Of a stretch of DNA of 64,000 nucleotides, positions 1 to 64,000 are shown in pieces. How positions within the stretch are numbered: position 1 is the stretch's first letter; each line of letters starts with the position of its first letter. The DNA lies in contig NZ_JAJFZL010000001.1 of NCBI RefSeq assembly GCF_020733635.1, positions 3,844,001 to 3,908,000 of the forward strand, read 5' to 3'. The notes under the pieces are model-generated. The model was not told the DNA's origin. It ran no database searches and worked only from the letters and a program-made list of their open reading frames with translations. The stretch comes from Nocardia spumae. Lineage in GTDB: Bacteria; Actinomycetota; Actinomycetes; Mycobacteriales; Mycobacteriaceae. The position numbers and the translations under genes are program-made.

Positions 1-11
1 AGTGCGCGCTC

Positions 12-881
12 ATGTCTGACACGCTGATCATCGCCCATCCCGCCCGCGTCGCGGACCTGCGCCGGGCGCTGGCGCCCGCACGCCTGCGCGCCCGCGCCGG
101 GCTGGCGGTGTCGGTGCTCGTGCTGGTCGTGGTCCTCGGCTGGGCGGTGGCGCCGTCGCTGCTGGCCGGCGGCGATCCGCGCGCCGGGGTACCGGCGGAG
201 AAGTTCCGCGGCCCGAGCCCGCAGCACTGGTTCGGCACCGACAATCTCGGCCGCGATCTGTACACCCGGGTGGCGCACGGGGCGGCGCTGACACTCTCGG
301 CGACGGTATGCGCCGTGCTGCTGGGGCTGGTCGTGGGCTCGGCGATCGGTCTCGTGTCCGGAACTCTGGGCGGGACCCTCGACTCGCTCGTCATGCGCGG
401 TGTCGATGTGCTGCTGGCGATTCCGGAGCTGCTGTCGGCACTGGTCCTCATCACGGTGCTCGGACTGGGTACCCGGAATGTGGCCATCGCGGTCGGGGTG
501 GCGCTCATCGCGCGGTTCGCGCGGGTGATGCGCGCGGAAGTGCTGCGGGTGCGGCGCGCACCCTATGTGGAGGCGGCGTTCGCCTCGGGCGTGCGCTGGC
601 ACACGGTCCTGCTGCGCCACATCCTGCGCACCGCGTACGCACCCGTCGCCGCGCTCGCGGCAGTCGAATTCGGTGTCGCGGTACTGGCGATCTCGTCGCT
701 GAGCTTCCTCGGCTACGGCGCCGCGCCGCCGACGCCGGAATGGGGATCGTTGATCTCGGAGGGCCGCAACTACCTCGTCCTCGCCTGGTGGATGACCGCC
801 CTGCCCGGCTCGGTGATCGTCGCGGTGGTGCTCGCCGCCCAGCGCGTCGGACGCGCGATCGGGAACCAGGAGGACCGATGA
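12..881 (+). CDS. Dipeptide/nickel-type ABC transporter permease (DppC/OppC family)
   Basis: Inner-membrane permease of a peptide, opine or nickel-type importer, 289 aa, normal for the family. One membrane segment lies near residues 31-52 and a cluster of hydrophobic segments follows from about 95. The family hallmark FGTDNLGRD is at about residues 74-82 and the EAA loop (EAAFASG) that contacts the ATPase at about 187-193. Bases 2-19 read in another frame as the end of a reading frame (stop at 17-19), probably the partner DppB permease, so the two overlap by 8 nt. The stop overlaps the ATG of a repeat-derived mini-ORF, and the fused ATPase gene follows, so this is one operon. Substrate cannot be read from sequence; nearby flavin monooxygenases hint at a sulfur- or nitrogen-containing organic compound. 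Confidence 0.93.
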
Positions 882-1020
882 GACACACTCGCGCAGCCGC
901 TCACCGGTCCGACCGGGTGCGGGTGTCCCGCAAGACTCGAGGACCCATGAGACACACTCGCGCAGCCGCTCACCGGTCCCACCGGGTGCGGGTGTCCCGC
1001 AGTGCACAGGAGGACCGATG
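869..1020 (+). repeat. Two-unit 69-bp intercistronic tandem repeat with duplicated Shine-Dalgarno
   Basis: Bases 871-932 and 940-1001 are near-identical copies (a G/C change within the AGGACC(G/C)ATG start region and a second one near the middle), offset by 69 bp, which is 23 codons. The motif AGGAGGACCGATGA that starts the first unit (from 868) reappears at 1008 as ribosome site and start of the ATPase gene. The whole block therefore looks like a duplication seeded at the original permease/ATPase junction. Length, intercistronic position and coding continuity resemble mycobacterial MIRU elements; the sequence itself is not one I recognise. Confidence 0.85.
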
Positions 1021-1021
1021 A
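878..1021 (+). CDS. Repeat-derived mini-ORF, 47 aa, coupled to both neighbours
   Basis: This small frame starts at an ATG overlapping the permease stop (ATGA at 878-881) and ends in a TGA overlapping the ATPase ATG (1018-1021). It is preceded by a strong AGGAGGA ribosome site at 868-874. It encodes two copies of a basic motif beginning [11 protein letters not shown], 23 residues apart. It may be a real peptide, or simply a way of keeping ribosomes moving across the insertion so that the ATPase stays coupled to the permease. No domain is recognisable; the overlap architecture is the main evidence for translation. Confidence 0.45.
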
Positions 1022-2631
1022 CGGATCGAATCCTGTTGCGGGTCGATGATCTGCGCGTTCGGTACCCCGGCACGCACGCCGAGGCGGTGGCCGGTGCGAC
1101 GCTCGAGGTCGCGCGCGGGGAGACCCTCGCGTTGGTCGGTGAATCCGGTTCGGGCAAATCCACTCTCGCCCATGCCGTGATCGGACTGCTGCCGGAGTCG
1201 GCGACGGTGTCCGGTGGCGGAATCGTCTTCGACGGTGACCGGCTCGACACCGCGTCCGAACGCACCCTGCGCGGTTTCCGGGGCGCGCGAATCGGGCTGG
1301 TGCCCCAGGATCCGGGAACATCGCTGAATCCGGTGCAGCGCATCGGCGATCAGGTCGCCGAAGTGCTGCGTATTCATCGTCGCGCCGACCGCCGCACCGC
1401 GCGGGTGGAGGCGGTGCGGCTGCTCACCGAGGCCGGCCTGGACCGGCCGCAGGTGCGGGCCCGGCAGTATCCGCAGGACCTGTCCGGCGGTCAGCGCCAG
1501 CGGGTGCTGATCGCGATCGCGCTGGCGTGCGAGCCGGAACTGGTGATCGCCGACGAACCGACCAGCGCACTCGATGTCACCGTCGCGCGCCGGATCCTCG
1601 ACCACCTCGCCGAGCGCACCGCACAGCTCGGCACCGCCGTGCTGCTGATCACCCACGACCTCGCCGTGGCCGCCGACCGCGCCGACCGGATCGCGGTGAT
1701 GCGGGGCGGGCGGATCGTCGAATCCGGAACCACCGCAGCCGTTCTCACCGACCCGAAGCACGAATACACCGCCCGGTTGCTGGCCGCCGCGCCGCGCCTC
1801 GACGCACCGGTGCGCCGCGGCCGCCCGCGCGCCGAACGTCCCCTGCTGGTGGCGACGGGACTGCGGAAGAGTTTCCGCGTCGCGCGAGGCGTGCGCACCG
1901 ACGCGGTCGACGAGGTGTCGCTGGAGCTCGATCGCGGCGAAACACTCGCCCTGGTGGGCGAATCGGGTTCCGGCAAGACCACCGCCGCCCGCATCATCAC
2001 CCGGCTGACCGGCCCCGATGCGGGCAGCATCCGCTTCGACGGCCGCGATATCGCCGGATTGCGTGGCGCCGGATTGCGAGAATTCCGCCGGCGCGTCCAA
2101 GTGGTGTATCAGAACCCCTACACCTCGCTGAATCCCACGCTGAGCGTCGCACGGATCGTGGCAGAACCGTTGCAGGCCTTCGGTATCGGAGATCGCGGTG
2201 AACGCCACGCGCGGGTGGCCGAACTGCTGGAACAGGTCGCCCTGCCCGGTGAGGTGGCCGACAGACGTCCGGATCGGCTGTCGGGCGGTCAGCGGCAGCG
2301 GGTGGCGATCGCGCGGGCACTGGCGCTGCGCCCGGATGTGCTGGTGCTGGACGAGCCGGTATCGGCGCTCGATGTCGGGGTGCAGGCGCAGATCCTGACC
2401 CTGCTGGAAGAACTTCAGGCAGAGCTCGAGCTGAGCTATCTGTTCATCTCGCATGATCTGGCCGTGGTGCGCCGCGTCAGCGACCGGGTGGCGGTGATGC
2501 GGCGGGGCCGGATCATCGAAACCGCGTCTACCGCAGCACTGTTCGACGATCCACGGCACGAATACACCCGGGAGTTGCTGGCCGCGGTGCCGGGGGCGTT
2601 CCCGCGGCCGGGGATCGGACGATCCGCCTGA
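1018..2631 (+). CDS. Fused double ATP-binding subunit of a dipeptide-type ABC importer (DppD-DppF)
   Basis: 537-residue cytoplasmic ATPase carrying two complete nucleotide-binding domains in tandem, equivalent to DppD and DppF on one chain. Domain 1 has Walker A GESGSGKS near residues 41-48, signature LSGGQRQR near 154-161 and Walker B ending DEPTSALD near 179-186. Domain 2 repeats these: Walker A near 314-321, then LSGGQRQR and [10 protein letters not shown]. Each domain ends with the HEYT(A/R)xLLAA element typical of oligopeptide ATPases. It follows the permease in the same operon across a short repeat-derived ORF, with its own AGGAGGA ribosome site at 1008-1014. It powers uptake through the permeases encoded immediately upstream. 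Confidence 0.95.
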
Positions 2632-2645
2632 GGCGCACGACCGCT

Positions 2646-2669
2646 CGGCGCCGGCACTAGTCGGCGCCG
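2646..2669. terminator. Hairpin between convergent genes
   Basis: CGGCGCCG at 2646-2653 and 2662-2669 can form an 8-bp stem with an 8-nt loop in the gap between the ATPase gene and the convergent membrane-protein gene, overlapping the stop codon of the latter. There is no U-tract. It could terminate transcription from either side. Confidence 0.45.
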
Positions 2670-3718
2670 TCCGCGTCGTCCCGACGGTCCCGCCGGACCC
2701 AGAACACCGCACAGGCGACCAGCGCCCAGCCCGCCAGTACCAGGTAGGGAAAGACGTGCTGGTGCCCGCGGAAGTACACCGCGGTGTGCTGGGCGTTGAC
2801 CGACGCGCCCGGTGGCAGCCAGCGGCCGATCGCGCCGAGGACCGACGGCAGCAGCGGCCACGACACCGCGCCACCGGAGGACGGGTTGCCCAACAGCACC
2901 ATCACACCCCAGGTCGGAATCATCGCCCAGCGCCCGAACAGGGCGCTGAACATCGAAAAGATCATGCCCGAGGTGAACATCGTGAACGACAGGATCGCCC
3001 ACGACCGCACGAACGGCAGGCTCAGGGCGCCGAGCCACCAGTCCACCACCGCGGCGATCGCGAATCCGCCGAGCAGAGCGTAGGCGACGGTGAATGCGAT
3101 CCGCTGTGCCGCGCCCAGTGCGCGCGCGTGCACCCCGAGCTGGATGGCGCCCACGAATCCGATGATCACCGCGGCGAGGGTGATGTAGAAGATCGCCAGC
3201 CCGCGGGGATCGCCCCGCTGCAGCGGATTGATGTCGGTGACCGCGACCGGAGTCCGCGCCTGCTGTCCGGCCTGCGCGGCCGCACCGGATACGACCTCGG
3301 CCACCGACGAACCGGAGGCGCCCGACACCTCGACCGGCACCCGCTCGGGACTGCGCACGTCCAGGATCGCGAAGACCTGCTGCGCTTGGACCGCATCGCG
3401 CGCCGTGGCCGTGCTGGGGTACCGCATGATGTGCAGCGATCCGTTCAGCACGCCGTTCATCCCGTCCAGAAAGCTCCGACCGGCCGCGGGTACGGCCACA
3501 CCGCCGTCGACCACCGCCACGGGGATCCGGTGCGGTGTCGGGTTGGCCAGGATGTAGGTGTAGGAGCCGGCGAACAGTCCGGCCGCGACCGCGAGAATGA
3601 GCAGCAGCACCGTCGCGGGCAGATACGGCGAGTGCCGGAACCGCTCCCACCAGCCGTGCCATCGAGCCCGGCCCTGCGGCGGCGGCGCCGGTCCGGTCGG
3701 CTTGTCGCGCTCGGACAT
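2657..3718 (-). CDS. Membrane protein with extracytoplasmic loop, ABC-2/YhgE-Pip-like
   Basis: 353 aa. A cytoplasmic N-terminus is followed by a membrane segment at about residues 34-56, a large predicted outside domain to about 170, then four or more hydrophobic helices and a short charged C-terminus. This one-helix/loop/helix-bundle layout is that of ABC-2 or YhgE/Pip-related (DUF3533-like) membrane proteins, which in actinobacteria occur with or without a partner ATPase. No ATPase gene is adjacent here. It is convergent with the ABC operon and divergent from the monooxygenase operon. The fold assignment rests on topology and general similarity; the function is unknown. Confidence 0.7.
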   Translation of the reverse strand: MSERDKPTGPAPPPQGRARWHGWWERFRHSPYLPATVLLLILAVAAGLFAGSYTYILANPTPHRIPVAVVDGGVAVPAAGRSFLDGMNGVLNGSLHIMRYPSTATARDAVQAQQVFAILDVRSPERVPVEVSGASGSSVAEVVSGAAAQAGQQARTPVAVTDINPLQRGDPRGLAIFYITLAAVIIGFVGAIQLGVHARALGAAQRIAFTVAYALLGGFAIAAVVDWWLGALSLPFVRSWAILSFTMFTSGMIFSMFSALFGRWAMIPTWGVMVLLGNPSSGGAVSWPLLPSVLGAIGRWLPPGASVNAQHTAVYFRGHQHVFPYLVLAGWALVACAVFWVRRDRRDDADGAD

Positions 3719-3984
3719 GCCGCCACCTTAGAAGGCCACGCCGCCGGATCCGGGAAGCACTCGCGGGCGACGTACGGCCCGATTCCGGCCCCGGGCGGCC
3801 ACGGCCGCCACACCCTGGGCCCTCAGCGGGCAAGAATAGAATTCAGCGCGATCGAGAGTGCTGACGCCGCAGGTGATTTCTCATAGTTTGAGCTCCTGCC
3901 CGTCCAGCGATCGCGGGACATCTCCCCGCCCATCTCGTGGCGCCGGCGCGCAGGTATCTCGTGTCGATCGAAAGGACGTCTCGC

Positions 3985-5070
3985 ATGTCGTCGTTGCCGC
4001 CGCTGCTCGGGGTGGAACTGTCCGGTACCGGTGCGCACCCCGCGTCGTGGCGGCGCATCGACTCACGTGCCGAGGAACTGTTCACCGCCGAGTACTGGCT
4101 CGACGCGATCGCGGCGGTGGATCGGGCGGGTTTCGACCTGGCATTCCTGCCCGACTCCTTCGGCGCACACGGTGCGGGCGGATTCGGACCGCTCGACGCG
4201 GTCGCTCTCGCGGCCCGCGCGGCCGCCGCGACCGGCCACATCGGCCTGATCCCGCAGGCGACGGTCACCCACACCGAACCGTTCCACCTCTCCAAGGCGA
4301 TCGCCGCCCTCGACTACGCCACTTTCGGGCGGGCCGGCTGGGAGGTCGGCGTCTCACCGGGCGCGCGGCAGGCCCGATTGTTCGGCCGCAAGCCCGAACA
4401 GGACGAGGCCGGGCTGTGGCGGGAGGCCGGCGAGGCGATCGAGGTGGTGACCCGGCTGTGGGACAGCTGGGAGGACGACGCCGAGATCCGGGATATCCCC
4501 ACCGGACGTTTCATCGACCGCGATCGGCTGCACTACATCGATTTCGTGGGGGAGCACTTCTCCGTGAAGGGGCCGTCGATCACACCGCGCCCGCCCCAGG
4601 GGCAACCGCCGATCACGGTGCGCGCCGATTCGCCCGCGAGCACCCGGATCGCGGTGCACCGGGCCGATCTGATCCGGATCAGCGCATTCGATCCGGACGA
4701 GGCCGCCGCCACCCGCTCCCGGTTGCGATCCGCGGTCGCGGCGGCGGGACGGATCCCCGATCAGGTGCGGATCCTGCTCGATCTCGAGCTGCATCTCGCG
4801 CCGACCGAGGCACAGGCCCGGGCCGAGGTCGACCAACTCGACGACTGGGACGGGTCCGCCGCACCGGCCACCGCGCGCTATGTCGGCACCCGCGACGGTC
4901 TCGACGCCGTACTCGAGCAGTTCCGCCAGGACTGCGCCGGTGACGGTGTGGTGCTGCGGCCACTGGCATTACCCGCGTTCACCGCCGGCCTCGTCCGGCC
5001 CGCGCGCACCCTGCGCGCGCGGCTCGGCCTGGCCCGGCCCGCCAATCGCTATGCACTCGCCCGAGGATGA
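3985..5070 (+). CDS. LLM-class flavin-dependent monooxygenase
   Basis: Bacterial-luciferase-like (F420/FMN barrel) oxidoreductase, 361 aa from the chosen ATG. An in-frame ATG exists at 3937, but the AAAGGA ribosome site at 3971-3976 and the typical family N-terminus (beta strand LLGVELSG) favour 3985. The frame shows the usual landmarks: an early AVDRAGFDLAFLPDS segment, HIGLIPQATVTHTEP, a WEVGVSPG flavin-site strand, and the C-terminal VRADSPASTRIAVHRADL region. It begins a three-gene set in which each stop overlaps the next start by ATGA. Such sets open C-S or C-N bonds in organic compounds using FMNH2 supplied by a reductase encoded elsewhere; the substrate is not known. Confidence 0.88.
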   Translation: MSSLPPLLGVELSGTGAHPASWRRIDSRAEELFTAEYWLDAIAAVDRAGFDLAFLPDSFGAHGAGGFGPLDAVALAARAAAATGHIGLIPQATVTHTEPFHLSKAIAALDYATFGRAGWEVGVSPGARQARLFGRKPEQDEAGLWREAGEAIEVVTRLWDSWEDDAEIRDIPTGRFIDRDRLHYIDFVGEHFSVKGPSITPRPPQGQPPITVRADSPASTRIAVHRADLIRISAFDPDEAAATRSRLRSAVAAAGRIPDQVRILLDLELHLAPTEAQARAEVDQLDDWDGSAAPATARYVGTRDGLDAVLEQFRQDCAGDGVVLRPLALPAFTAGLVRPARTLRARLGLARPANRYALARG

Positions 5071-6437
5071 CTATGCCGAAGAGCAAGGTACGCAAGCAGA
5101 TTCATCTGGCAGCCCACTTTCCGGGAGTCAACAGCACCACAGTGTGGAGCGTTCCCGAATCGGGCAGCCAGATCGACTTCGAATCCTTCGCCCATCTCGG
5201 CCGCACCGCCGAACGGGGGCTGTTCGACTTCTTCTTCCTCGCCGAGGGGCTGCGCCTGCGTGAGCATCGGGAGCGGATCTTCGACCTGGACGTGGTGGGC
5301 CGCCCCGACACCTTCACCGTCCTCAACGCGCTGGCCGGTGTCACGACCCGCCTCGGCCTGGCGGGCACCATCAGCACCACTTTCAACGAACCCTTCGAAT
5401 TGGCCCGGCAATTCGCCACGCTCGACCACCTCTCCGGTGGCCGGGCCGCCTGGAACGCGGTCACCTCCTCCGACGCGTTCACCGGTGAGAACTTCCGCCG
5501 GGGTGGATATCTCGATCACTCGCAGCGCTATGTGCGCGCCGCCGAGATGATCGACGCGACCCGCGCGATCTGGGACAGTCGCGTGGGCGGGGCGCCAGTC
5601 GTCGACCGCGCACGCGGGGTGTTCGGCGCCCCGGCGCCCCGATTCGCTTATCGTGGCACGCAATTCGACATTCAGGGCACGTATCCACTGCCCGCGAGTC
5701 CACAGCGTTATCCGGTGCAGATTCAGGCCGGTGATTCCGATGAAGGACGCGAATTCGCCGCCGCGAAGGCCGATGCGGTGTTCAGCCGTCACGGCGAACT
5801 CGAGGACGGCAGGGCGTTCTACACCGATGTCAAATCGCGCCTCGCGAAATACGGCCGCGGCCGCGACGATCTGAAGATCCTGCCCGCCGCGACCTTCGTC
5901 ATCGGCGACAGCGCCGATGACGCCCAGGACCGGGCGCGCGATATCCGGCTGCGCCAGGTAGGCCCGCAGACCGCGATCGCGTTCCTCGAACAGGTCTGGG
6001 GCCGTGACCTCTCCGGCTACGACCCCGACGGTCCACTTCCCGACATCGATCCGGTCGACAACGCCACCATCACCCGCGGCCGGGTGCGCCATGCGCGGGA
6101 TCCGCTGGCGGTGGCGCGGGACTGGCGCGCGAAGGCGGAGGCGGACAAGCTCAGCATCCGGGAGCTGATCATCGAGGTGACCGCGCGCCAGCAGTTCGTC
6201 GGAACGCCGGCGCAGATCGCCGCGGAGATCGACCGATACGTGCAATCCGATGCCGCGGACGGATTCGTGCTGGTTCCCCATCTGACCCCCACCGGACTCG
6301 ACGACTTCGTCGCGAAGGTGGTGCCGGAATTGCAGGAGCTCGGCAGTTTCCGGACCGAGTATCACGGCACGACCCTGCGAGATCATCTGCAGCTGCGGCA
6401 TCCGCAGCAGGGCGGCGAAGGAGTGCGCGCATCATGA
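5067..6437 (+). CDS. NtaA/DmoA/SnaA-family FMN-dependent monooxygenase
   Basis: 456 aa, the size of the nitrilotriacetate/dimethylsulfide/dibenzothiophene-sulfone monooxygenase group (NtaA, DmoA, DszA). Diagnostic segments are QIHLAAHFPGVNSTTVW near the start, FDFFFLAEGLRLRE, the flavin-site LDHLSGGRAAWNAVTSSD, and HSQRYVRAAEMI. The start ATG overlaps the previous stop (ATGA), so translation is coupled. With the ABC importer at the left end of the window and two other LLM enzymes, it probably attacks an imported sulfonated, thioether or aminocarboxylate compound. The exact substrate cannot be deduced. It needs reduced FMN from a separate reductase, and none is visible in this window. Confidence 0.9.
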   Translation: MTMPKSKVRKQIHLAAHFPGVNSTTVWSVPESGSQIDFESFAHLGRTAERGLFDFFFLAEGLRLREHRERIFDLDVVGRPDTFTVLNALAGVTTRLGLAGTISTTFNEPFELARQFATLDHLSGGRAAWNAVTSSDAFTGENFRRGGYLDHSQRYVRAAEMIDATRAIWDSRVGGAPVVDRARGVFGAPAPRFAYRGTQFDIQGTYPLPASPQRYPVQIQAGDSDEGREFAAAKADAVFSRHGELEDGRAFYTDVKSRLAKYGRGRDDLKILPAATFVIGDSADDAQDRARDIRLRQVGPQTAIAFLEQVWGRDLSGYDPDGPLPDIDPVDNATITRGRVRHARDPLAVARDWRAKAEADKLSIRELIIEVTARQQFVGTPAQIAAEIDRYVQSDAADGFVLVPHLTPTGLDDFVAKVVPELQELGSFRTEYHGTTLRDHLQLRHPQQGGEGVRAS

Positions 6438-7579
6438 CCGGGAGTACCTCCGTACCGTTGTCGGTGCTGGATCTGTCACCCATCAGCTCCGGCTCCACGG
6501 CGCAGCAGGCGCTGCGCAATACGATCGATCTGGCCCGGCACGCCGAATCGTGGGGGTATCGCCGATTCTGGGTCGCCGAACACCATTTCGTCGCGGTCGC
6601 GTCGTCCGCGCCGACCACGCTCATCGCGCTGATCGCGGCCGCCACCGACACCATCCGGGTCGGATCGGCGGCCGTCCAGGCCGGCCACCACACCTCGGCG
6701 GCGGTGGTCGAGGCCTTCGGCACCATCGACGCGCTGTATCCCGGACGGCTCGATCTGGGGCTGGGCCGGTCCGCGCATCGCATCGCGGAGGTGCGGTCGG
6801 CCGGGGTGCCGCCCGTCCCGAACCGGGATCGCCCGACGCGGGTGCACGACGGTGTGGTGATCCCCCCGCCGTTCAGCTCCGGGCGGCTGCTGGACACGGC
6901 CCGGCTGGCGGCGAGTTTCGAGGCGCTGCAACTGCCCGGGACGCAGCCGCTGGACTATGCGCGCCAGGTCGGCGAGATCCGGGAACTGCTGGACGGCACC
7001 TATCGCAGCTCCGGCGGTATCGCGCTGCACGCCGTCCCGGGCGAGGGCGCGCAGGTGCAGCTGTGGCTGTTCGGCAGTTCCGGCGGGGAGAGCGCTCAGG
7101 TCGCCGGCCGGCTGGGACTACCGTTCGCGGCCAACTATCACGTGTCACCGGGCACCATCGCGGAGACGGTCGAGGCCTATCGCGCCGCGTTCCGGCCGTC
7201 CGTCCGGTACCCGCGGCCGTATCTGGTGGTCTCGGCGGATGTGGTGGTCGCCGACGACGACGCGGCGGCCGCACATCTGGCCTCGACGTACGGGCACTGG
7301 GTCTACAGCATTCGTAGCGGTGCGGGCGCCGCCGAATATCAGGACCCCGACACCGCGCCCGCGCTGACCGAACAGCAGCAGCGACTGGTCCACGATCGGG
7401 TCACCACGCAGTTCGTCGGTTCACCGGCGACCGTGGCCGCACGCCTGGCGGCGTTACAGCAGCTCACCGATGCCGACGAACTCGTGGTCACCAGCGTGAC
7501 CCACAGTCATGAGGATCGGTTGCGCTCACATGAGCTGCTTGCCGCCGAATGGGGTCTGCCACGTCTGCGAGCGGCCTGA
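6434..7579 (+). CDS. MsnO8-type LLM flavin oxidoreductase
   Basis: 381 aa third luciferase-like enzyme of the operon, overlapping the preceding gene by ATGA at 6434-6437. It has the N-terminal signature of the MsnO8 subgroup: LSVLDLSPISSG, then YRRFWVAEHHF and VGSAAVQAGHHTSAAVVEAFG, and the catalytic-barrel segment LDLGLGRSAH. MsnO8-like proteins are usually about 330-350 aa, so this one is slightly longer. Tight linkage with two other monooxygenases suggests successive steps on one compound. A TetR-family gene follows 21 nt downstream with its own promoter. Confidence 0.87.
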   Translation: MTGSTSVPLSVLDLSPISSGSTAQQALRNTIDLARHAESWGYRRFWVAEHHFVAVASSAPTTLIALIAAATDTIRVGSAAVQAGHHTSAAVVEAFGTIDALYPGRLDLGLGRSAHRIAEVRSAGVPPVPNRDRPTRVHDGVVIPPPFSSGRLLDTARLAASFEALQLPGTQPLDYARQVGEIRELLDGTYRSSGGIALHAVPGEGAQVQLWLFGSSGGESAQVAGRLGLPFAANYHVSPGTIAETVEAYRAAFRPSVRYPRPYLVVSADVVVADDDAAAAHLASTYGHWVYSIRSGAGAAEYQDPDTAPALTEQQQRLVHDRVTTQFVGSPATVAARLAALQQLTDADELVVTSVTHSHEDRLRSHELLAAEWGLPRLRAA

Positions 7580-7588
7580 CCGCGCGGC

Positions 7589-7594
7589 TAGAAT
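7589..7594 (+). promoter_or_regulatory. -10 box of a probably leaderless tetR transcript
   Basis: TAGAAT lies 6 nt before the ATG at 7601, the spacing expected when transcription starts at the start codon itself. There is no ribosome-binding site between it and the ATG. Leaderless mRNAs with a TANNNT box at this distance are common in actinobacteria. Confidence 0.55.
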
Positions 7595-7600
7595 GGACCG

Positions 7601-8203
7601 ATGAGTCCACTAACCGCCAAGGGCGCGGCCACCCGGCAACGCATCATCGAGGGCGCGGCCGCCGAGATTCGCACTCGCGGAGTCACGGTGGCCACTCTCG
7701 ACGATATCCGGGCACGCACCGGAACCTCGAAAAGCCAGCTGTTCCATTACTTTCCGGACGGTAAGGAACAGTTGCTCCTGGCGGTGGCCCAGCACGAGGC
7801 CGATGCGGTGCTGGCCGATCAGCAGCCGCACCTGGGCGCACTCGACTCGTGGGCGGCATGGCGGCGCTGGCGCGATACCGTCGTCGAACGGTATCGGCGA
7901 CAAGGGCGGTTCTGCCCGCTGTCGGTGCTGATGTCCGAGCTGGGCCGGACCACACCGGGCGCCCAGCAGGTGAGCGCGGCTCTGCTGCGGCAGTGGCACG
8001 GCGATATCGCCCGCGGCGTCCGCGATATGCAGACCCAGCACGAGGTCTCGGCCGACGTCGATGCCGAGCGAGCGGCGGCGGCTCTGCTGGCCGGAATTCA
8101 GGGCGGAGTGGGCATCCTGCTGGCGACCGGCGATATCGGCTTCCTGGAAGCGGCACTCGACACCGGCATCGCGGCGTTGTGCCGGGGGCACACACCCGGC
8201 TGA
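7601..8203 (+). CDS. TetR/AcrR-family transcriptional regulator
   Basis: 200 aa. The N-terminal helix-turn-helix is clear: a first helix near TRQRIIEGAAAEI, then VATLDDIRARTGTSKSQLFHYFPDGKEQLL, the TetR recognition region. The C-terminal domain carries a GRFCPLSVLMSEL stretch with a cysteine, as in the YxaF/LmrA-like subgroup. It sits just after the monooxygenase operon and is probably its regulator or autoregulated, responding to the substrate. The ATG has no ribosome site and follows a TAGAAT -10 box, suggesting a leaderless message. Confidence 0.9.
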   Translation: MSPLTAKGAATRQRIIEGAAAEIRTRGVTVATLDDIRARTGTSKSQLFHYFPDGKEQLLLAVAQHEADAVLADQQPHLGALDSWAAWRRWRDTVVERYRRQGRFCPLSVLMSELGRTTPGAQQVSAALLRQWHGDIARGVRDMQTQHEVSADVDAERAAAALLAGIQGGVGILLATGDIGFLEAALDTGIAALCRGHTPG

Positions 8204-8624
8204 GCGGCCCCGATCCGATGCGAAACGGTGACCGAGGTGCACGCGCGCACGAGGTGCGCACCGTCGAACCGGGTGCCCGAATTGTCGACCTCGCGTTAAA
8301 ATGCCTGCGAGATAGGGGGTTTCGATGCACATAGCCCAGCGACCTGCACACCGTTCGATTCGAGGCCACCTGCCGTCCCGAATCGCCGGCCGAGCGTGGC
8401 GGCCGGGCAGCCGGTCATCGGCGGCCCCGACCGCGGCGGAGGAGGTGTACGACACCGGCGCACTCCGGGTCCGATAACGAACGAACCCGCCGGCAGGAGT
8501 TGCGCAAACGCAACCGCGGCGACCACCGCGCCCGCGGGTTCCGATGCGACGATTGAAGTTTCACGCACCGCCGCCCGCGACGCCGAGCAGTCGCGGCGGC
8601 TGCGTCCGAGCGAGCGGGACCGTC
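8204..8624. other. Gap with one possible 50-aa ORF (8325-8477)
   Basis: No recognisable gene lies between tetR and the prenyltransferase. The only candidate is a plus-strand frame from ATG 8325 to TAA 8477 (50 codons, peptide starting MHIAQRPAHRS). It is preceded by a purine-rich AGGGGG and, further up, TTAAAAT near 8295. It is arginine-rich and matches nothing I know. It could be a leader peptide or chance. Confidence 0.3.
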
Positions 8625-9758
8625 ATGCGATCATCGAAACCCACGACCTGTTCACCGGCACTCCCGGAGCCCGCGGCCGAGCGCAAGGATTGCGCGGCCG
8701 CTCCCGAATCCGCGCGTCGCAGGCGCGGCGCGACCGACGCGCCGCCGGGAAAGCGGGCCGCGGGAACCCTGCTCGCCGACGCCAGAACCGCCATCGCACC
8801 CGTACTGCGGGCCGCCGTCGCGACCCTCGGTCATCCCCTCGATCGCATGGCGGGCTACCACTTCGGCTGGTGTGACGCCGACGGGAATCTGCGCGCGGGC
8901 GCCCACGGCAAGGGGTTGCGCCCCGCGCTCACCCTGGCCGCGGCCGCCGCCTGCGGCGCCAGCCCCGCCGACGCCGTCCACGCCGGGGCGGCGGTCGAAC
9001 TCCTGCACAACTTCTCGCTGGTACACGACGACGTGATGGACGCCGACCCGCTGCGGCACGGCCGCCCGACGGTGTGGCGGATCTGGGGTTCCACCAACGC
9101 CACTCTTCTCGGTGACGCGCTGCAGGCGCTGGCGTTCGCCGTGCTCTCCGATGGCGGCGTACCCGAATCCGCCGGCGCGCCCGCGGTGATCCGGCTGGCG
9201 CGCACCACCGCGACCCTGTGCCACGGTCAGTACCAGGATTGCGATTTCGAGACTCGTCCCGATGTGACCGTCGAGGACTATCTGTCCATGGCGGCCGGCA
9301 AAACCGCGGTCCTGCTGGGGTGCTCGTGTGCGCTGGGCGCCTTGTGCGCCGGGGCCGATTCGCGAACCGTCGCCGTACTCAACACCTTCGGCCGGAACCT
9401 GGGCCTGGCGTTCCAACTGGTCGATGACGCGATCGATATCTGGGGCGATCCGGTGGTCACCGGGAAGCCCCGCCACAGCGATCTCCGGGCGCGCAAACGT
9501 TCCTTCCCGATCGTCTGTGCCCTGACCTCCGGAACTCCGGCCGGAGCGGAGCTGGCCCGGATGTACCGGGATCCGCGGCCGATGTCGGACGCCGACGCGG
9601 TGCGTGCCGCCGAACTGGTGGACGAGGCCGGGGGCAGGCAGCGAACCCAGCGCCGCGCCGATCAAGCGCTGCGCGCCGCGCTCACCTGCCTGCCCGCCGG
9701 CCTCGTCGTGGACGATCTCGTCACGCTCGCTCACGTTGTGGTGCAGCGCAATCGGTGA
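8625..9758 (+). CDS. Polyprenyl diphosphate synthase (trans-isoprenyl family)
   Basis: 377 aa from the chosen ATG; a longer start at 8544 is possible but adds only low-complexity residues. It condenses isopentenyl diphosphate with an allylic diphosphate to make a longer prenyl chain. The first aspartate-rich motif reads VHDDVMDAD with a downstream RHGRPTVW, and the second is LVDDAIDIWGD followed by KRSFPIV. Residues GKGLRPALTL upstream bind diphosphate. Product chain length depends on the residues before the first motif (F at -5) and cannot be stated with confidence. No terpene cyclase or carotenoid gene is nearby. The first 60 residues are basic, Pro/Ala-rich and probably disordered. Confidence 0.9.
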   Translation: MRSSKPTTCSPALPEPAAERKDCAAAPESARRRRGATDAPPGKRAAGTLLADARTAIAPVLRAAVATLGHPLDRMAGYHFGWCDADGNLRAGAHGKGLRPALTLAAAAACGASPADAVHAGAAVELLHNFSLVHDDVMDADPLRHGRPTVWRIWGSTNATLLGDALQALAFAVLSDGGVPESAGAPAVIRLARTTATLCHGQYQDCDFETRPDVTVEDYLSMAAGKTAVLLGCSCALGALCAGADSRTVAVLNTFGRNLGLAFQLVDDAIDIWGDPVVTGKPRHSDLRARKRSFPIVCALTSGTPAGAELARMYRDPRPMSDADAVRAAELVDEAGGRQRTQRRADQALRAALTCLPAGLVVDDLVTLAHVVVQRNR

Positions 9759-9772
9759 TCGCGCTGCCGTGA

Positions 9773-11686
9773 CTACCTCCGGCGACCGCTGCGGCGTCCG
9801 AGCAGCACCGCCACACCGATCAGCACGGCCACCACGAGTGCGCCCACAACGGTGAACAGGACCACGGTGGTGGATACACCGTCGTCGCTGTTCGCGTCCA
9901 CAGCGCCTGCCGATTGCGAGCCGCCGGCCGACTGCTGCGGGGGCTTCATGGTGACGGCGTTCTCACCGAAAGTGCCGTCCGCCGTGGCTGATTCGTACTT
10001 CGGTCCCGGCTCCGCGGTGCCCGCGACCGTCAGATCCAGCCGGATCGGTACCGGGCCACCTACTCCTTCGGTATGCGACGGACCGACGGAAACAGCGATG
10101 TAGTACCAGCCGTCGATACTCTGATCCTTACCGTTACCGAATCCGGAGTCGCGATTGTTGTAGCGCACCGGCACTGTCGCCAGTGCGGGATCGTTGGTCG
10201 GCATCCCATCCGCTTCACCGTTGTAGCTGCTGAAATCGTGAGCGATCTCTTCGCGTATCGGCGAGTAGAGCGTGGTCGTGACCCTCGACAGGCCGTCGAG
10301 CCCGCGCCGGTCGGATTCCAGGAAGTTCACCCGGTACGCCAGGCCCTGCCCCCAATCCAGCTTGACCCGATAGAACACGAATTCACCCCGCTGCAGGGTG
10401 TCGGTGTAACTGCCGGAGCCGTTCAATGTCGTGGCGGCATTGAACGATCCGCTACCGGTGACCGGAACGGCGGTGCCGGTCGGCGCCGTGAAGGCCGTGG
10501 GTGTCGTCGAGGACGGCGGGCCCGCGTCGCTCACCGCCGGTTCGATCCCGACCAGCAGTTCCATCGGCATCTGCTGCGGCATTCCGTCGGCAACGCCGTG
10601 CCATTCGGGCACGAAATAATAGCGGCCGCCACCCTTGCATTTATCCGCGTCGGTGCCGGACTCCGATTTCTTCTGTGTCGCGCCGTCCCATGCCTTGGTG
10701 ACCGTCAGCGCGACCCCGTCGCTGGTGTTGACCACCTGCTCGAACTCGAAGACGTTGCAGTCTCTCCCGTCCGCACCGTAGACCCGCAGGTACAGCACAC
10801 TGTTGTCCTGGCCCAGATCCTTCTGCCGGAAATGGGGAAACGCCAGCGTCGCACTGAAGTAGGCCATCGCGCCCTGCGGCACGTCGACGGCGTAATACTT
10901 GCTCTCGTGCTGGCCGATCGTGTCCAGATACTGGCCGGGTGTCGCGACCGGAGCGTCGCGGTAGGTCGCGGTGCCGGAGATCGGTGTGCCGATCGGCTTG
11001 TAGGTTCGCAAAGCCGCTTGGCTGACTCGCGGCAGGATGCGCTCGAGGGTTTTACCGTCGGCGGCATCGGTGTACGTACCCCCGGTCCGCTGCGCGATAC
11101 AGGTCAGCTGTGCTCGCGAGGCACTGTCCACGCCGAATCCGATCGCATGGATGACGATCGTTGCGCCCTGGCGGTTCAGTTCCTGTGCGACCGCGCACGG
11201 ATCCGGTGGCGCACAGGTGTCCTCACCATCGGAGACGAGCACGATCGAACGCGGCCCCGAGGACGGCAGCGACTTCGCGGCCTCGCGCAACGACGTGCCG
11301 ATCGGGGTGTAGCCACTGGCCTGAATTCCGTCGACCGCGCTGTTCAACGCAGCCCGGTCGAGAGTTTCGGGGGTGCGCAGAGTGCGGACATCCTTACATC
11401 CGGCGGTCTTCTCCGCATCCGAGGACCCCGTCCCGGTTCCGTATACGGTCAGTCCGACTTTCGACTCGGCCGGTGCCGCGCCCACGAAACTGTGCACGGC
11501 CGCCTTGGCTGCATCCATTTTCGTACCGCCCCCCGGATCGGCCGCCTGCATCGAGCCCGATGCGTCGAGCACCAGCATCGTGGGCGCGTACTCCGGCTTC
11601 TGCTCCTGGGCCCGCACCGGAACCACTACCAGTGACACAGCCACCGCGGCGGCCACTGTCGTCACCAGCCTCGCAAATATCGACAT
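9773..11686 (-). CDS. Secreted, membrane-anchored VWA-domain protein
   Basis: 637 aa from the ATG at 11686, which has a good TTGGAGAG ribosome site; an upstream in-frame ATG at 11752 would break the signal peptide. Signal peptide about residues 1-27, ending PVRAQ. A von Willebrand A domain follows, with an intact MIDAS: DASGS, the threonine in GYTPIGTS, and the aspartate in LVSDGED. Cysteine pairs (CKDVRT, CAPPDPC) suggest disulfides outside the membrane. The long C-terminal beta-rich region ends in one transmembrane helix (VVGALVVAVLIGVAVLL) and a basic tail RRSGRRR, a type-I anchor. It probably binds a ligand or surface polymer; the function is unknown. It is convergent with the prenyltransferase gene. 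Confidence 0.88.
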   Translation of the reverse strand: MSIFARLVTTVAAAVAVSLVVVPVRAQEQKPEYAPTMLVLDASGSMQAADPGGGTKMDAAKAAVHSFVGAAPAESKVGLTVYGTGTGSSDAEKTAGCKDVRTLRTPETLDRAALNSAVDGIQASGYTPIGTSLREAAKSLPSSGPRSIVLVSDGEDTCAPPDPCAVAQELNRQGATIVIHAIGFGVDSASRAQLTCIAQRTGGTYTDAADGKTLERILPRVSQAALRTYKPIGTPISGTATYRDAPVATPGQYLDTIGQHESKYYAVDVPQGAMAYFSATLAFPHFRQKDLGQDNSVLYLRVYGADGRDCNVFEFEQVVNTSDGVALTVTKAWDGATQKKSESGTDADKCKGGGRYYFVPEWHGVADGMPQQMPMELLVGIEPAVSDAGPPSSTTPTAFTAPTGTAVPVTGSGSFNAATTLNGSGSYTDTLQRGEFVFYRVKLDWGQGLAYRVNFLESDRRGLDGLSRVTTTLYSPIREEIAHDFSSYNGEADGMPTNDPALATVPVRYNNRDSGFGNGKDQSIDGWYYIAVSVGPSHTEGVGGPVPIRLDLTVAGTAEPGPKYESATADGTFGENAVTMKPPQQSAGGSQSAGAVDANSDDGVSTTVVLFTVVGALVVAVLIGVAVLLGRRSGRRR

Positions 11687-11868
11687 TCTCTCCAACTTCG
11701 GTGATGCACAAGATCGACCGACCATACGCAGCCGAACGGCCTGCCGGCGCACTCGAATTCATTCCTCATGAACTTGTCATGAAAGAGTACGTATACGACA
11801 TTCCAGACCGTGCGCAGCGCATCGTCCGGGCCGAACGGGTGCCCGCGCCGACACACAGCGCAATGGGC

Positions 11869-11874
11869 TATAAC
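11869..11874 (+). promoter_or_regulatory. -10 box for leaderless tetR
   Basis: TATAAC lies 6 nt before the ATG at 11881, with no ribosome site between. This geometry predicts a transcript starting at or within 1 nt of the start codon. Confidence 0.5.
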
Positions 11875-11880
11875 TGCTGC

Positions 11881-12564
11881 ATGGGAAAGTCCGCCGACGA
11901 CAATGGCAGCACGGGGGCGGTGCCGTCGATGGCCCGGACTTCCCTGCTGCGGGAATTGCCCACCACCGAGCGGGGATTGCGGACTCGATCGGCCCTGATC
12001 GCCGCGGCCCGGCGCGTATTCGAATCCAACGGCTACCTCGACACCCGGCTGGTCGATATCACCACCGCCGCCCACTGCTCCTCCGGCACCTTCTACACCT
12101 ACTTCTCCAGCAAGGAGGAGATATTCGCGGCCGTGCTCGAAGTCGCCCAGGAGGACATGCTGCATCCGGGGATGCCGCACGTCCCCGACGCCGACGATCC
12201 GGCCGCCGTCGTCGCCGCCAGCAATCGAGCCTATTTCGAGGCGTATCAGCGCAACGCCCAGCTGATGGGCCTGCTCGAGCAGGTCGCCAATATCGATCCC
12301 GAGTTCCGGGTGCTGCGGCAACGACGAGCCGAGGCCTTCATCGACCGCAACGCGCGCAGTATCGAGTCGCTACAGCGTCGTGGGCTCGCCGATCCCGACC
12401 TCGATCCCCTGCTCGCCTCACGAGCGCTGTCCGGCATGGTCAGCAGACTGGCATTCGGATATTTCGTCACTGTCGACGACGACCGGCCGATCGACCTCGA
12501 CGAGCTCACCTTCACCGCCACCCGGCTCTGGGTGAACGCATTGCGCATCCCCGGTAAATCCTGA
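11881..12564 (+). CDS. TetR/AcrR-family regulator of the acyl-CoA cluster
   Basis: 227 aa from the ATG at 11881; the open frame extends far upstream but that part overlaps the VWA gene and is not coding. The DNA-binding domain covers about residues 35-85, with RSALIAAARRVFESNGYL followed by DITTAAHCSSGTFYTYFSSKEEIFAAV. The C-terminal half (EAYQRNAQLMGLLEQVANIDPEF) is the ligand-binding helical domain of the subgroup often found beside lipid catabolism genes. It lies upstream of, and in the same direction as, the SDR/acyl-CoA dehydrogenase operon and most likely represses it. Confidence 0.88.
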   Translation: MGKSADDNGSTGAVPSMARTSLLRELPTTERGLRTRSALIAAARRVFESNGYLDTRLVDITTAAHCSSGTFYTYFSSKEEIFAAVLEVAQEDMLHPGMPHVPDADDPAAVVAASNRAYFEAYQRNAQLMGLLEQVANIDPEFRVLRQRRAEAFIDRNARSIESLQRRGLADPDLDPLLASRALSGMVSRLAFGYFVTVDDDRPIDLDELTFTATRLWVNALRIPGKS

Positions 12565-12649
12565 CCGGGCTCTCCGGTTTCGACCTCGTATACCGCGCGG
12601 ACCTGCTAGAACAGCTCACAATGACCCGAATCCGCCCCCGTAATTGAAC

Positions 12650-12659
12650 TTGACGTCAA
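12650..12659. promoter_or_regulatory. Perfect palindrome TTGACGTCAA upstream of the SDR operon
   Basis: A 10-bp perfect inverted repeat sits 48 nt before the GTG of the first SDR gene. A half-site TAGAACA lies about 40 nt further up (12606-12618 region). The palindrome is a plausible operator for the preceding TetR protein, but no consensus is known to me. Confidence 0.35.
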
Positions 12660-12706
12660 CATAAACTACGGTGGGGCCACATCTCGAGCACGAACAGGGG
12701 ACGCCA

Positions 12707-13525
12707 GTGCAGGTTGCGCAGAAAGTGGCCATCGTGACCGGTGGCGGTGGTGGTATCGGCGGCGCGATCGCCGCCGCCCTCGCCGCCGCCGGAGCCCGGG
12801 TCGTGGTCGCCGATATCGATGGGGCCGCGGCACGAGCGGTCGCCGACGACATCGCGGCCGCCCACCCGGGTGCGTGCGTGAGCACGGGGGCCGACGTCAG
12901 CGATCCCGACGCGATCGCCGGGCTGATCGCGTTCGCGGAGCACACCTTCGGCCCGGTGGACATGTACTTCGCCAACGCCGGAATCGCCGGCGCGGTAGGG
13001 CTGGACGTCGCCGAGGCCGAGTGGGACCGTTCCTTCGACGTCAATGTCCGCGCCCATATCCGGGCGGCCACACAGCTGATTCCGGGGTGGCTCGAGCGCG
13101 GCACGGGCTATTTCGTCAGCACCGCCTCGGCGGCGGGGCTGCTCACCCAGATCGGATCGGCGACCTATTCGGTGACCAAGCACGCCGCCGTAGGCTTCGC
13201 CGAATGGCTGTCGGTCACATACGGCGACAAGGGTATTCGCGTGAGCTGCCTGTGCCCGATGGGGGTCGACACTCCCCTGCTCTACGCCGGCCGTGATTCC
13301 GGCGACCGGCTGGGCGCGGCCTCCACCCGCGCGGTGACCGCCGCCGGCGCGGTCCTCGAACCGGCGGATGTCGCGGCGGCGGTCCTGGCCGCCGTCGAAG
13401 CCGAGCAGTTCCTGATCCTGCCGCATCCCAGCGTCCTCGAGATGTATCGGCGCAAGGGGGCCGACTACGACCGCTGGCTGGCCGGAATGCGCCGCTACCA
13501 GCACAGTCTGCTCGACGAGAACTGA
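12707..13525 (+). CDS. Short-chain dehydrogenase/reductase
   Basis: NAD(P)-dependent SDR, 272 aa from GTG 12707; the frame opens at 12671, but the nucleotide-binding strand begins only after VAQKVAIVTGG, which favours the later start. TGGGGGIGG is the dinucleotide loop, followed by ADIDG (an acidic residue suggesting NAD), a variant of the structural NNAG motif (FANAG), and catalytic Ser with YSVTK. The C-terminal region resembles SDRs that oxidise hydroxyacyl or sterol-like substrates. It is the first gene of a run with an acyl-CoA dehydrogenase, a second SDR and an APH-like kinase, suggesting acyl-CoA or steroid side-chain degradation. Confidence 0.88.
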   Translation: MQVAQKVAIVTGGGGGIGGAIAAALAAAGARVVVADIDGAAARAVADDIAAAHPGACVSTGADVSDPDAIAGLIAFAEHTFGPVDMYFANAGIAGAVGLDVAEAEWDRSFDVNVRAHIRAATQLIPGWLERGTGYFVSTASAAGLLTQIGSATYSVTKHAAVGFAEWLSVTYGDKGIRVSCLCPMGVDTPLLYAGRDSGDRLGAASTRAVTAAGAVLEPADVAAAVLAAVEAEQFLILPHPSVLEMYRRKGADYDRWLAGMRRYQHSLLDEN

Positions 13526-13561
13526 ACCCGACACCAGTTTCCACAACGATCAGGAGTACAC

Positions 13562-14785
13562 ATGTCGATGTTCGACATCTCCGAGCGGGCGCAGGACTAC
13601 CGCACCCGGCTGCTGGAGTTCATGGATTCCCACATCTATCCGGCCGAGGCCGTCTACGACGAACAGATGCGCGACGCCGGGGACCCGCACTTCCAGCCGC
13701 CGATCCTCGAGGAGCTCAAAGCCGAGGCCCGGCGGCGCGGGCTGTGGAATCTGTTCCATCCCTACCCCGAATGGGGGCCGGGCCTGACGAATCTCGAATA
13801 CGCGCCGCTGGCCGAGATCATGGGCCGCAGCCACCTGGCCTCGGAGGCCTGCAACTGCAGCGCCCCCGACACCGGGAACATGGAGGTGTTGACCCTCTTC
13901 GGTACCGACGAGCACAAGAAGAAATACCTCGAGCCGTTGCTGGCGGGCACCATCCGCTCGGCGTTCGCGATGACCGAACCCGCGGTCGCCAGCTCCGACG
14001 CCACCAACGTCGAACTGTCGATGGTTCGCGACGGCGACGAATACGTGCTCAACGGCCGGAAGTGGTTCGCCTCCAACGCCTTGCACCCGCACTGCACCGT
14101 TCTGATCGTGATGGGCAAGACCGATCCGGCCGCGGCGCCGCACCGCCAGCAGTCGATGATGGTGGTGCCGATCGACGCTCCCGGGGTCACCGTGCTGCGC
14201 GGCTTACCGGTCTTCGGCTACCAGGATCGCGAAGGGCACGCCGAAATCGATTTCCACGACGTCCGCGTGCCGGTCACCGATGTGCTCGCGGGCGAGGGTG
14301 AGGGGTTCGCGATCAGCCAGGCCCGGCTGGGCCCCGGCCGCATCCATCACTGCATGCGCGCTATCGGCATGGCCGAACGGGCCCTGGAACTGATGTGCCG
14401 GCGCGCGAGCACCCGCGTCGCCTTCGGCAAGCCGATCGCCGCGAACGCGAATATCCAGGATTGGATCGCCGAATCACGCATCGATATCGAGATGATCCGG
14501 CTGCTCACGCTGAAGACGGCCTATCTGATGGATACCGTCGGCAACAAGGAGGCGCGCACCGAGATCGCGGCGATCAAGGTGGCGGCGCCCGCGATCGCGC
14601 TGAAGGTGGTCGACCGCGCCATCCAGGTCCACGGCGGCGCCGGTGTCACCGACGACTTCCCGCTGGCCATGGCCTGGGCGCATCTGCGCACCCTGCGACT
14701 GGCCGACGGACCCGATGAGGTGCACAAGCGCACCATCGCCCGCGGGGAACTGCGCAAGTACCGAGATGACAAGGCAGGCAACTGA
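13562..14785 (+). CDS. Acyl-CoA dehydrogenase family protein
   Basis: 407 aa, full length. FAD enzyme that introduces a double bond into an acyl-CoA thioester. Visible landmarks are [16 protein letters not shown] (FAD/acyl-CoA contact), [13 protein letters not shown], the [15 protein letters not shown] hinge, and the C-terminal [31 protein letters not shown] and [15 protein letters not shown] segments. These place it with the ACAD10/11-like long acyl-CoA dehydrogenases that often travel with an APH-type kinase, as here. A GATCAGGAG ribosome site precedes the ATG. It lies 36 nt after the first SDR gene and 1 nt before the ATG of the second. Confidence 0.92.
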
Positions 14786-14786
14786 T

Positions 14787-15557
14787 ATGGCGACCACGGA
14801 TCTGACCGGACGCACCGCGATCATCACCGGCGCCTCCCGCGGCATCGGCCTGGCGACCGCGCAGGCGCTCGCCGCCGCCGGTGCCAACGTCGTGCTCACC
14901 GCGCGGGAACAGGCCTCCGCCGACGCCGCGGCCGCACAGGTGGACGGCACCGCGATCGGTGTCGGCGCGCACGCGGTCGACGAGCAAGCCGCCCGCGCGT
15001 GTATCGATCGCACCCTCGAGCGGTTCGGCAGCGTCGACATCCTGGTGAACAACGCCGGGACCAATCCGGCCTTCGGCCCGGTCGTCGCCCAGGATCACGC
15101 CCGCTTCGCCAAGATCTTCGACGTCAACCTGTGGGCGCCGATCCTGTGGACCGCACTGGCCAACGAGGCCTGGATGGGTGAGCACTGCGGCGCTGTCGTC
15201 AATACGGCCTCCATCGGCGGAATGGGATTCGAGGCGAATCTGGGGCTCTACAACGCCTCGAAGGCCGCTCTGATCCACCTGACCAAGCAGATGGCACTGG
15301 AACTGTCACCCAAGGTCCGGGTGAACGCGGTCGCCCCCGGCGTGGTGCGCACCAAGCTCGCCGAGGCGCTGTGGCGCGAGCACGAGGACCTGGTGGCCGG
15401 GGCCACCGCACTGGACCGGGTCGGCGAACCCGACGATATCGGCGCGGCCATCGCCTTCCTGGTGTCGGATGCGGCGCGGTGGGTCACCGGGGAGGTCATG
15501 GTGGTCGACGGCGGGCAGCGACTCGGTCATCCGGCGGCATTCCGGACCGCCCCGTGA
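14787..15557 (+). CDS. Short-chain dehydrogenase/reductase (SDR)
   Basis: 256 aa from ATG 14787, one nucleotide after the acyl-CoA dehydrogenase stop. Classical SDR: TGASRGIG cofactor loop, NNAGTNP, catalytic serine in VNTASIGG, YNASK, and the C-terminal TGEVMVVDGGQ. It probably oxidises a hydroxyacyl intermediate made by the neighbouring dehydrogenase. Its stop overlaps the GTG start of the kinase gene (GTGA at 15554-15557), so the two are translationally coupled. Confidence 0.92.
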   Translation: MATTDLTGRTAIITGASRGIGLATAQALAAAGANVVLTAREQASADAAAAQVDGTAIGVGAHAVDEQAARACIDRTLERFGSVDILVNNAGTNPAFGPVVAQDHARFAKIFDVNLWAPILWTALANEAWMGEHCGAVVNTASIGGMGFEANLGLYNASKAALIHLTKQMALELSPKVRVNAVAPGVVRTKLAEALWREHEDLVAGATALDRVGEPDDIGAAIAFLVSDAARWVTGEVMVVDGGQRLGHPAAFRTAP

Positions 15558-16600
15558 CCGTGCCACCCGGATCCGGGACGGTCCCGGGACTCGAGACCGC
15601 CGCGGTGACCCGATGGATCGCCGCCCACGCCCCCACTCTGACCGGCACCCCGGCCTTCACCCGGATCGGGCTGGGGCAGTCCAATCTCACCTATCTGGTG
15701 AGCGACGACGCCGGGCACCGCTGGGTGCTGCGCCGTCCGCCGCTGGGCCATCTCCTCGCCTCCGCCCACGATGTGGTGCGCGAGGCGCGGATCATGTCGG
15801 CCCTGGCCGGCACCGATGTGCCGGTTCCGGCGATCCTGGCCGTCACCACCGATACCGCGGTGTGCGAGGCGCCGGCGGTGCTGATGGAGTTCGTCGACGG
15901 TCAGGTCGTCGACACCATGGACATCGTGGGTGCGATGGCGCCGCAGCGACGCCGCGCCATCGCCGAATCGCTGATCGCGACCCTGGCGCGGATCCACGCG
16001 GTCGATCTGGACGCGGTGGGGCTGGCCGATCTGGCCAGTCACAAACCCTATGCGCAACGGCAGTTGAACCGCTGGTCACGGCAGTGGGAGCAGTCGAAGA
16101 CCCGCGATCTGCCCGAACTCGACGAGCTCACCCGAAGGCTCACCGATGCCGTCCCGCCCCAGCGCGAGACCACGCTCGTGCACGGCGACTTCCACCTGCG
16201 CAACGTGATCACCTCCCGGGAAACCGGCGCGGTGGTGGCGGCGCTGGACTGGGAGTTGTCCACCCTGGGCGATCCCCTGGCGGATATGGGCAGTCTGCTC
16301 GCCTACTGGGTCGAGCCGGGCGAGGACATCGGTGGCGATTTCCCGGCCTCGGCGCTGCCCGGATTCCCGGATCGCGCGCAGATGGCGGACGCGTATCTCG
16401 AGGCAACCGGCCGCGACCGCGACGCGCTGACGTTCTGGCATGTGCTCGGCTTGTGGAAGCTCGCGATCATCGCCGAAGGGGTGATGCGGCGGGCAGCCGA
16501 CACCCCCGGCAACAAGGCCGCCGCCGGAACTCCCACGGTCGAGCGGATCGATGCCATCGTCGCCGAGGCGCGCGATATCGCCACTGCCGCGGGGCTGTAA
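15554..16600 (+). CDS. APH-family phosphotransferase (ACAD10/11-associated type)
   Basis: 348 aa. Aminoglycoside-phosphotransferase/choline-kinase fold: an N-terminal GLGQSNLTYLVSDD glycine loop, VLRRPP with invariant lysine replaced by arginine-rich sequence as in this subgroup, EARIMSAL, catalytic VHGDFHLRNVI (Brenner motif), and ALDWELSTLGDPLADMG for Mg binding. Bacterial relatives beside acyl-CoA dehydrogenases act like the kinase half of eukaryotic ACAD10/ACAD11, phosphorylating 4-hydroxyacyl-CoA so that the dehydrogenase can eliminate phosphate. The operon order here fits this well, but the substrate is inferred. The GTG start is set by the 4-nt overlap with the SDR gene. Confidence 0.88.
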   Translation: MTVPPGSGTVPGLETAAVTRWIAAHAPTLTGTPAFTRIGLGQSNLTYLVSDDAGHRWVLRRPPLGHLLASAHDVVREARIMSALAGTDVPVPAILAVTTDTAVCEAPAVLMEFVDGQVVDTMDIVGAMAPQRRRAIAESLIATLARIHAVDLDAVGLADLASHKPYAQRQLNRWSRQWEQSKTRDLPELDELTRRLTDAVPPQRETTLVHGDFHLRNVITSRETGAVVAALDWELSTLGDPLADMGSLLAYWVEPGEDIGGDFPASALPGFPDRAQMADAYLEATGRDRDALTFWHVLGLWKLAIIAEGVMRRAADTPGNKAAAGTPTVERIDAIVAEARDIATAAGL

Positions 16601-16627
16601 CGCCGGCACCCACGGGCTACGACGGCA

Positions 16628-17614
16628 TCAGCGCAGGACGGCCTCGCCGGCGGTCATCACTTCGGCGGCGGGCCGGCGCGGAGTACGCGGCAGCGGCGCG
16701 GCCTCGGAGGGCCGCCACCCCAGCCGGATCATGGTCTGCGGATGAGCGCATTCGGAGAGCACCGTGCGGCGGATCTCGGCGCGCAGCTCGGCCAGCGCCA
16801 GGGGCTCGGACTGCAGACTCGACGACAGCCCCAACGCCGTCGCCGACAACAGCAGGGCGCTGACGGCCTCACCGGCACTCAACCGTGCCCGGCGATCGTC
16901 GCCGAGCGTGCACAGCACGAGCCATTCGGCCGCTTCCGGCTGGGTGGCGAGATCGGCGAGTTCGGGTGAGTCGAAGCGGCGCTGCGCGATCTCGCTGTCG
17001 CCGCGCGGGGCGGGCGTGTTGGCGGCGGGAACCCCGTCCGGTGTGCCGTGCCGGCCACTCCACAGCGTCAGTTCGTGCAGATACGCGGGATCGGCGGCAT
17101 GCCGCGATGCGGCCGTTCGCGCCGCCGTCGCCAGTTTCGGGCGCAGTATCGGCGGCACCTGCCGCGCCGCGGCCCCGTAAGTACGCACACTTCCGGACAC
17201 CTCCCGCACACATGCCTGCGGAACCGGCCGCGCGCTGTAGCGGCGGCGGTCGGATTGCCGCTGGGTGATGGCCGCGGCGAGCTCGATATCGCGGGCCGTG
17301 GGTCGCCGCGGCGTGAGGTCGATGGCCGCCAGGTGGTCGGAGTCGGCGTCGTCGGGCAGATAGGTCACCCGCGCCGACCAGCCCAGCATCGCCAGCGCCA
17401 CCCGCATGTGGTGCAGCGCCGCGCCACAACTCATCAGCAGCGCCCGCTGCAGCGGATCGGTCACCGTCAGATGCCTGGTCTCGTCGGCATACAGATGGAT
17501 GGTGTCCGCGCGCAGCGACCAGCGCCACGGCTGAGTGTTGTGCACCGACGGCGCGCGCACCGCCATGTGCACGGCATCGGCGAAGACATCGGTGATCGAT
17601 GGAGCGACTGTCAT
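16628..17614 (-). CDS. Acg-family FMN-binding nitroreductase-like protein
   Basis: 328 aa. Two tandem nitroreductase-like halves as in mycobacterial Acg (Rv2032) and Rv3131: an opening AVRAPSVHNTQPWRW, then LLMSCGAALHHMRVALAMLGW, QRQSDRRRYS, and a C-terminal LSAGEAVSALLLSATALGLSSS. In Mycobacterium these FMN-sequestering proteins belong to the dormancy regulon. I looked upstream for a DosR box and saw none that was convincing. It is convergent with the APH-like kinase gene and precedes a divergently regulated intergenic stretch next to pucR. Confidence 0.88.
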   Translation of the reverse strand: MTVAPSITDVFADAVHMAVRAPSVHNTQPWRWSLRADTIHLYADETRHLTVTDPLQRALLMSCGAALHHMRVALAMLGWSARVTYLPDDADSDHLAAIDLTPRRPTARDIELAAAITQRQSDRRRYSARPVPQACVREVSGSVRTYGAAARQVPPILRPKLATAARTAASRHAADPAYLHELTLWSGRHGTPDGVPAANTPAPRGDSEIAQRRFDSPELADLATQPEAAEWLVLCTLGDDRRARLSAGEAVSALLLSATALGLSSSLQSEPLALAELRAEIRRTVLSECAHPQTMIRLGWRPSEAAPLPRTPRRPAAEVMTAGEAVLR

Positions 17615-17780
17615 GGTGCAGGTTCTGCCTTTCGAGCGTCGCGCGGGCGATGTGGATCGAAGGTCGGCCGGGATCGCCGGTCACCGAATCGAACCCCTCT
17701 ATCGATAAACCGCACGCGGTCGCGCAGAGTTTCGTAATAGTTCACAAAACGACCCCCGGCGAATTCGTCGATCTCGCGAA

Positions 17781-18935
17781 TCAGGGCACGGCCGGCCCGG
17801 AGTCGAGCTCGCGGTAGCGCAACGCCCACCACACCTGCTGGGCCACGTGCGGATCCTTCAGCGAGGCCCCGGTCAGCTCCTCGAACCGCGACAACCGATA
17901 GCGCACGGTGTTGTGGTGCAGATAGAGCCGATTACCCGTCTCGCTCGCGTTGAGCCCGGCCGCCAGATAGGTGTCGACCGTCGACAGGATGGAACCGGCC
18001 TCCGCGTCGTCGACAGGGGTGATGTAGCGCAGCATCAGGGCGGCGCCGACATCGCTGTCACCGACCACTGCCGGTAGCACGCCCAGGTCGGTGAGGGTGT
18101 GGCGGCCCGGCCGGCCGAACAGGCGCGCGGTCTCGGCCACCCGCCCCGCGACGTGCAGTGAGTGCGGGACGCGCTCGAGTGGGCATTCCGGCCCGATCCC
18201 CAGGAACACCCCGGCCGCGGGCCTCACGTGGTCGCGCGGATCGCACACGCCCACCACATCGCCGTCGAGGATGGCCACCACTCCGCGGGGCGGCCGGAAC
18301 CCCGGCCGCTGGCGCAGATCCCATTCGGTCTGCTCGGGTTCGGCGGTGATCGCCCGGAACGCGGCGTACGCCCCGTCCAGGCGCAGCCCGATGAGCTGGG
18401 CACGTCGGCGCAGTTCGCCGGTCGGCAGGGTGCCCTCGGCCAGGGCCCGTACCGTGTCGTCGCGGCGAGTGTCGAGGCGCCGGGTGATCTGGGCCTCGGC
18501 CTCCCGGTGGCCGGAGCTGAAGGCGACGGTGGCGGCATCGGAGGCGCGCAGCAGGGCGCCGAGCATGGCCAGCAGCGCCGATCCCGGTTGCGCGGCCCAG
18601 TAGTGCGAGGCCCCGATCCGGCGCATCAGTTCCCGCACCGCGATCTGCCAGCCCCGCAGCATGCCGTCGAGGGGAACCCCGAGTTCGGCGCGCAGCGCCC
18701 CGTACTCCCGAAACTGGGCCAGCGCCGGCCCGTCGAGCGGACGATCTTCCGCGGTGGCGGTTATCAGCCGGTCGATCGCGGACGAGATCGACGGCACCAG
18801 GGATGCGGCGGCAATCCCCCGGTAAGCGGGAACCTCGGCCTGCAGGCGGGCACAGACGTGCTCGGCGAACGCGACGGGATCGCCGAGCACGGAGTGCCGC
18901 AACCGGGGGCGCGTCGAACCGTCGTCGTCGCTCAC
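17781..18935 (-). CDS. PucR/CdaR-type transcriptional regulator
   Basis: Regulator of about 384 aa. The conserved part starts at about RLRHSVLGDPVAFAEHV and the best start in that area is the GTG at 18935; the frame is open to 19130, so the start is uncertain. The C-terminal DNA-binding region is diagnostic: LLHTVDTYLAAG-like SILSTVDTYLAAGLN, then NRLYLHHNTVRYRLSRFEELTG. The middle GGDEF-like section is degenerate, as usual for CdaR/PucR proteins. It may control the neighbouring Acg-family gene or the divergent secreted-protein gene. Confidence 0.85.
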   Translation of the reverse strand: MSDDDGSTRPRLRHSVLGDPVAFAEHVCARLQAEVPAYRGIAAASLVPSISSAIDRLITATAEDRPLDGPALAQFREYGALRAELGVPLDGMLRGWQIAVRELMRRIGASHYWAAQPGSALLAMLGALLRASDAATVAFSSGHREAEAQITRRLDTRRDDTVRALAEGTLPTGELRRRAQLIGLRLDGAYAAFRAITAEPEQTEWDLRQRPGFRPPRGVVAILDGDVVGVCDPRDHVRPAAGVFLGIGPECPLERVPHSLHVAGRVAETARLFGRPGRHTLTDLGVLPAVVGDSDVGAALMLRYITPVDDAEAGSILSTVDTYLAAGLNASETGNRLYLHHNTVRYRLSRFEELTGASLKDPHVAQQVWWALRYRELDSGPAVP

Positions 18936-19344
18936 ATCGACCGACGATACGGCGATCCCGCCGATCCCAGCAGCGTTACGGCGGTCGGCACGCCGATTCG
19001 GACCCCTGTCTTCCCTGCTCGCACGCCCTGCGGTGGATCCTCGCCCGCTCGGGGAGAGCAGCCGGCCGCGCGCACTCGCGCCGCCGCCGATCCGGCGGCC
19101 CGCATCCGCTGCGCAGCATCCGCGCGGCAATCGATCGGCCCGAAAGCCGCCGCCCTTCTCGAGGGGATGAGCACACCTCCGGTAGCGAACAGTCAGCGAT
19201 CACGCTGTGGGAGTTGCCCTTTCGGTCACCGCGAATCGGAAACCGAACACCGGCGCGATATCTGGGTAAGAATGAGGACGGCCGAGATTCGGCCACAGGG
19301 GACAGATCGGCCGCAGTCGGGCCGACGGAATGTGGGGAAAGATC
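18936..19344. other. Intergenic region between pucR and a secreted-protein gene
   Basis: About 400 bp with no supported gene. The frames here are arginine-rich shadows. A possible -10 box TAAGAAT lies near 19266-19272 for the secreted-protein gene, and GGGGAAAG at 19334-19341 is its ribosome site. Nothing else stands out. Confidence 0.4.
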
Positions 19345-19887
19345 ATGAGAGCCAAGAAATTCGCCGCCACCGCGCTATTGGCAGTCGGAGCCACCGCGGC
19401 CACCGCGGGTGTGGTGCAGGCCGCACCCGCCACCTCCGCCGAGGTCGCGGTGCGCGGCGTGGAACAGGGAGTCGGTTTCGTCACCGCGCCGACCGCCGAC
19501 CACGCCGGTCTCACGACCACGGTCGACGCCGGATCCTTCACCGTCACCGGTGATTCGGTCACACTCACCGACGCCGCGGGCCGGGCGGTCGCCTCGGTGC
19601 CGCTGGGACTGCGCACCGCGTCCGGCACCGTGGGCCTGAGCCCGCGCATCGAGAACGCGGGCCGCACGCTCACACTGACACCGCAGTCTGCCACCGAGCG
19701 CACCGCTCAGGCCATCGACGAGGCCTCCGACACCCTTGCCCGCAAGCAGTACAACGCGGGGATCGGGGCCCTGATCGGCGGCGGTATCGGCGCCGTGCTG
19801 GGCTTCTTCCTCGGCGGGGTCGGCGCACTGGTCACCATTCCGATCGGTGCCGGCATCGGCGCACTGGTCGGCTACTCCACCCCGTAG
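19345..19887 (+). CDS. Secreted glycine-zipper protein, paralogue of the 56 kb gene
   Basis: 180 aa. The ATG at 19345 follows a GGGGAAAG site; an upstream in-frame ATG at 19330 is less likely. Signal peptide about residues 1-27 ending VVQAAP. A small beta-rich domain follows with GSFTVTGDSVTL, AAGRAVASVPLGLR and a closing TLTLTPQ. The C-terminal 45 residues are a glycine-zipper membrane-like segment (GIGALIGGGIGAVLGFFLGG). The architecture and spaced residues match the protein at 56045-56746. It is probably a cell-envelope protein; the function is unknown, and relatives seem typical of Nocardia. Confidence 0.82.
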   Translation: MRAKKFAATALLAVGATAATAGVVQAAPATSAEVAVRGVEQGVGFVTAPTADHAGLTTTVDAGSFTVTGDSVTLTDAAGRAVASVPLGLRTASGTVGLSPRIENAGRTLTLTPQSATERTAQAIDEASDTLARKQYNAGIGALIGGGIGAVLGFFLGGVGALVTIPIGAGIGALVGYSTP

Positions 19888-19904
19888 CCGATCCCGTTCG
19901 TCGC

Positions 19905-19938
19905 GCGGCTGTGCGGAAGGCACCCTCCGCACGGCCGC
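19905..19938 (+). terminator. Strong hairpin after the secreted-protein gene
   Basis: GCGGCTGTGCGGA at 19905-19917 pairs with TCCGCACGGCCGC at 19926-19938 (13 bp, one G-U) around an 8-nt loop, 17 nt after the stop codon. No U-tract, as is common for actinobacterial terminators. Confidence 0.65.
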
Positions 19939-20066
19939 GGCCGTCCTTCCCGGCGGGCTGCGGGACGGCGCGGAGGGGGCTGCGCGGCGAGGTGAACTGC
20001 CCACCGCTCGGCGTCCGGCGCTGATCCGGTGACACTGCCCCCCGCACGCGGCCGGGACACAATGGT

Positions 20067-20282
20067 GTGGTGCCCGATTCGCCACAGCATCCCCCGGACG
20101 CACTCGCCGCGCTGATCCGCTGGCAGGACAGCGGCGGCGTCTGGCGGGTACTCGGCCGGCGTGGCATGGACCTGACCATCGGCCTGTTCGAATGCACCGG
20201 CGGCGATCAGGTCGGCCGGATCGTCTCATCCGATCCGCGATTGCGGGCGTTCGTCGGGCACCGCAGCGGTAACGAGGAATGA
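20067..20282 (+). CDS. Small conserved hypothetical protein
   Basis: About 71 aa. The start is one of two adjacent GTG codons (20067 or 20070), about 5-8 nt after a CACAAT -10-like box, so the message may be leaderless. The protein has a short helix (DALAALIRWQDSGGVWRVLG) and a compact strand region ending in a DPRLRAFVGHR segment. Proteins of this shape are widespread in actinobacteria and uncharacterised. Codon use is typical of the genome, which supports it being real despite its size. Confidence 0.65.
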   Translation: MVPDSPQHPPDALAALIRWQDSGGVWRVLGRRGMDLTIGLFECTGGDQVGRIVSSDPRLRAFVGHRSGNEE

Positions 20283-20391
20283 ACCTGCCGGTTCGGCAGC
20301 ATTTTTCGCTCGCGGGTACTACGGTGTGCGCGGCAGTGCATCGATCCTGTCACTGCTCGGCGTTGCGACGGTTGCAGCGAAAGGCGGCACG

Positions 20392-21177
20392 ATGGCCGGT
20401 ACCGGTGAGGCGAATCGCCCTCTGGCCGAACGATATCCGGGCACCGAGCCCCTCGACTGGCACGGAGTCACGGTCCATCCGATGTACTCCCAGCAGTTGG
20501 GAACCGCGGCGACCGTCGTCCGGCTCACACTACATGCCTCGGTTCCCCCGCCGGGACTACTGGGCCTGGGCATCGGGCTGTCGGTGCTCGACGGGCACGT
20601 CCTGCTGCACGACCGGGAGCTGCCCGGGGTCGACGTGTGGACCGATGCCATCGCCGAAGGTGTGGAGTTCCGGCTCGTTCCCACCGGCCCGGAGGCCGGC
20701 TACACCCTCACCCCGGTCTGGATGACCACCAGCGGTGCCGTCGAGTCGTGGACGGGCAACTACGGGGTGGTCATCGAACGCGCGGCCGCCGGATCGATGG
20801 TGCTGCGGTGCAGTGCCGGCGTCGGCCCACCCGATTTCGGCGAGTTGATCGTGACGGTATCGGCGAAATCCGTGGAACGACGGCTGCCCGGGACCGAACT
20901 CTACGATCGCGGGATCGTCGCGCAGGGCCGCGGTGACGCCGATCAGGCCCGCCGCCTGTTACGGCAGGCCGCCGATATGGGTCATGCCGGAGCCGCCTAC
21001 GACCTCGGTGTACTCGGCTATCGCGCACGCGAATTCGGTGAGGCAAAACAATGGTGGCGGCTGGCCGCCGAACGGGGCGATGCCCGGGCGATGGCCGGAT
21101 TGGCCGAAGTGCTGGAGCGCCAGGGCGATACCCGGGCCGCGACGCACTGGCGCGCGCAGGCACGCGGCGGGCACTGA
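20392..21177 (+). CDS. Sel1/TPR-repeat C-terminal protein
   Basis: 261 aa from ATG 20392 (AAAGGCGG site upstream); the frame is open from 20326. Residues to about 180 form a beta-rich domain of unknown type (many short strands, WTGNYGVVIERAA, GELIVTVSAK). The last 80 residues contain two Sel1-like helical repeats: YDRGIVAQGRGDADQARRL with RQAADMGHAGAAYDLG, and REFGEAKQWWRLAAERGDARAMAGLAEVL. Sel1 repeats bind protein partners. No signal peptide, so it is probably cytoplasmic. It is convergent with the M50-like protease gene, abutting it at 21177/21178. Confidence 0.78.
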   Translation: MAGTGEANRPLAERYPGTEPLDWHGVTVHPMYSQQLGTAATVVRLTLHASVPPPGLLGLGIGLSVLDGHVLLHDRELPGVDVWTDAIAEGVEFRLVPTGPEAGYTLTPVWMTTSGAVESWTGNYGVVIERAAAGSMVLRCSAGVGPPDFGELIVTVSAKSVERRLPGTELYDRGIVAQGRGDADQARRLLRQAADMGHAGAAYDLGVLGYRAREFGEAKQWWRLAAERGDARAMAGLAEVLERQGDTRAATHWRAQARGGH

Positions 21178-21918
21178 TCAGCCGTGGGCGCCACCGAGCC
21201 GGATCCCCAGCAGCCCACTGCCGCCCACCACGAGCGCCGCGACCGTGAGCAGGCCGAAGACCACCACCCAGACGCGGGCGGGAACGCGGGTGAGCCAGGC
21301 GAGCTGGTCGGCGTCGGAGCCGTCGCCACGCACCGAGACCTGCCACAACTCGATCACCGCGCGTACCCCGCCGAACAGCAGGAACCAGGTCACCGTGTAG
21401 CCGAAGACGCCCTGCCACACCGCGTCCCCGTACCACGACACCGCGAAGGCGGCGCCGCCCGCGCAGATCACCGCCAGGAAGCCGAACAGGTTGCGGATCA
21501 CCAGGATCAGCACCGCCAGCGCCACGATCAGGATCCACAGCATCAGGGTCTGGCGTCCGGCGCCGAGCAGGACGGCGAAGGCGAGACCGACCGCCGAGGG
21601 CGCCGGATAGCCCGCCAGCGTCGTCAGCACCATGCCGAATCCTCGTGGTTTCCCACGTGATACGGTCACCCCCGAGGTATCGGAGTGCAGCCGGATACCG
21701 CTGAGAGTCCTACCGGTGCACACCGCGACCACGGCATGACCGATTTCGTGCGCGATCGTCACGCAGGTCCGCAACACCCGCCAGACCGGCCGGTAGAGCA
21801 CCACCGCCACGGCTACCGCCGCGGTGGCCAGCACCACCCACACCGGCGGTTGCGGGGATATCGTCGTCAATCGATCCGTTACCGACGACACCGCATCGGC
21901 CACCTGAGACTGCTGCAC
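21178..21918 (-). CDS. M50-like membrane metallopeptidase
   Basis: 246 aa integral membrane protein. The zinc motif HEIGH lies in the second hydrophobic segment (VTIAHEIGHAVVAV, about residues 56-69), followed by about five more membrane helices (GYPAPSAVGLAFAVLL, LMLWILIVALAVLILVI and others). The YPAPSAVGL segment resembles the conserved NPxPG/DG region of the M50 site-2 protease group, but the second aspartate ligand is not obvious; the family is known in actinobacteria as M50-like membrane proteins. Substrate unknown. Confidence 0.85.
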   Translation of the reverse strand: MQQSQVADAVSSVTDRLTTISPQPPVWVVLATAAVAVAVVLYRPVWRVLRTCVTIAHEIGHAVVAVCTGRTLSGIRLHSDTSGVTVSRGKPRGFGMVLTTLAGYPAPSAVGLAFAVLLGAGRQTLMLWILIVALAVLILVIRNLFGFLAVICAGGAAFAVSWYGDAVWQGVFGYTVTWFLLFGGVRAVIELWQVSVRGDGSDADQLAWLTRVPARVWVVVFGLLTVAALVVGGSGLLGIRLGGAHG

Positions 21919-22045
21919 CGCCGTAGGGTAGCGACTCCGCCGGGATTCGGCCCGATGCGCCGGGGTGGCCGGCGGGCGAACGCCTTAGGCTTGCGGTCGA
22001 ATTGCCGGGATCGGCCCGGCACGCCGCCTCGACGAGGAGATCCAG

Positions 22046-22378
22046 ATGACATCCAGGCCCATCCGCACCGCGCTGCTCGGAACCGTCGTCGCAGCCGCTC
22101 TGAGCGCGGGTCTGCTGACCGGATGTTCGGATGTCGAGCGGGCCCTCAACCAAGGTGGTGACACCCCCTGCAAGGACTACGTGAAACAGGATGTCGACAC
22201 CAAGCGGGTGACCATCACCAAGTTCGTCAAACAGCAGTCGGGCAGCGACCACGAGCCCGCGGGCACGGCGGTCGACGCGAGTATGGCCGCGGCCGACTTC
22301 CTGTGCGCCAATCAGCGCAACAGCGATACCCCGATCAAGAACGCGAATTTGACGGGAATCCTGTTCAACCAGCAGTGA
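22046..22378 (+). CDS. Small lipoprotein
   Basis: 110 aa. Lipoprotein signal peptide with a basic start (RPIRT), hydrophobic core and lipobox LLTGC, with the lipidated cysteine at about residue 27. The mature part has two further cysteines (TPCKDYV and FLCANQ), about 60 residues apart, which could form a disulfide outside the membrane. GAGGAG (22035-22040) is a good ribosome site. Such small, uncharacterised lipoproteins are common in Nocardia and Mycobacterium. A hairpin follows directly. Confidence 0.85.
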   Translation: MTSRPIRTALLGTVVAAALSAGLLTGCSDVERALNQGGDTPCKDYVKQDVDTKRVTITKFVKQQSGSDHEPAGTAVDASMAAADFLCANQRNSDTPIKNANLTGILFNQQ

Positions 22379-22384
22379 TACCGG

Positions 22385-22414
22385 CCGGGCGCCGGTTCGT
22401 GCACCGGCGCCCGG
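22385..22414. terminator. Bidirectional terminator hairpin between convergent genes
   Basis: CCGGGCGCCGGT at 22385-22396 pairs perfectly with ACCGGCGCCCGG at 22403-22414 around a 6-nt loop, in the 46-nt gap between the lipoprotein gene and gabD2. Confidence 0.7.
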
Positions 22415-22424
22415 CGGTGGCGGG

Positions 22425-23978
22425 TCAGCGTCCGGGCAGCAGGCGCAGACTGCGGGCCAGGGTCATCAGCGCACCCTGCCACTTCGACTGTGGAAGGCCG
22501 AACGGGGCATCGAGATTCATGCCGCGGGTGACCACGACGGTCTGCGGTTCGGTGAACTTCAGCAGTCCGTCGGGACCGTGCCGCCGGCCCACGCCGGAGA
22601 TACCCATACCGCCCATCGGCGCACCGGTGGTCCCCCAGGCCGGGGCGTAGCCCTCGTCGACACAGACGGTTCCGGTGCGCAGCCGGGCGGCGATGGCCTC
22701 GCCCTCGGCGGCACTGGCCGCCCACACGCTGGCGTTGAGACCGTATTCGGTGTCGTTGGCCCGCGCGATCGCCTCTTCGGCGTCGGCCACCGGATAGATC
22801 GATACCAGTGGGCCGAAGGTCTCGTTGCGGCCGCATTCCATCTCGTCGGTGACCTGGGTCAGCACCGTCGGTTCGAAGAACAGCGGCCCGAGGTCGGGAC
22901 GGGCGTTACCGCCGACGAGGACCTCGGCGCCCTTGGAGGTGGCATCGGCGACGTGTTTGGTGACCGTCTCCAGCTGGGCCGGTGAGATCAGGCTGCCGAT
23001 ATCGGCCGAGAAGTCGTAGGCGGCACCGAGTTTCGCCGCCCGGACCGCCGCGACGAACTTCTCGGTGAACTCGGCCGCGATCGACCGCTCGACATAGATG
23101 CGTTCGATCGAGATGCACAGCTGCCCCGCGTTGGAGAAACAGGCGCGCACCGCGGCCTTGGCGACCTTGCCCAGGTCGGCGCCCCTGGTGACGATCATGG
23201 GGTTCTTACCACCGAGTTCGGCGGAGAAGCCGATCAACCGCTTACCGCACTGCTGCGCCAGGGTGCTGCCGGTCGCCGAGGAACCTGTGAACATCAGGTA
23301 GTCGCACTGCTCGACGATCGCGGTGCCGACCACGGTGCCCGGACCGGTGACCACCTGCAGTAGATCGCGCGGCACTCCCGCACGCGACAGCAGTTCCACA
23401 TTCGCCAGCGACGAGTACGGAGTCTGGCTGTCGGGTTTGACGATGACCGCGTTCCCGGCGAGCAGCGCCGGGATCGAATCGCCGATCGACAGCAGCATCG
23501 GATAGTTCCAGGGCGCGATCACGCCGACCACACCCTTGGGCTGGCTACGCACCCGGGCCTTGTTCAACACGGGGAACGCGCCGGGCACCGAATGCGGCGC
23601 CAGCAGACCGGGCGCGACACGGGAGAAGTAGCGGGCCGCGAACATCAGGCCCATGATCTCTTCCTGCGCCGCCCAGCGGGCCTTTCCGGTTTCCGCTTGG
23701 ATCACGTCCATGAGGTATTCACGTTCGGCGACCACCAGTGCCCGGTAGCGCTCCAGGACCGCCGCCCGCTCGGCCGGTGGGCGTGCGGCCCATTCGGCTT
23801 GCGCCGCACGCGCTCTGGTGAACGCGGCGCTCACATCCTCGGCGGTGCCGACCGGCACCTCACCCAGCGGCCGTCCGGTGAACGTCTCGGCGATGGTCTT
23901 GTTCGCGTGCTCGGTGGAACCGTCGACGGACGCGAACGCCCGCAGACGCTCGAATACCGCAGCTTCCGGCACGGGCAT
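22425..23978 (-). CDS. gabD2: Succinate-semialdehyde dehydrogenase, GabD2-type
   Basis: 517 aa, the same length class as mycobacterial GabD2 (Rv1731) and alike along its full length. NAD(P)-dependent oxidation of succinic semialdehyde to succinate, as in the GABA/2-oxoglutarate bypass. Cofactor and catalytic features: PWNYPMLLSIGDSIPAL, LMFTGSSATGS, general-base Glu in SAELGGKNPMIV, nucleophile Cys in FSNAGQLCISIERI, and ETFGPLVSIYPV. The start MPVPEAAVFERL matches the family N-terminus. It stands alone, convergent with the lipoprotein gene. Confidence 0.9.
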   Translation of the reverse strand: MPVPEAAVFERLRAFASVDGSTEHANKTIAETFTGRPLGEVPVGTAEDVSAAFTRARAAQAEWAARPPAERAAVLERYRALVVAEREYLMDVIQAETGKARWAAQEEIMGLMFAARYFSRVAPGLLAPHSVPGAFPVLNKARVRSQPKGVVGVIAPWNYPMLLSIGDSIPALLAGNAVIVKPDSQTPYSSLANVELLSRAGVPRDLLQVVTGPGTVVGTAIVEQCDYLMFTGSSATGSTLAQQCGKRLIGFSAELGGKNPMIVTRGADLGKVAKAAVRACFSNAGQLCISIERIYVERSIAAEFTEKFVAAVRAAKLGAAYDFSADIGSLISPAQLETVTKHVADATSKGAEVLVGGNARPDLGPLFFEPTVLTQVTDEMECGRNETFGPLVSIYPVADAEEAIARANDTEYGLNASVWAASAAEGEAIAARLRTGTVCVDEGYAPAWGTTGAPMGGMGISGVGRRHGPDGLLKFTEPQTVVVTRGMNLDAPFGLPQSKWQGALMTLARSLRLLPGR

Positions 23979-24129
23979 CGTCGCCTCCTACTTGTGAGTA
24001 ACCTTCGGATACACATAATCTACCGCGCCCGCCGCTCGGATCCGACCGCCATTCATCGGCGACTTCTCACTGTCGGGACCTGCTGCGATCACGTGTCGAC
24101 CCTCGGCTCGGGCACGCCCGGCGGATCGG

Positions 24130-24540
24130 TCACATCTGGCGCGGCAGCAGCTCCCGGACCAGCTGTTCCACGCGCAACCGGATCTCGTCGCGGATCCGGC
24201 GCACGGCGTCGAGGCCCTGTCCGGCGGGGTCGGCGAGCGTCCAGTCGCGATAGTCGACGCCGGGGAAATAGGGGCAGCTGTCACCGCATCCCATCCTGAT
24301 CACGACATCGCTGGTGTGCACGGTATCGGGGGTGAGGATCTTCGGGGTCTGCGCGGTGATGTCGACCCCGACCTCACCCATGGCCTCGACCACGACCGGA
24401 TTGGTCGTCGCGGCGGGCGCGGTCCCGGCGGACCGGACATCGATGCGATCGCCGGCGAGCTGGGCGAGGAAGCCCTGCGCCATCTGCGACCGGCCCGCGT
24501 TGTGTACGCAGACGAACAACACACTCGGTACGGCGGTCAT
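24130..24540 (-). CDS. arsC: Arsenate reductase (low-molecular-weight phosphatase fold)
   Basis: 136 aa. Converts arsenate to arsenite for export by the adjacent Acr3. The catalytic loop Cys11-VHNAG-Arg17 is the CX5R motif of phosphatase-fold reductases. A pair of cysteines at 85 and 89 (GCGDSCPYFPG) and the DPAGQGL/D-P loop follow. In actinobacteria this class uses mycothiol/mycoredoxin or thioredoxin. Its ATG overlaps the acr3 stop (ATGA at 24537-24540). Third gene of the arsR-acr3-arsC operon. Confidence 0.92.
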   Translation of the reverse strand: MTAVPSVLFVCVHNAGRSQMAQGFLAQLAGDRIDVRSAGTAPAATTNPVVVEAMGEVGVDITAQTPKILTPDTVHTSDVVIRMGCGDSCPYFPGVDYRDWTLADPAGQGLDAVRRIRDEIRLRVEQLVRELLPRQM

Positions 24541-25643
24541 TGCCGCGCAACCCCTTTCCCGGCAGGCGCGGCGGCGGGCGCCCCCCGGAAGCGCGGGCGC
24601 AGCGCGAGGGAGACATAGACGAGACCGACCAGCACCGGAACTTCGATCAACGGGCCGACGACACCGGCGAGGGCCTGGCCGGAGCCGGCGCCGTAGGTCG
24701 CGATCGCGACGGCGATGGCGAGTTCGAAGTTGTTGCCCGCGGCGGTGAACGCCAGCGTGGTGGTGCGCTCGTAACCGAGGCCGGCCAGGCGACCGTAGAG
24801 GTAACCGCCACCCCACATGATCGCGAAATAGGCCAGCAGCGGCACCGCGATCCGCACGACATCCCAGGGGCGGGCGGTGATCTGGCGGCCTTGCAGGGCG
24901 AACAGGATCACGATCGTGAACAGCAGGCCGTACAGCGCCCACGGACCGATACGCGGCAACACGGTCCGCTCGTAGACGTCGCGACCGCGTGCCTTTTCAC
25001 CGATTCGGCGTGTGAGGAAACCCGCGACGAGCGGCAGACCCAGGAAGATCAGCACCGATTTCGCGATCTGCCAGGGTGAGGTCTCGATGGCGGTCTGCTC
25101 GAGGCCGAGCCACCCCGGCAGGACCGAGAGGTAGAACCAGCCGAGGACGGCGAACATGACGACCTGGAACAGCGAGTTCAACGCGACCAGCACGGCGGCG
25201 GCTTCACGGTCGCCGCAGGCGAGGTCGTTCCAGATGATCACCATGGCAATGCATCTGGCGAGACCGACGATGATCAGGCCGGTCCGATACTCGGGCAGAT
25301 CCGGGAGCAGCAGCCAGGCCAGAGTGAACATCAGGGCCGGCCCGGCCAGCCAGTTCAGGACAAGGGAGCCCACGAGCAGCCGGCGGTCGCCGGTGACGGC
25401 ACCGAGGCGGTCGTAGCGGACCTTGGCCAGCACCGGATACATCATCACCAGCAGTCCGATCGCGATCGGCAGCGAGATCCCGTCGACTTCGACCGCGGAC
25501 AGACCGTCCCCGAGACCGGGGATCAGGCGCCCGAGCAGCAGACCGGCGGCCATGGCGACGCCGATCCAGATCGGCAGCCACCGGTCCAGCGTCGACAGCT
25601 TCGCGACCACCGCGGGGTGATCGGCGCGTTCGGTGGCCGTCAC
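24537..25643 (-). CDS. acr3: Arsenite efflux transporter, ACR3 family
   Basis: 368 aa from the GTG at 25643, which overlaps the arsR stop (GTGA); the longer frame upstream lies inside arsR. Ten or so membrane helices. The ACR3 hallmark region GLARCIAMVIIWNDLACGD contains the conserved cysteine needed for arsenite transport. NSLFQVVMFAVLGWFYL and the C-terminal TAAGNNFELAIAVAIATYG are also family motifs. It expels As(III) (possibly Sb(III)) using the proton gradient. Coupled on both sides to arsR and arsC. Confidence 0.93.
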   Translation of the reverse strand: MTATERADHPAVVAKLSTLDRWLPIWIGVAMAAGLLLGRLIPGLGDGLSAVEVDGISLPIAIGLLVMMYPVLAKVRYDRLGAVTGDRRLLVGSLVLNWLAGPALMFTLAWLLLPDLPEYRTGLIIVGLARCIAMVIIWNDLACGDREAAAVLVALNSLFQVVMFAVLGWFYLSVLPGWLGLEQTAIETSPWQIAKSVLIFLGLPLVAGFLTRRIGEKARGRDVYERTVLPRIGPWALYGLLFTIVILFALQGRQITARPWDVVRIAVPLLAYFAIMWGGGYLYGRLAGLGYERTTTLAFTAAGNNFELAIAVAIATYGAGSGQALAGVVGPLIEVPVLVGLVYVSLALRPRFRGAPAAAPAGKGVARQ

Positions 25644-26011
25644 GCCGGCACCTTCGCACCGGCCTGGCGGCCCAGCACCAGCGACAGTCGCTCCAGGGCC
25701 TCGGGAACGACGCGGTAGTAGACCCAGGAAGCGCGGCGTTCGCTGGTGACCAGACCGGTCTCGCGCAGGATTTTGAGGTGATGGGAGATGGTCGGCTGGG
25801 TGACATCGAGCCCGTCGGAGACATCGCACACACAGGCTTCACCACCGGCGCGGGCCGCGATCGCCGACAGCACCCGCAACCGGACCGGGTCGGCGAGGGC
25901 CTTGAACATCGCCGCCAACTCGCCCGCTTCCGCGCCGGTCAGCGTGCGCCCCACCGTAGGGGTGGGCTCGCAGCCGATCGGCGCGGCCAACGGCGCCTCT
26001 GGTTTAGACAT
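25640..26011 (-). CDS. arsR: ArsR-family arsenite-responsive repressor (first)
   Basis: 123 aa winged-helix repressor heading arsR-acr3-arsC. As-binding candidate Cys60-Val-Cys62 lies in GEACVCDVSDGL just before the recognition helices TQPTISHHLKILRETGLV, the classic ELCVCDL position of E. coli-type ArsR; Cys14 may add a third ligand. Arsenite binding should release the operator. A palindrome abuts the start codon (26014-26035), indicating autoregulation and a very short or absent leader. Confidence 0.92.
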   Translation of the reverse strand: MSKPEAPLAAPIGCEPTPTVGRTLTGAEAGELAAMFKALADPVRLRVLSAIAARAGGEACVCDVSDGLDVTQPTISHHLKILRETGLVTSERRASWVYYRVVPEALERLSLVLGRQAGAKVPA

Positions 26012-26013
26012 TC

Positions 26014-26035
26014 ATCGATATTGACCGATGTCGAT
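26014..26035. promoter_or_regulatory. ars operator, first ArsR
   Basis: ATCGATAT (26014-26021), six bases, then ATGTCGAT (26028-26035): an imperfect inverted repeat, 7 of 8 positions matching, 2 nt upstream of the arsR ATG. It is in the place an ArsR dimer would block the promoter. Confidence 0.6.
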
Positions 26036-26085
26036 ACCGGAGGGCAAGCGAACGTCCGGTGAACACGCCCGCCACGACGGTGGGG

Positions 26086-26616
26086 TCAGTGGCAGCAGGT
26101 GGCGCCGGTGGCGATCGCCTCGCTCTTCGCTTCGGGCGCGCAGCAGGCGGCCGATTCCGCGGCGGGTTCGGCCGGAGCCGTGTCGCCGGCGCCACAGCAG
26201 GCCTGCGCGGCTTCGGCGGCGGTGGCGAATTCCGGTGCGGCGCCGAAGTTCTCGGTGTCGGCGAGGACGGTGTAGACCTCCCATTTCTCGGCGTCGGGTC
26301 CGGTGACCCACACCTTGTCCTGGGTGGCGAAACAACATGTGGTCGCGATCTGCTCCTCGGTGAACAGTCCCGCTTCCGAGAGACGGGCGATCTCGACGTG
26401 GACCTGTTCGGAGGTCTCGACCTCGACACCGAGGTGGTTGATCGTGCCGCCACGACCGGCGTTCTCGAGCAGGACCAGCTTCAACGGCGGCTGCTCGATG
26501 GCGAAGTTGGCGTAGCCGGGCTTGCGCTTGGCGGGTTCGGCATCGAACAAGGCCGAGTAGAAGGCGATCGCTCGTTCCAGGTCGTCGACATTGAGGGCGA
26601 GCTGCACGCGAGACAT
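26086..26616 (-). CDS. arsI: ArsI/CadI-type dioxygenase (C-As lyase family) with cysteine-pair tail
   Basis: 176 aa. Vicinal-oxygen-chelate fold (AIAFYSALFDAEPAKRKPGYANFAI). Q5, H61 and E113 line up with the family Fe(II) ligands, and Cys94-Cys95 (ATTCCFAT) with the vicinal pair that binds trivalent organoarsenicals. Enzymes of this family demethylate methylarsenite; the mycobacterial homologue is the Cd/As-induced CadI (Rv2641). The C-terminal 40 residues hold three more CC pairs (140-141, 158-159, 174-175) in a low-complexity Ala/Glu context, which may bind extra metal. Divergent from the second arsR, as in M. tuberculosis. Confidence 0.88.
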   Translation of the reverse strand: MSRVQLALNVDDLERAIAFYSALFDAEPAKRKPGYANFAIEQPPLKLVLLENAGRGGTINHLGVEVETSEQVHVEIARLSEAGLFTEEQIATTCCFATQDKVWVTGPDAEKWEVYTVLADTENFGAAPEFATAAEAAQACCGAGDTAPAEPAAESAACCAPEAKSEAIATGATCCH

Positions 26617-26633
26617 GAGAACCTCCAGGATGA

Positions 26634-26688
26634 GACATATATCGAAAAACTGGGCACGGCCGAGTTTGCCACCTTTTCGACATATGTC
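26634..26688. promoter_or_regulatory. Divergent ars operator pair between arsI and second arsR
   Basis: GACATATATCGAAAA (26634-26648) and TTTTCGACATATGTC (26674-26688) form a long, nearly perfect inverted repeat spanning 55 bp in the AT-rich divergent promoter. Each arm also resembles a half of the first ars operator (ATATCGA). This should be the binding site of the second ArsR protein, controlling both genes. Confidence 0.65.
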
Positions 26689-26703
26689 AAACTTTTGGAT
26701 ACC

Positions 26704-27072
26704 ATGGCCGACATGCCCAAGGCTCTGCCCGTGATCGACATGTCCGCCCCGGTGTGCTGTGCGCCGGTGGCGGCCGGACCGGTCGACGACGCCGCCGCGC
26801 TCGAGGTCGCGCTGCGCCTCAAGGCGCTCGCCGATCCGGTGCGGGTCAAACTCATGTCCCTGCTGCTCGCCGGGGCGTCCGAGGGCCAGAAGGGCAGTGA
26901 CCTGGCCGCGGTTGTCGGACTGTCGGAATCGACCGTCAGCCATCACCTCGGTCAGCTGCGCAGGGCCGGTCTCGTCGACGCCGAGCGAACGGGGATGACA
27001 GTGGTCCATCGCGCGCGACGCGACGCGTTGGCGGCGCTCTGCTTCGTCCTGGATCCCGACTGCTGCCGCTGA
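26704..27072 (+). CDS. arsR: ArsR-family repressor (second), Rv2642-like
   Basis: 122 aa. Winged helix LKALADPVRVKLMSLLL, recognition region LSESTVSHHLGQLRRAGLV. It lacks the CVC of the first ArsR; instead it has Cys18-Cys19 near the N-terminus and Cys113, Cys120, Cys121 at the C-terminus. This is the separate cysteine arrangement seen in actinobacterial arsenic sensors (compare C. glutamicum ArsR). Divergently transcribed from arsI across an inverted-repeat operator. Two ArsR proteins of different sensor type in 1 kb suggest separate control of efflux and organoarsenical breakdown. Confidence 0.9.
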   Translation: MADMPKALPVIDMSAPVCCAPVAAGPVDDAAALEVALRLKALADPVRVKLMSLLLAGASEGQKGSDLAAVVGLSESTVSHHLGQLRRAGLVDAERTGMTVVHRARRDALAALCFVLDPDCCR

Positions 27073-27124
27073 ATCGGTTCACCGCCCACGGGACGCGCCG
27101 ACGGTCTGTGCTTGTCTGTCCGCT

Positions 27125-28090
27125 GTGATGGCGAAACTTCTCCGGGACGGCGCCTACGTATTCGCGTGGCTCGCCACTGTCGCCGGGATTGCCGGAATCG
27201 CGGTGCATTTCAGCCGTTCCGGATCCCGCTGGCCGATCCTGGCGGCGTCGGTGGCGCCGTACCTGATGTGTGCCGCGCCGGCCGGGGCCGTGGCGTTCCT
27301 GGCAGGACGGCGCTGGATCCACGCGGGGGTCGCGGTGGCCGTCTCCGCGGCTGCGGTGTGGACCCAAATTCCGCTCTACACCGGTCACGGCGACGCCGAC
27401 GGGCGCGCCGTCCTGGTGATGCAGGCGAATCTGTTGTTCGACGGGGCGGATCCGCACGCGCTGGTCGAGCAGGTGCGGTCGCGGCATATCGAGATACTCA
27501 CGGTCGACGAGCTCACCGCCGCGGCGGTCACCGAACTCGGTCGCGCGGGCCTCGATCAGCTACTGCCCTACCGGCACCTCTCCCCCGGCCGGACCGCGAC
27601 GGGGACCGGCATCTGGAGCAGCTATCCACTGTCGGACCCTGCCGAATACGACGGATTCGTACTGAACCAGCTCTCCGCGACCGTCACCGTCCCCGACGCC
27701 GGACCGGTGACGGTGTACGCATTCCATCCGGTGCCGCCGGTCTACAGCGCGAGCGTGTGGGCCGACGAATTGTCCCGGCTGGGAGCAATTCTCGACCGCT
27801 CGCCGGCGGATCGCCCGGTGATCGCCGGCGGCGACTTCAACGCCACCTACGATCACCGGCAGTTCCGCGCCCTGCTGACGGGACGATTCGGCGACGCCGC
27901 CGAGCAGGCCGGTGCCGGACCACTGGTCACCTATCCGACCGACAAGCCGTACCCGCCCCTGGTCGGCATCGACCACATCCTGATCGCCGAGGGGAATGCC
28001 GCCGAGGTGGCGACGGTATCGCTGCCCGGTTCGGACCATCGCGCCCTCGTCGCACGGATTCACCTGAACAGCCCGGGCCCCGAGCGGTAG
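27125..28090 (+). CDS. Membrane-anchored endonuclease/exonuclease/phosphatase-family protein
   Basis: 321 aa from GTG 27125 (or ATG 27128). Two to three hydrophobic segments lie in the first 85 residues (FAWLATVAGIAGIAV, YLMCAAPAGAVAFLAG, VAVAVSAAAVW), so the catalytic domain is outside or on the membrane surface. EEP-fold motifs follow: VMQANLLFDGAD, AGGDFNATYDH, VGIDHILI, and the terminal SDHRALVARI. Actinobacterial relatives are of unknown substrate (phosphodiester or phosphoinositide-like). No promoter is obvious. Confidence 0.85.
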   Translation: MMAKLLRDGAYVFAWLATVAGIAGIAVHFSRSGSRWPILAASVAPYLMCAAPAGAVAFLAGRRWIHAGVAVAVSAAAVWTQIPLYTGHGDADGRAVLVMQANLLFDGADPHALVEQVRSRHIEILTVDELTAAAVTELGRAGLDQLLPYRHLSPGRTATGTGIWSSYPLSDPAEYDGFVLNQLSATVTVPDAGPVTVYAFHPVPPVYSASVWADELSRLGAILDRSPADRPVIAGGDFNATYDHRQFRALLTGRFGDAAEQAGAGPLVTYPTDKPYPPLVGIDHILIAEGNAAEVATVSLPGSDHRALVARIHLNSPGPER

Positions 28091-28167
28091 AGCCCGCGCG
28101 CCGACGGTGCGATGATGGCAGGGCGCGGGGTTCGGTTCGGGTGACAGCAGGCAATCCGGAGGCGGCG

Positions 28168-29406
28168 ATGGCGGCGAGACGGACTCGTGAACGTGCCGGC
28201 GTCGACCACGCCGCCGACGACCACACCCCGCGAATCGGCGCGTGGGGATTCGTCGCCCGATTCGGAATCATCAGTTTGCTGGCGGATTTCGTCTACGAGG
28301 GCGCCCGGTCGATCACCGGGCCACTGCTCGGCTCCCTGGGAGCGAGCGGTTTCGTCGTCGGACTGGTCACCGGAATCGGCGAGGCGGCGGCGCTGGGGCT
28401 GCGCCTGGTATCGGGCCCGCTCACCGATCGGACGCGGCGATTCTGGGCGTGGACGGTCTCCGGATATGTCCTGACCCTGCTGAGCGTGCCGCTCCTGGGT
28501 GTCGCCGGGGTGCTGTGGGTGGCGTGCGCCCTGGTGATCGCCGAACGGGTGGGCAAAGCGGTGCGCAGCCCGGCCAAGGACACCCTGCTGTCCCATGCCA
28601 CCGCGGTGACCGGGCGGGGTCGCGGTTTCGCCGTCCACGAGGCCCTCGACCAGATCGGCGCGGTCGCCGGTCCACTCACCGTCGCGGCCGTACTGGCGAT
28701 CACCGAAACCGACTACACACCCGCGCTGATCATGCTCGCGATCCCCGGAGCCGCCGCACTTGTGCTGCTGGCGCGGATCCGGCACCAGGTGCCCGATCCG
28801 TCCCGATACGAACCGTCCGAACGCCCGGCCCCTCGTCCGGCGAAAACGCCGCTACCGCCGCAGTTCTGGCTCTACTGCCTGTTCACCGCCGTCTGCATGC
28901 TCGGCGCGACCACCTACGGCGTGCTCTCGTTGCACATGGTCGCCGCCGGAGTCCTGAGCACGGCGGCGGTACCGGTTGTCTACGCCGCCGCGATGGGCGC
29001 CGATGCGGTCGCCGCCCTCACCTCCGGCTGGCTCTACGATCGGATCGGCTCCAGAACGCTACTGCTACTGCCGATTTCGACCGCGCTCGTGCCGATCTTC
29101 GGATTCACCGGCGGGCTCGGCCCGGTCCTGGCGGGCGCGTTGCTGTGGGGTGCGACGGTCGGCGTCCAGGAGTCGACGTTGCGCGCGATGGTCGCCGATC
29201 TGGTACCCGGCGACCGCCGCGCCACCGCCTACGGCACCTACGCCGCGGTTCTCGGCGCGGCCACCGCCGCGGGCGGCGCGATCACGGGATTCCTGTCGGA
29301 CACATCGTATTCCGCATTGGTCGTCACCGTCGTAACGATCGAATGTGCGGCGCTGCTCATCATGGCCGCACTCACGACACGCCGACGGCGGCCGACACGC
29401 CGGTAA
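28168..29406 (+). CDS. MFS transporter, about 12 helices
   Basis: 412 aa from ATG 28168, which has a CCGGAGG site; the frame is open to 27112 but the upstream part is a shadow of the preceding gene. Major-facilitator protein with FIISLLADFVYEGARSITGPLLG (helix 1), the loop LTDRTRRF, and PAKDTLLSHA in helices 4-5. The gene has the layout of drug or small-molecule exporters in the DHA1-like group with a family-typical SRSPARDAL-like motif (RSPAKDTLL). Substrate unknown. A short low-GC gap follows. Confidence 0.87.
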   Translation: MAARRTRERAGVDHAADDHTPRIGAWGFVARFGIISLLADFVYEGARSITGPLLGSLGASGFVVGLVTGIGEAAALGLRLVSGPLTDRTRRFWAWTVSGYVLTLLSVPLLGVAGVLWVACALVIAERVGKAVRSPAKDTLLSHATAVTGRGRGFAVHEALDQIGAVAGPLTVAAVLAITETDYTPALIMLAIPGAAALVLLARIRHQVPDPSRYEPSERPAPRPAKTPLPPQFWLYCLFTAVCMLGATTYGVLSLHMVAAGVLSTAAVPVVYAAAMGADAVAALTSGWLYDRIGSRTLLLLPISTALVPIFGFTGGLGPVLAGALLWGATVGVQESTLRAMVADLVPGDRRATAYGTYAAVLGAATAAGGAITGFLSDTSYSALVVTVVTIECAALLIMAALTTRRRRPTRR

Positions 29407-29614
29407 CCTATCCCTGTGCCGCACATCGCATTTCGGCACAGCTATATGTCCGGTCGGTCAAACGTGTGACTTGCCACAAAGACCTCGCCCTCGTCTCACT
29501 GGACACATGTACGGATTCGCCTCCCACCTGCGAACTCATATCGCACTACGAAAGTCAATATAAGTCCCACTGAGCGGTATCCGACCTGAAGTTTGAAACA
29601 TCGCCAGTTATGTT

Positions 29615-32080
29615 GTGCCGATGTTGAGAGCGAGGCTCGGAATCCGGACCCGCATCCTGGCCATCGCCGTGGTTCCAAGCCTGGCGTTGCTCGGAATCGG
29701 TGTGGGGACAGCGAGTTATCTGGTTCGGGAGGGGCAACACGCGAAGGACTGGGCATCGATCCTGGCCAATGCCAATGTCCACACTCGCGAAATGATCGCC
29801 GCGGTCGAGCAGGAACGCATGCTGTCGCTGTGGCAGCTCTCCGGCCAGCACAACGATCCGGGCGCCCTCGTCGCCGCGCGGACCCGGCTCGACAACGCGC
29901 TACAAGCGTTGGCCTCCACCGAAACCCAGCTGATGGCCAGCGACGACGCCGGACGAATGGGCTCCGACACCGGCGGCTTCGAAACGCTGAAGAAGTCGCT
30001 GCCCGCCATCCGCGGCGGCATCGACGCGGGCGCCCTTCCCATTCCCGACACCTACGCGATCTACAACCGGATCCTGGACGCGGTCGTTCTCGGGACCAAT
30101 ATCGTCATCCCCACCGCACCCGATGCGGCCGTCGCCCAGCAACTTTCCGGCGGTCTGCGCACCCTGCACGCGATGGAGGGCATGTCGCGCAGCGCGGCCC
30201 TCACCGCCGCCGAACTCAACGGCCAGATCCTCGCCGGCCCGCTCCGCGAGGACTACCGCAACCTGGTCGGCTACTACCGCACCGAGATCCCGCAGCTGGC
30301 CGGTGAACTCAGCGGACCGCCCGCCGACAAGATCAAGGCCGTCCTCGCCTCCCCCATCTGGCAGCAGCTGGCCGCGATGGAGGACTACCTCATCCAGCCG
30401 CCGGCGCCGAACAAGGCCGGTGAGATCCCCCCGCCGCCCATGAGTTTCGCCGACTGGCGCGCCGCCGCCGAACAACTCGGCGATCAGTTGCTCGCCGCCT
30501 GGCAGTACCAGAACGATCACGCCAACCAGACCGCCGTGCGCGACGGTGAGCGCACCGCGACCAACTCGCTGTGGGCGGGGGCGGGGGTCATGGCGATCGC
30601 GATTCTGGCCTTCCTGCTGTCACTGTGGCTGGCCAACCGCCTGATCGGCCGGCTCAAACGACTGCGCACCGAAACCCTCGCCCTGGCCGAGGTCCGGTTG
30701 CCCGAGACCATGCGCCGGCTGGGCGAAGGCGAGAACATCGACGCCGAAACCGAGGCCGCCCGGCTGGATTTCGGGCACGACGAGATCGGCTCGGTCGCCA
30801 AGGCGTTCAACCGTGCCCACACTGCGGCGGTGGCGGCGGCGGTCACCGAGGCCCGCACCCGCGAGGGCGTGCGCGCGGTCTTCCTCAACATCGCCCACCG
30901 CAGCCAGATCGTGGTGCACCGCCAGCTCGAGATCCTCGACGAAGCCGAACGGCGGCAAGAGGATCCCACGCTGCTCGAGACCTTCTTCCGGCTCGACCAC
31001 CTGGCCACTCGCGAACGCCGCAACGCCGAGAATCTGATCATCCTCGGCGGCGGCGAACCCGGCCGGCAGTGGCGGCGCCCGGTTCCGCTGGTCGAGCTGG
31101 TCCGCAGCGCCATCGGTGAAACCCTCGACTACGCGCGGGTGCGCGCGCACCGCATGCCGCAGGTGTTCATCGTCGGCAACGTGGTAGCCGACCTCATCCA
31201 CCTGCTCGCCGAACTGGTCGACAACGCCACCTCGTTCTCCCCACCACAGTCACGGGTCGAGGTCAACGGCAATGTGGTCGGCAAGGGCGTGGCCCTCGAG
31301 ATCAGCGATCAGGGCATGGGCATGCCCGCCGACGAACTCGAACGCGCCAACGAGATGCTGCGCAATCCACCGGATTTCGGGGTCGCGACGCTGTCCGCGA
31401 ATTCCCGCCTCGGCCTGTTCGTGGTCGCCCAGCTGGGCGCCCGGCACGGCATCACGGTGCGGCTGTCGGAATCCGACTACGGCGGGATCCGGGCGATCGT
31501 GCTGATCCCGACCGCCGTCGTCGCCGCCGAGGCCCCGGTGGCCGACCACCTGCCCGAGCGGTTCGCCGGCCGTCGTCCCGAACCGATCATGACCGGCGAG
31601 ATGCCGGCCATCTCGGCCGGTGAATCCACCTCGGCCGCAACCGGTCTGGCGACCCTGTCGCGACCCCAGTCGTGGTCGGATTTTCCCCGCACCGATACCG
31701 TGCCGCGGACCGACCCGCCGGGCGGGTACGAGACGCCCGACCGCGAGGAGCCGGGCGGCCGATACGAGCCCCGGCACGAGCTGCCCGCGCCCACCGACCA
31801 ACCAGGGCGTCGCACGCCGCAGCGGCCGTCCTACACTGGCAGCGATGCTCGCCCACCGTTGCCCCGCCGCCGCCGACAGGCCAGTCTGGCACCGGAATTG
31901 GCGCACGACCCCCAACCCGAAGACGCGGCCCCGCAACGGCCGCGCTCGGCGGAACAGGCCCGGGACCTGATGTCCGCCATCGAGAACGGGACCAGGCAGG
32001 GCCGGCGTTCACAGTCGCAGCCCGGCTACTCCAGCCCGGACGAACAGGAAGGCGAAGGTGACTACTTCCCACGCAGGTGA
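29615..32080 (+). CDS. cvnA: Conservon sensor histidine kinase-like protein with nitrate/sulfite-type sensing domain (CvnA)
   Basis: 821 aa (start GTG 29615, or ATG 29621 two codons later). TM helix at about residues 9-33, a 290-residue outside domain of the nitrate- and nitrite-sensing (NIT) type (ERMLSLWQL, AAELNGQILAG), then TM2 near 318-345. A HAMP-like linker follows, then DHLATRERRNAENLIILGG. The HATPase_c domain has ELVDNATSFSPP (N box), ISDQGMGM (G1) and SRLGLFVVAQLGARHG (G2). The last 300 residues are Pro/Arg-rich and disordered. First gene of a cvnABCD set. Confidence 0.92.
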   Translation: MPMLRARLGIRTRILAIAVVPSLALLGIGVGTASYLVREGQHAKDWASILANANVHTREMIAAVEQERMLSLWQLSGQHNDPGALVAARTRLDNALQALASTETQLMASDDAGRMGSDTGGFETLKKSLPAIRGGIDAGALPIPDTYAIYNRILDAVVLGTNIVIPTAPDAAVAQQLSGGLRTLHAMEGMSRSAALTAAELNGQILAGPLREDYRNLVGYYRTEIPQLAGELSGPPADKIKAVLASPIWQQLAAMEDYLIQPPAPNKAGEIPPPPMSFADWRAAAEQLGDQLLAAWQYQNDHANQTAVRDGERTATNSLWAGAGVMAIAILAFLLSLWLANRLIGRLKRLRTETLALAEVRLPETMRRLGEGENIDAETEAARLDFGHDEIGSVAKAFNRAHTAAVAAAVTEARTREGVRAVFLNIAHRSQIVVHRQLEILDEAERRQEDPTLLETFFRLDHLATRERRNAENLIILGGGEPGRQWRRPVPLVELVRSAIGETLDYARVRAHRMPQVFIVGNVVADLIHLLAELVDNATSFSPPQSRVEVNGNVVGKGVALEISDQGMGMPADELERANEMLRNPPDFGVATLSANSRLGLFVVAQLGARHGITVRLSESDYGGIRAIVLIPTAVVAAEAPVADHLPERFAGRRPEPIMTGEMPAISAGESTSAATGLATLSRPQSWSDFPRTDTVPRTDPPGGYETPDREEPGGRYEPRHELPAPTDQPGRRTPQRPSYTGSDARPPLPRRRRQASLAPELAHDPQPEDAAPQRPRSAEQARDLMSAIENGTRQGRRSQSQPGYSSPDEQEGEGDYFPRR

Positions 32081-32483
32081 TCTGAACTGGCTGCTCGACG
32101 ACTTGGTCGATCGCCTGGCCGGGGTGCGCTACGCGGTGGTGCACTCCACCGACGGGCTGCTGCTGGGCCGGTCCACATCGATGAGCCGCGAGGACGCCGA
32201 GCACTTCGGTGCCATGTCGGCCACCCTGTACGGTCTCGCGCGCAGTGCCGGCAACCGCTTCGACGGTGGCGGAGTCCGCCAGGCCGTCATCGAACTCGAC
32301 CGCGCGGTCCTGTTCGTGACCGCGGCCGGTGACAACGCATGTATCGCATTGCAGGCCAACGAGAACGCGAATCTGGGTATGGTGGCGTACGAAATGAATC
32401 TGACCGTGCAGCGTGTCGGTAACTACCTGTCCACCGATCCGCGAAACGGTCTGGCCGAGCACGTGGAGCACAGATTGTCATGA
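32058..32483 (+). CDS. cvnB: Roadblock/LC7 protein (CvnB)
   Basis: 141 aa. GTG start at 32058, inside the last codons of cvnA (23-nt overlap). Roadblock fold: NWLLDDLVDRLAGVRYAVVHSTDGLLLGRS, then AVLFVTAAGDNACIALQANENANLG. In conservons this protein pairs with the GTPase CvnD and the DUF742 protein. It overlaps the next gene by ATGA (32480-32483). Cytoplasmic. Confidence 0.93.
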   Translation: MTTSHAGDLNWLLDDLVDRLAGVRYAVVHSTDGLLLGRSTSMSREDAEHFGAMSATLYGLARSAGNRFDGGGVRQAVIELDRAVLFVTAAGDNACIALQANENANLGMVAYEMNLTVQRVGNYLSTDPRNGLAEHVEHRLS

Positions 32484-32863
32484 CGCGCTTCGGTCAACCG
32501 TGGTTCGACGATGCGGCCGGTCCTCTGGTCCGTCCGTACGCCGTAACTCGGGGCCGCACAATGGGGGCGGGACACGATCTGGACATGCTCACCCTGGTGG
32601 TGACCGTGTCACCGGGTCCGCCGCTGCGGCGCGTCGAACCCGAATACGCGGAAATCGTCCGGCTCTGCCGGGCCCCGCAATCGGTGGCCGAAGTCTCCGC
32701 GAGACTGAAGCTGCCGCTGGCGGTGACCAAGATTCTCGTCGGTGATCTCATCGGCGAGGGTCTACTGAACTTCCGAGCCCCGGCCCGGGCCGACACCGAC
32801 ACCGGTGCGACCGGCGAACTGAACATCTTGCGAGCAGTACTCGATGGAATCCGAAAGCTGTAG
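32480..32863 (+). CDS. cvnC: DUF742 protein (CvnC)
   Basis: 127 aa. Matches DUF742: FGQPWFDDAAGPLVRPYAVTRGRT near the N-terminus, and the winged-helix-like AEIVRLCRAPQSVAEVSARLKLPLAVTKILVGDLIGEGLLNF. It is the third conservon component. Coupled to cvnB by a 4-nt overlap, with 6 nt before cvnD. Confidence 0.93.
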   Translation: MTRFGQPWFDDAAGPLVRPYAVTRGRTMGAGHDLDMLTLVVTVSPGPPLRRVEPEYAEIVRLCRAPQSVAEVSARLKLPLAVTKILVGDLIGEGLLNFRAPARADTDTGATGELNILRAVLDGIRKL

Positions 32864-32869
32864 AACACC

Positions 32870-33451
32870 GTGCCTGATACTTCGTCCTCGGCCGACCTGG
32901 CTGCGTCGGTCAAAATCCTCGTAGCCGGCGGTTTCGGCGTCGGGAAGACCACCATGGTGTCCTCGATCAGCGAGATCACGCCGCTGCGTACCGAGGAACT
33001 GATCACCGAAATGTCCACCGGCATCGACGATCTGTCGGGCGTGGAGGGCAAGACCACCACCACTGTGGCGCTGGACTTCGGTCGTATCACCATCGATCAG
33101 AATCTGGTGCTGTACCTGTTCGGTACCCCCGGCCAGGACCGATTCTGGTTCCTATGGGACGAATTGGCGCGCGGCGCGCTCGGCGCGGTCGTGATCGCCG
33201 ACACCCGTCGGCTGGAGAACTCCTTCGCCGCGATCGACTTCTTCGAGCGCCGGGGCCTGTCGTTCGCGATCGCGGTGAACTGCTTCGACAACGCGCCGAT
33301 CTACACCACCGAAGAGGTGCGCGAGGCGTTGGATCTCGACGCCCACATTCCGGTGGTGCTCTGCGACGCCCGCGACCGCAGCTCCTGCAAGACGGTGCTG
33401 ATGACGCTCGTCGAACACCTCATCGCCCGGGCCACCAGCTCGGTGGCCTGA
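32870..33451 (+). CDS. cvnD: Conservon small GTPase-like protein (CvnD)
   Basis: 193 aa from GTG 32870. G1 loop GGFGVGKTT, G3 FGTPGQDRFWFLW, and a NCFD element at the G4 site that replaces the usual NKxD, as in other conservons. The set CvnABCD forms a membrane complex resembling eukaryotic G-protein coupling; in Streptomyces such modules affect development. No cytochrome P450 (CvnE) is present; the next gene is on the other strand with a terminator between. Confidence 0.93.
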   Translation: MPDTSSSADLAASVKILVAGGFGVGKTTMVSSISEITPLRTEELITEMSTGIDDLSGVEGKTTTTVALDFGRITIDQNLVLYLFGTPGQDRFWFLWDELARGALGAVVIADTRRLENSFAAIDFFERRGLSFAIAVNCFDNAPIYTTEEVREALDLDAHIPVVLCDARDRSSCKTVLMTLVEHLIARATSSVA

Positions 33452-33460
33452 GCGCCCGCG

Positions 33461-33479
33461 GGCCGGTCAGTGACCGGCC
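33461..33479. terminator. Hairpin between cvnD and mtnC
   Basis: GGCCGGTCA (33461-33469) and TGACCGGCC (33471-33479) form a near-continuous inverted repeat that overlaps the mtnC stop codon at the meeting point of two convergent operons. Confidence 0.55.
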
Positions 33480-34162
33480 GCGGCGAGATCCAGTTCGCCG
33501 AAGCCGGAGATCCAGCGATGCGGCGGCCGGGGTGAGTTCGGTTCGCCCGCTCGGGTGACGCCGACCGCCTGCCAGCCCGCCGCCACCGCCGCGTCGAGTT
33601 CATCGGGATGGTCGGACAGGAACAGGATCTCGTGCGCGGGCACCCCGATCGCCGCGGCGATCCGCCGATAGGACTCGGCTTCCCGTTTGGCGCCGGCGTT
33701 GGCGAGGTCGAACCACGCGCCGATCAGCGACGCCAGCTCTCCCCCGCGCGCATAGGCGAACCAGTCCCGCTGATTGCGCACCGATCCCGACGAGTAGACG
33801 TACAGCGCGATTCCGGCGCGGTGCCAGGCGCGGAGCGCGTCGGGCGCGTCGGGAAAGAATTCGCCGGACAGCGCGCCGTCGCGAAATCCCTCGGCGCAGA
33901 TCAATCCCTGCGCGGCCTTGAGCGGGGCGGCTTTGACGTCCGAGTTCAGCCAGCCGCGCAGAATATCGGCCACTTCGCCGGTATCGGCGTCCGGACGTCG
34001 CGCCAGTTCCCGGGTCTGCTCGATCACCAGGTCCGCGGCACCACCGCGATGGTCGGCCAGCCACTGCGGCAATCGACGACGGGTGTAGCCGTACAGGTCC
34101 TCCCGCACCGCGCTGGTGGGGCTGGTGGTGCCCTCGATATCGACGACGACGGCGCTGATCAC
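33467..34162 (-). CDS. mtnC: Enolase-phosphatase MtnC (acireductone synthase)
   Basis: 231 aa from the GTG at 34162 (AGGAG site upstream); the open frame upstream of it lies within a repeat. HAD-superfamily enzyme that enolises and dephosphorylates 2,3-diketo-5-methylthiopentyl-1-phosphate. HAD motif I is DIEGTTSP, in the variant Asp-x-Glu form normal for MtnC; motif II is YSSGSVRNQR and motif III/IV is FLSDHPDELDAA. Third gene of the methionine-salvage operon, with GTG overlapping the stop of a repeat ORF (GTGA at 34159-34162). Confidence 0.92.
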   Translation of the reverse strand: MISAVVVDIEGTTSPTSAVREDLYGYTRRRLPQWLADHRGGAADLVIEQTRELARRPDADTGEVADILRGWLNSDVKAAPLKAAQGLICAEGFRDGALSGEFFPDAPDALRAWHRAGIALYVYSSGSVRNQRDWFAYARGGELASLIGAWFDLANAGAKREAESYRRIAAAIGVPAHEILFLSDHPDELDAAVAAGWQAVGVTRAGEPNSPRPPHRWISGFGELDLAAAGH

Positions 34163-34443
34163 GGTGTGCTCCTGCGGAATAGGGTGGTGCTCGGTGCCGC
34201 TGCCGCCTCCGGGCCTGGTCCGCTCATGCTGGGTCCATCGGCATGAGCGGGGCCCTGCGTGGTTACGCACGCTGCCGCCTCCGGGCCTGGTCCTCTCATG
34301 CTGGGTCCATCGGCATCAGCGGGGCCCTGCGTGGTTACGCACGCTGCCGCCTCCGGGCCTGGTCCGCTCATGCTGGGTCCATCGGCATGAGCGGGGCCCT
34401 GCGTGGTTACGCACGCTGCCGCCTCCGGGCCTGGTCCTCTCAT
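34159..34443 (-). CDS. Repeat-derived ORF between mtnD and mtnC, 94 aa
   Basis: This frame begins at an ATG overlapping the mtnD stop (34440-34443, ATGA) and ends in a TGA overlapping the mtnC start (34159-34162, GTGA). It encodes three full 24-residue copies starting M(R/S)GPGPEAAACVTTQGPA and a fourth, truncated copy, then 12 other residues. There is no strong ribosome site, so translation would be by coupling from mtnD. It could be a real repetitive peptide or a spacer that maintains coupling. One of three open frames through the repeat; this one is chosen for its end overlaps. Confidence 0.45.
   Translation of the reverse strand: MRGPGPEAAACVTTQGPAHADGPSMSGPGPEAAACVTTQGPADADGPSMRGPGPEAAACVTTQGPAHADGPSMSGPGPEAAAAPSTTLFRRSTP
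34198..34443. repeat. 72-bp tandem repeat (3 full units plus partial) in the mtn operon
   Basis: The motif TCATGCTGGGTCCATCGGC starts at 34224, 34296 and 34368, exactly 72 bp apart, with a truncated copy from 34440. Units differ at only a few positions (for example CATGAG versus CATCAG, and GTCCGCTCATG versus GTCCTCTCATG), alternating in a way that suggests a two-unit block was duplicated. Length is a multiple of three, so any copy number keeps the frame. A VNTR-like locus, likely variable between strains. Confidence 0.9.
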
Positions 34444-35012
34444 GCCGCGACGAGCTCGTCCAGGCTCGGGAACCGCTGGGCGATGGCGTCACCGGTGAAA
34501 TCGCCGACCCACCCATCGGCCTCCTCGAAGAACCGGATGGCCACGAAATCCGGGCGGGTACCCATATCGAACCAGTGCCGGGTCCCCGCCGGGACCGACA
34601 CCAGATCACCGCCCTCGCACACCACCGCCACGACTTCCGGTTCCAGATGCAGATAGAAGCATCCGCGCCCGGACACGAAGAACCGCACCTCGTCCTCGGC
34701 GTGCCGGTGTTCGGAGAGGAATTTCTCCCGCGCCGCGCGGGCCTGTGCGGGCCACTGCGGATCGGTGTCGTCGGGATGTAGCCGGGCCAGGTCGATATGG
34801 CGGTAGCGGCCGTCGCCGTTGAGCTCGTCGATCCGATCCCGGTAGTCGTCGAGGATGTCCTGCGTCGAGATCGCGGCGGTGACCACCCGGGCGGGCCAGC
34901 GGTCGAAAACGATACCGCGCGTAGCGAGTTCGGCGGCGATCCGCTCGGGATCGCCGGTGTGCAGGCGCACCTGCGCGGGATCGGAATCAGCGGCGATGTG
35001 CAACAGTGTCAT
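34440..35012 (-). CDS. mtnD: Acireductone dioxygenase (MtnD)
   Basis: 190 aa cupin. Metal-binding HRHAEDE (the HxHxxxxE motif) and the later histidine in GTRHWFDMG. With Fe(II) it yields the keto acid precursor of methionine plus formate; with Ni(II) an off-pathway reaction makes carbon monoxide. Which metal is used here cannot be read from the sequence. Its ATG overlaps the mtnAB stop (ATGA at 35009-35012). Confidence 0.94.
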   Translation of the reverse strand: MTLLHIAADSDPAQVRLHTGDPERIAAELATRGIVFDRWPARVVTAAISTQDILDDYRDRIDELNGDGRYRHIDLARLHPDDTDPQWPAQARAAREKFLSEHRHAEDEVRFFVSGRGCFYLHLEPEVVAVVCEGGDLVSVPAGTRHWFDMGTRPDFVAIRFFEEADGWVGDFTGDAIAQRFPSLDELVAA

Positions 35013-36664
35013 TGCGTGCGCTCCTCGGGAAGATCGGATGAGATGTCACGGCGTCCGGTGAGCGACACCAGTTCGCACAGGGCTTCCAGGCATTCCGCGC
35101 GGTCACGGGCCTGCGCGAGGCCCGCGCCCCAGGCGGTGATGCCGTGTCCCGCGATGAACAGCACCGGCGGCGCGTCCGGATGTGCGCGCAGGTACCGCTC
35201 GATCTCCGCGCCGATGCGCGGCACATCGGCGTGGTTGGCGAAGACCGGGATGTCGATGGCGCCGGTCGCGCCCAGCCCCTTGATCAGTTCGAATCCGGTG
35301 AATCGCAGCCGATCCGCGGCATCGACGGAGGTGGCCGTCGCATGCGGTGGGTGCACGTGCACCACCGCACCCGCGTCGGTGGCGCGGTAGATCGCGGTGT
35401 GGATGGCGGTCTCCGCGGAGGGACACCGTTGCCCGGCTACCGATTCGGAGTCCTCGACCCGGACCCGCACCATATCCGCCGGGGTCAGCTCCCCCTTGGA
35501 CAAACCGCTGCCGGTGACCAGCGCGGTGCGCGCAGTCCGCCCGTCCGCCGCGGACGGGGCCTCGACAACGGAGATATTGCCCGCGGTACCGGGCATCCAC
35601 CCGCGGATGTAGAGCGCCCGCGCGATGGCCGCGATCTCGGCGCCGGCCGGATCGCCCGGATCCGGCGCGCTGCTCGCGGGCCCGGACTCGGCGACCGGTC
35701 CGTTCTCGGTGACCACGGCGGTCACCAATTCCGGTGGGGTGACATCGAAGGCCGGATTGAACACCGCGGTGTCGACCGGTGCGTTCGCATGTCCGCCGAG
35801 GTGGGTCACCTCGGCCGCGGATCGCTGTTCGACGACGATCTCGGCGCCGGTGCCGGTCGCGGGATCACGCGTCGATTCCGGCGCCACGACGATGAAGGGG
35901 ATGCCGTGGTGACGTGCGGCCAGCGCCAGACCGTAGGTGCCGATCTTGTTGGCCACCGATCCGTCGGCGGTGATCCGGTCCGCACCGACGATCACGCAGT
36001 CGACCTGCCCGGACGCCATCGCCCACGCCGCGGCCGAGTCGATCGTCAGCCGATGCGGGATACCCGCCTCGGCCAGTTCCCAGGTGGTCAGTCGCGCGCC
36101 CTGTAACAACGGGCGCGTCTCGTCGACCAGCACGCTGTCGATCGCGCCGCGCGCGTGCAGCACGCCCAACGCGCCGACCGCGGTGCCGACCGCGGTGGTG
36201 GCCAGGCGGCCGGTATTGCAGTGGGTGAGCATCCGCAACGGCCGCGCCGGGCACAGCCGCTGGACCAGGTCGGCGGCGTGTTCGGCGGCGGCGCGATTGA
36301 CGCGGCCGTCCTCGACGAGCATCGCCTGCGCCTCGGCGAGCACCGCCGCCGCCCCCTCGGGCAGTTTCGCCAGTGCCCGCCGCACCCCCCAGGACAGATT
36401 GACCGCGGTCGGGCGCGCGGCCTCGATGCGAGTCGCCTCGGTCTCGACCCGGGCCGGATCCCCCGGGTGAGCCAACGCGGCCAGTGCGACACCGAACGCC
36501 CCCGACACCCCGATCGCCGGAGCGCCGCGCACGGCCAGGGTCGAGATCGCCTCGATGACCTGGTCGACCGTGGTGAGCCGCAGCTCACGCAGTTCGTGCG
36601 GCAGGGCGCGCTGATCGATCGTCACCACGGCGCCGTCGACCCACGTGATCGAACTCTCACCCAT
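35009..36664 (-). CDS. mtnA-mtnB: MtnA-MtnB fusion: methylthioribose-1-phosphate isomerase / methylthioribulose-1-phosphate dehydratase
   Basis: 551 aa from ATG 36664. Residues 1 to about 330 are the isomerase MtnA (GAPAIGV, catalytic Cys149 in THCNTG, Asp229 in GADRIT, NKIGTYGLA). From about 343 comes the class-II-aldolase-like dehydratase MtnB (IARALYIRGWMPGTAGNIS, metal-site HVHPPHAT, and a later AGHGITAWG). Usually these are two genes; here one chain does two consecutive steps, joined by an Ala/Pro/Gly-rich linker. The upstream start frame (36685) is possible. First gene of the salvage operon; no MTA nucleosidase/phosphorylase or kinase gene is nearby. Confidence 0.93.
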   Translation of the reverse strand: MGESSITWVDGAVVTIDQRALPHELRELRLTTVDQVIEAISTLAVRGAPAIGVSGAFGVALAALAHPGDPARVETEATRIEAARPTAVNLSWGVRRALAKLPEGAAAVLAEAQAMLVEDGRVNRAAAEHAADLVQRLCPARPLRMLTHCNTGRLATTAVGTAVGALGVLHARGAIDSVLVDETRPLLQGARLTTWELAEAGIPHRLTIDSAAAWAMASGQVDCVIVGADRITADGSVANKIGTYGLALAARHHGIPFIVVAPESTRDPATGTGAEIVVEQRSAAEVTHLGGHANAPVDTAVFNPAFDVTPPELVTAVVTENGPVAESGPASSAPDPGDPAGAEIAAIARALYIRGWMPGTAGNISVVEAPSAADGRTARTALVTGSGLSKGELTPADMVRVRVEDSESVAGQRCPSAETAIHTAIYRATDAGAVVHVHPPHATATSVDAADRLRFTGFELIKGLGATGAIDIPVFANHADVPRIGAEIERYLRAHPDAPPVLFIAGHGITAWGAGLAQARDRAECLEALCELVSLTGRRDISSDLPEERTQ

Positions 36665-36694
36665 TGCGCGCACAAACCTCACCACTCGATCGGA

Positions 36695-36710
36695 TACCGC
36701 TCAAACGGTA
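36695..36710. promoter_or_regulatory. Palindrome TACCG-N6-CGGTA upstream of mtnAB
   Basis: Perfect 5-bp inverted repeat with a 6-nt centre (36695-36699 and 36706-36710), 30 nt before the mtnAB ATG. A dimeric repressor could bind; no known methionine-regulator consensus matches exactly. Confidence 0.35.
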
Positions 36711-36761
36711 GCGAATCAGTGCTCACCGGCCCGCACCAGGTTTAGCCTCGCCCGGATCCGA

Positions 36762-36998
36762 TCAGCCGGTGAAGTCCCAGCACAGCGCCACCACCGACGG
36801 CACCGAACGCGGCCTGGCATGTGCGACGGTGGCCGCGGCCGGCGCGGGGTACCGGCCGCCGCGAACCTCTTGGCGGTCAATGGGTTCAGTGCCCGAAATG
36901 CCGAAATCCGCTGGTAGTGCCGTTATTCCGCGGAGCGGTTGTGCACAGCCGGCGAGGCTATCCACAGCATTCGGTGGACAAGCGTGAACATCCGGCAT
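36762..36998 (-). CDS. Possible small ORF upstream of mtnAB
   Basis: A 78-codon frame on the mtn strand ends 97 nt before mtnAB. Its last 30 or so codons have strongly G/C-ending third positions and read as a real protein end (RPRSVPSVVALCWDFTG). The first 45 codons do not look coding and the true start is unclear. It could be a leader peptide or a small gene of its own. The rest of the 36665-37032 gap shows no other gene. Confidence 0.3.
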   Translation of the reverse strand: MPDVHACPPNAVDSLAGCAQPLRGITALPADFGISGTEPIDRQEVRGGRYPAPAAATVAHARPRSVPSVVALCWDFTG

Positions 36999-37032
36999 TC
37001 CACAATCCGGGCCGGCTGTGGGGAACCGCCGC

Positions 37033-38277
37033 TCACGCCCGGCCGAATGCGAGCGTGACGTTGTGTCCTCCGAAGCCGAAGGAATTGCTCAACGCCTGTG
37101 AGATTCGCTGTGGACGCGCGGCGCCGGCCACGATGTCGAGGTCCACTCCCGGGTCCGGATTGTCGAAATTCAGTGTGGGAGGCACGGTCTGATCCCGCAG
37201 TGTGCACAGGGTGAGGATCGCCTCGAGCGCACCCACCGCGCCGATGGAATGTCCGAGCGCCGACTTCGGGGCGTACACCGAGGCGTGCTCGGCCACGGCC
37301 GCAATGGCATTGGCCTCCGAGGCGTCACCCACCGGAGTCGAGGTGGCGTGCGCATCGATGTGGTCGATATCGGCGGTGGTCAGGCCGGCGGCCTCGATGG
37401 CCTTGCGCATGGCCCGCGCGGCACCCGCGCCGTCGGGTGCGGTCCCGGTGATGTGATAGCCGTCGGAAGTGATTCCGGCGCCGAGGATCCGGCCGTGCAC
37501 CGTCGCGCCGCGCGCTCGCGCGAAGTCCTCCGATTCCAGCACCAGCAGCGCGCCGGCCTCTCCGAAGACGAATCCGTCGCGGTCGCGATCGAACGGGCGC
37601 GAGGCCAGTCCCGGCTCGTCGTTGCGGGTGCTCATCGCGCGCATCATCGCGAAACTCGCGATCGGAATCGCCTCGATGTAGCCCTCCACCCCACCGGCGA
37701 TCACCACATCGGCCTCGCCGGTGCGAATCAGCCGCCACGCCTGCGCAATCGCCTCCGCGCCCGACGAGCACGCCGAGGTCGGCGCGTAAACGCCTGCCTT
37801 GGCGCCGAATTCGAGGCCGACCCGGGCGGCGGGACCGTTGGGCATCACCATCGGCACCGTCAGCGGCGGCACCTTGCGGTAGCCACCCGCACGCATCGCG
37901 TCGACCGCGGTCAGGAACGCGTCGCCGCCGCCGAGTCCGGTGCCGATCGCCACGCCGAATCGTTCGGCGTCGATATCCGGCGCTCCGGCTTCCTGCCACA
38001 CCTGACGGCCCAGTACCAGTGCCAACTGCTGGACATACGAATGGCGGCGCTGCTCGATGCGGGTCAGATGGGCGCCCGGGTGTTCGGTCAAGCGGCCGCC
38101 GATCCGGACCGGGAGCTCGTAGCGGGTCACGAACTCGTCGGTCAGCGGTCCGATACCGCTCTTGCCGGCCACCAGCGCCGCCCAGGTGCTGTCCAGATCC
38201 GAACCCAGGCAGGTGGTGGCAGCCATCGCGGTGACGACCACCTCCCGCGCCGTTTGTGTAGCAGTCGTTACACTCAT
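37033..38277 (-). CDS. fabF: Beta-ketoacyl-ACP synthase II (KAS family)
   Basis: 414 aa from ATG 38277 (a longer frame opens at 38313). Condensing enzyme for fatty-acid or mycolate-type chain extension. Catalytic Cys170 in [10 protein letters not shown], then the two histidines in [11 protein letters not shown] and [12 protein letters not shown], and the C-terminal [10 protein letters not shown] glycine motif. Closest in shape to FabF/KasB. It stands alone, divergent from a TetR gene with only 6 nt between the two start codons. Confidence 0.9.
38256..38273. promoter_or_regulatory. TetR-operator-like palindrome (first)
   Basis: GTGTAGCAGTCGTTACAC: 5-bp arms GTGTA/TACAC plus further partial symmetry. 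It overlaps the first codons of fabF, suggesting either that fabF really starts later or that the operator lies in the coding start. Confidence 0.45.
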
Positions 38278-38283
38278 GCCGAT

Positions 38284-38895
38284 ATGAATACCCGTAGCGA
38301 CCGCTACAGTCAACAGGTGCCTCGACCACTCGACCAGGCCCGGCGCGCGGAACTACTCGCCGGAGTCATCGCCTATATCGGCGAGTACGGCTTGACCGAA
38401 CTGTCACTACGACCTCTGGCGCAGTACCTGGGAACCAGTTCGCGGATGCTGATCCACTATTTCGGCACCAAGGAGCAGATGCTGGTGGCGGCGCTGGAAA
38501 CACAACGACCGGATATCCCCGGCATGTTCGCCGACGTGCCGGATCTCCCCGCACTGCGGCGCCGGCTCATCGAATCGTTCTCGGTCAACATCACCACCGA
38601 GTGGGTGGCCAGCACCCGGGTGCTGCACCAGGTACTGGGGGTGGCCACCGTCCCCGGCAGCCCGTTTCGAACCTACGCCGAGGAGGCGGTGCGCACACTG
38701 GTCACCGCTCTCACCGATGTCCTGCGGAGTTTCGAGCCCACGGTGCCGGATCCGGAATCGACCGCGACCCTGCTCGTTTCGGGCGTTCGCGGCCTGCTAC
38801 AGGACCGGTTCGTCACCGGGGACACCGCGCGGGTGTCACGGGCGGCACGGCTGCTGATCACCCAGTCGCTGACGGTGCCGGCCGTGGACCGGTGA
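38284..38895 (+). CDS. TetR-family regulator divergent from fabF
   Basis: 203 aa. Helix-turn-helix region: [48 protein letters not shown]. The ligand-binding half is typical of TetR regulators ([13 protein letters not shown] and following). Divergence and the two palindromes over its own and the fabF start indicate it controls both. A GTG at 38317 could be an alternative start. Confidence 0.87.
38294..38307. promoter_or_regulatory. TetR-operator-like palindrome (second)
   Basis: GTAGCGACCGCTAC, a perfect 6-bp inverted repeat with a 2-nt centre, shares the GTAGC half-site with the palindrome 36 bp away (centre to centre), inside the start of the tetR frame. Confidence 0.45.
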
Positions 38896-38916
38896 GCGGC
38901 CCGCGAATACCGCGTA

Positions 38917-38930
38917 TGGAACAAGTTTCA
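38917..38930. promoter_or_regulatory. KstR-like box upstream of the SRPBCC gene
   Basis: TGGAACAAGTTTCA fits TnnAACnnGTTnnA, the consensus reported for the cholesterol regulator KstR. It overlaps the expected promoter; TATTGT (38932-38937) could be the -10 box. Confidence 0.5.
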
Positions 38931-38935
38931 GTATT

Positions 38936-39385
38936 GTGACGGCTATGGCTCTCGAGATCGATGACACCGTGGAGATCGACGCACCGGCCGAGGTGGTGTG
39001 GAAGGTACTGACCGATCTCGGCAGTTACGGCGAGTGGAACCCCTTCGTCACCGAATGCCACAGCACCCTCGAACCCGGCGACCCGATCGATATGCTGGTG
39101 CGCCTCGGCTCACCGAAACCGCGCAATCAGCGCGAGTTCATCCGGACCAACACCCCCGGCGTCGAATTCAGCTACAGCATGAAGCCGGTACCGCTGGGAG
39201 CCCTGCACAGCCGGCGTTCACATACCGTGACCCCGCTCGACGGCGGACGCTGCCGGTACCGCTCGCATTTCGAGCTGGGCGGCTGGTTGTCGCCGGTGGT
39301 CACCACCGCGATGGGCAAGGCGCTGCACGCCGGATTCGGCGGGATGACCGCCGCGCTGAAAACACGCGCCGAACAGCTGGGCTGA
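38936..39385 (+). CDS. SRPBCC-domain protein
   Basis: 149 aa from GTG 38936, or 146 aa from ATG 38945, which is 7 nt after a TATTGT -10-like box (leaderless start). Polyketide-cyclase/START-like fold: EIDAPAEVVWKVLTDLGSYGEWNPFV, and the C-terminal amphipathic helix. This fold makes a hydrophobic cavity for a lipid, sterol or aromatic ligand. The KstR-like box just upstream suggests a role in sterol or lipid metabolism; this is inference. Confidence 0.82.
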   Translation: MTAMALEIDDTVEIDAPAEVVWKVLTDLGSYGEWNPFVTECHSTLEPGDPIDMLVRLGSPKPRNQREFIRTNTPGVEFSYSMKPVPLGALHSRRSHTVTPLDGGRCRYRSHFELGGWLSPVVTTAMGKALHAGFGGMTAALKTRAEQLG

Positions 39386-39389
39386 GCGC

Positions 39390-39641
39390 TCAGGCCTCGA
39401 ACGGAATCACATTGCCCGCGGCGTCGCGTTCGCCGCGGCCGGTGTCGATCGCGGCGACCAGTTCAGCGACATCGGTCCAGGTGCGGGCAGGGTCGCCATC
39501 GAGATTTCCGATGTGATACCAGGTTTCGGTACCTCGATAGCGAACCAGTCCCCTGCCCTGGTCGTCGACGGTCACATCGAGATCGCCGGACACCGTCCCT
39601 TCCTCGTCGGTCATGACGGCGGCCTTACCGGTGATCTCCAT
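39390..39641 (-). CDS. Small conserved hypothetical protein
   Basis: 83 aa, acidic, rich in beta strands: GLVRYRGTETWYHIGNLDGDP and TWTDVAELVAAIDTGRGERDAAG. No cysteines, no signal peptide, no membrane segment. It is next to, and may be transcribed with, the HNH nuclease gene that begins 8 nt upstream on the same strand. Function unknown. Confidence 0.7.
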   Translation of the reverse strand: MEITGKAAVMTDEEGTVSGDLDVTVDDQGRGLVRYRGTETWYHIGNLDGDPARTWTDVAELVAAIDTGRGERDAAGNVIPFEA

Positions 39642-39649
39642 GATGTCGA

Positions 39650-40429
39650 CTATTTGAATTCTCCCTTGTGCAGGCAGTCGTCGACCGCGGTCCGCAATGC
39701 GGTCTGCTCCGGCTGGTCGATGGTCAGGCCGTACTTTACCTTGATGGTGATATAGCGCTGGACGTACTCACAGCGGAACACACCGGGCGGCAGATAATTC
39801 GCGGCGTCCTGATCGCCTTTGGACCTGTTCGCCGAGGGGTCCGAAGCGACCAGATTGATCGCGTCGTTCGCGATATTGCGCCGCGTGTCGGTATCGCGTG
39901 ATTGCGCTCCCGAACGCCACGCCTCGGCGAGCGGCACGATATGTTCGGCATCGACTCCGGCCGGATCGGTGATCCACTTGTAGGGCTTGAGTTTTCCGGT
40001 CTTGGCGTCGAGCACCCCGTAGCGGTCACGCCAGCCGCCGTCCTTACCGACCGTGAGTTTGCAGGTCGAGGCGTCGAGTTTCACCGATCCGGTGGCATCG
40101 CGCAGCATCATCACATCACGGGTGGAACATTTGGCGTACTGGGCGAAGGTATCGCCGAATCCGTGGACCGGGGTGTCCTGATCCCAGTGCGGGAATTGTT
40201 CCCGGCTGTAGCCGGTCATGGGCGCCTCGGTCGCCACCACCAATTTCGACAAGAGGTCGTTGACGTCTTTTCCGGAAAATGTTGCCGCGGCCGCGGAATC
40301 GGGTTTCGGATCGGTGGTCGTCGCTTTGTCGTCGACGAAGCTGTAGACCACCGCCACGATCACGGCGAGTACGACGGGGGCCACGACCGCGACCAAGCGG
40401 CGCAGTCCGCGTGAGCGAATCTTCACCAC
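39650..40429 (-). CDS. Secreted HNH-family nuclease (DUF1524/GmrSD-like fold)
   Basis: About 259 aa from GTG 40429 (another GTG at 40426; the frame is open from 40558). A basic N-terminus (KIRSRGLRRL) and single hydrophobic segment VAVVAPVVLAVIVAVVYSFV form a signal anchor. The nuclease domain has DAEHIVPLAEAWRSGA with the DxEH metal site and a downstream NDAINLVASDPSANRSKGDQD. Cysteines near the CSTRDVM and TCKLTV pieces suggest disulfides outside. Relatives in actinobacteria are secreted nucleases of uncertain role. Confidence 0.87.
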   Translation of the reverse strand: MVKIRSRGLRRLVAVVAPVVLAVIVAVVYSFVDDKATTTDPKPDSAAAATFSGKDVNDLLSKLVVATEAPMTGYSREQFPHWDQDTPVHGFGDTFAQYAKCSTRDVMMLRDATGSVKLDASTCKLTVGKDGGWRDRYGVLDAKTGKLKPYKWITDPAGVDAEHIVPLAEAWRSGAQSRDTDTRRNIANDAINLVASDPSANRSKGDQDAANYLPPGVFRCEYVQRYITIKVKYGLTIDQPEQTALRTAVDDCLHKGEFK

Positions 40430-40666
40430 CGTGCCCCGATCGATTCGGCGGGCACACGCCGCGGGCCGTGGGACGGCCGCGGCCGAAATCCGGTGGTATC
40501 GAGTGCGATCCGGGCAAACGCCGGAATCGCGGGGACCTGTTCTGCTTGTCGGCGGCATTCGGGCCGCTCACCATATGTAATTCTCATCGCGGATACAGAG
40601 TGTCAACCGACACCGGCAAACCGCAAGTGCACCAGCCGGTTCCACAGCGGCGAATCGGGAACCGGA

Positions 40667-40700
40667 CTGTCCGGCAGGGCTCGGCGGCCCTGCCGGACAG
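40667..40700 (-). terminator. Strong hairpin after the Rv1533-like gene
   Basis: CTGTCCGGCAGGGC (40667-40680) pairs with GCCCTGCCGGACAG (40687-40700), 14 bp, 6-nt loop, 6 nt beyond the stop of the minus-strand gene. Confidence 0.75.
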
Positions 40701-40706
40701 GATCGG

Positions 40707-41825
40707 TCAGCTGTTGAGCTTGTTCAGCCGCTCACAGGATTCGAGGTACTGCTCCATCAGTCGCTGCATGACATCGGAGGTGCGCTCGACCTTGTTCATC
40801 ATGCCGACGACCTGGCCGACCGGGTTGAAATTGACGTCCTTGGCGGCCTCGGGATAGCGGTGGCCACGCTTGACGCCGTCGAGGGCGACCATCATCTGCA
40901 GCGGCATACCCAGCGGATCCGGGGTGTCGGAGCGCTCCCATGCCTCGGTCCAGTCGTTGCGGAGCATGCGCGCGGGCTTCCCGGTCCACGAGCGCGAACG
41001 CACGGTGTCGTGGCTGCTGGCATCGATGTAGGTCTGCATCTGCGCCGGCGGCACATTGGCCTCCTCCACGGTGAGCCAGATCGAACCGGTCCACGCGCCC
41101 GCGGCACCCATCGCCATCGCGGCGGCGACCTGACGGCCGTTGCCGATACCACCGGCCGCCAGCACCGGCAGATCCCCGACCGCGTCGATCACCTGTGGCC
41201 ACAGCACCAGCGAGGAGATCTCACCGCAGTGACCGCCGCCCTCGGTGCCCTGGCACACCACGAAATCCAGACCCGCGCGCTTGTGGTTGAGCGCGTGCTT
41301 GACCGAACCGCACAGCGCGCCGATCAACCGGCCGGAATCCTGCACCTTCTTGATGATGTCGTCGGGCGGAGTGCCGAGCGCGTTGGCGACCAGTTTGGCC
41401 TTCGGGTGCTTCAGGATCACATCGACCTGCGGGCCGGCGGTGGTGGCCGTCCAGCCCAGCAGCTGCTCGTGATGTTCACCCTCGGGCAGCTTCGGGACGC
41501 CGTGGTCGGCGAGGAGCTTCTCGGCGAAATCACGATGCCCCTGCGGAACCAGCTTGGCCAGCTCGGCTTCCAGCTGGGCCGGGCTCAGGTCGTCGATGCC
41601 CTTGCCCTCGTATTTGGAGGGGATCACGAGGTCGACGCCGTACACGCCGTGCACATGCTCATCGAGCCACGCCAGCTCGACCTCCAGCTCCTCGGCGGTG
41701 AAACCGACCGCACCCAGGACGCCGAGACCACCGGCGTTGCTCACCGCGGCGGCGACGTCGCGGCAATGGGTGAAAGCGAAGATGGGGACATCGATGCCCA
41801 GTCGTTCGCAGATCTCGGTATGCAT
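40707..41825 (-). CDS. Nitronate monooxygenase-family flavoprotein, Rv1533-like
   Basis: 372 aa FMN TIM-barrel protein of the 2-nitropropane-dioxygenase/NMO family. It matches what I recall of M. tuberculosis Rv1533 over its length: FAFTHCRDVAAAVSNAGG, VPQGHRDFAEKLL, CQGTEGGGHCGEISSLV, VLAAGGIGNGRQVAAAMAMGA, and SRSWTGKPARMLRNDWTEAW. True substrate unknown; the annotation as a nitronate monooxygenase may be misleading. A KstR-like box lies 50 nt upstream. Confidence 0.87.
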   Translation of the reverse strand: MHTEICERLGIDVPIFAFTHCRDVAAAVSNAGGLGVLGAVGFTAEELEVELAWLDEHVHGVYGVDLVIPSKYEGKGIDDLSPAQLEAELAKLVPQGHRDFAEKLLADHGVPKLPEGEHHEQLLGWTATTAGPQVDVILKHPKAKLVANALGTPPDDIIKKVQDSGRLIGALCGSVKHALNHKRAGLDFVVCQGTEGGGHCGEISSLVLWPQVIDAVGDLPVLAAGGIGNGRQVAAAMAMGAAGAWTGSIWLTVEEANVPPAQMQTYIDASSHDTVRSRSWTGKPARMLRNDWTEAWERSDTPDPLGMPLQMMVALDGVKRGHRYPEAAKDVNFNPVGQVVGMMNKVERTSDVMQRLMEQYLESCERLNKLNS

Positions 41826-41874
41826 GGCGGGGTGACTCCTCTGGTCTTCCGGCGCTGGAACTTCGAGACAAGAC

Positions 41875-41888
41875 TAGAACACGTTTCA
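41875..41888. promoter_or_regulatory. KstR-like box upstream of the Rv1533-like gene
   Basis: TAGAACACGTTTCA fits TnnAACnnGTTnnA exactly, 50 nt before the start codon of the minus-strand gene. Confidence 0.55.
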
Positions 41889-42008
41889 TATTCAGACTAG
41901 TGACTCGTCGGTCAGGAATCGATAGTCGAGCCGAAAACATGCTTCGATCGGTTGCGATGATGCGGCCCCGACCTGCGCTGGAAAGGTGTCCAGCACTGAT
42001 TTCGGCAG

Positions 42009-42022
42009 CACAACATGTTCTA
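42009..42022. promoter_or_regulatory. Second KstR-like box, imperfect
   Basis: CACAACATGTTCTA has AAC and GTT with correct spacing and the terminal A, but C instead of T at the first position. 184 nt upstream of the same gene. Confidence 0.35.
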
Positions 42023-42074
42023 GTTGATCGAATCGGCGTCGCGCGCCGCCGGCACCGGGCCGGACGGGCCCGCC

Positions 42075-42458
42075 TCAGTCGCCGCGAGCGCGCGCCAGAA
42101 AGTCGCGGCGCTCGACCACGGTGCGGCGCACGGTACCGTCGGCGACCAGCACCTCGCCGACGTGAGCCACCACACGGAAGGTCAGGCGCGGACCGTCGAC
42201 CTCCACCAGCCGGGCTCCGATGGTGAGCATCGTGCCCGGCGGGCTCGGGCGGCGGTGGCGCACCGACACCTCGGTTCCCACGCTGGTCCGCCCGTGCGGC
42301 AACGCGTCTCGAACCGCGCGCACCGTGGCCTCCTCGGCGAGCGCGACGATACGAGGGGTCGCCAGGACGTCGACATCGCCGCTGCCGAGTGCGACGGCGG
42401 TGTCCGCGGCGGTCACCTCGACGCTGAATTCGGCTTCCAGACCGGGCCGCAGCTTCAC
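42075..42458 (-). CDS. Hotdog-fold thioesterase, fluoroacetyl-CoA-thioesterase-like
   Basis: 127 aa from GTG 42458; the frame is open far upstream but the extra sequence is low complexity. Hotdog fold: VTAADTAVALGSGDVDVLATPRIVALAEEATV, SVGTEVSVRHRRPSPPG, then the DFLARA end. The ATPRIVALAEEAT segment holds the usual catalytic Glu/Thr region of FlK-type thioesterases (there TxxxxxxAExA). Likely hydrolyses an acyl-CoA; the substrate is unknown. Confidence 0.82.
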   Translation of the reverse strand: MKLRPGLEAEFSVEVTAADTAVALGSGDVDVLATPRIVALAEEATVRAVRDALPHGRTSVGTEVSVRHRRPSPPGTMLTIGARLVEVDGPRLTFRVVAHVGEVLVADGTVRRTVVERRDFLARARGD

Positions 42459-42757
42459 GCCGCTACGGTAGCGCCGCGCACCACGGCGTGGATGCGGAGA
42501 CGCGGCGCAGCGTGTCGCCGACCGGCGGGCATCGGATACGAGGCCAGGGCGCCGGGCAGGCCCAGCGGCCGGTACCGGCGTAGGCCGGCAGCGGATCGCG
42601 GACGGCCGGCGCCTCGCCGCCGCCGGGCACGGTGTATTCGCCGCGGTGTCGACATTGTGATTCGGCGGTTTCGCGGCGAGAATCGGATGCGGGCACGAAC
42701 TTCGCATTTCTCGACCGCGTCACAGCCGGAATCTCGGAATCGTCGAAGGGACAGGTC

Positions 42758-45040
42758 ATGGCCGTCAGTTCGCGTGCAGACCGGGCCGACGAGCCCGAAT
42801 TCCACCCGTATCACCACCCCGCGGCCGGCTGGGGCGCGGCCAAGAGCGTCACCCAATTCCTGCTGCGCGAGGGCGAGCCGATCGCCGGACCGCACGCGAT
42901 CATGAAGATGAATCACGAGAACGGCGGATTCGACTGTCCGGGCTGCGCCTGGCCCGACGACCGCAAGGGCCTGCGCCTCGACATCTGTGAGAACGGCATC
43001 AAGCACGTCGCCTGGGAGATGACCCACAAGCGCGTCGACCGCGAGTTCTTCGCCGCGCACACGGTCGCCGAACTGGCGCGGTGGAGCGATTTCGACCTCG
43101 AGGATCAGGGCCGGCTCACCGAGCCGATGAGCTACGACCCCGACACCGACCGCTATGTGCCGATCGGCTGGCCCGAAGCCTTCGAGTTGATCGGCCGCAC
43201 TCTGCGCGGCCTCGACGATCCCGGCGCCGCCGCCTACTACACGTCCGGCCGGCTGGGTAACGAGGCCACATTCCTGTACCAGCTGATGGCTCGGGAGCTG
43301 GGCACCAACAATCTGCCCGACTGCTCGAACATGTGTCACGAGGCGAGCGGCCGGGCGTTGCAGGCCGCGCTGGGCACCGGCAAGGGCACCGTCGACCTGG
43401 TCGACTGGGAGGCCACCGACGCGCTGTTCATCTTCGGGGTCAACGCCGCGTCCAACGCGCCGCGCATGCTCACCTCGCTGGTGGAGGCGCATCAGCGGGG
43501 CGCGCAGATCGTGCATGTGAATCCGCTGGTGGAGGCCGCCGCGCGGCGCGCGATCATCCCCCACGACCTCACTCGGATGGCGACCTTCCACGCCACCGCC
43601 ACCAGCACGCTGAATCTGCAGCCGCGTATCGGCGGCGATATGGCACTGGTCCGCGGGATCGCGAAAGCCGTTCTGGAGGAGTCGAATTCGAATCCCAAGG
43701 CGGTCGACGCGGAATTCATCGCCCGCTACACCGCCGGTTTCGAGGACTATCGCGCGGTCTGCGAGGCCGCCGCGTGGGCCGAGATCGAACAGCACTCGGG
43801 CGTGAGCGCCGCCGATATCCGCAAGGCCGCGCGCATCTACTGCGATGCCGATCGCAGCATCATCAGCTGGTGTCTGGGCGTGACCCAGCACGAACACGGC
43901 GTCGACACGGTACGCGAGATCGTGAATCTGCTGCTGTTGCGCGGCAATCTGGGCCGGGAGGGCGCGGGCCCGTCCCCGGTGCGCGGACACAGCAATGTGC
44001 AGGGCAACCGGACCTGCGGTATCGATCACCGACCGGCGCCGGAATTCCTCGACCGGCTCGCGCGAGTGTGCGGTATCGACCCGCCGCGCGCGCACGGTCT
44101 CGACACCGTCGGCACCATCGACGCCATGCACGCCGGCTCCGTGCGGGTCTTCGTCGGGATGGGCGGCAATTTCGCCCTCGCCGCGCCCGATACCGCCTAT
44201 ACCTTCGACGCGCTGCGCAAGTGCGATCTGACCGTGCAGGTCAGCACCAAACTCAATCGCAGTCATCTGGTCCACGGCCGCCGGGCGGTGATTCTGCCGT
44301 GTCTGGGCCGCACCGAACGCGACGAGCAGCGTGGCGGCCTGCAGCAGACCTCGGTGGAGGATTCGATGAGTATGGTCCACCTGTCGAAGGGCATGAAGAA
44401 GCCTGCATCCCCGCGACTGCTGTCGGAACCGGCGATCATCGCCGGAATCGCCCGCGCCGCACTGCCGCACAGCGCCACCCCCTGGGAGCACTACGTCGAG
44501 GATTACGACCGTATCCGCGACACCATGGCGCAGGTGCTCGACGGATTCGAGGACTTCAACCGCCGGGTGCGCCTGCCACTGGGGTTCCGAATCCGCCAGC
44601 CCGCACGGGAACTGGTCTTCCGGACGCCCACGGGACGCGCCGAGTTCTCCGCCGCGCCACTGCCGGAGATCTCGCGGGAAACCGGGACGCTGACCCTGGC
44701 GACCATGCGCTCACACGACCAGTGGAACACCACCATCTACTCCGACAACGACCGGTATCGCGGGGTGCGCAACCTGCGCACGCTGATCTTCATGAACGCC
44801 GACGACATGCGCGAGCGCGGTCTGTCGCAGTTCGACCGGGTCGACATCACCAGCACCGCCCGCGACGGCAGCACCCGTTCGGTGCACGACTACACGGTGA
44901 TCGGCTACGACATCCCGTCCGGATGCGCGGCCGGCTACATGCCGGAACTGAACGTGCTGTGCGCGATCGGCGATTACAGCACCCAGAGCGACCAGCCGAT
45001 CATGAAGAACCTGACGGTCACCGTCCGGCGGTGCGGCTGA
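42758..45040 (+). CDS. Molybdopterin-dependent oxidoreductase, FdhF/YdeP family
   Basis: 760 aa from ATG 42758 (GAAGGGA site); the frame is open to 42632. An early C-x2-C cluster region FDCPGCAWPDD, then the molybdopterin-binding domains: AYYTSGRLGNEATFLYQLMAREL, NNLPDCSNMCHEASGRAL, VHVNPLVEAAARRA, and GHSNVQGNRTCG. The C-terminal domain has TPTGRAEFSAAPLP, MRSHDQWNTTIYSDNDRYRG. YdeP-type proteins are linked to acid resistance in E. coli but the reaction is not known. No FdhD, molybdenum-cofactor or partner subunit gene is nearby. Confidence 0.92.
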   Translation: MAVSSRADRADEPEFHPYHHPAAGWGAAKSVTQFLLREGEPIAGPHAIMKMNHENGGFDCPGCAWPDDRKGLRLDICENGIKHVAWEMTHKRVDREFFAAHTVAELARWSDFDLEDQGRLTEPMSYDPDTDRYVPIGWPEAFELIGRTLRGLDDPGAAAYYTSGRLGNEATFLYQLMARELGTNNLPDCSNMCHEASGRALQAALGTGKGTVDLVDWEATDALFIFGVNAASNAPRMLTSLVEAHQRGAQIVHVNPLVEAAARRAIIPHDLTRMATFHATATSTLNLQPRIGGDMALVRGIAKAVLEESNSNPKAVDAEFIARYTAGFEDYRAVCEAAAWAEIEQHSGVSAADIRKAARIYCDADRSIISWCLGVTQHEHGVDTVREIVNLLLLRGNLGREGAGPSPVRGHSNVQGNRTCGIDHRPAPEFLDRLARVCGIDPPRAHGLDTVGTIDAMHAGSVRVFVGMGGNFALAAPDTAYTFDALRKCDLTVQVSTKLNRSHLVHGRRAVILPCLGRTERDEQRGGLQQTSVEDSMSMVHLSKGMKKPASPRLLSEPAIIAGIARAALPHSATPWEHYVEDYDRIRDTMAQVLDGFEDFNRRVRLPLGFRIRQPARELVFRTPTGRAEFSAAPLPEISRETGTLTLATMRSHDQWNTTIYSDNDRYRGVRNLRTLIFMNADDMRERGLSQFDRVDITSTARDGSTRSVHDYTVIGYDIPSGCAAGYMPELNVLCAIGDYSTQSDQPIMKNLTVTVRRCG

Positions 45041-45351
45041 CCGTCGTCGGCGGACACCGACCCAGCTCGCGATCGAGGTCGTCCTCGGGACTCTCGCCGA
45101 CCGCCGCCCGACAGCGGATCCCACGGCCTCACCTCGAATTTCGGCGCGCGCGTGGCGTTGCGCGGGCGCGGACCTCGGGCAGGTGAAAGAAGTTCCGGGA
45201 CAGCGCAATCGGGCCGGTAGGCTGGTGCCCGGGGCAGCTCGATGACCTGGACCGAGCGTGCGAGAAACGCCGAGTTCGCCCGGTTTCAGCAGGGCCCGGT
45301 ACGGGCGTGCCATGCTCGTGCCGAGAACGGCCTCACGCAGGAGGTGCAGCG
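45041..45351. other. Intergenic region before the SRPBCC gene
   Basis: About 310 bp. A possible -10 box TAGGCT lies near 45220. A CAGGAGG ribosome site at 45338-45344 serves the following GTG. I see no other gene or structure. Confidence 0.35.
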
Positions 45352-45801
45352 GTGAACTTCGACTCGGAATTGGATCCGGCCGCGGTGGAGATCGGCGGCT
45401 TCTTCCCCCAGGCGCCGGAACTGGTCTGGCGAGCCCTCACCGAATCGGATCTGGTCGAGCAATGGCTGATGCGATCGATCGGCCTGCTGCCGTCGGTCGG
45501 GACACATTTTCTCTTCGTGGTGCCGACCGAACCGAGCGCCGAAATCGCCTGCGAAGTTCTCGAAGCGCGGCCCACCCGGCAACTGAGCTACAGCTGGGTC
45601 GATCTGCGCGCGCGGCATCCCGCCCGCTGGGTGGTCGAGTGGGGCCTCGAAACGCAAGGGCGAGGTTCGCGAGTGCTGTTGACCCAGACCGGTTTCGATA
45701 TCGGCGATCGCCGCCAGAAGATGGCCCGCAACGCGATGGAGCGAGGGTGGCGCGGCGCCCTGTCACGACTCGGCGGTGTCCTCGACCGGATCGAGGCCTG
45801 A
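45352..45801 (+). CDS. SRPBCC/Aha1-type domain protein
   Basis: 149 aa from GTG 45352 after CAGGAGG; an ATG-led longer frame at 45307 lacks a site. Activator-of-Hsp90-like START fold: EIGGFFPQAPELVWRALTESDLVEQWLM, EIACEVLEARPTRQLSYSW, and the final LLTQTGFDIGD plus helix MERGWRGALSRLGGVLDRI. A typical small ligand-binding protein; function unknown. Convergent with a hypothetical gene that ends 10 nt on. Confidence 0.83.
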   Translation: MNFDSELDPAAVEIGGFFPQAPELVWRALTESDLVEQWLMRSIGLLPSVGTHFLFVVPTEPSAEIACEVLEARPTRQLSYSWVDLRARHPARWVVEWGLETQGRGSRVLLTQTGFDIGDRRQKMARNAMERGWRGALSRLGGVLDRIEA

Positions 45802-45811
45802 GCCGCCCCGC

Positions 45812-46354
45812 TCACCAGATCAACGTGCGTTCCGGAACCCGCACACCGGCGAAGAAGCGTTTCCCGATATCGCTACCGTCGTGGTTGTAGGCATTCATGA
45901 TCTCGGCGACCTCGTCGGCCAGCTCCTGCAGCGCCGGGCTGGGGCTGTCGATCCCACAGTCGGTGACCCATCCCCATTCCCGGGGCACGCCCTCGATGGT
46001 CACGATGATCTTGCCGACATAGGGCGCACCCACCGAATAGCCGATCTCGATCGGGGCGTCGCGAATCGGCGAGCGTTCGACGATCTCGGCGCGATGCTGC
46101 GGCATGCTGAAGATCTTCGCGAAAGCGATGTCCTGACCGATCATCTCCGCGATGCTCGCGAGCGTGGCGTGGCGGCCGATCCGGTGGTAGCGCTGTCCGT
46201 AGTCGCGATCGCCACCCGGTCCGGCCCAGTGCGGATGCTTGGCGAGGATCCGATCCAGCATGCGCTGGGCCGCATCACGTTCGGCCGCGCCGGTGGCGGG
46301 ATGGTCGATCAACTGACGCAGCCGGGAAATCCTGGGGCTCACGGTCTGTGCCAT
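45812..46354 (-). CDS. Conserved hypothetical protein with DUF2786-like helical N-terminus
   Basis: 180 aa. Residues 8-40 (ISRLRQLIDHPATGAAERDAAQRMLDRILAKHP) resemble the helical N-terminal region of DUF2786 proteins often found on mobile elements. The remainder, from RYHRIGRHATLASIAEMIG to DIGKRFFAGVRVPERTLIW, is not one I recognise. No signal peptide. It lies downstream of a toxin-antitoxin-like pair on the same strand; the relation is unclear. Confidence 0.6.
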   Translation of the reverse strand: MAQTVSPRISRLRQLIDHPATGAAERDAAQRMLDRILAKHPHWAGPGGDRDYGQRYHRIGRHATLASIAEMIGQDIAFAKIFSMPQHRAEIVERSPIRDAPIEIGYSVGAPYVGKIIVTIEGVPREWGWVTDCGIDSPSPALQELADEVAEIMNAYNHDGSDIGKRFFAGVRVPERTLIW

Positions 46355-46405
46355 CGTCGCGGTGTCCTCTCCTCATCGTCGCAGGGCGGCCACGGTCGCG
46401 GCCGG

Positions 46406-46813
46406 TCACGGCAGCGGATCCACCAGCACCTTGTGGTCGATGCGCCGCAACATATCGGGCCGCGCGGTCAGGCACGGCCAGTTGCGCGCCACCGCCTCAC
46501 TGGCGGCCTGACCGGCCGCCACCAGCGCATCGGCATCGGATCGGCCGGCGAGCAACCCCGCGACCCGTGACGCGGCACCGGTGTCCAGACCGGTGACCAC
46601 GGTATGCGGCAGATCCAGCAACACCGCGAGGATATCGAGCCGGTCCGCCCGGATCAGGGCCTGCCCCGCCGCGGCCACCGCGGCGGGTACGACGATCGTG
46701 TGCCCTGCTTCGGCGGTCGCCCACGCGACCGCGTGCACGTACGGCAGCCGCCGTGTCCAGCCCACCACCGCGGCGGTGTCGAACACCACGCCGCCGAGTG
46801 CGGCCGGGCTCAC
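46406..46813 (-). CDS. PIN-like toxin (VapC-like)
   Basis: 135 aa. The first strand has VFDTAAVVGW with the first PIN acidic residue; mid-protein GLDTGAASRVAGLLAGRSDADALVAAGQAASEA supplies further aspartates, and the fold ends LTARPDMLRRIDHKVLVDPLP. Acidic residues are fewer than in standard PIN domains, so it is a divergent member. Its ATG overlaps the antitoxin stop (ATGA at 46810-46813). If active it would be an RNase blocked by the antitoxin. Confidence 0.65.
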   Translation of the reverse strand: MSPAALGGVVFDTAAVVGWTRRLPYVHAVAWATAEAGHTIVVPAAVAAAGQALIRADRLDILAVLLDLPHTVVTGLDTGAASRVAGLLAGRSDADALVAAGQAASEAVARNWPCLTARPDMLRRIDHKVLVDPLP

Positions 46814-47082
46814 GCGGCGCCGGCGCTGGGACGATCCAGATCCTCCGCCGACAACGGCGGCAGGCCCTGCATGCTGCGGGCCTGATTCACCAGTTCGAGC
46901 GGCGGCACACCCCCGAAGGTCGCCTCGATCGCGTCCAGGGAGATATCGCGATGCATGCGATCACGCAGCGCCGCGGATACATAGGCGGACACGTTGTCGA
47001 TCCGTCCCGACGCCTTCCACCGCTCCAGGGTGGACACATCGTCCTTGGGGACCGAGATCGTCACCTTCTTCGTCTCCGCCAT
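46810..47082 (-). CDS. Ribbon-helix-helix antitoxin-like protein (VapB-like)
   Basis: 90 aa. The N-terminal KKVTISVPKDDVSTLERWKASGRIDNVSAYVSAALRDRM is a clear ribbon-helix-helix motif. The C-terminal half (FGGVPPLELVNQARSMQGL) is the likely toxin-wrapping segment. First of the pair, coupled to the PIN-like gene. Typical type-II toxin-antitoxin order and size. Confidence 0.72.
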   Translation of the reverse strand: MAETKKVTISVPKDDVSTLERWKASGRIDNVSAYVSAALRDRMHRDISLDAIEATFGGVPPLELVNQARSMQGLPPLSAEDLDRPSAGAA

Positions 47083-47135
47083 ACCATCAGCTTACTTCAG
47101 TATGGCAACGACCGATGACAGGTGCCGCGGCCCTG

Positions 47136-47882
47136 TCACCGCGTGAACACGGTGGTGTGCGCCTCCTGCAGCAGCGCGACCAGTTCCTTGCCGCCCTGCT
47201 CGTCCAGCCCCGCGAAGGCCGGTGCGATCAACTCGTCGGTCAGCGCCTCGGCGGCATCCCAGCGCTGTCGCATCGCGGTGGTCACCTCCGTCGCGTCGAC
47301 CCGATCGCCCCAGCCGAACAGCCGGGCCTGCGTCGGTCCGTCCGCGCGCGGCGAACCACCGATGAGGACCGCTTCGAACGGCGACAGCCCACTGGCGCGG
47401 ACCGCGATCAGATGCACACCGCCGCGCAACTCTCGCAACGAGTGGATCAGTTGCAGCACCCGGCCGGCGGCATCCGGCGCCTGCGGCAGGGCGTGCCAGC
47501 CCGCGAACAGCGGCACCCCCGCGACCTCGGCGGTGTCGGCCACGGTCTGCAGCAGTTCGGCCAGCCGGTCGGCGGAGTCGAAACCGGCCAGTTTGCGGCG
47601 GCCGAAATCCTGGCAGGCGCGCACATATCCGGTGGCCGCCGCGGCGGGGGCCACCGGCACCGATTCCCATGCCGCACGCACGGTCGCCGGTTCGAAGAAG
47701 CCGAAGGCGGCGGTCACGACGGCAGCGTCGACGTCACCGAGGACACCGGCCCGGCCCCGGGTGTAGGGACCGATGAAACCGTCCACTCCGGTGCCGGCAC
47801 CGAAGGCCTTGGCCTCGCGGGAGAACATGAACGCGCCCCCGATGTTCTGAATCTCCGATTTCACCGCGGCCGGCACCGACAC
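47136..47882 (-). CDS. SCO6745-family protein
   Basis: 248 aa from GTG 47882, with a GAAAGGGG site 7 nt away; earlier starts such as ATG 47936 are possible. The conserved pattern of this family is visible: GGAFMFSREAKAFGAGTGVDGFIGPYTRGRAGVLGDVDAAVVTAAFGFF near the start, then GWHALPQAPDAAGRVLQLIHSLRELRGGVH. It is all-helical. Family members are small-molecule or nucleic-acid binding suspects of unknown role; no activity can be given. Confidence 0.72.
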   Translation of the reverse strand: MSVPAAVKSEIQNIGGAFMFSREAKAFGAGTGVDGFIGPYTRGRAGVLGDVDAAVVTAAFGFFEPATVRAAWESVPVAPAAAATGYVRACQDFGRRKLAGFDSADRLAELLQTVADTAEVAGVPLFAGWHALPQAPDAAGRVLQLIHSLRELRGGVHLIAVRASGLSPFEAVLIGGSPRADGPTQARLFGWGDRVDATEVTTAMRQRWDAAEALTDELIAPAFAGLDEQGGKELVALLQEAHTTVFTR

Positions 47883-48220
47883 GGCGGACCCCTTTCGACG
47901 AGAACGACCGCGACGGCCGCTCGATTGCTTCGACATTCGCGCGGAGCCTATCTCGCTTTTGTCTGCTGATGCCAGCCCTCGACGGCACACCACCGTCACG
48001 ACAGCCGCCGAGCTAACCCGCGAACCCGGCCGCCGCCGTCCGGCGCCGCGACCCCCGGCGGTGCGAACCGGCCGATCGCGCGCACCCGGCCGACGTCCGC
48101 GCACGCGATGCGCGAATTCCCGTATAACGTAACGGTATCGGCACGTTCCCAATTATTCATGGGAGGATTCACTTAATCTCGGGTGCGGGCCCGGGTACCA
48201 CCGACTCGAAGCGAGCGAGG
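47883..48220. other. Intergenic region upstream of the kinase gene
   Basis: About 340 bp. A TATAAC box at 48123-48128 could be the promoter of the kinase gene. A TCCCA/TGGGA small hairpin (48137-48154 region) and a GGAGGA run (48152-48157) lie between it and the start, without a useful start codon close by. Otherwise empty. Confidence 0.35.
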
Positions 48221-50491
48221 ATGACAGATCACCTCGGCGCGACCGCACCCGACCCCGGTGCCGACCGCGCCACCGCGACGCAGACCGCGTTGACGTCCCT
48301 GGTCGCCCGCTTCGCCCAGCAGTGGCAAACCGCGGGCGAACCCCCTGATCTGTCCGCGCATCTGCCCACCGAACCCGCCCTGCGGCGCTCCGCGCTCATC
48401 GAACTGATCAAGGTCGACCTGCACGAACGCTGGCAGCGCGACTCCGACGCCCTGCGCCTCGCCGACTACCGCGCGCGATTCCCCGAACTCGGCGCCGCCC
48501 CCCTGCCGCCCGACCTGATCTACGAAGAGATCACCGCCCGCAGCCGACGCGACCACCACTCCGTCGACCTCGACGAATACGAACAGGACTATCCCACCCA
48601 GATGGCCCGCATCACCGAAGGATTCGACGCCGCGCCCACCGCGGAGCCCGGACTGCGCACCACCATGCTCGCCGACCCCACCGCACTCGACGCCCTCGAC
48701 ACCATCAATCCGGGCGCCACCGTCGACGACTTCGACCTGCTGCTGCCGCTCGGTCAAGGCGCCTTCGCCCGCGTCTTCCTCGCCCGGCAACGCTCCATGG
48801 GCCGCCTCGTGGCGGTCAAGATCTCCCACGATCGCGGCAGCGAACCGCAAACGCTGGCCCAGCTCGACCACGACCACATCGTCCGTGTCTTCGACCAGCG
48901 CCAGATCACCGAGCAGCACCTCAAGCTCATGTACATGCAGTACGTGCCCGGCGGCACCCTGCTCGGCGTCCTGCGCATGCTCCGGCGCACGGCACCCGGG
49001 ATGCGCGACGGCGGCCTGCTCCTGGAGGCCATCGATGCCGCCACCACCACCGGCGGCGTCCTCGAACCCCAGCCCTCACCCACCCGTACCGAACTCGCCC
49101 GGCTCAGCTGGCCCGAAACCGTTGCCTGGCTCGGCAGCCGGCTGGCCGCGGCCCTCGATTACGCCAACCGGCGCGGCGTCCTGCACCGCGACATCAAACC
49201 CGCCAACGTACTGCTCACCTCCGACGGCCAGCCCAAACTCGCCGATTTCAACATCAGCTTCAGCCGCCACCTCCCCGGCGCCAACCCCGTCGCCTACTTC
49301 GGCGGTTCGCTGCCCTATATGGCGCCCGAACAACTCGAGGCCTGTCACCCCAACCTCGACACCACCGCCGCCGACCTCGACACCCGCACCGACCTCTACG
49401 CCCTGGCCGTGGTGCTGTGGGAACTGCTCACCGGCCGCATCCCGTTCGACGACGGCCACGATGCCGGCGAAACCGAAGAGTCGCTGGAAGCCATGATCGA
49501 ACGGCGCCGCAACCCGGTCGCCGCGCGCTTCGACGCCGACCTCCCCGCCGACACTCCCGCGCTACTGCGGCACGCCCTGCTCACCTGCCTGTCACCGGAT
49601 CCCGCCGATCGCTACGCCACCGGCGCCGAACTGGCCCAGCAACTGGACCTCAGCCAGGACCGCGCCGCGCGCGATCTCGTCGATCCGCCCGCCAACAGCC
49701 TGCGCGCCCGGCTGCGCATGCGCCCGATGCCCGTGGTCACCCTGTCCAGCCTGCTCGGCCATCTACTCGCCGGTCTCTACCTCGGATCGCACAACCTGCG
49801 CCTCATCCGCGACGCCCTCGGCCCCGACGCCGCCGAGCAGATGGCCGGACTCGGCCTGCTGATGATCGTCATCGCCTACCCCGTCGCCATCGGCGTCCTG
49901 CTGTACTGGTGCCGTTCGGTGTTCGTGGTACCCAACGGATTGCGCCGCGGCAGACAGTTCGACGCCGCCACCCTGGCCGGAGCCCGCGCCGACACCCTCG
50001 CCTGCGGCGACCGGATCGCCATTGCCACCTTCGTGGGATGGCTTGCGGCACTGGGCATCTTCCTGATCAAGCTGCACACTCTCGGCGGGCTCGACGCCGG
50101 ACTCGTCACCAGCCTCATCGCCTGCAACCTCGTCGCCGCCTGCGTCGCCGTGGTCTACACCTACTTCCCCGTCACCTACTTCGTGTTGCGCTGGTACTAC
50201 CCCGGATTGGTCGCCGCGGGCGCCACCACCCCCGCCGACGCCGCCATGTTGCGGCGCATGGTCCACCGCAGCCGCATCTACCTCGGGGTCGCCGCCTGCG
50301 TACCGCTGATCGGCGTGCCCGCCGGACTGGTCTTCCTCACCCCCGACCAGCAGCAGACCGTGATCGGCCCCATCGTCGGACTCTGTGTCGGAGGGCTTTT
50401 CGCGTTCCTGATCACCCTGCGCACCTTCTACGCACTGGAATCCGACCTCAACGCCCTCGATCGGGTACTCGACCCGCATCCGCACTCCTGA
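48221..50491 (+). CDS. Membrane Ser/Thr protein kinase with planctomycete-like N-terminus and DFN motif
   Basis: 756 aa. The N-terminal ~130 residues carry a LIELIKVDLHERW... LADYRARFPEL module, a pattern I associate with planctomycete and myxobacterial kinases. Kinase domain about 168-480: glycine loop LGQGAFARVF, invariant Lys200 (VAVKIS), HRDIKPANVLL with Asp324, ADFNIS (342-344: DFN in place of DFG), YMAPE at 367-370. Then five or so membrane helices from about 508 to the end (GLLMIVIAYPVAIGVLLYW, IFLIKLHTLGG and more). All catalytic acids are present, so activity is plausible. No extracellular sensor domain such as PASTA. Substrate unknown. Confidence 0.88.
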   Translation: MTDHLGATAPDPGADRATATQTALTSLVARFAQQWQTAGEPPDLSAHLPTEPALRRSALIELIKVDLHERWQRDSDALRLADYRARFPELGAAPLPPDLIYEEITARSRRDHHSVDLDEYEQDYPTQMARITEGFDAAPTAEPGLRTTMLADPTALDALDTINPGATVDDFDLLLPLGQGAFARVFLARQRSMGRLVAVKISHDRGSEPQTLAQLDHDHIVRVFDQRQITEQHLKLMYMQYVPGGTLLGVLRMLRRTAPGMRDGGLLLEAIDAATTTGGVLEPQPSPTRTELARLSWPETVAWLGSRLAAALDYANRRGVLHRDIKPANVLLTSDGQPKLADFNISFSRHLPGANPVAYFGGSLPYMAPEQLEACHPNLDTTAADLDTRTDLYALAVVLWELLTGRIPFDDGHDAGETEESLEAMIERRRNPVAARFDADLPADTPALLRHALLTCLSPDPADRYATGAELAQQLDLSQDRAARDLVDPPANSLRARLRMRPMPVVTLSSLLGHLLAGLYLGSHNLRLIRDALGPDAAEQMAGLGLLMIVIAYPVAIGVLLYWCRSVFVVPNGLRRGRQFDAATLAGARADTLACGDRIAIATFVGWLAALGIFLIKLHTLGGLDAGLVTSLIACNLVAACVAVVYTYFPVTYFVLRWYYPGLVAAGATTPADAAMLRRMVHRSRIYLGVAACVPLIGVPAGLVFLTPDQQQTVIGPIVGLCVGGLFAFLITLRTFYALESDLNALDRVLDPHPHS

Positions 50492-50533
50492 CCCGCTTCG
50501 GTCGCCCGACCAAGATCGGCTAATCTCGAGTCG

Positions 50534-51244
50534 GTGCTAGGACATTCACATGCGACCAGTGGTGCGCTGGCGTGGGCGGGAGCCGCTGCCGCGCTACCAC
50601 TTTCGATTCTCACCTTCCCCGCGGCCACGATCGGCCACATCGGCACCGCCGACCTGCTCTTGGGAACCTTTCTCACCGCCGGCGCCGCGCTGCTGCCCGA
50701 CGCCGACCATCCCAACGGCACCATTTCGCATGCGCTCGGACCTGTCACGCACACCGCCTGCCGCATCATCTCCAGCGTCTCCGGCGGGCACCGCCACGCC
50801 ACCCACTCGCTGGCCTTCGTCGTCGCGATCGCCTTCGGCACCTGGGCCGGCGAACACTGGCTGGGGCGCTGGTTCACCCTCGGACTGGTCTTCTTCCTGC
50901 TCGCCCTCGCGGTCCGGGCGCTGAACCTGTGCCCACCCGGTGAAGGCTTCCGCTCCTACGCCACCATCGCCGTGCTCGCGGTGGCCGGCACCTTCGCCAT
51001 GGACCAGTGGATCTCCGACAAACCCTCCTGGTTGCCCTTCTCCGTCGGCCTGGGGGCGCTGGCTCATCTCATCGGCGACTGTCTCACCGATCGCGGCTGC
51101 CGGTTGTTCTGGCCGCTCGGAATCCGCACCCGGGTACCGATCATCGACCGCACCGGCAACAAGGTCGAGACCTGGATCCTGTCACCGCTGTTCGTGCTCG
51201 GCACCCTCGCCGCGCTCTGGTACGTCATCACCCACCAGCCCTAG
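50534..51244 (+). CDS. YdjM/DUF457-type inner-membrane metal-dependent hydrolase-like protein
   Basis: 236 aa, GTG start at 50534, 8 nt after a TAATCT -10-like box (leaderless likely). Histidine/aspartate-rich membrane protein: HSHATSG, ALLPDADHPNGTISH, GGHRHATHSL, and later HLIGDCLTDRGC. This is the pattern of the YdjM (DUF457) family, called metal-dependent hydrolases on structural grounds. About five hydrophobic segments. Its 3' end overlaps the convergent regulator gene by 63 bp. Confidence 0.83.
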   Translation: MLGHSHATSGALAWAGAAAALPLSILTFPAATIGHIGTADLLLGTFLTAGAALLPDADHPNGTISHALGPVTHTACRIISSVSGGHRHATHSLAFVVAIAFGTWAGEHWLGRWFTLGLVFFLLALAVRALNLCPPGEGFRSYATIAVLAVAGTFAMDQWISDKPSWLPFSVGLGALAHLIGDCLTDRGCRLFWPLGIRTRVPIIDRTGNKVETWILSPLFVLGTLAALWYVITHQP

Positions 51245-52054
51245 CAGCGTCACCGCGTCGCGGTCCGGGCTGCCCGGTTCGGCCTGGAACGCGACGAACC
51301 GCTGACCGTCCGGCGCTGTCAGGATTTCCGAGGTCAACTCCATCCGCCCCACGACCGGATGCCGGAACATCCGGCGCGTTCCCCGCTTCGTCCGTACCTC
51401 GTAGTGCGCCCACAACGCCTCGAAATCCGCACTGGCCGCACATAATTCATCGGTCAGCGCCGCCAGTTCGGTGCGGTGGGTGCCCGCACCCTGCACGACC
51501 CGCAGATGGGCGACACTGTCGCGCGCCATCCCCGTCCAGTCCTCGAATACCGTGCGCGCCGCCGGATGGGTGAACACGTAGCGAATCAGATTGCGTCGCA
51601 CCGGCTCCCACTCCTCGATGCCCCACAGCAGCCGCCAGCCCTCCGGATTCGCGGCCAGGACGTTGCTCACCTGGTCGAGCACGAACGCCGGGGTGGGGCG
51701 GATGGAACCCAGCAACAACACCAGACCACGGCCGGCTGCGGCGATCGGCGCCGCCGCCGTCGCCGGCCGTCCCCCCGCCAGCCGGACCAGTTGCTGCACA
51801 TGGACCGTCTCGTCGGCATCGAGCAACAACGCCGAGGCCAGCGCCGCCAGCACCTCCGGACTGGGGTTGCGGTCCCGGCCCTGTTCGAGCCGGATGTAGT
51901 AGTCCACGCTCAGCCCGGCCAGCGCCGCCACCTCCTCCCGCCGCAGTCCGGCGGTCTGCCGGCGCCGCGTTCCCGGCGGCAAACCGACCTGCGACGGCTG
52001 GATCCGCGCACGACGGGCACGCAGGAAGTCCCCCAGGGCACGACGATCGTTCAC
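51182..52054 (-). CDS. XRE-family regulator with MmyB-like ligand domain
   Basis: 290 aa from GTG 52054 (GGTGAGG site); the longer frame upstream overlaps the divergent SDR region. HTH: RRQTAGLRREEVAALAGLSVDYYIRLEQGRDRNPSPEVLAALASAL. The MmyB-like pocket domain follows, typical of actinobacterial regulators beside small oxidoreductases (TPAFVLDQVSNVLAANPEGWRLL, MARDSVAHLRV, HPVVGRMELTSEIL). Divergent from the SDR gene, so probably controls it. Confidence 0.9.
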   Translation of the reverse strand: MNDRRALGDFLRARRARIQPSQVGLPPGTRRRQTAGLRREEVAALAGLSVDYYIRLEQGRDRNPSPEVLAALASALLLDADETVHVQQLVRLAGGRPATAAAPIAAAGRGLVLLLGSIRPTPAFVLDQVSNVLAANPEGWRLLWGIEEWEPVRRNLIRYVFTHPAARTVFEDWTGMARDSVAHLRVVQGAGTHRTELAALTDELCAASADFEALWAHYEVRTKRGTRRMFRHPVVGRMELTSEILTAPDGQRFVAFQAEPGSPDRDAVTLLGLVGDDVPERGEGAEHEQR

Positions 52055-52155
52055 CTCACCAGTGTGCCCGGTTCCCGGGACAGAGGGGTGGTCCCGCCAG
52101 GACCAGGCCTGCAGCGGCCTTCCGGACACGACCGAAACGGCGGACGGTGACAATC

Positions 52156-52875
52156 ATGACCGACACGACCCACACCCTGATCATCGGCGGCGGCTCCGGC
52201 ATGGGCCTGGCCCTCGCCGAGCGTCTCCTGCACACCGGCCACCACGTGACGATCGCCGGCCGCGACACCGCCCGACTGGACACGGCCACCGCACAGCTGA
52301 ACCACCCGGAGCGGCTCGTATCCCATCGCGTCGATATCGCCGAAGAACGCACCGTCGCGGCTCTTTTCGATGCCGTCGACACCGTCGACCACGTGGTGAT
52401 CACCGCCGCCGACATGCGCCACGGGTACGGCCCCCTCACCGAACTTCCCGCCGACGCCGCCCGCACGGTCCTCGATATCAAGGTCCTCGGCCCCTGGCTG
52501 GTCGCCAAGTACGCCGCCCCCCGCGTTCGCCGGTCCCTGACGGTGACCTCGGGTATCGCGGCCTATCGACCGGCCGTGGGCGGATCGGTGGTCGCCACCG
52601 CCAATGCCGCACTGGAAGGCCTGATCCGGGCGCTCGCCCTGGAATTGGCGCCGATCCGGGTCAACGCCGTCTCCCCCGGCTGGGTCGACACCCCGATCTG
52701 GGACGACTTCGCGGGCGCGGACAAGGACATCCGCCTGGCCGCCATGGCCGAACGCCTGCCGGTCGGCCGCATCGGGCAACCGGCCGATATCGCGGCCGCC
52801 TTCCACTCCGTCCTCGACAACGACTTCATGACCGGCACCGTCGTGCACGTCGACGGCGGCCACCGGCTCGTCTGA
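52156..52875 (+). CDS. Atypical SDR-fold protein lacking the catalytic Tyr-Lys pair
   Basis: 239 aa from ATG 52156 (or GTG 52147). Rossmann fold with GGGSGMG cofactor loop, AGRD, a variant NNAG replaced by TAADM, VTSGIAAY, and the usual NAVSPGWVDTP and C-terminal VHVDGGHR. In place of the YxxxK motif the sequence reads VxxxN (V146, N150), within VVATANAALEG. Such proteins may bind NAD without oxidising, or use a changed mechanism. Divergent from the XRE regulator gene. Confidence 0.85.
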   Translation: MTDTTHTLIIGGGSGMGLALAERLLHTGHHVTIAGRDTARLDTATAQLNHPERLVSHRVDIAEERTVAALFDAVDTVDHVVITAADMRHGYGPLTELPADAARTVLDIKVLGPWLVAKYAAPRVRRSLTVTSGIAAYRPAVGGSVVATANAALEGLIRALALELAPIRVNAVSPGWVDTPIWDDFAGADKDIRLAAMAERLPVGRIGQPADIAAAFHSVLDNDFMTGTVVHVDGGHRLV

Positions 52876-52893
52876 CCGGTCCCGGACACACGG

Positions 52894-52938
52894 ACGCCCC
52901 GCACCCCGGCTCCCCGACGGAACCGGTATGCGGGGCGT
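52894..52938. terminator. Bidirectional hairpin between SDR and ppiA
   Basis: ACGCCCCGCA (52894-52903) and TGCGGGGCGT (52929-52938) are perfectly complementary, with a 25-nt loop, between two convergent genes. Confidence 0.5.
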
Positions 52939-52952
52939 AGTCGCGGCGGGGC

Positions 52953-53444
52953 TCAGGCCACCTGGGCGGACACGATCGTGATCGGCTCCACCGGCACATC
53001 CTGATGACCGGCCTTAGAGCCCGTACGGACACCCTCGATCGAGTCGACGACGGCGTTGCCGTCCACGACCTTGCCGAAGACCGCGTAACCCCAGCCGTCC
53101 TGGCCCGGGTAGTTCAGGAAATTGTTGTCGGAGGTGTTGATGAAGAATTGCGCACTGGCCGAATGCGGATCCGACGTGCGCGCCATCGCGACGGTGTACT
53201 TGTCGTTGCGCAGCCCGTTCTTCGCTTCGTTCTGCACCCGGTTGGGCGCCGGCTTCTGCTGCATATCGGCGGTGAGTCCGCCGCCCTGCACCATGAACCC
53301 CGGGATCACACGGTGGAAGATCGTTCCCTCGTAGTGACCGGACTTGACGTAGTCCACGAAGTTCGCGACCGTCTGCGGCGCCTTCGTCTCGTCCAGTTCG
53401 AGGGTGATGTCCCCGGCTGATGTGTTGAGCAACACTGTGGTCAT
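52953..53444 (-). CDS. ppiA: Peptidyl-prolyl cis-trans isomerase, cyclophilin type
   Basis: 163 aa, cytoplasmic, no signal peptide. Catalytic and cyclosporin-site residues: [13 protein letters not shown] (with the Arg), [16 protein letters not shown] (Gln, Phe), and the later tail [20 protein letters not shown]. Catalyses prolyl bond isomerisation in folding. Short single-domain form like mycobacterial PpiA. Convergent with the SDR gene. Confidence 0.93.
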
Positions 53445-53468
53445 CCGGCCATCGTATGGCAGCCGCCC

Positions 53469-53651
53469 TCACCCGGCGGACAACCCCTCACTCCGGACGT
53501 ACGAAGAGACCCTTTTCGTCATGTGCTTCTTGTGGTTTCCGCTGTTTGAGCTGGAAGTCTCCGGCGTGCCATTCGGAGTGACATAGTCAGATGCGCATAT
53601 CTCCATCTCGTATTGTTTTATGCTCTTCATCCCCGCAGTGCCGTCCGGCAT
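53469..53651 (-). CDS. Possible small ORF in a low-GC stretch
   Basis: Between ppiA and the VOC gene lies a patch with clearly lower GC. On the minus strand a 60-codon frame runs through it; the best internal starts are ATG codons giving peptides beginning MKSIKQYE or MEICASDY. There is no good ribosome site. It has many Ser/Thr/Asn/Lys codons unlike this genome. It may be foreign or simply a promoter region. Low confidence. Confidence 0.25.
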   Translation of the reverse strand: MPDGTAGMKSIKQYEMEICASDYVTPNGTPETSSSNSGNHKKHMTKRVSSYVRSEGLSAG

Positions 53652-53699
53652 GGTCCCGAACGCCGGCGCCTCCCGGACGCGAGAGCGGCCGGAACGGAC

Positions 53700-54086
53700 T
53701 CAGGCCTCGTACAACTCCAGCGGTAAGTCGTCCGGGTCGAAGAAGAAACCGAAACGGCGACCGGTGAATTCGTCGACGCGGACGTCCTCCACGACCACTC
53801 CCCTCCCCCGCAGCTCCGCCAGGCCCGCGGCGACGTCCTCGACGGCGAAGGCGAGATGACGCAACCCGCACGCCTCCGGCCGCGACGGCCGAGGCGGCGG
53901 ATCCGGGAACGAGAACAGTTCCAGTTGGGCGCCGTCCGGCAGTGCGAGATCCAGCTTCCACGAACGACGTTCGGCCCGGTAGTGCTCCGCTACCACCCGC
54001 AGCCCGAGCACTTCGGTGTAGAACTCTTTCGATCGCTGATAGTCCGACGCGATGATCGCCGCGTGGTGAATCCTCCGCAACTCCAT
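53700..54086 (-). CDS. VOC-family (glyoxalase I-like) protein
   Basis: 128 aa, two betaalphabetabetabeta halves. HHAAIIASDYQRSKEFYTEVLG begins the fold, then LALPDGAQLELFSFP and CGLRHLAFAVEDV, ending FFFDPDDLPLELYEA. The His, His and Glu ligands near both ends are visible (HH at 7-8, H in LRHLAF, E in LELYEA). Similar in shape to E. coli YaeR (GloA2). Substrate unknown; the gene is alone on its strand. Confidence 0.87.
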   Translation of the reverse strand: MELRRIHHAAIIASDYQRSKEFYTEVLGLRVVAEHYRAERRSWKLDLALPDGAQLELFSFPDPPPRPSRPEACGLRHLAFAVEDVAAGLAELRGRGVVVEDVRVDEFTGRRFGFFFDPDDLPLELYEA

Positions 54087-54206
54087 TGCCCGACCGTAGC
54101 CACTCCGTCGTGGCTGTGGTTGTCGCTCGGCGAGTTGGCGGTGTACCGCGACGACGCTAGAGCGTCACATGCGTAGCTGTGCATACAGTCTGCTGCCCAG
54201 ACGCTT

Positions 54207-55076
54207 TCACCCTGCGGACAACGCCACTTCCGCGGCAGCGATGGCCTGTTCCCGGTATCCCCCACCGAACAGCACGACATGCACCAGCAACGGGTACAGC
54301 TGATGCAGCGCGACCCGATGCTCCACGCCGGGCGAAAGGGGGAAGCGCTCCTGATATGCCCCCAGAATGTGGCCGAGATGCGGAGCGCCGAACAGCCGCA
54401 ACATCGCCAGGTCCGTCTCGCGATGACCGCCGTGGGCGGCCGGATCGATGAGCATCACGCCGCGCTCGGTCCACAGCACATTGCCCGACCACAGGTCGCC
54501 GTGAATGCGGCACGGCGGTTCCGGCGGGCCGGCCAGTACGCCGATCTCGTCGATCACCCGCTCGACGAGCCGAATACCGTTGCGGCCCAGCACGGATGCG
54601 GCGGTGGGCAGCAGCGGCTGCAGTCGATACCGGGCATACCAGGGTCCCCACTGCCCCGCGACCATCGCGTTGTCCTGCGGCACGGTGGCGATACGACCCA
54701 CCCACGGGGCCCCGTACCGGTCGACGGTGTGCGTGTGCAGGTCGGCGAGCGCCGCGCCGAACTGTTCCGCGGCTTCGCGGCCGGGCGCTGTCGAGTTCAA
54801 CCACGGCAGGACGAGTGTGCGGTCGTCGGCGCCCAAAACCTGTGGGATCAGACCGGCGGCGTCGGCCTCGCGCAACCAGCGCAGGCCGGCCGCCTCCGCG
54901 ATCAAGGCGTGGTCCGCAGTCGAACCCGGTTGGCCCACAGCACTTTTCACGAAGGCGTCGCGGCCGTCGGCGAGCCGCGCGCGAACCAGGGTCCAGGCGT
55001 GTCCGCGGCCGACCGTGCGCTCGGCCACCACCGGCATGCCCAGCAGGGACTCCAGATGCGCCGACAGATCGCTCAC
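54207..55076 (-). CDS. Fructosamine kinase-family protein
   Basis: 289 aa from GTG 55076, overlapping the tetR stop (GTGA at 55073-55076). Fructosamine-3-kinase/APH fold: TVGRGHAWTLVRARLADGRDAFVKSAVG, EAAGLRWLREADAAG, catalytic HGDLWSGNVLW and LIDPAAHGGHRETDLAML. In actinobacteria these phosphorylate sugar-amine (glycation) products or related compounds to reverse protein damage; the exact substrate is not known. Coupled to its TetR gene. Confidence 0.9.
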   Translation of the reverse strand: MSDLSAHLESLLGMPVVAERTVGRGHAWTLVRARLADGRDAFVKSAVGQPGSTADHALIAEAAGLRWLREADAAGLIPQVLGADDRTLVLPWLNSTAPGREAAEQFGAALADLHTHTVDRYGAPWVGRIATVPQDNAMVAGQWGPWYARYRLQPLLPTAASVLGRNGIRLVERVIDEIGVLAGPPEPPCRIHGDLWSGNVLWTERGVMLIDPAAHGGHRETDLAMLRLFGAPHLGHILGAYQERFPLSPGVEHRVALHQLYPLLVHVVLFGGGYREQAIAAAEVALSAG

Positions 55077-55702
55077 GAGGCGTAGACCGTCTGCCAGATC
55101 GCATGTCCCAGCGCCCGCGCCAGTTGTTCGTCGTCCACCGGATTCCCGGCCGCGAAGGTGAAGTCGATGGCACGCTCGACCATGCAGGTCAGGGCGATGG
55201 CGGTGGCCTCCACCTCCAGGTCGGCGGGAACCCGGCCGGCCGCGCGCTCGCGGTCGAGCCGCAGACGGACGAGTTCGGTGAAGCGCTGGACCCGCTGCTG
55301 CCAGTAGCGGCCCACATCGCGGTCGTACCCCGCCACCTCGGTGAGCGCGCGCAACACGCGATGGTGTGCCCGGGTTCCGGCGATCATCAGCCGCATCGCG
55401 GTGACCACCCCGGCCTCTCCGTCGAGGTGATCCGCGGCCCACCACAGTTCGGCCGTGCGAAATTGATCGTCGGTCGCCAGGTCGGCCATCCGGATCAGCA
55501 GTTGGCTCTTATCGGGAAAGTAGCGATAGAAGGTGGAGCGGGCGATATCGGCCTCAGCGGCGATCCGGGCCACCGGCAGTTCGGTGTAGATGACGCCCGT
55601 ATCCAGCAGCCGATCCACGGCCGCGAGCACCCGCCGCTCCACCGCGTCACGCCGTTCGTCGCGCTCACGAGACCGCGAGCCGGGGCGGGTCAGCGACGCC
55701 AT
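55073..55702 (-). CDS. TetR-family regulator upstream of the fructosamine kinase
   Basis: 209 aa from ATG 55702; the frame is open to 55969 but that part is not coding-like. HTH: RRVLAAVDRLLDTGVIYTELPVARIAAEADIARSTFYRYFPDKSQLLIRM. The C-terminal helices are typical (ELWWAADHLDGEAGVVTAMRL). First gene of a two-gene operon, stop overlapping the kinase start, so probably a local repressor. Confidence 0.88.
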   Translation of the reverse strand: MASLTRPGSRSRERDERRDAVERRVLAAVDRLLDTGVIYTELPVARIAAEADIARSTFYRYFPDKSQLLIRMADLATDDQFRTAELWWAADHLDGEAGVVTAMRLMIAGTRAHHRVLRALTEVAGYDRDVGRYWQQRVQRFTELVRLRLDRERAAGRVPADLEVEATAIALTCMVERAIDFTFAAGNPVDDEQLARALGHAIWQTVYAS

Positions 55703-56038
55703 GTCGTGGGTTCGTCGAGGACGGCCATGGGCACATTGTCGCTCGAGTCCCGAGACAACGCAGGTGAGCACCGGAGGGAATCGCCGGAAGATTCGGTCGT
55801 CATGCTGGGAAAAGTCTGTGATAACAGCCACAAACGGCAGTTCAGCCGCATTCTGCGTCATTTCGGGCTCGCGAGAAAGCATCACTCGCACTGAAGGTTT
55901 CAGACGTCTCGTCGGCAGCGGAGCGGGCGTGGTGAACGGGATCCGAATGAATGAACTCCGGGCGTTCACTGTCTGTTAGCTGGCGTCGTCTGTGATTCCT
56001 TCGTCCCTGAACCACTCCGTCTCGAGGTTCCGCAGAAA
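55703..56038. other. Divergent intergenic region, 336 bp
   Basis: Separates tetR (minus) and the secreted-protein gene (plus). No supported gene. The stretch near 55800-55900 (GGAAAAGTCTGTGATAACAG and similar) is AT-richer and may hold promoters of both genes. Confidence 0.35.
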
Positions 56039-56044
56039 ATGATG

Positions 56045-56746
56045 ATGAGGAAATTCGTCGCGACCGCCGCCATGCTGGTCGCCGCTGTCGGCGTCGCGGC
56101 CGGTACCGCCAACGCCGACCCTGCTGCCCCCGCGGCGCCCGAGAGCGTCTACTACAAGGCCAGCGTCGTAGACAACGACAAAGCCGTCATCAAGACCGAC
56201 GGCGGCTCGATCGTCAACGAAGACGGCATACTGAAGATCAAGGCCGCCAACGGCACCGTGCTCGCCGGCACCCCGCTGAACTTCCGGGTCGACGACTTCG
56301 AGTTCCCGATCGCCGCCGACATCTCCGGCAACACCGCCACCCTCACCCCGCAGTACGACGTGCAGCACGCGGTATACAAGCCGGTCGCCCTCCCCTTCGA
56401 GGACTCGGCCCCGTGGAAGACCCCCTACGACCGTGAGACCGCCGCCTTCAACCGCCTGAAGGACACCATCTCCACCGGCGCCACCATCGGCACCCTCGCC
56501 GGCGGTATCGGCGGCGCGGCCATCGGCTGCATCGCGGGCGCTGCCCTCGGTGTCGTCGCCACCGGCGCCCTGGCCACCCTGTTCGGCCTCGGCCCGCTCG
56601 GCGGCTGCATCGCCGGTGCCGCCGCAGTCGGCTTCCTGGGAGTGCTCGCCGGCCAGATCTTCGTGACCGCTCCGGTCGCGATCGGCGCCGCGATCCAGTA
56701 CTTCGCGACCATCAACGCCCCGTTCAAGCCGGCGCCGAGCAAATAA
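56045..56746 (+). CDS. Secreted glycine-zipper protein, paralogue of the 19 kb gene
   Basis: 233 aa from the third of three consecutive ATG codons (56039, 56042, 56045; choice uncertain). Signal peptide [19 protein letters not shown], ending TANADP. Beta-rich domain with [28 protein letters not shown] and a closing NTATLTPQ that align with the protein at 19345. A long Gly/Ala membrane-like stretch follows ([20 protein letters not shown] and more) with two cysteines. Likely envelope-located; unknown role. A perfect hairpin follows. Confidence 0.82.
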
Positions 56747-56771
56747 CGCGCTTACCGCCGCTAGGCTCCGT

Positions 56772-56810
56772 GACGATGCCCTCACAGCAGTTTGCTGTGA
56801 GGGCATCGTC
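56772..56810 (+). terminator. 18-bp perfect hairpin terminator
   Basis: GACGATGCCCTCACAGCA (56772-56789) is exactly complementary to 56793-56810, with a loop of three bases. 26 nt after the stop of the secreted-protein gene. One of the longest perfect stems in the window; no U-tract. Confidence 0.8.
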
Positions 56811-56945
56811 GCAGGTGACGGAGATTCACGGCGGGGCCTCGTGCGGGCTGTTCGCCCATGATAGAAGCGACCGGTCCCGGGTAACCGATGAGACCAGAGC
56901 ACCCTTTCGGCACCGGATCGACCACCGAGGACGGGAGGCCGGCAA

Positions 56946-59609
56946 ATGACAGGTACTTCCGCGCGGAAGCGGGCATCCGGCGGGGATCCGCCGATCGCCG
57001 TCCCCGACTGCGTCCAGGTGCGCGGCGCGCGGGAGCACAATCTCGCCGACGTCGATGTCGATATCCCGCGTGATGCGCTGGTCGTCTTCACCGGCGTCTC
57101 GGGCTCGGGGAAATCGTCGCTGGCCTTCGGCACGTTGTTCGCGGAATCCCAGCGCCGGTATCTGGAGTCGGTGGCGCCGTACGCGCGGCGGCTCATCGAT
57201 CAGGTCGGCGTTCCCGATGTCGATTCGATCGAGGGGCTGCCGCCGGCGGTCGCCCTGCAGCAACACCGCGGCGGCGGTAGTGCTCGATCCTCGGTCGGCA
57301 GTGTGACGACGTTGTCGAGCCTGGTCCGCATGCTGTATTCGCGGGCCGGTAATTACCCCGCGAAGCAGCCGATGCTGTACGCCGAGGACTTCTCGCCGAA
57401 CACCGTCCAAGGCGCCTGTCCCACCTGTCACGGTATCGGCCGGGTGTACGAGGTGCCCGAGCAGCTGATGGTGCCCGACCCGTCGGTGTCGATCCGCGAC
57501 CGGGCGATCGCCTCCTGGCCGCCGGCCTGGCACGGTCAGAACCTCCGCGACATCCTGGTGTCGCTCGGCTACGACGTCGACCGGCCCTGGCGAGACCTGC
57601 CGAAGAAGGACCGCGACTGGATCCTCTACACCGACGAGCATCCGACGGTGCCGGTGTACGCGGGGTTCACCCCGGCGCAGACGCGCCGCGCGCTGAAGCA
57701 GAAGATCGAGCCCAGCTATCAGGGCACGTTCACCGGCGCGCGCCGGTACGTCCTCGACACGTTCGCGAACACCAAGAGCGCCTCGGTGAAGAAGCGGGTG
57801 TCCCGATTCATCAGCAGTGCGGTGTGCCCCACCTGCGACGGCACACTGCTCAAACCGGAGGCCCTGTCGGTGACGTTCGAAGGGCTCGACATCGCCGAAT
57901 TCTCCGCACTTCCCTTGGCCCGCCTCGCCGAGTTGTTGTCGTCGGTGCTCGCCGAGAACTGGCGCCCGGCCGATATCGGCTCCGACGCCGTCCTCGACGA
58001 GTCGGCGCGGCGCACGGCGGTCGAGGAACGGGTCGCGGCCGGCGGCTCCGCACACGACGCGGCTCCGGATGTCCGTCACACGCCGAATATGTCGGTCGAA
58101 AAGCGTGCTGCCGCACAGCGTTTGGTCGCCGAACTGCTGGACCGGCTGCGTCCGATCACCGACCTGGGCCTGGGTTATCTGTCGTTGGATCGCACCACAC
58201 CGACCCTGTCGTCGGGCGAGTTGCAGCGCGTGCGGCTGGCGACGCAACTCTCTTCGCAGCTCTTCGGAGTCGTGTACGTCCTCGACGAGCCGTCGGCGGG
58301 GCTGCACCCGCGCGACCGGGACGCCCTGCTGGGAATCCTGGAGGGGTTGAAGCGCCGCGGCAACAGCGTGTTCGTCGTCGAGCACTCGCTCGACATCATC
58401 GGCGCCGCGGACTGGCTGGTCGATCTCGGTCCCGGAGCGGGCGAGAACGGCGGCCGGATTCTGCACAGCGGACCGCCCGACGGCTTACGCAACATCGATG
58501 AATCGGCGACACGTCGCTATCTGTTCGGCCACGAACGGCCCGCACCCCGGCCGCCGCGGCGGGCGGAGGAATGGTTGCGCCTGAAGAAGGTGCGCCGCAA
58601 CAACTTGCGTGACGTGTCGGTGGCGTTTCCGCTGAGATGCCTGACGGCGGTCACCGGGGTCTCGGGTTCCGGGAAGTCCAGCCTGGTCAGTCAGGCACTC
58701 CCCGCGCTGGTCGGCGAGCATCTGGGCCATCCGGTGATCACGGCCGACGACGACGGAGACGACCTGCTGCTCTCGGACGAGTCGCAGGCCGTCGACGGCA
58801 CGATCGTCGGCGGAGTCGGCGATCTTCGCCGGGTGGTGTCCATCGATCAGAAACCGATCGGCCGCACTCCCCGTTCGAATGTCGCCACCTACACCGGAAT
58901 GTTCGATTACATCCGTCGCCGTTTCGCCAGTACACCCAAGGCGCGGCGCCGGCACTACAACGCGGGCAGGTTCTCGTTCAACGTCGCGTCCGGGCGGTGC
59001 CCGACATGTGAGGGCGAAGGCTGGGTGATGGTCGAATTACTGTTCCTGCCCAGCGTTTACACGCCATGCCCGGACTGCCACGGCACCCGCTACCAGGCGA
59101 GCACACTCGAAATCACGTGGCACGGCCGCAATATCGCCGAGGTTCTGGAGATGAGCGTCGACGAGGCGCGCGCGTTCTTCGACGGCGATACCGACATCCT
59201 GCGCTCGCTGACGGTTCTGTGCGACGTGGGGCTCGGCTATCTCCGGCTGGGACAGCCGGCGACCGAACTGTCCGGCGGCGAAGCCCAACGAGTCAAACTC
59301 GCCACCGAACTGCAGCGCGCCCATCGCGGCGACGCTCTGTATCTCCTCGACGAACCCACCTCGGGGCTGCATCCGGCCGACACCGACCGGCTGATGCTGC
59401 ACCTGCAGAAACTCGTGGACGCGGGCAATACCGTCGTGGTCGCCGAACTGGATATGCGTGTTGTGGTCCAGGCCGACCATGTCATCGACCTCGGGCCCGG
59501 CGCCGGCAACGAGGGCGGCCGAGTCGTCGTCACCGGCACCCCGGCCGAGGCGGCCGCCGATCCCGCCAGCGCGACCGCCCCCTATCTCGCCGCGGCTCTG
59601 GGACATTGA
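56946..59609 (+). CDS. UvrA-like excinuclease ATPase (class II)
   Basis: 887 aa with two ABC ATPase domains: Walker [21 protein letters not shown] near residue 48 and [14 protein letters not shown] in the second half, signatures [15 protein letters not shown] and [15 protein letters not shown], Walker [16 protein letters not shown] and [15 protein letters not shown]. Zinc CxxC pairs: [30 protein letters not shown]. Shorter than housekeeping UvrA (about 950-970), with sequence features of class II UvrA that confer resistance to DNA-binding drugs. It may be a self-resistance or DNA-repair helper. No UvrB/C genes nearby. Confidence 0.92.
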
Positions 59610-59625
59610 CACGCGGTCGCCGCGT
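59610..59625 (+). terminator. Small hairpin after the UvrA-like gene
   Basis: ACGCGG (59611-59616), three bases, CCGCGT (59620-59625), directly downstream of the stop codon. A weak terminator candidate. Confidence 0.3.
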
Positions 59626-59681
59626 AGTGTTCACAGCCAGGCAGAAAGAACGCTCGACGCCAGCGCCCGCGCGTTACGGTT

Positions 59682-59911
59682 TCATGCGCCTGGGGTGACG
59701 AACACGCCGGTGGCACCGTCGGAGAACACCACACCACCCGGTTTCGGCCGGCGGCTCACCGGTGGGTTCGAGCGCCCCGTTCTCCAGCACTCGGTAGGTG
59801 AACACCTTTTCGGTGCCCGCCGTGCACTAGCGGTGGCCACATGCACGCCGCGATGAACACCACCGCCGGAATGGCGATAACGATGACCAGCCCTGTCTCC
59901 CAACCGATCAT
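59682..59911 (-). pseudogene. Frameshifted remnant of a small membrane-protein gene
   Basis: A perfect GGAGGAG ribosome site precedes ATG 59911, and the first frame gives a clean membrane segment (MIGWETGLVIVIAIPAVVF) up to PPLVHG. Meaning then moves to a second frame (GTEKVFTYRVLENGALEPTG) and finally to a third (KPGGVVFSDGATGVFVTPGA) ending at the TGA at 59682. Each piece has natural residue patterns and codon use while the other frames there do not. Two small indels would explain this, either real decay or assembly errors. Confidence 0.5.
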
Positions 59912-59956
59912 CTCACTCCTCCAACAGCCGACCAGCGCGCGAACGACAGGCGAGGC

Positions 59957-60367
59957 GTGACGATTTCAATGTCGGCAAGATGCATCACGTTGTTGATCGT
60001 CCTTCAGCGCCGGGTGGACAACGGTATGTGGGGGCTCCCCGGCGGGAAGATGGAACTCGGCGAGTCGCTGACCGAATGCGGTGTTCGAGAGACGAAGGAG
60101 GAGACCGGGCTCGACGTCGAAATAGTCGGCATCGTTGGCACTTACACAAATCCCGGCCACGTTTTCGCCTACGACGACGGTGAAGTGCGGCAGGAGTTTT
60201 CCATCTGCCTCCTCGGCAAGCCGATAGGCGGAACCCTCGCGCTGTCGGACGAGTCGCATGAGGTCTCCTGGTTCCGCGCTGATGAAGTGGACCGACTGCC
60301 CATGGTCGACAGCATCCGTCGGCGCATCGACGACTGGCGTTCAGGCGCATACCCAGTCATCAGGTAA
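59957..60367 (+). CDS. NUDIX hydrolase, N-terminally short or damaged
   Basis: 136 aa from GTG 59957 (ATG at 59969 is an alternative). A complete NUDIX box: GGKMELGESLTECGVRETKEETGL (the GX5EX7REUXEEXGU pattern), preceded by LQRRVDNGMWGLPG. Full-length relatives start 15-25 residues earlier with a recognisable first strand; here the first residues before the LQRRVDNG core look random, suggesting a lost or shifted start. It may still hydrolyse nucleoside diphosphate derivatives. Divergent from a frameshifted remnant, so the region appears to be decaying. Confidence 0.72.
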   Translation: MTISMSARCITLLIVLQRRVDNGMWGLPGGKMELGESLTECGVRETKEETGLDVEIVGIVGTYTNPGHVFAYDDGEVRQEFSICLLGKPIGGTLALSDESHEVSWFRADEVDRLPMVDSIRRRIDDWRSGAYPVIR

Positions 60368-60488
60368 GGCACGGAGACACTCGCACACTGCGATCCCCGA
60401 AGCCGTTTTCGCGGCGATGAGCAACGGCCCGGTCGGCTGTTCGTTCGTAGCCGCAGACCGGGAGTAAGGCCAATCTCAGCCCCGTCGC

Positions 60489-60572
60489 TCATCTGGCCCG
60501 CGAAACCAGGCGCGCGACGGCCGCGACACTCGCGGCCGCGAGGCACGCGAGGATGAGACCCGCTGTCGTCAC
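60489..60572 (-). CDS. Small 27-aa membrane peptide
   Basis: Minus-strand GTG 60572 with a perfect GGAGG at 60579-60583. The peptide (starting MTTAGLILACLAAASV, ending LVSRAR) is one hydrophobic helix with a short basic tail, i.e. Nin-Cin or simple membrane anchor. Too short for domain searches. The excellent ribosome site and amphiphilic end make it more than chance. Rest of the 60368-61007 gap (640 bp) shows nothing else that I can support. Confidence 0.4.
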   Translation of the reverse strand: MTTAGLILACLAAASVAAVARLVSRAR

Positions 60573-61007
60573 CGAACACCTCCGTGAACGTCGTCGCGCG
60601 ATATAGCCACGCGGCGCCCGGGACATGTCGGCGACACGTCGGGTGTCGCGGCAGACACACCGGACCGGGCCCGCGAATGCCGCGCCATGCCACCCCGGCG
60701 TGCTGTTCGCCTTCCAATCGTCCATCGGCGTATGCGATTTCGCTCATCGCGCGACGAATGCGGCAGGTCCGCCGTGGACGAGGCTGGGCGCGCGCCGGTC
60801 GACGCGTGTCCCGGTGGGCGCGCAGCGGCCGTTACACTCGGTGATCTTGCGAGGTTGAGACCACAGCCGCGCGCGGCACCGCGAAACTACGCCGAGTATC
60901 GCGGTGTTCGTCATGCGCAGATGGACCTGCACATCCGCTCGGTCGTCACGATTCATACTCGTGGTGGGCCGGGCACGGATGCCGGGAGTGTAGGGAAGGG
61001 TGAACAC

Positions 61008-61367
61008 GTGGGATGCGAAGGCCACAGCGGCTGCACCGCCGATGTGATCTCGGTCGGCGGCTTCGTGGTGGTGGTCGCGGCCGGTGAGGTCGATTCGCAT
61101 ACCGCGCCGCGGCTGGATACGGCAGTCCAGCAGGCCGTGGCTCGCCAGCCCGGACAGCTGATCGTGGATCTGTCCGCTGTCGAGTTCTTCGACTCCTCGG
61201 GAATGAATGTGCTGGTCCGCGCCCTGCGCCAGGCGGGACGGGTGCTGGTAGTGGCGCCGCGGCCGGTGCGGCGCGTCGTGGAGGTCACCGGCTTGGCGAC
61301 GGTATTCGCCCTCTTCGACGACATCGATGCCGCGGTCGCGAACGCGGGCACACACACGAACGGCTGA
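61008..61367 (+). CDS. STAS-domain anti-sigma factor antagonist (RsbV/SpoIIAA-type)
   Basis: 119 aa from GTG 61008 (AGGGAAGGG site). STAS fold with VEFFDSSGMNVLVRAL, where the Ser in DSSG is the phosphorylation site in the family. Partner of the RsbW-like ATPase that follows 6 nt later. Free, dephosphorylated STAS binds the ATPase and releases a sigma factor; the sigma gene is not in this window. Confidence 0.88.
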   Translation: MGCEGHSGCTADVISVGGFVVVVAAGEVDSHTAPRLDTAVQQAVARQPGQLIVDLSAVEFFDSSGMNVLVRALRQAGRVLVVAPRPVRRVVEVTGLATVFALFDDIDAAVANAGTHTNG

Positions 61368-61373
61368 TATCGG

Positions 61374-61889
61374 ATGGGTCACCCCGAGAGCCCACGTCAC
61401 CCCGAGAGCAGAGCTCGGAAGGCCGCGACGGACCGCGGGCAGCGATCGCTCGAGGACCTGCACATCGAATTCCGGGCCCGGTCCGAGGAGCTGCAGCGGG
61501 TGCGGGCCCTGCTGCGGTCCTGGCTCGCGGGCACGAACCTCGGACCGGATCGTGCCTACGATCTGCTGCTGGCCGTCAACGAGGCGTGCACGAACTCGGT
61601 CGAGCACGGGCATCGCGGTGACGGCCGGCCCATCGTGCTGCACGCCACGGCCGCGCATTCGATCCGCGTCACCGTCTCCGACAGCGGCACCTGGCGCGCA
61701 CCGCGAGCGGACGAGGAAATCGATCGCGGTCGCGGACTGCCGATGATGAAAGCCCTGATGCCCGGAATCCGCGTCGTCTCGGACGCCGACGGTACGACCG
61801 TCGAATTCGTGGTCTCGACCACCGCCGAGGAGCATTCCGATTCCGGCACCGGACAATGGTCCCAGCGCACGTCGGCGGAGCAGCCGTGA
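61374..61889 (+). CDS. Anti-sigma regulatory factor-like ATPase (RsbW-type HATPase)
   Basis: 171 aa. N box NEACTNSVEHGH, G1-like SDSGTWR, G2 GRGLPMMKALM, as in GHKL-type serine kinases of partner switching. It phosphorylates the STAS protein and holds a sigma factor. Follows the STAS gene in the same operon and precedes a PP2C phosphatase gene. Confidence 0.9.
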   Translation: MGHPESPRHPESRARKAATDRGQRSLEDLHIEFRARSEELQRVRALLRSWLAGTNLGPDRAYDLLLAVNEACTNSVEHGHRGDGRPIVLHATAAHSIRVTVSDSGTWRAPRADEEIDRGRGLPMMKALMPGIRVVSDADGTTVEFVVSTTAEEHSDSGTGQWSQRTSAEQP

Positions 61890-61949
61890 CACCGGTTCGA
61901 CCGCGGCGCAGCGGATTTCGCATGTGCGACGGGATGTGAGGAGGTCGCC

Positions 61950-63557
61950 ATGCCCGAATCCGTCGTGACTGGTGTGGACCGATGGTCGGCGATACCGCAT
62001 CCGGCCGTGGTGGTCGATCGGGCGGGCACGGTGGTGGCGCTGACCGGCGAAGCGTCGGCGCTGTTACCCGACGTGGCGGTGGGTGAGCCGTTACCCCGCG
62101 CCACGTTGCCCTGGTTGTCCGCGGCACACGACGCGACGGCCGCATCGGACAGCGCGCCGTCGCCCGCCTCGGTGTCCGGGCGCGTGGGCGGGCGCGAACT
62201 GCATGCGGTCGCCTCCCCGGGCGCCGACGGGACGATCGTCTGGTGGTTGCTCGGCGACACCGCGCGCTCGCTGCACGAGAGCCGTTCGGAGTTGGAGCAG
62301 GAACGCGAACGGACCGCGTTCCTGTCGCAAGCCTCCGAGCGGCTGCTGGCCTCGTTGAACGTCGACAGGTGCCTGGAGACGACAGTCCGGCTCGCCGCCC
62401 GCCATCTCGCCGATGCCGCGGTGGTCGTCACTCCCCCGGCCGGGCGGGCGCTGTCGGTCGTCTCGTGTGACGAACACGGTGTGGTGCGGGTGAACGTCGT
62501 CGAGGAGGATCCCGACGCGGTGGCCGGGCTGAGCGAGGCGCTGCGCGGGTTCCCGCCGATTCCCTCGCAGTGGCTCGACGCCGCGGCGGTGCCGGCGTGG
62601 CTGCTGCCGCCCGGTTTCGCGAACCGAACGGGCTCGGTGATCGTGACTCCGCTTCCCGGCCATGGAGTTTCGGCCGGGGCGCTGGTACTGCTGCGGCACT
62701 CCGGCGAGCAGATCTTCGACGAGCGCGACGAAATCTTCGCCCAGTTGTTCGCCGGCCGCGCGGGTATCGCGTTGTCGGCGGCACGGCTGTATGCCGAGCA
62801 GACCAGTATCACGGGGATCCTGATGCGCGAGCTGCTGCCACCGCAACTGCACCGAGTCCACGGAATCGAATTGGCCGGGGCCTACCGGGCTTCGGAGAAT
62901 CACGACATCATCGGCGGGGATTTCTACGACGTGCACCGCGCGGCGACACCGGATGGGGAAACCCTCGTCGTGCTCGGCGACGTCTGCGGTAAAGGTCTCG
63001 AGGCCGCCGTGCTGACCGGCAAGATCCGCAACACCGTTCACGCGCTGGTGCCGATGGCCGACGATCACCAGCGGATGCTCGCCCTGCTGAACGACGCGCT
63101 GGTGTCCTCGCGCCACGATCGGTTCGCCACACTGGTGCTGGCATCGGCCGTGCATCGGGAAGGGCGGGTGCTGCTGCGGTTGACCTCCGCCGGGCACCCG
63201 CCGCCATTGATCGTGCGGGCCGACGGGTCCGTCGAAACGGCCGACACGCGTGGGCAATTGGTCGGTGCGCTCCCCGACATCACCGCCACGACATTCCGGA
63301 CCTCGCTCGCCCCCGGGGAGACCTGCCTGCTCTACACCGATGGTGTGACGGAGGCCCGCGGCGGGCCGCTGGGCCGGCGCATGTTCGGTGAGCAGCGGTT
63401 GATCGCCGCGCTGGCCCAGTGTGTGGATATGCCCGCGGAGGCGGTGGTCGAGCGCGTCCACATGCTCACCACCCAGTGGGTCGGCCGCAACCAGCACGAC
63501 GACATCGCGGTCGTCGCGATCACCGCGCCGCGCACCCCGACCCTCGTGATCGACTGA
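61950..63557 (+). CDS. GAF-domain PP2C-type phosphatase (SpoIIE/RsbU-like)
   Basis: 535 aa. N-terminal region (about 1-100) is PAS-like in shape but not certain; a GAF-like sensor domain covers about 115-300. PP2C-type phosphatase from about 305: GAYRASENHDIIGGDFYDVH with two metal-binding Asp, VLGDVCGKGLEAAVLT, LLRLTSAGHPPPLIV, LLYTDGVTEARG, and the final NQHDDIAVVAI. It dephosphorylates the STAS protein, setting sigma release in response to whatever the GAF domain senses. Confidence 0.92.
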   Translation: MPESVVTGVDRWSAIPHPAVVVDRAGTVVALTGEASALLPDVAVGEPLPRATLPWLSAAHDATAASDSAPSPASVSGRVGGRELHAVASPGADGTIVWWLLGDTARSLHESRSELEQERERTAFLSQASERLLASLNVDRCLETTVRLAARHLADAAVVVTPPAGRALSVVSCDEHGVVRVNVVEEDPDAVAGLSEALRGFPPIPSQWLDAAAVPAWLLPPGFANRTGSVIVTPLPGHGVSAGALVLLRHSGEQIFDERDEIFAQLFAGRAGIALSAARLYAEQTSITGILMRELLPPQLHRVHGIELAGAYRASENHDIIGGDFYDVHRAATPDGETLVVLGDVCGKGLEAAVLTGKIRNTVHALVPMADDHQRMLALLNDALVSSRHDRFATLVLASAVHREGRVLLRLTSAGHPPPLIVRADGSVETADTRGQLVGALPDITATTFRTSLAPGETCLLYTDGVTEARGGPLGRRMFGEQRLIAALAQCVDMPAEAVVERVHMLTTQWVGRNQHDDIAVVAITAPRTPTLVID

Positions 63558-63582
63558 CCCGCACACGAAGGAGCCGCCGTTC

Positions 63583-64000
63583 ATGTCCGAGCCGGATCGC
63601 CGAATCTCCGGCGACGCCAACGCATTCCGTGAACAGCTGTGGACGGCGGTCACGAGCCGTGACGAACGGGCGGCGATCGGCATCGTGCTCGCGGCAGTGG
63701 ATTCGGGTCTTGAACCGGAGGCGGTCCTGCTCGATGTGGTCGCCGCGGTGCAGCGCCGGGTGGGCGCGGAATGGGCCGCGAACACCCTCAGTGTCGCCGA
63801 CGAGCACACCGCCACCGCGATCAACGATCGTGCCGTGACGGCACTGGCTCTCCACGCGGCCGGTTCGCACCCCGCTTCGGCCGGGCGGGTGACCGTCGCG
63901 TGTGTGGACGGCGAATGGCATGCGCTGCCCGCCCGGCTGGTGGCCGAGGTGCTGCGGCTGCGTGGCTGGCACGTCGACTTCCTCGGCGCCCAGGTGCCCA
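63583..64000 (+). CDS. B12-binding-domain protein, cut by the window end
   Basis: Partial, at least 139 codons, no stop by 64000. ATG 63583 follows GAAGGAG. The first ~90 residues form a helical bundle ending in EWAANTLSVADEHTATA, the cap found before cobalamin domains. The start of a Rossmann-like domain follows, VTVACVDGEWHALPARLVAEVLRLRGW, with His in the position that ligates cobalt, and DFLGAQVP. Similar to MtbC1-like or CarH-like binding proteins. In the same operon as a partner-switching module, it may be its light or small-molecule sensor. Confidence 0.8.
   Translation, partial: MSEPDRRISGDANAFREQLWTAVTSRDERAAIGIVLAAVDSGLEPEAVLLDVVAAVQRRVGAEWAANTLSVADEHTATAINDRAVTALALHAAGSHPASAGRVTVACVDGEWHALPARLVAEVLRLRGWHVDFLGAQVP

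Follow-up and report, generated by a model that had tools for sequence, protein, structure and literature searches.

A tandem array of a dispersed Nocardia hairpin element between mtnD and mtnC

The stretch of Nocardia spumae DNA analysed here (the window, 64,000 nt) carries on its reverse strand the methionine-salvage genes mtnD and mtnC, separated by a short tandem array (Table 1). No NCBIfam family is assigned to the mtnD product. Upstream of mtnD, an MtnA-type isomerase (TIGR00512) and an MtnB-type dehydratase (TIGR03328) are read in one frame (window 35009-36685, reverse strand), which is an apparent mtnA-mtnB gene fusion.

Table 1. Features of the mtnD-mtnC junction, in window coordinates.
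Feature	Position	Strand	Description
mtnD (acireductone dioxygenase, ARD family)	34440..35012	-	ORF; Pfam PF03079, E 7.7e-27
Linker frame	34159..34443	-	94 codons, from ATGA (mtnD stop) to GTGA (mtnC start)
Repeat unit 1	34372..34443	-	72 bp, numbered from ATG
Repeat unit 2	34300..34371	-	72 bp; positions 6 and 55 differ from units 1 and 3
Repeat unit 3	34228..34299	-	72 bp, exactly equal to unit 1
Partial unit 4	34198..34227	-	30 nt, ends inside the loop after GGCAGCG
Unique sequence from partial unit to mtnC	34163..34197	-	35 nt, contains the Shine-Dalgarno-like CAGGAG
mtnC (acireductone synthase)	33467..34162	-	TIGR01691, 185.5 bits (cut-off 128.1)

Tandem Repeats Finder returns a period of 72 with 3.4 copies and 97% matches at window 34198-34445, and the three 72-bp units and one partial unit claimed in an earlier sequence-only reading are present between the two genes. 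That reading had also proposed growth by duplication of a two-unit (144-bp) block. This fits the array and is its simplest history, since units 1 and 3 are the same and the partial unit equals unit 2 over all 30 shared nucleotides. Cut ends like that of the partial unit are also found at other arrays. An assembly artefact is unlikely because orthologous arrays recur in other assemblies. Folded as RNA, the whole array does no better than shuffled sequence (z-score of -1.4, with 23 of 200 shuffles folding equally well), which speaks against its being one selected RNA structure. Elsewhere in the window, positions 870-1001 hold a near-perfect direct duplication (69 bp, 1.9 copies, 96%).

The linker frame predicted to span the junction was confirmed as open over its full 94 codons. 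The mtnD stop TGA is part of the ATGA at the first bases of the array and is overlapped by the linker ATG; the linker TGA in turn overlaps the mtnC start in GTGA. The two start codons lie 281 bp apart, a distance of 2 mod 3. The linker frame may be translated, and it matches no NCBIfam or Pfam family (E up to 0.001). The likely start of mtnC is GTG, and the 3' end of CAGGAG, a candidate Shine-Dalgarno site judging from its sequence and place, lies six bases 5' of it. This GTG, with the CAGGAG outside the repeat, is probably the start used here. The array might still influence mtnC; since the CAGGAG lies outside the repeat, the dependence of mtnC on the linker is not certain.

A BLAST search of the 7.07-Mb genome with the array as query found 41 places (E up to 10), the weakest of which are likely due to chance. 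A covariance model made from 32 units gave 69 matches in the same genome at E up to 10; the best 60 (E up to 0.04) were kept, the other nine were dropped, and those kept form 44 loci, nine of them arrays. A loose fuzzy search returned mostly noise and a stricter cut was used instead. Within the genus, each of the 148 genomes searched holds at least one model match (E up to 0.001), with from one up to at least 31 matches per genome. A family-wide sample, run under stricter filters that may lose weak matches, gave matches in 16 of 201 genomes, spread over 2 of the 31 genera: fifteen of these genomes belong to Nocardia and one to a second genus. The latter (G163, genus g15; 23 scored, 66% complete) is the sole match-bearing genome outside Nocardia in this sample. 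The exact core pattern occurs in at least 120 stretches of named genomes, and all 80 among the matches listed are from Nocardia. A plasmid collection yielded one Nocardia farcinica record (2.66 Mb) with 18 places carrying the core, and viral contigs yielded no exact core match. Rfam gave no match in the window at gathering scores; below threshold, only microRNA models matched, at the array. The repeat family is thus near genus-restricted. These counts support the suggestion of a separate dispersed family in this genus, and the search of the genome and its relatives that had been called for shows the repeat far beyond the mtn locus. No described Nocardia repeat family of this kind was found among the papers listed in searches of open-licence PMC text.

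Read 5' to 3' in the mtn sense, the element consists of a left arm, a short bulge, a stem, a loop, the second stem strand, a right arm and a tail. The left arm (4-16 nt) is locus-specific and the right arm is its complement. The inner stem is composed mostly of G-C pairs (many copies have about five), and the conserved 25-nt loop reads GGAGGCGGCAGCnnGCGTAACCACG. The tail resembles GAnAGGACACAG or CATCGGACACAG. In unit 1 of the mtn array the left arm, CGGCATGAG, starts immediately ahead of the unit, which continues with the remainder of this arm, stem GGCCC, loop GGAGGCGGCAGCGTGCGTAACCACG, stem GGGCC, a right arm ending in CTCATGCCG and the tail ATGGACCCAGC.

The consensus fold of a MAFFT alignment recovered the inner stem and missed the outer arms, because arms from different loci do not align; the pairing of own arms was therefore compared with that of mismatched arms. 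Outer arms pair with their own partners at -17.5 kcal/mol and with the arms of other loci at -11.9 kcal/mol. None of 20,000 permutations paired as well, either for the 44 N. spumae loci or for 81 array-first copies taken from 80 Nocardia stretches (the 80 listed of at least 120). Among these 81 copies, left-arm 12-mers are distinct in 79. The inner stem behaves likewise in the N. spumae genome (-9.6 for own and -8.0 for mismatched strands, 0 of 20,000 permutations). The arm-pairing signal is strong in the mean and not locus by locus: the own right arm ranks 1-4 of 44 at 22 of the 44 loci, and 7 or lower at the other 22. At the orthologue of one locus, L029, in genome G085 (L259), both pairing arms are kept and the conserved core is gone.

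The genomic contexts of the 44 loci were assigned by a heuristic gene caller. Fourteen loci lie between genes that run in the element direction and six between genes that run against it, nine lie in divergent and four in convergent spacers; inside genes, seven are sense and four antisense. The expected confinement to ATGA junctions was not borne out, as the caller placed 11 of the 44 loci inside genes and 19 in spacers that are divergent, convergent or directed against the element. One locus called divergent, L023, is nevertheless placed by alignment within the N-terminus of a KshA-like protein (KshA_C domain). This insertion and another near the N-terminus of a Bcp peroxiredoxin-like protein (assigned by eye) are in frame. 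The KshA-like N-terminus is empty in three of four relatives and the Bcp-like one in all four. Including one further gene, in-frame in-gene insertions were seen at L023, L036 and L014, most of the compared relatives being empty. Copies at L024, L030 and L040 lie, as judged by eye, in genes resembling those of non-ribosomal peptide synthetases (NRPS), two of the three being antisense.

Orthologous junctions were then compared among relatives. A match to mtnD was present in 124 of 150 genomes; 30 mtnD loci were fetched and 29 of them read by script. The repeat is absent from the mtnD-mtnC junction in 27 of the 29 script-read loci, and the thirtieth (L095) shows none either. Three units and a partial unit lie at this junction in N. 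spumae, and one unit and a partial unit in genome G093. In 24 of the 27 empty junctions, the NTGA that overlaps the mtnD stop opens a frame continuous with the body of mtnC, which makes this NTGA the most likely site of the native start. The insert leaves this native frame open into mtnC in G093, but not in the window. The 25 other N. spumae loci compared with one to four relatives each were read from alignments, and at 23 of them the element is missing from one or more relatives. The remaining cases are L032, in a clpP-like leader, where all five genomes compared carry it, and L038, where the relatives have a half element or a decayed element. Half elements persist in some relatives at L011 and L013, as expected if arrays had collapsed by recombination. 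Copy number, which had been predicted to vary between strains, differs between species: the mtn junction holds 0, 1 or 3 full units, and an orthologous junction of the L022 type holds 0, 0, 1, 1, 1, 2, 2, 3 and 4 units in nine genomes. The empty junctions in relatives make the family look mobile, and mobility would account for the polymorphism in presence.

Unlike copies elsewhere, which are polymorphic, the clpP-like leader copy (L032 and L260-L274, assigned by eye) is of high identity across a clade of 12 genomes, and a few more genomes carry a diverged version; this copy may have been recruited. Its retention in this clade, the conserved loop, the covariation of both stems, outer arms included, and the agreement of element direction with the genes at 21 loci against 10 where it opposes them (in-gene or co-directional spacers) would all suit a regulatory RNA motif, with the 25-nt loop on its covarying stem binding a protein or RNA. 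We consider this unlikely, since copies are also found antisense and in convergent spacers, no Rfam model matches at gathering scores and most of the examined sites have an empty counterpart in some relative.

The arrangement seen at mtn recurs in a sub-class of operon-junction copies. In a first sample of 125 loci (81 from named Nocardia and the 44 of N. spumae, mtn array included), the left arm contains the upstream stop as NTGA at 29 loci, for 28 of which a downstream start was found. An exact double overlap, in which the frame that starts at the first NTG closes exactly on the TGA within the following NTGA, is present at 15 of these 28; L359 is a sixteenth by eye. Of the 28 start-to-start distances, 19 are 2 mod 3 (P 2e-4), five are 0 and four are 1. 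A second sample of 30 fetched loci, picked by a 26-nt seed only and examined after the first, has the upstream stop at 23, a start at 22 and the exact double overlap at 14 of these 22. Here 16 of 22 distances are 2 mod 3 (P 1.8e-4), four are 0 and two are 1; at some of the junctions with a distance of 0 mod 3, the frame runs on into the downstream gene. Both P values overstate independence, because orthologous loci occur within and between the samples (by eye L422/L323, L434/L349 and L432/L436/L368) and the loci are members of one sub-family. The MIRU-like stop/start design that had been read from the mtn array thus extends to this sub-class.

Solitary exact junction copies mostly measure 74 bp from start to start. 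Tandem spacing is divisible by three (75 bp) in 12 of 16 junction arrays (P 8e-4), the rest having 74, 74, 73 and 73 bp. The proposal that any number of units keeps coupling is therefore valid for the mtn array and, within the sub-class, for most arrays. It does not hold as a property of the whole family, since units of 73, 74, 77 and 79 bp occur elsewhere; the unit lengths of the N. spumae arrays are 72, 73, 74, 75, 77 and 79 bp. Finally, a Shine-Dalgarno-like motif is present in the 3' tail of 12 of 15 junction copies compared with 24 of 60 others (P 0.008), and the anti-Shine-Dalgarno duplex energy is -6.9 in junction copies compared with -5.6 in others (P 0.03), in a comparison whose classes were partly set by eye and which omits 6 of 81 copies.

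We consider it probable that the mtn array arose by tandem amplification of a small Nocardia hairpin element, non-autonomous and apparently mobile, which had inserted where mtnD and mtnC natively overlap at ATGA, in a way that preserves the chain of stops and starts. A solitary element of the junction form would bring an open frame of about 25 codons with NTGA on both flanks. Ribosomes finishing the upstream gene could reinitiate on the element frame, terminate at the NTGA that follows and reinitiate once more on the downstream gene; such a hand-over would make junction insertions tolerable, and units of 72 or 75 bp could be added with the chain intact. The Shine-Dalgarno-like tail, where present, as it often is, would supply the start signal for the downstream gene, so that with NTGA at both ends this signal would be kept and the chain left unbroken. 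Several observations count against this explanation: most N. spumae loci are not ATGA junctions, among the 44 the exact double overlap was found at the mtn array only, the second sample includes junctions with distances of 0 and 1 mod 3, and neither a mobilising gene (in the search for PF01797) nor a transposition event was seen. A founder of 74 bp, moreover, would give distances of 2 mod 3 by descent, without selection, and this too counts against it.

The same anatomy would follow if a neutral hairpin repeat inserted widely and the survivors were those insertions that spared the expression of their neighbours, at ATGA/NTGA junctions or in frame within genes. Coupling would then be a condition of survival with no function, and the difference would lie in purpose alone. 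The many contexts of the element, including the in-frame insertions near the KshA-like and Bcp-like N-termini, and its polymorphic presence agree with this, and we give it an even chance of being correct. By itself, however, it leaves unexplained both the enrichment of Shine-Dalgarno-like tails at junctions and the 75-bp tandem spacing.

MIRUs, as described in a passage of PMC12548453, appear mobile, insert at start codons and carry an internal frame coupled at -4 nt; excerpts of PMC4213456 give units of 77 and 53 bp at senX3-regX3, and excerpts of PMC3635867 report that MIRU copy number varies. Within the compass of these excerpts, the Nocardia element is alike in its short units, its start-codon sites with a frame coupled at -4 nt and its variable copy number. 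The 4-nt overlap at start codons is a feature of the mtn array and the junction sub-class (15 of 28 and 14 of 22 loci) and not of the whole family, while dispersal and tandem arrangement are common to both systems (44 loci, nine arrays and 0-4 units at one junction for the Nocardia element). MIRUs are found in mycobacteria, whereas for the exact core of the Nocardia element 80 of the 80 matches listed are in Nocardia; compared by model search, its sequence is matched only in Nocardia and one further genus of those sampled. It further differs in having locus-specific covarying arms round a conserved loop, and in its many copies outside ATGA junctions, some of them in frame in genes. The similar junction design would be explained if the element were a true MIRU homologue common to mycobacteria, but this is very improbable given that the model is silent in 29 of the 31 sampled genera of the family, among which we assume Mycobacterium to be. 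By analogy, the family appears to be the MIRU design in another sequence, at many operon junctions. If so, the strategy of hiding an insertion in overlapping stop and start codons by means of a linker frame arose twice, the second time in a related genus and with a different sequence. Two general questions would then be testable: whether ribosome hand-over across a chain of tiny frames is what allows repeats of this kind to persist in operons, and by what route a short element whose arms are site-specific spreads with no transposase in sight. The arrays could also act as typing markers for Nocardia.

Rickettsia palindromic elements (RPE) are palindromic repeats, some of which lie in frame within protein genes. 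The Nocardia element shares this trait at the KshA-like and Bcp-like N-termini, and differs in that its arms vary by locus and that it has a junction sub-class with NTGA at both ends. With REP/REPIN sequences and their RAYT transposases the likeness is in the many dispersed short palindromes per genome; the Nocardia element stands apart in its direct tandem arrays of 72-79 bp, its unconserved arms and the lack of a Y1 transposase in the N. spumae genome. Dispersed palindromic hairpins in many copies are what a REP-type palindrome mobilised by a RAYT/TnpA-REP (Y1) transposase would leave. We rejected this origin and give it almost no credence, because PF01797 is absent from the N. spumae genome and from five of the six other element-rich genomes tried. 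It is present in 3 of 14 genomes, two of the three being element-poor (classes set by match counts, which reach at least 31 per genome), and across these 14 genomes no link between PF01797 and element copy number is visible. No actinobacterial name occurs in PMC3733652, on REP/RAYT.

Transposition was not seen in these comparisons, and the search for Y1 (PF01797) identified no mobilising gene. Empty sites in relatives nevertheless bear on the origin of the arms. At about nine loci judged by eye (mtn, L009 with mismatches, L010, L012, L015, L016, L022, L033 and L037), a relative's empty site already contains at least six bases of the left arm. These pre-existing sequences are the mtnD stop/start, other stop codons and antisense lookalikes of the -10 box. 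At these loci the right arm is largely the reverse complement of the left arm, and the empty site is without it. Copying of the arms from the target was rejected as a universal rule, since at nine others (both copies at L018, and L020, L021, L023, L027, L028, L029 and L036) the left arm is mostly absent from the empty site and was mostly brought by the insert, and since at L037 the own right arm differs by one base from a match to the native left arm. The mixed origins fit arm-guided insertion with later correction of the palindrome. Tentatively, the arms may be taken from or matched to each target, the element spreading without a transposase by template switching during replication; the arm would provide microhomology with fold-back, and repeated switching at the hairpin would give tandem units. 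We regard this mechanism as possible and rather doubtful. The left arm occurs as a downstream direct repeat at 8 of 81 copies, compared with 3 of 81 for the arm of another locus, which is too weak a signal. At L010, L012, L015, L016, L027, L037 and L038, the left arm on the other strand resembles by eye the -10 box (TANNNT) of the neighbouring gene, and the right arm then repeats this box in the element direction.
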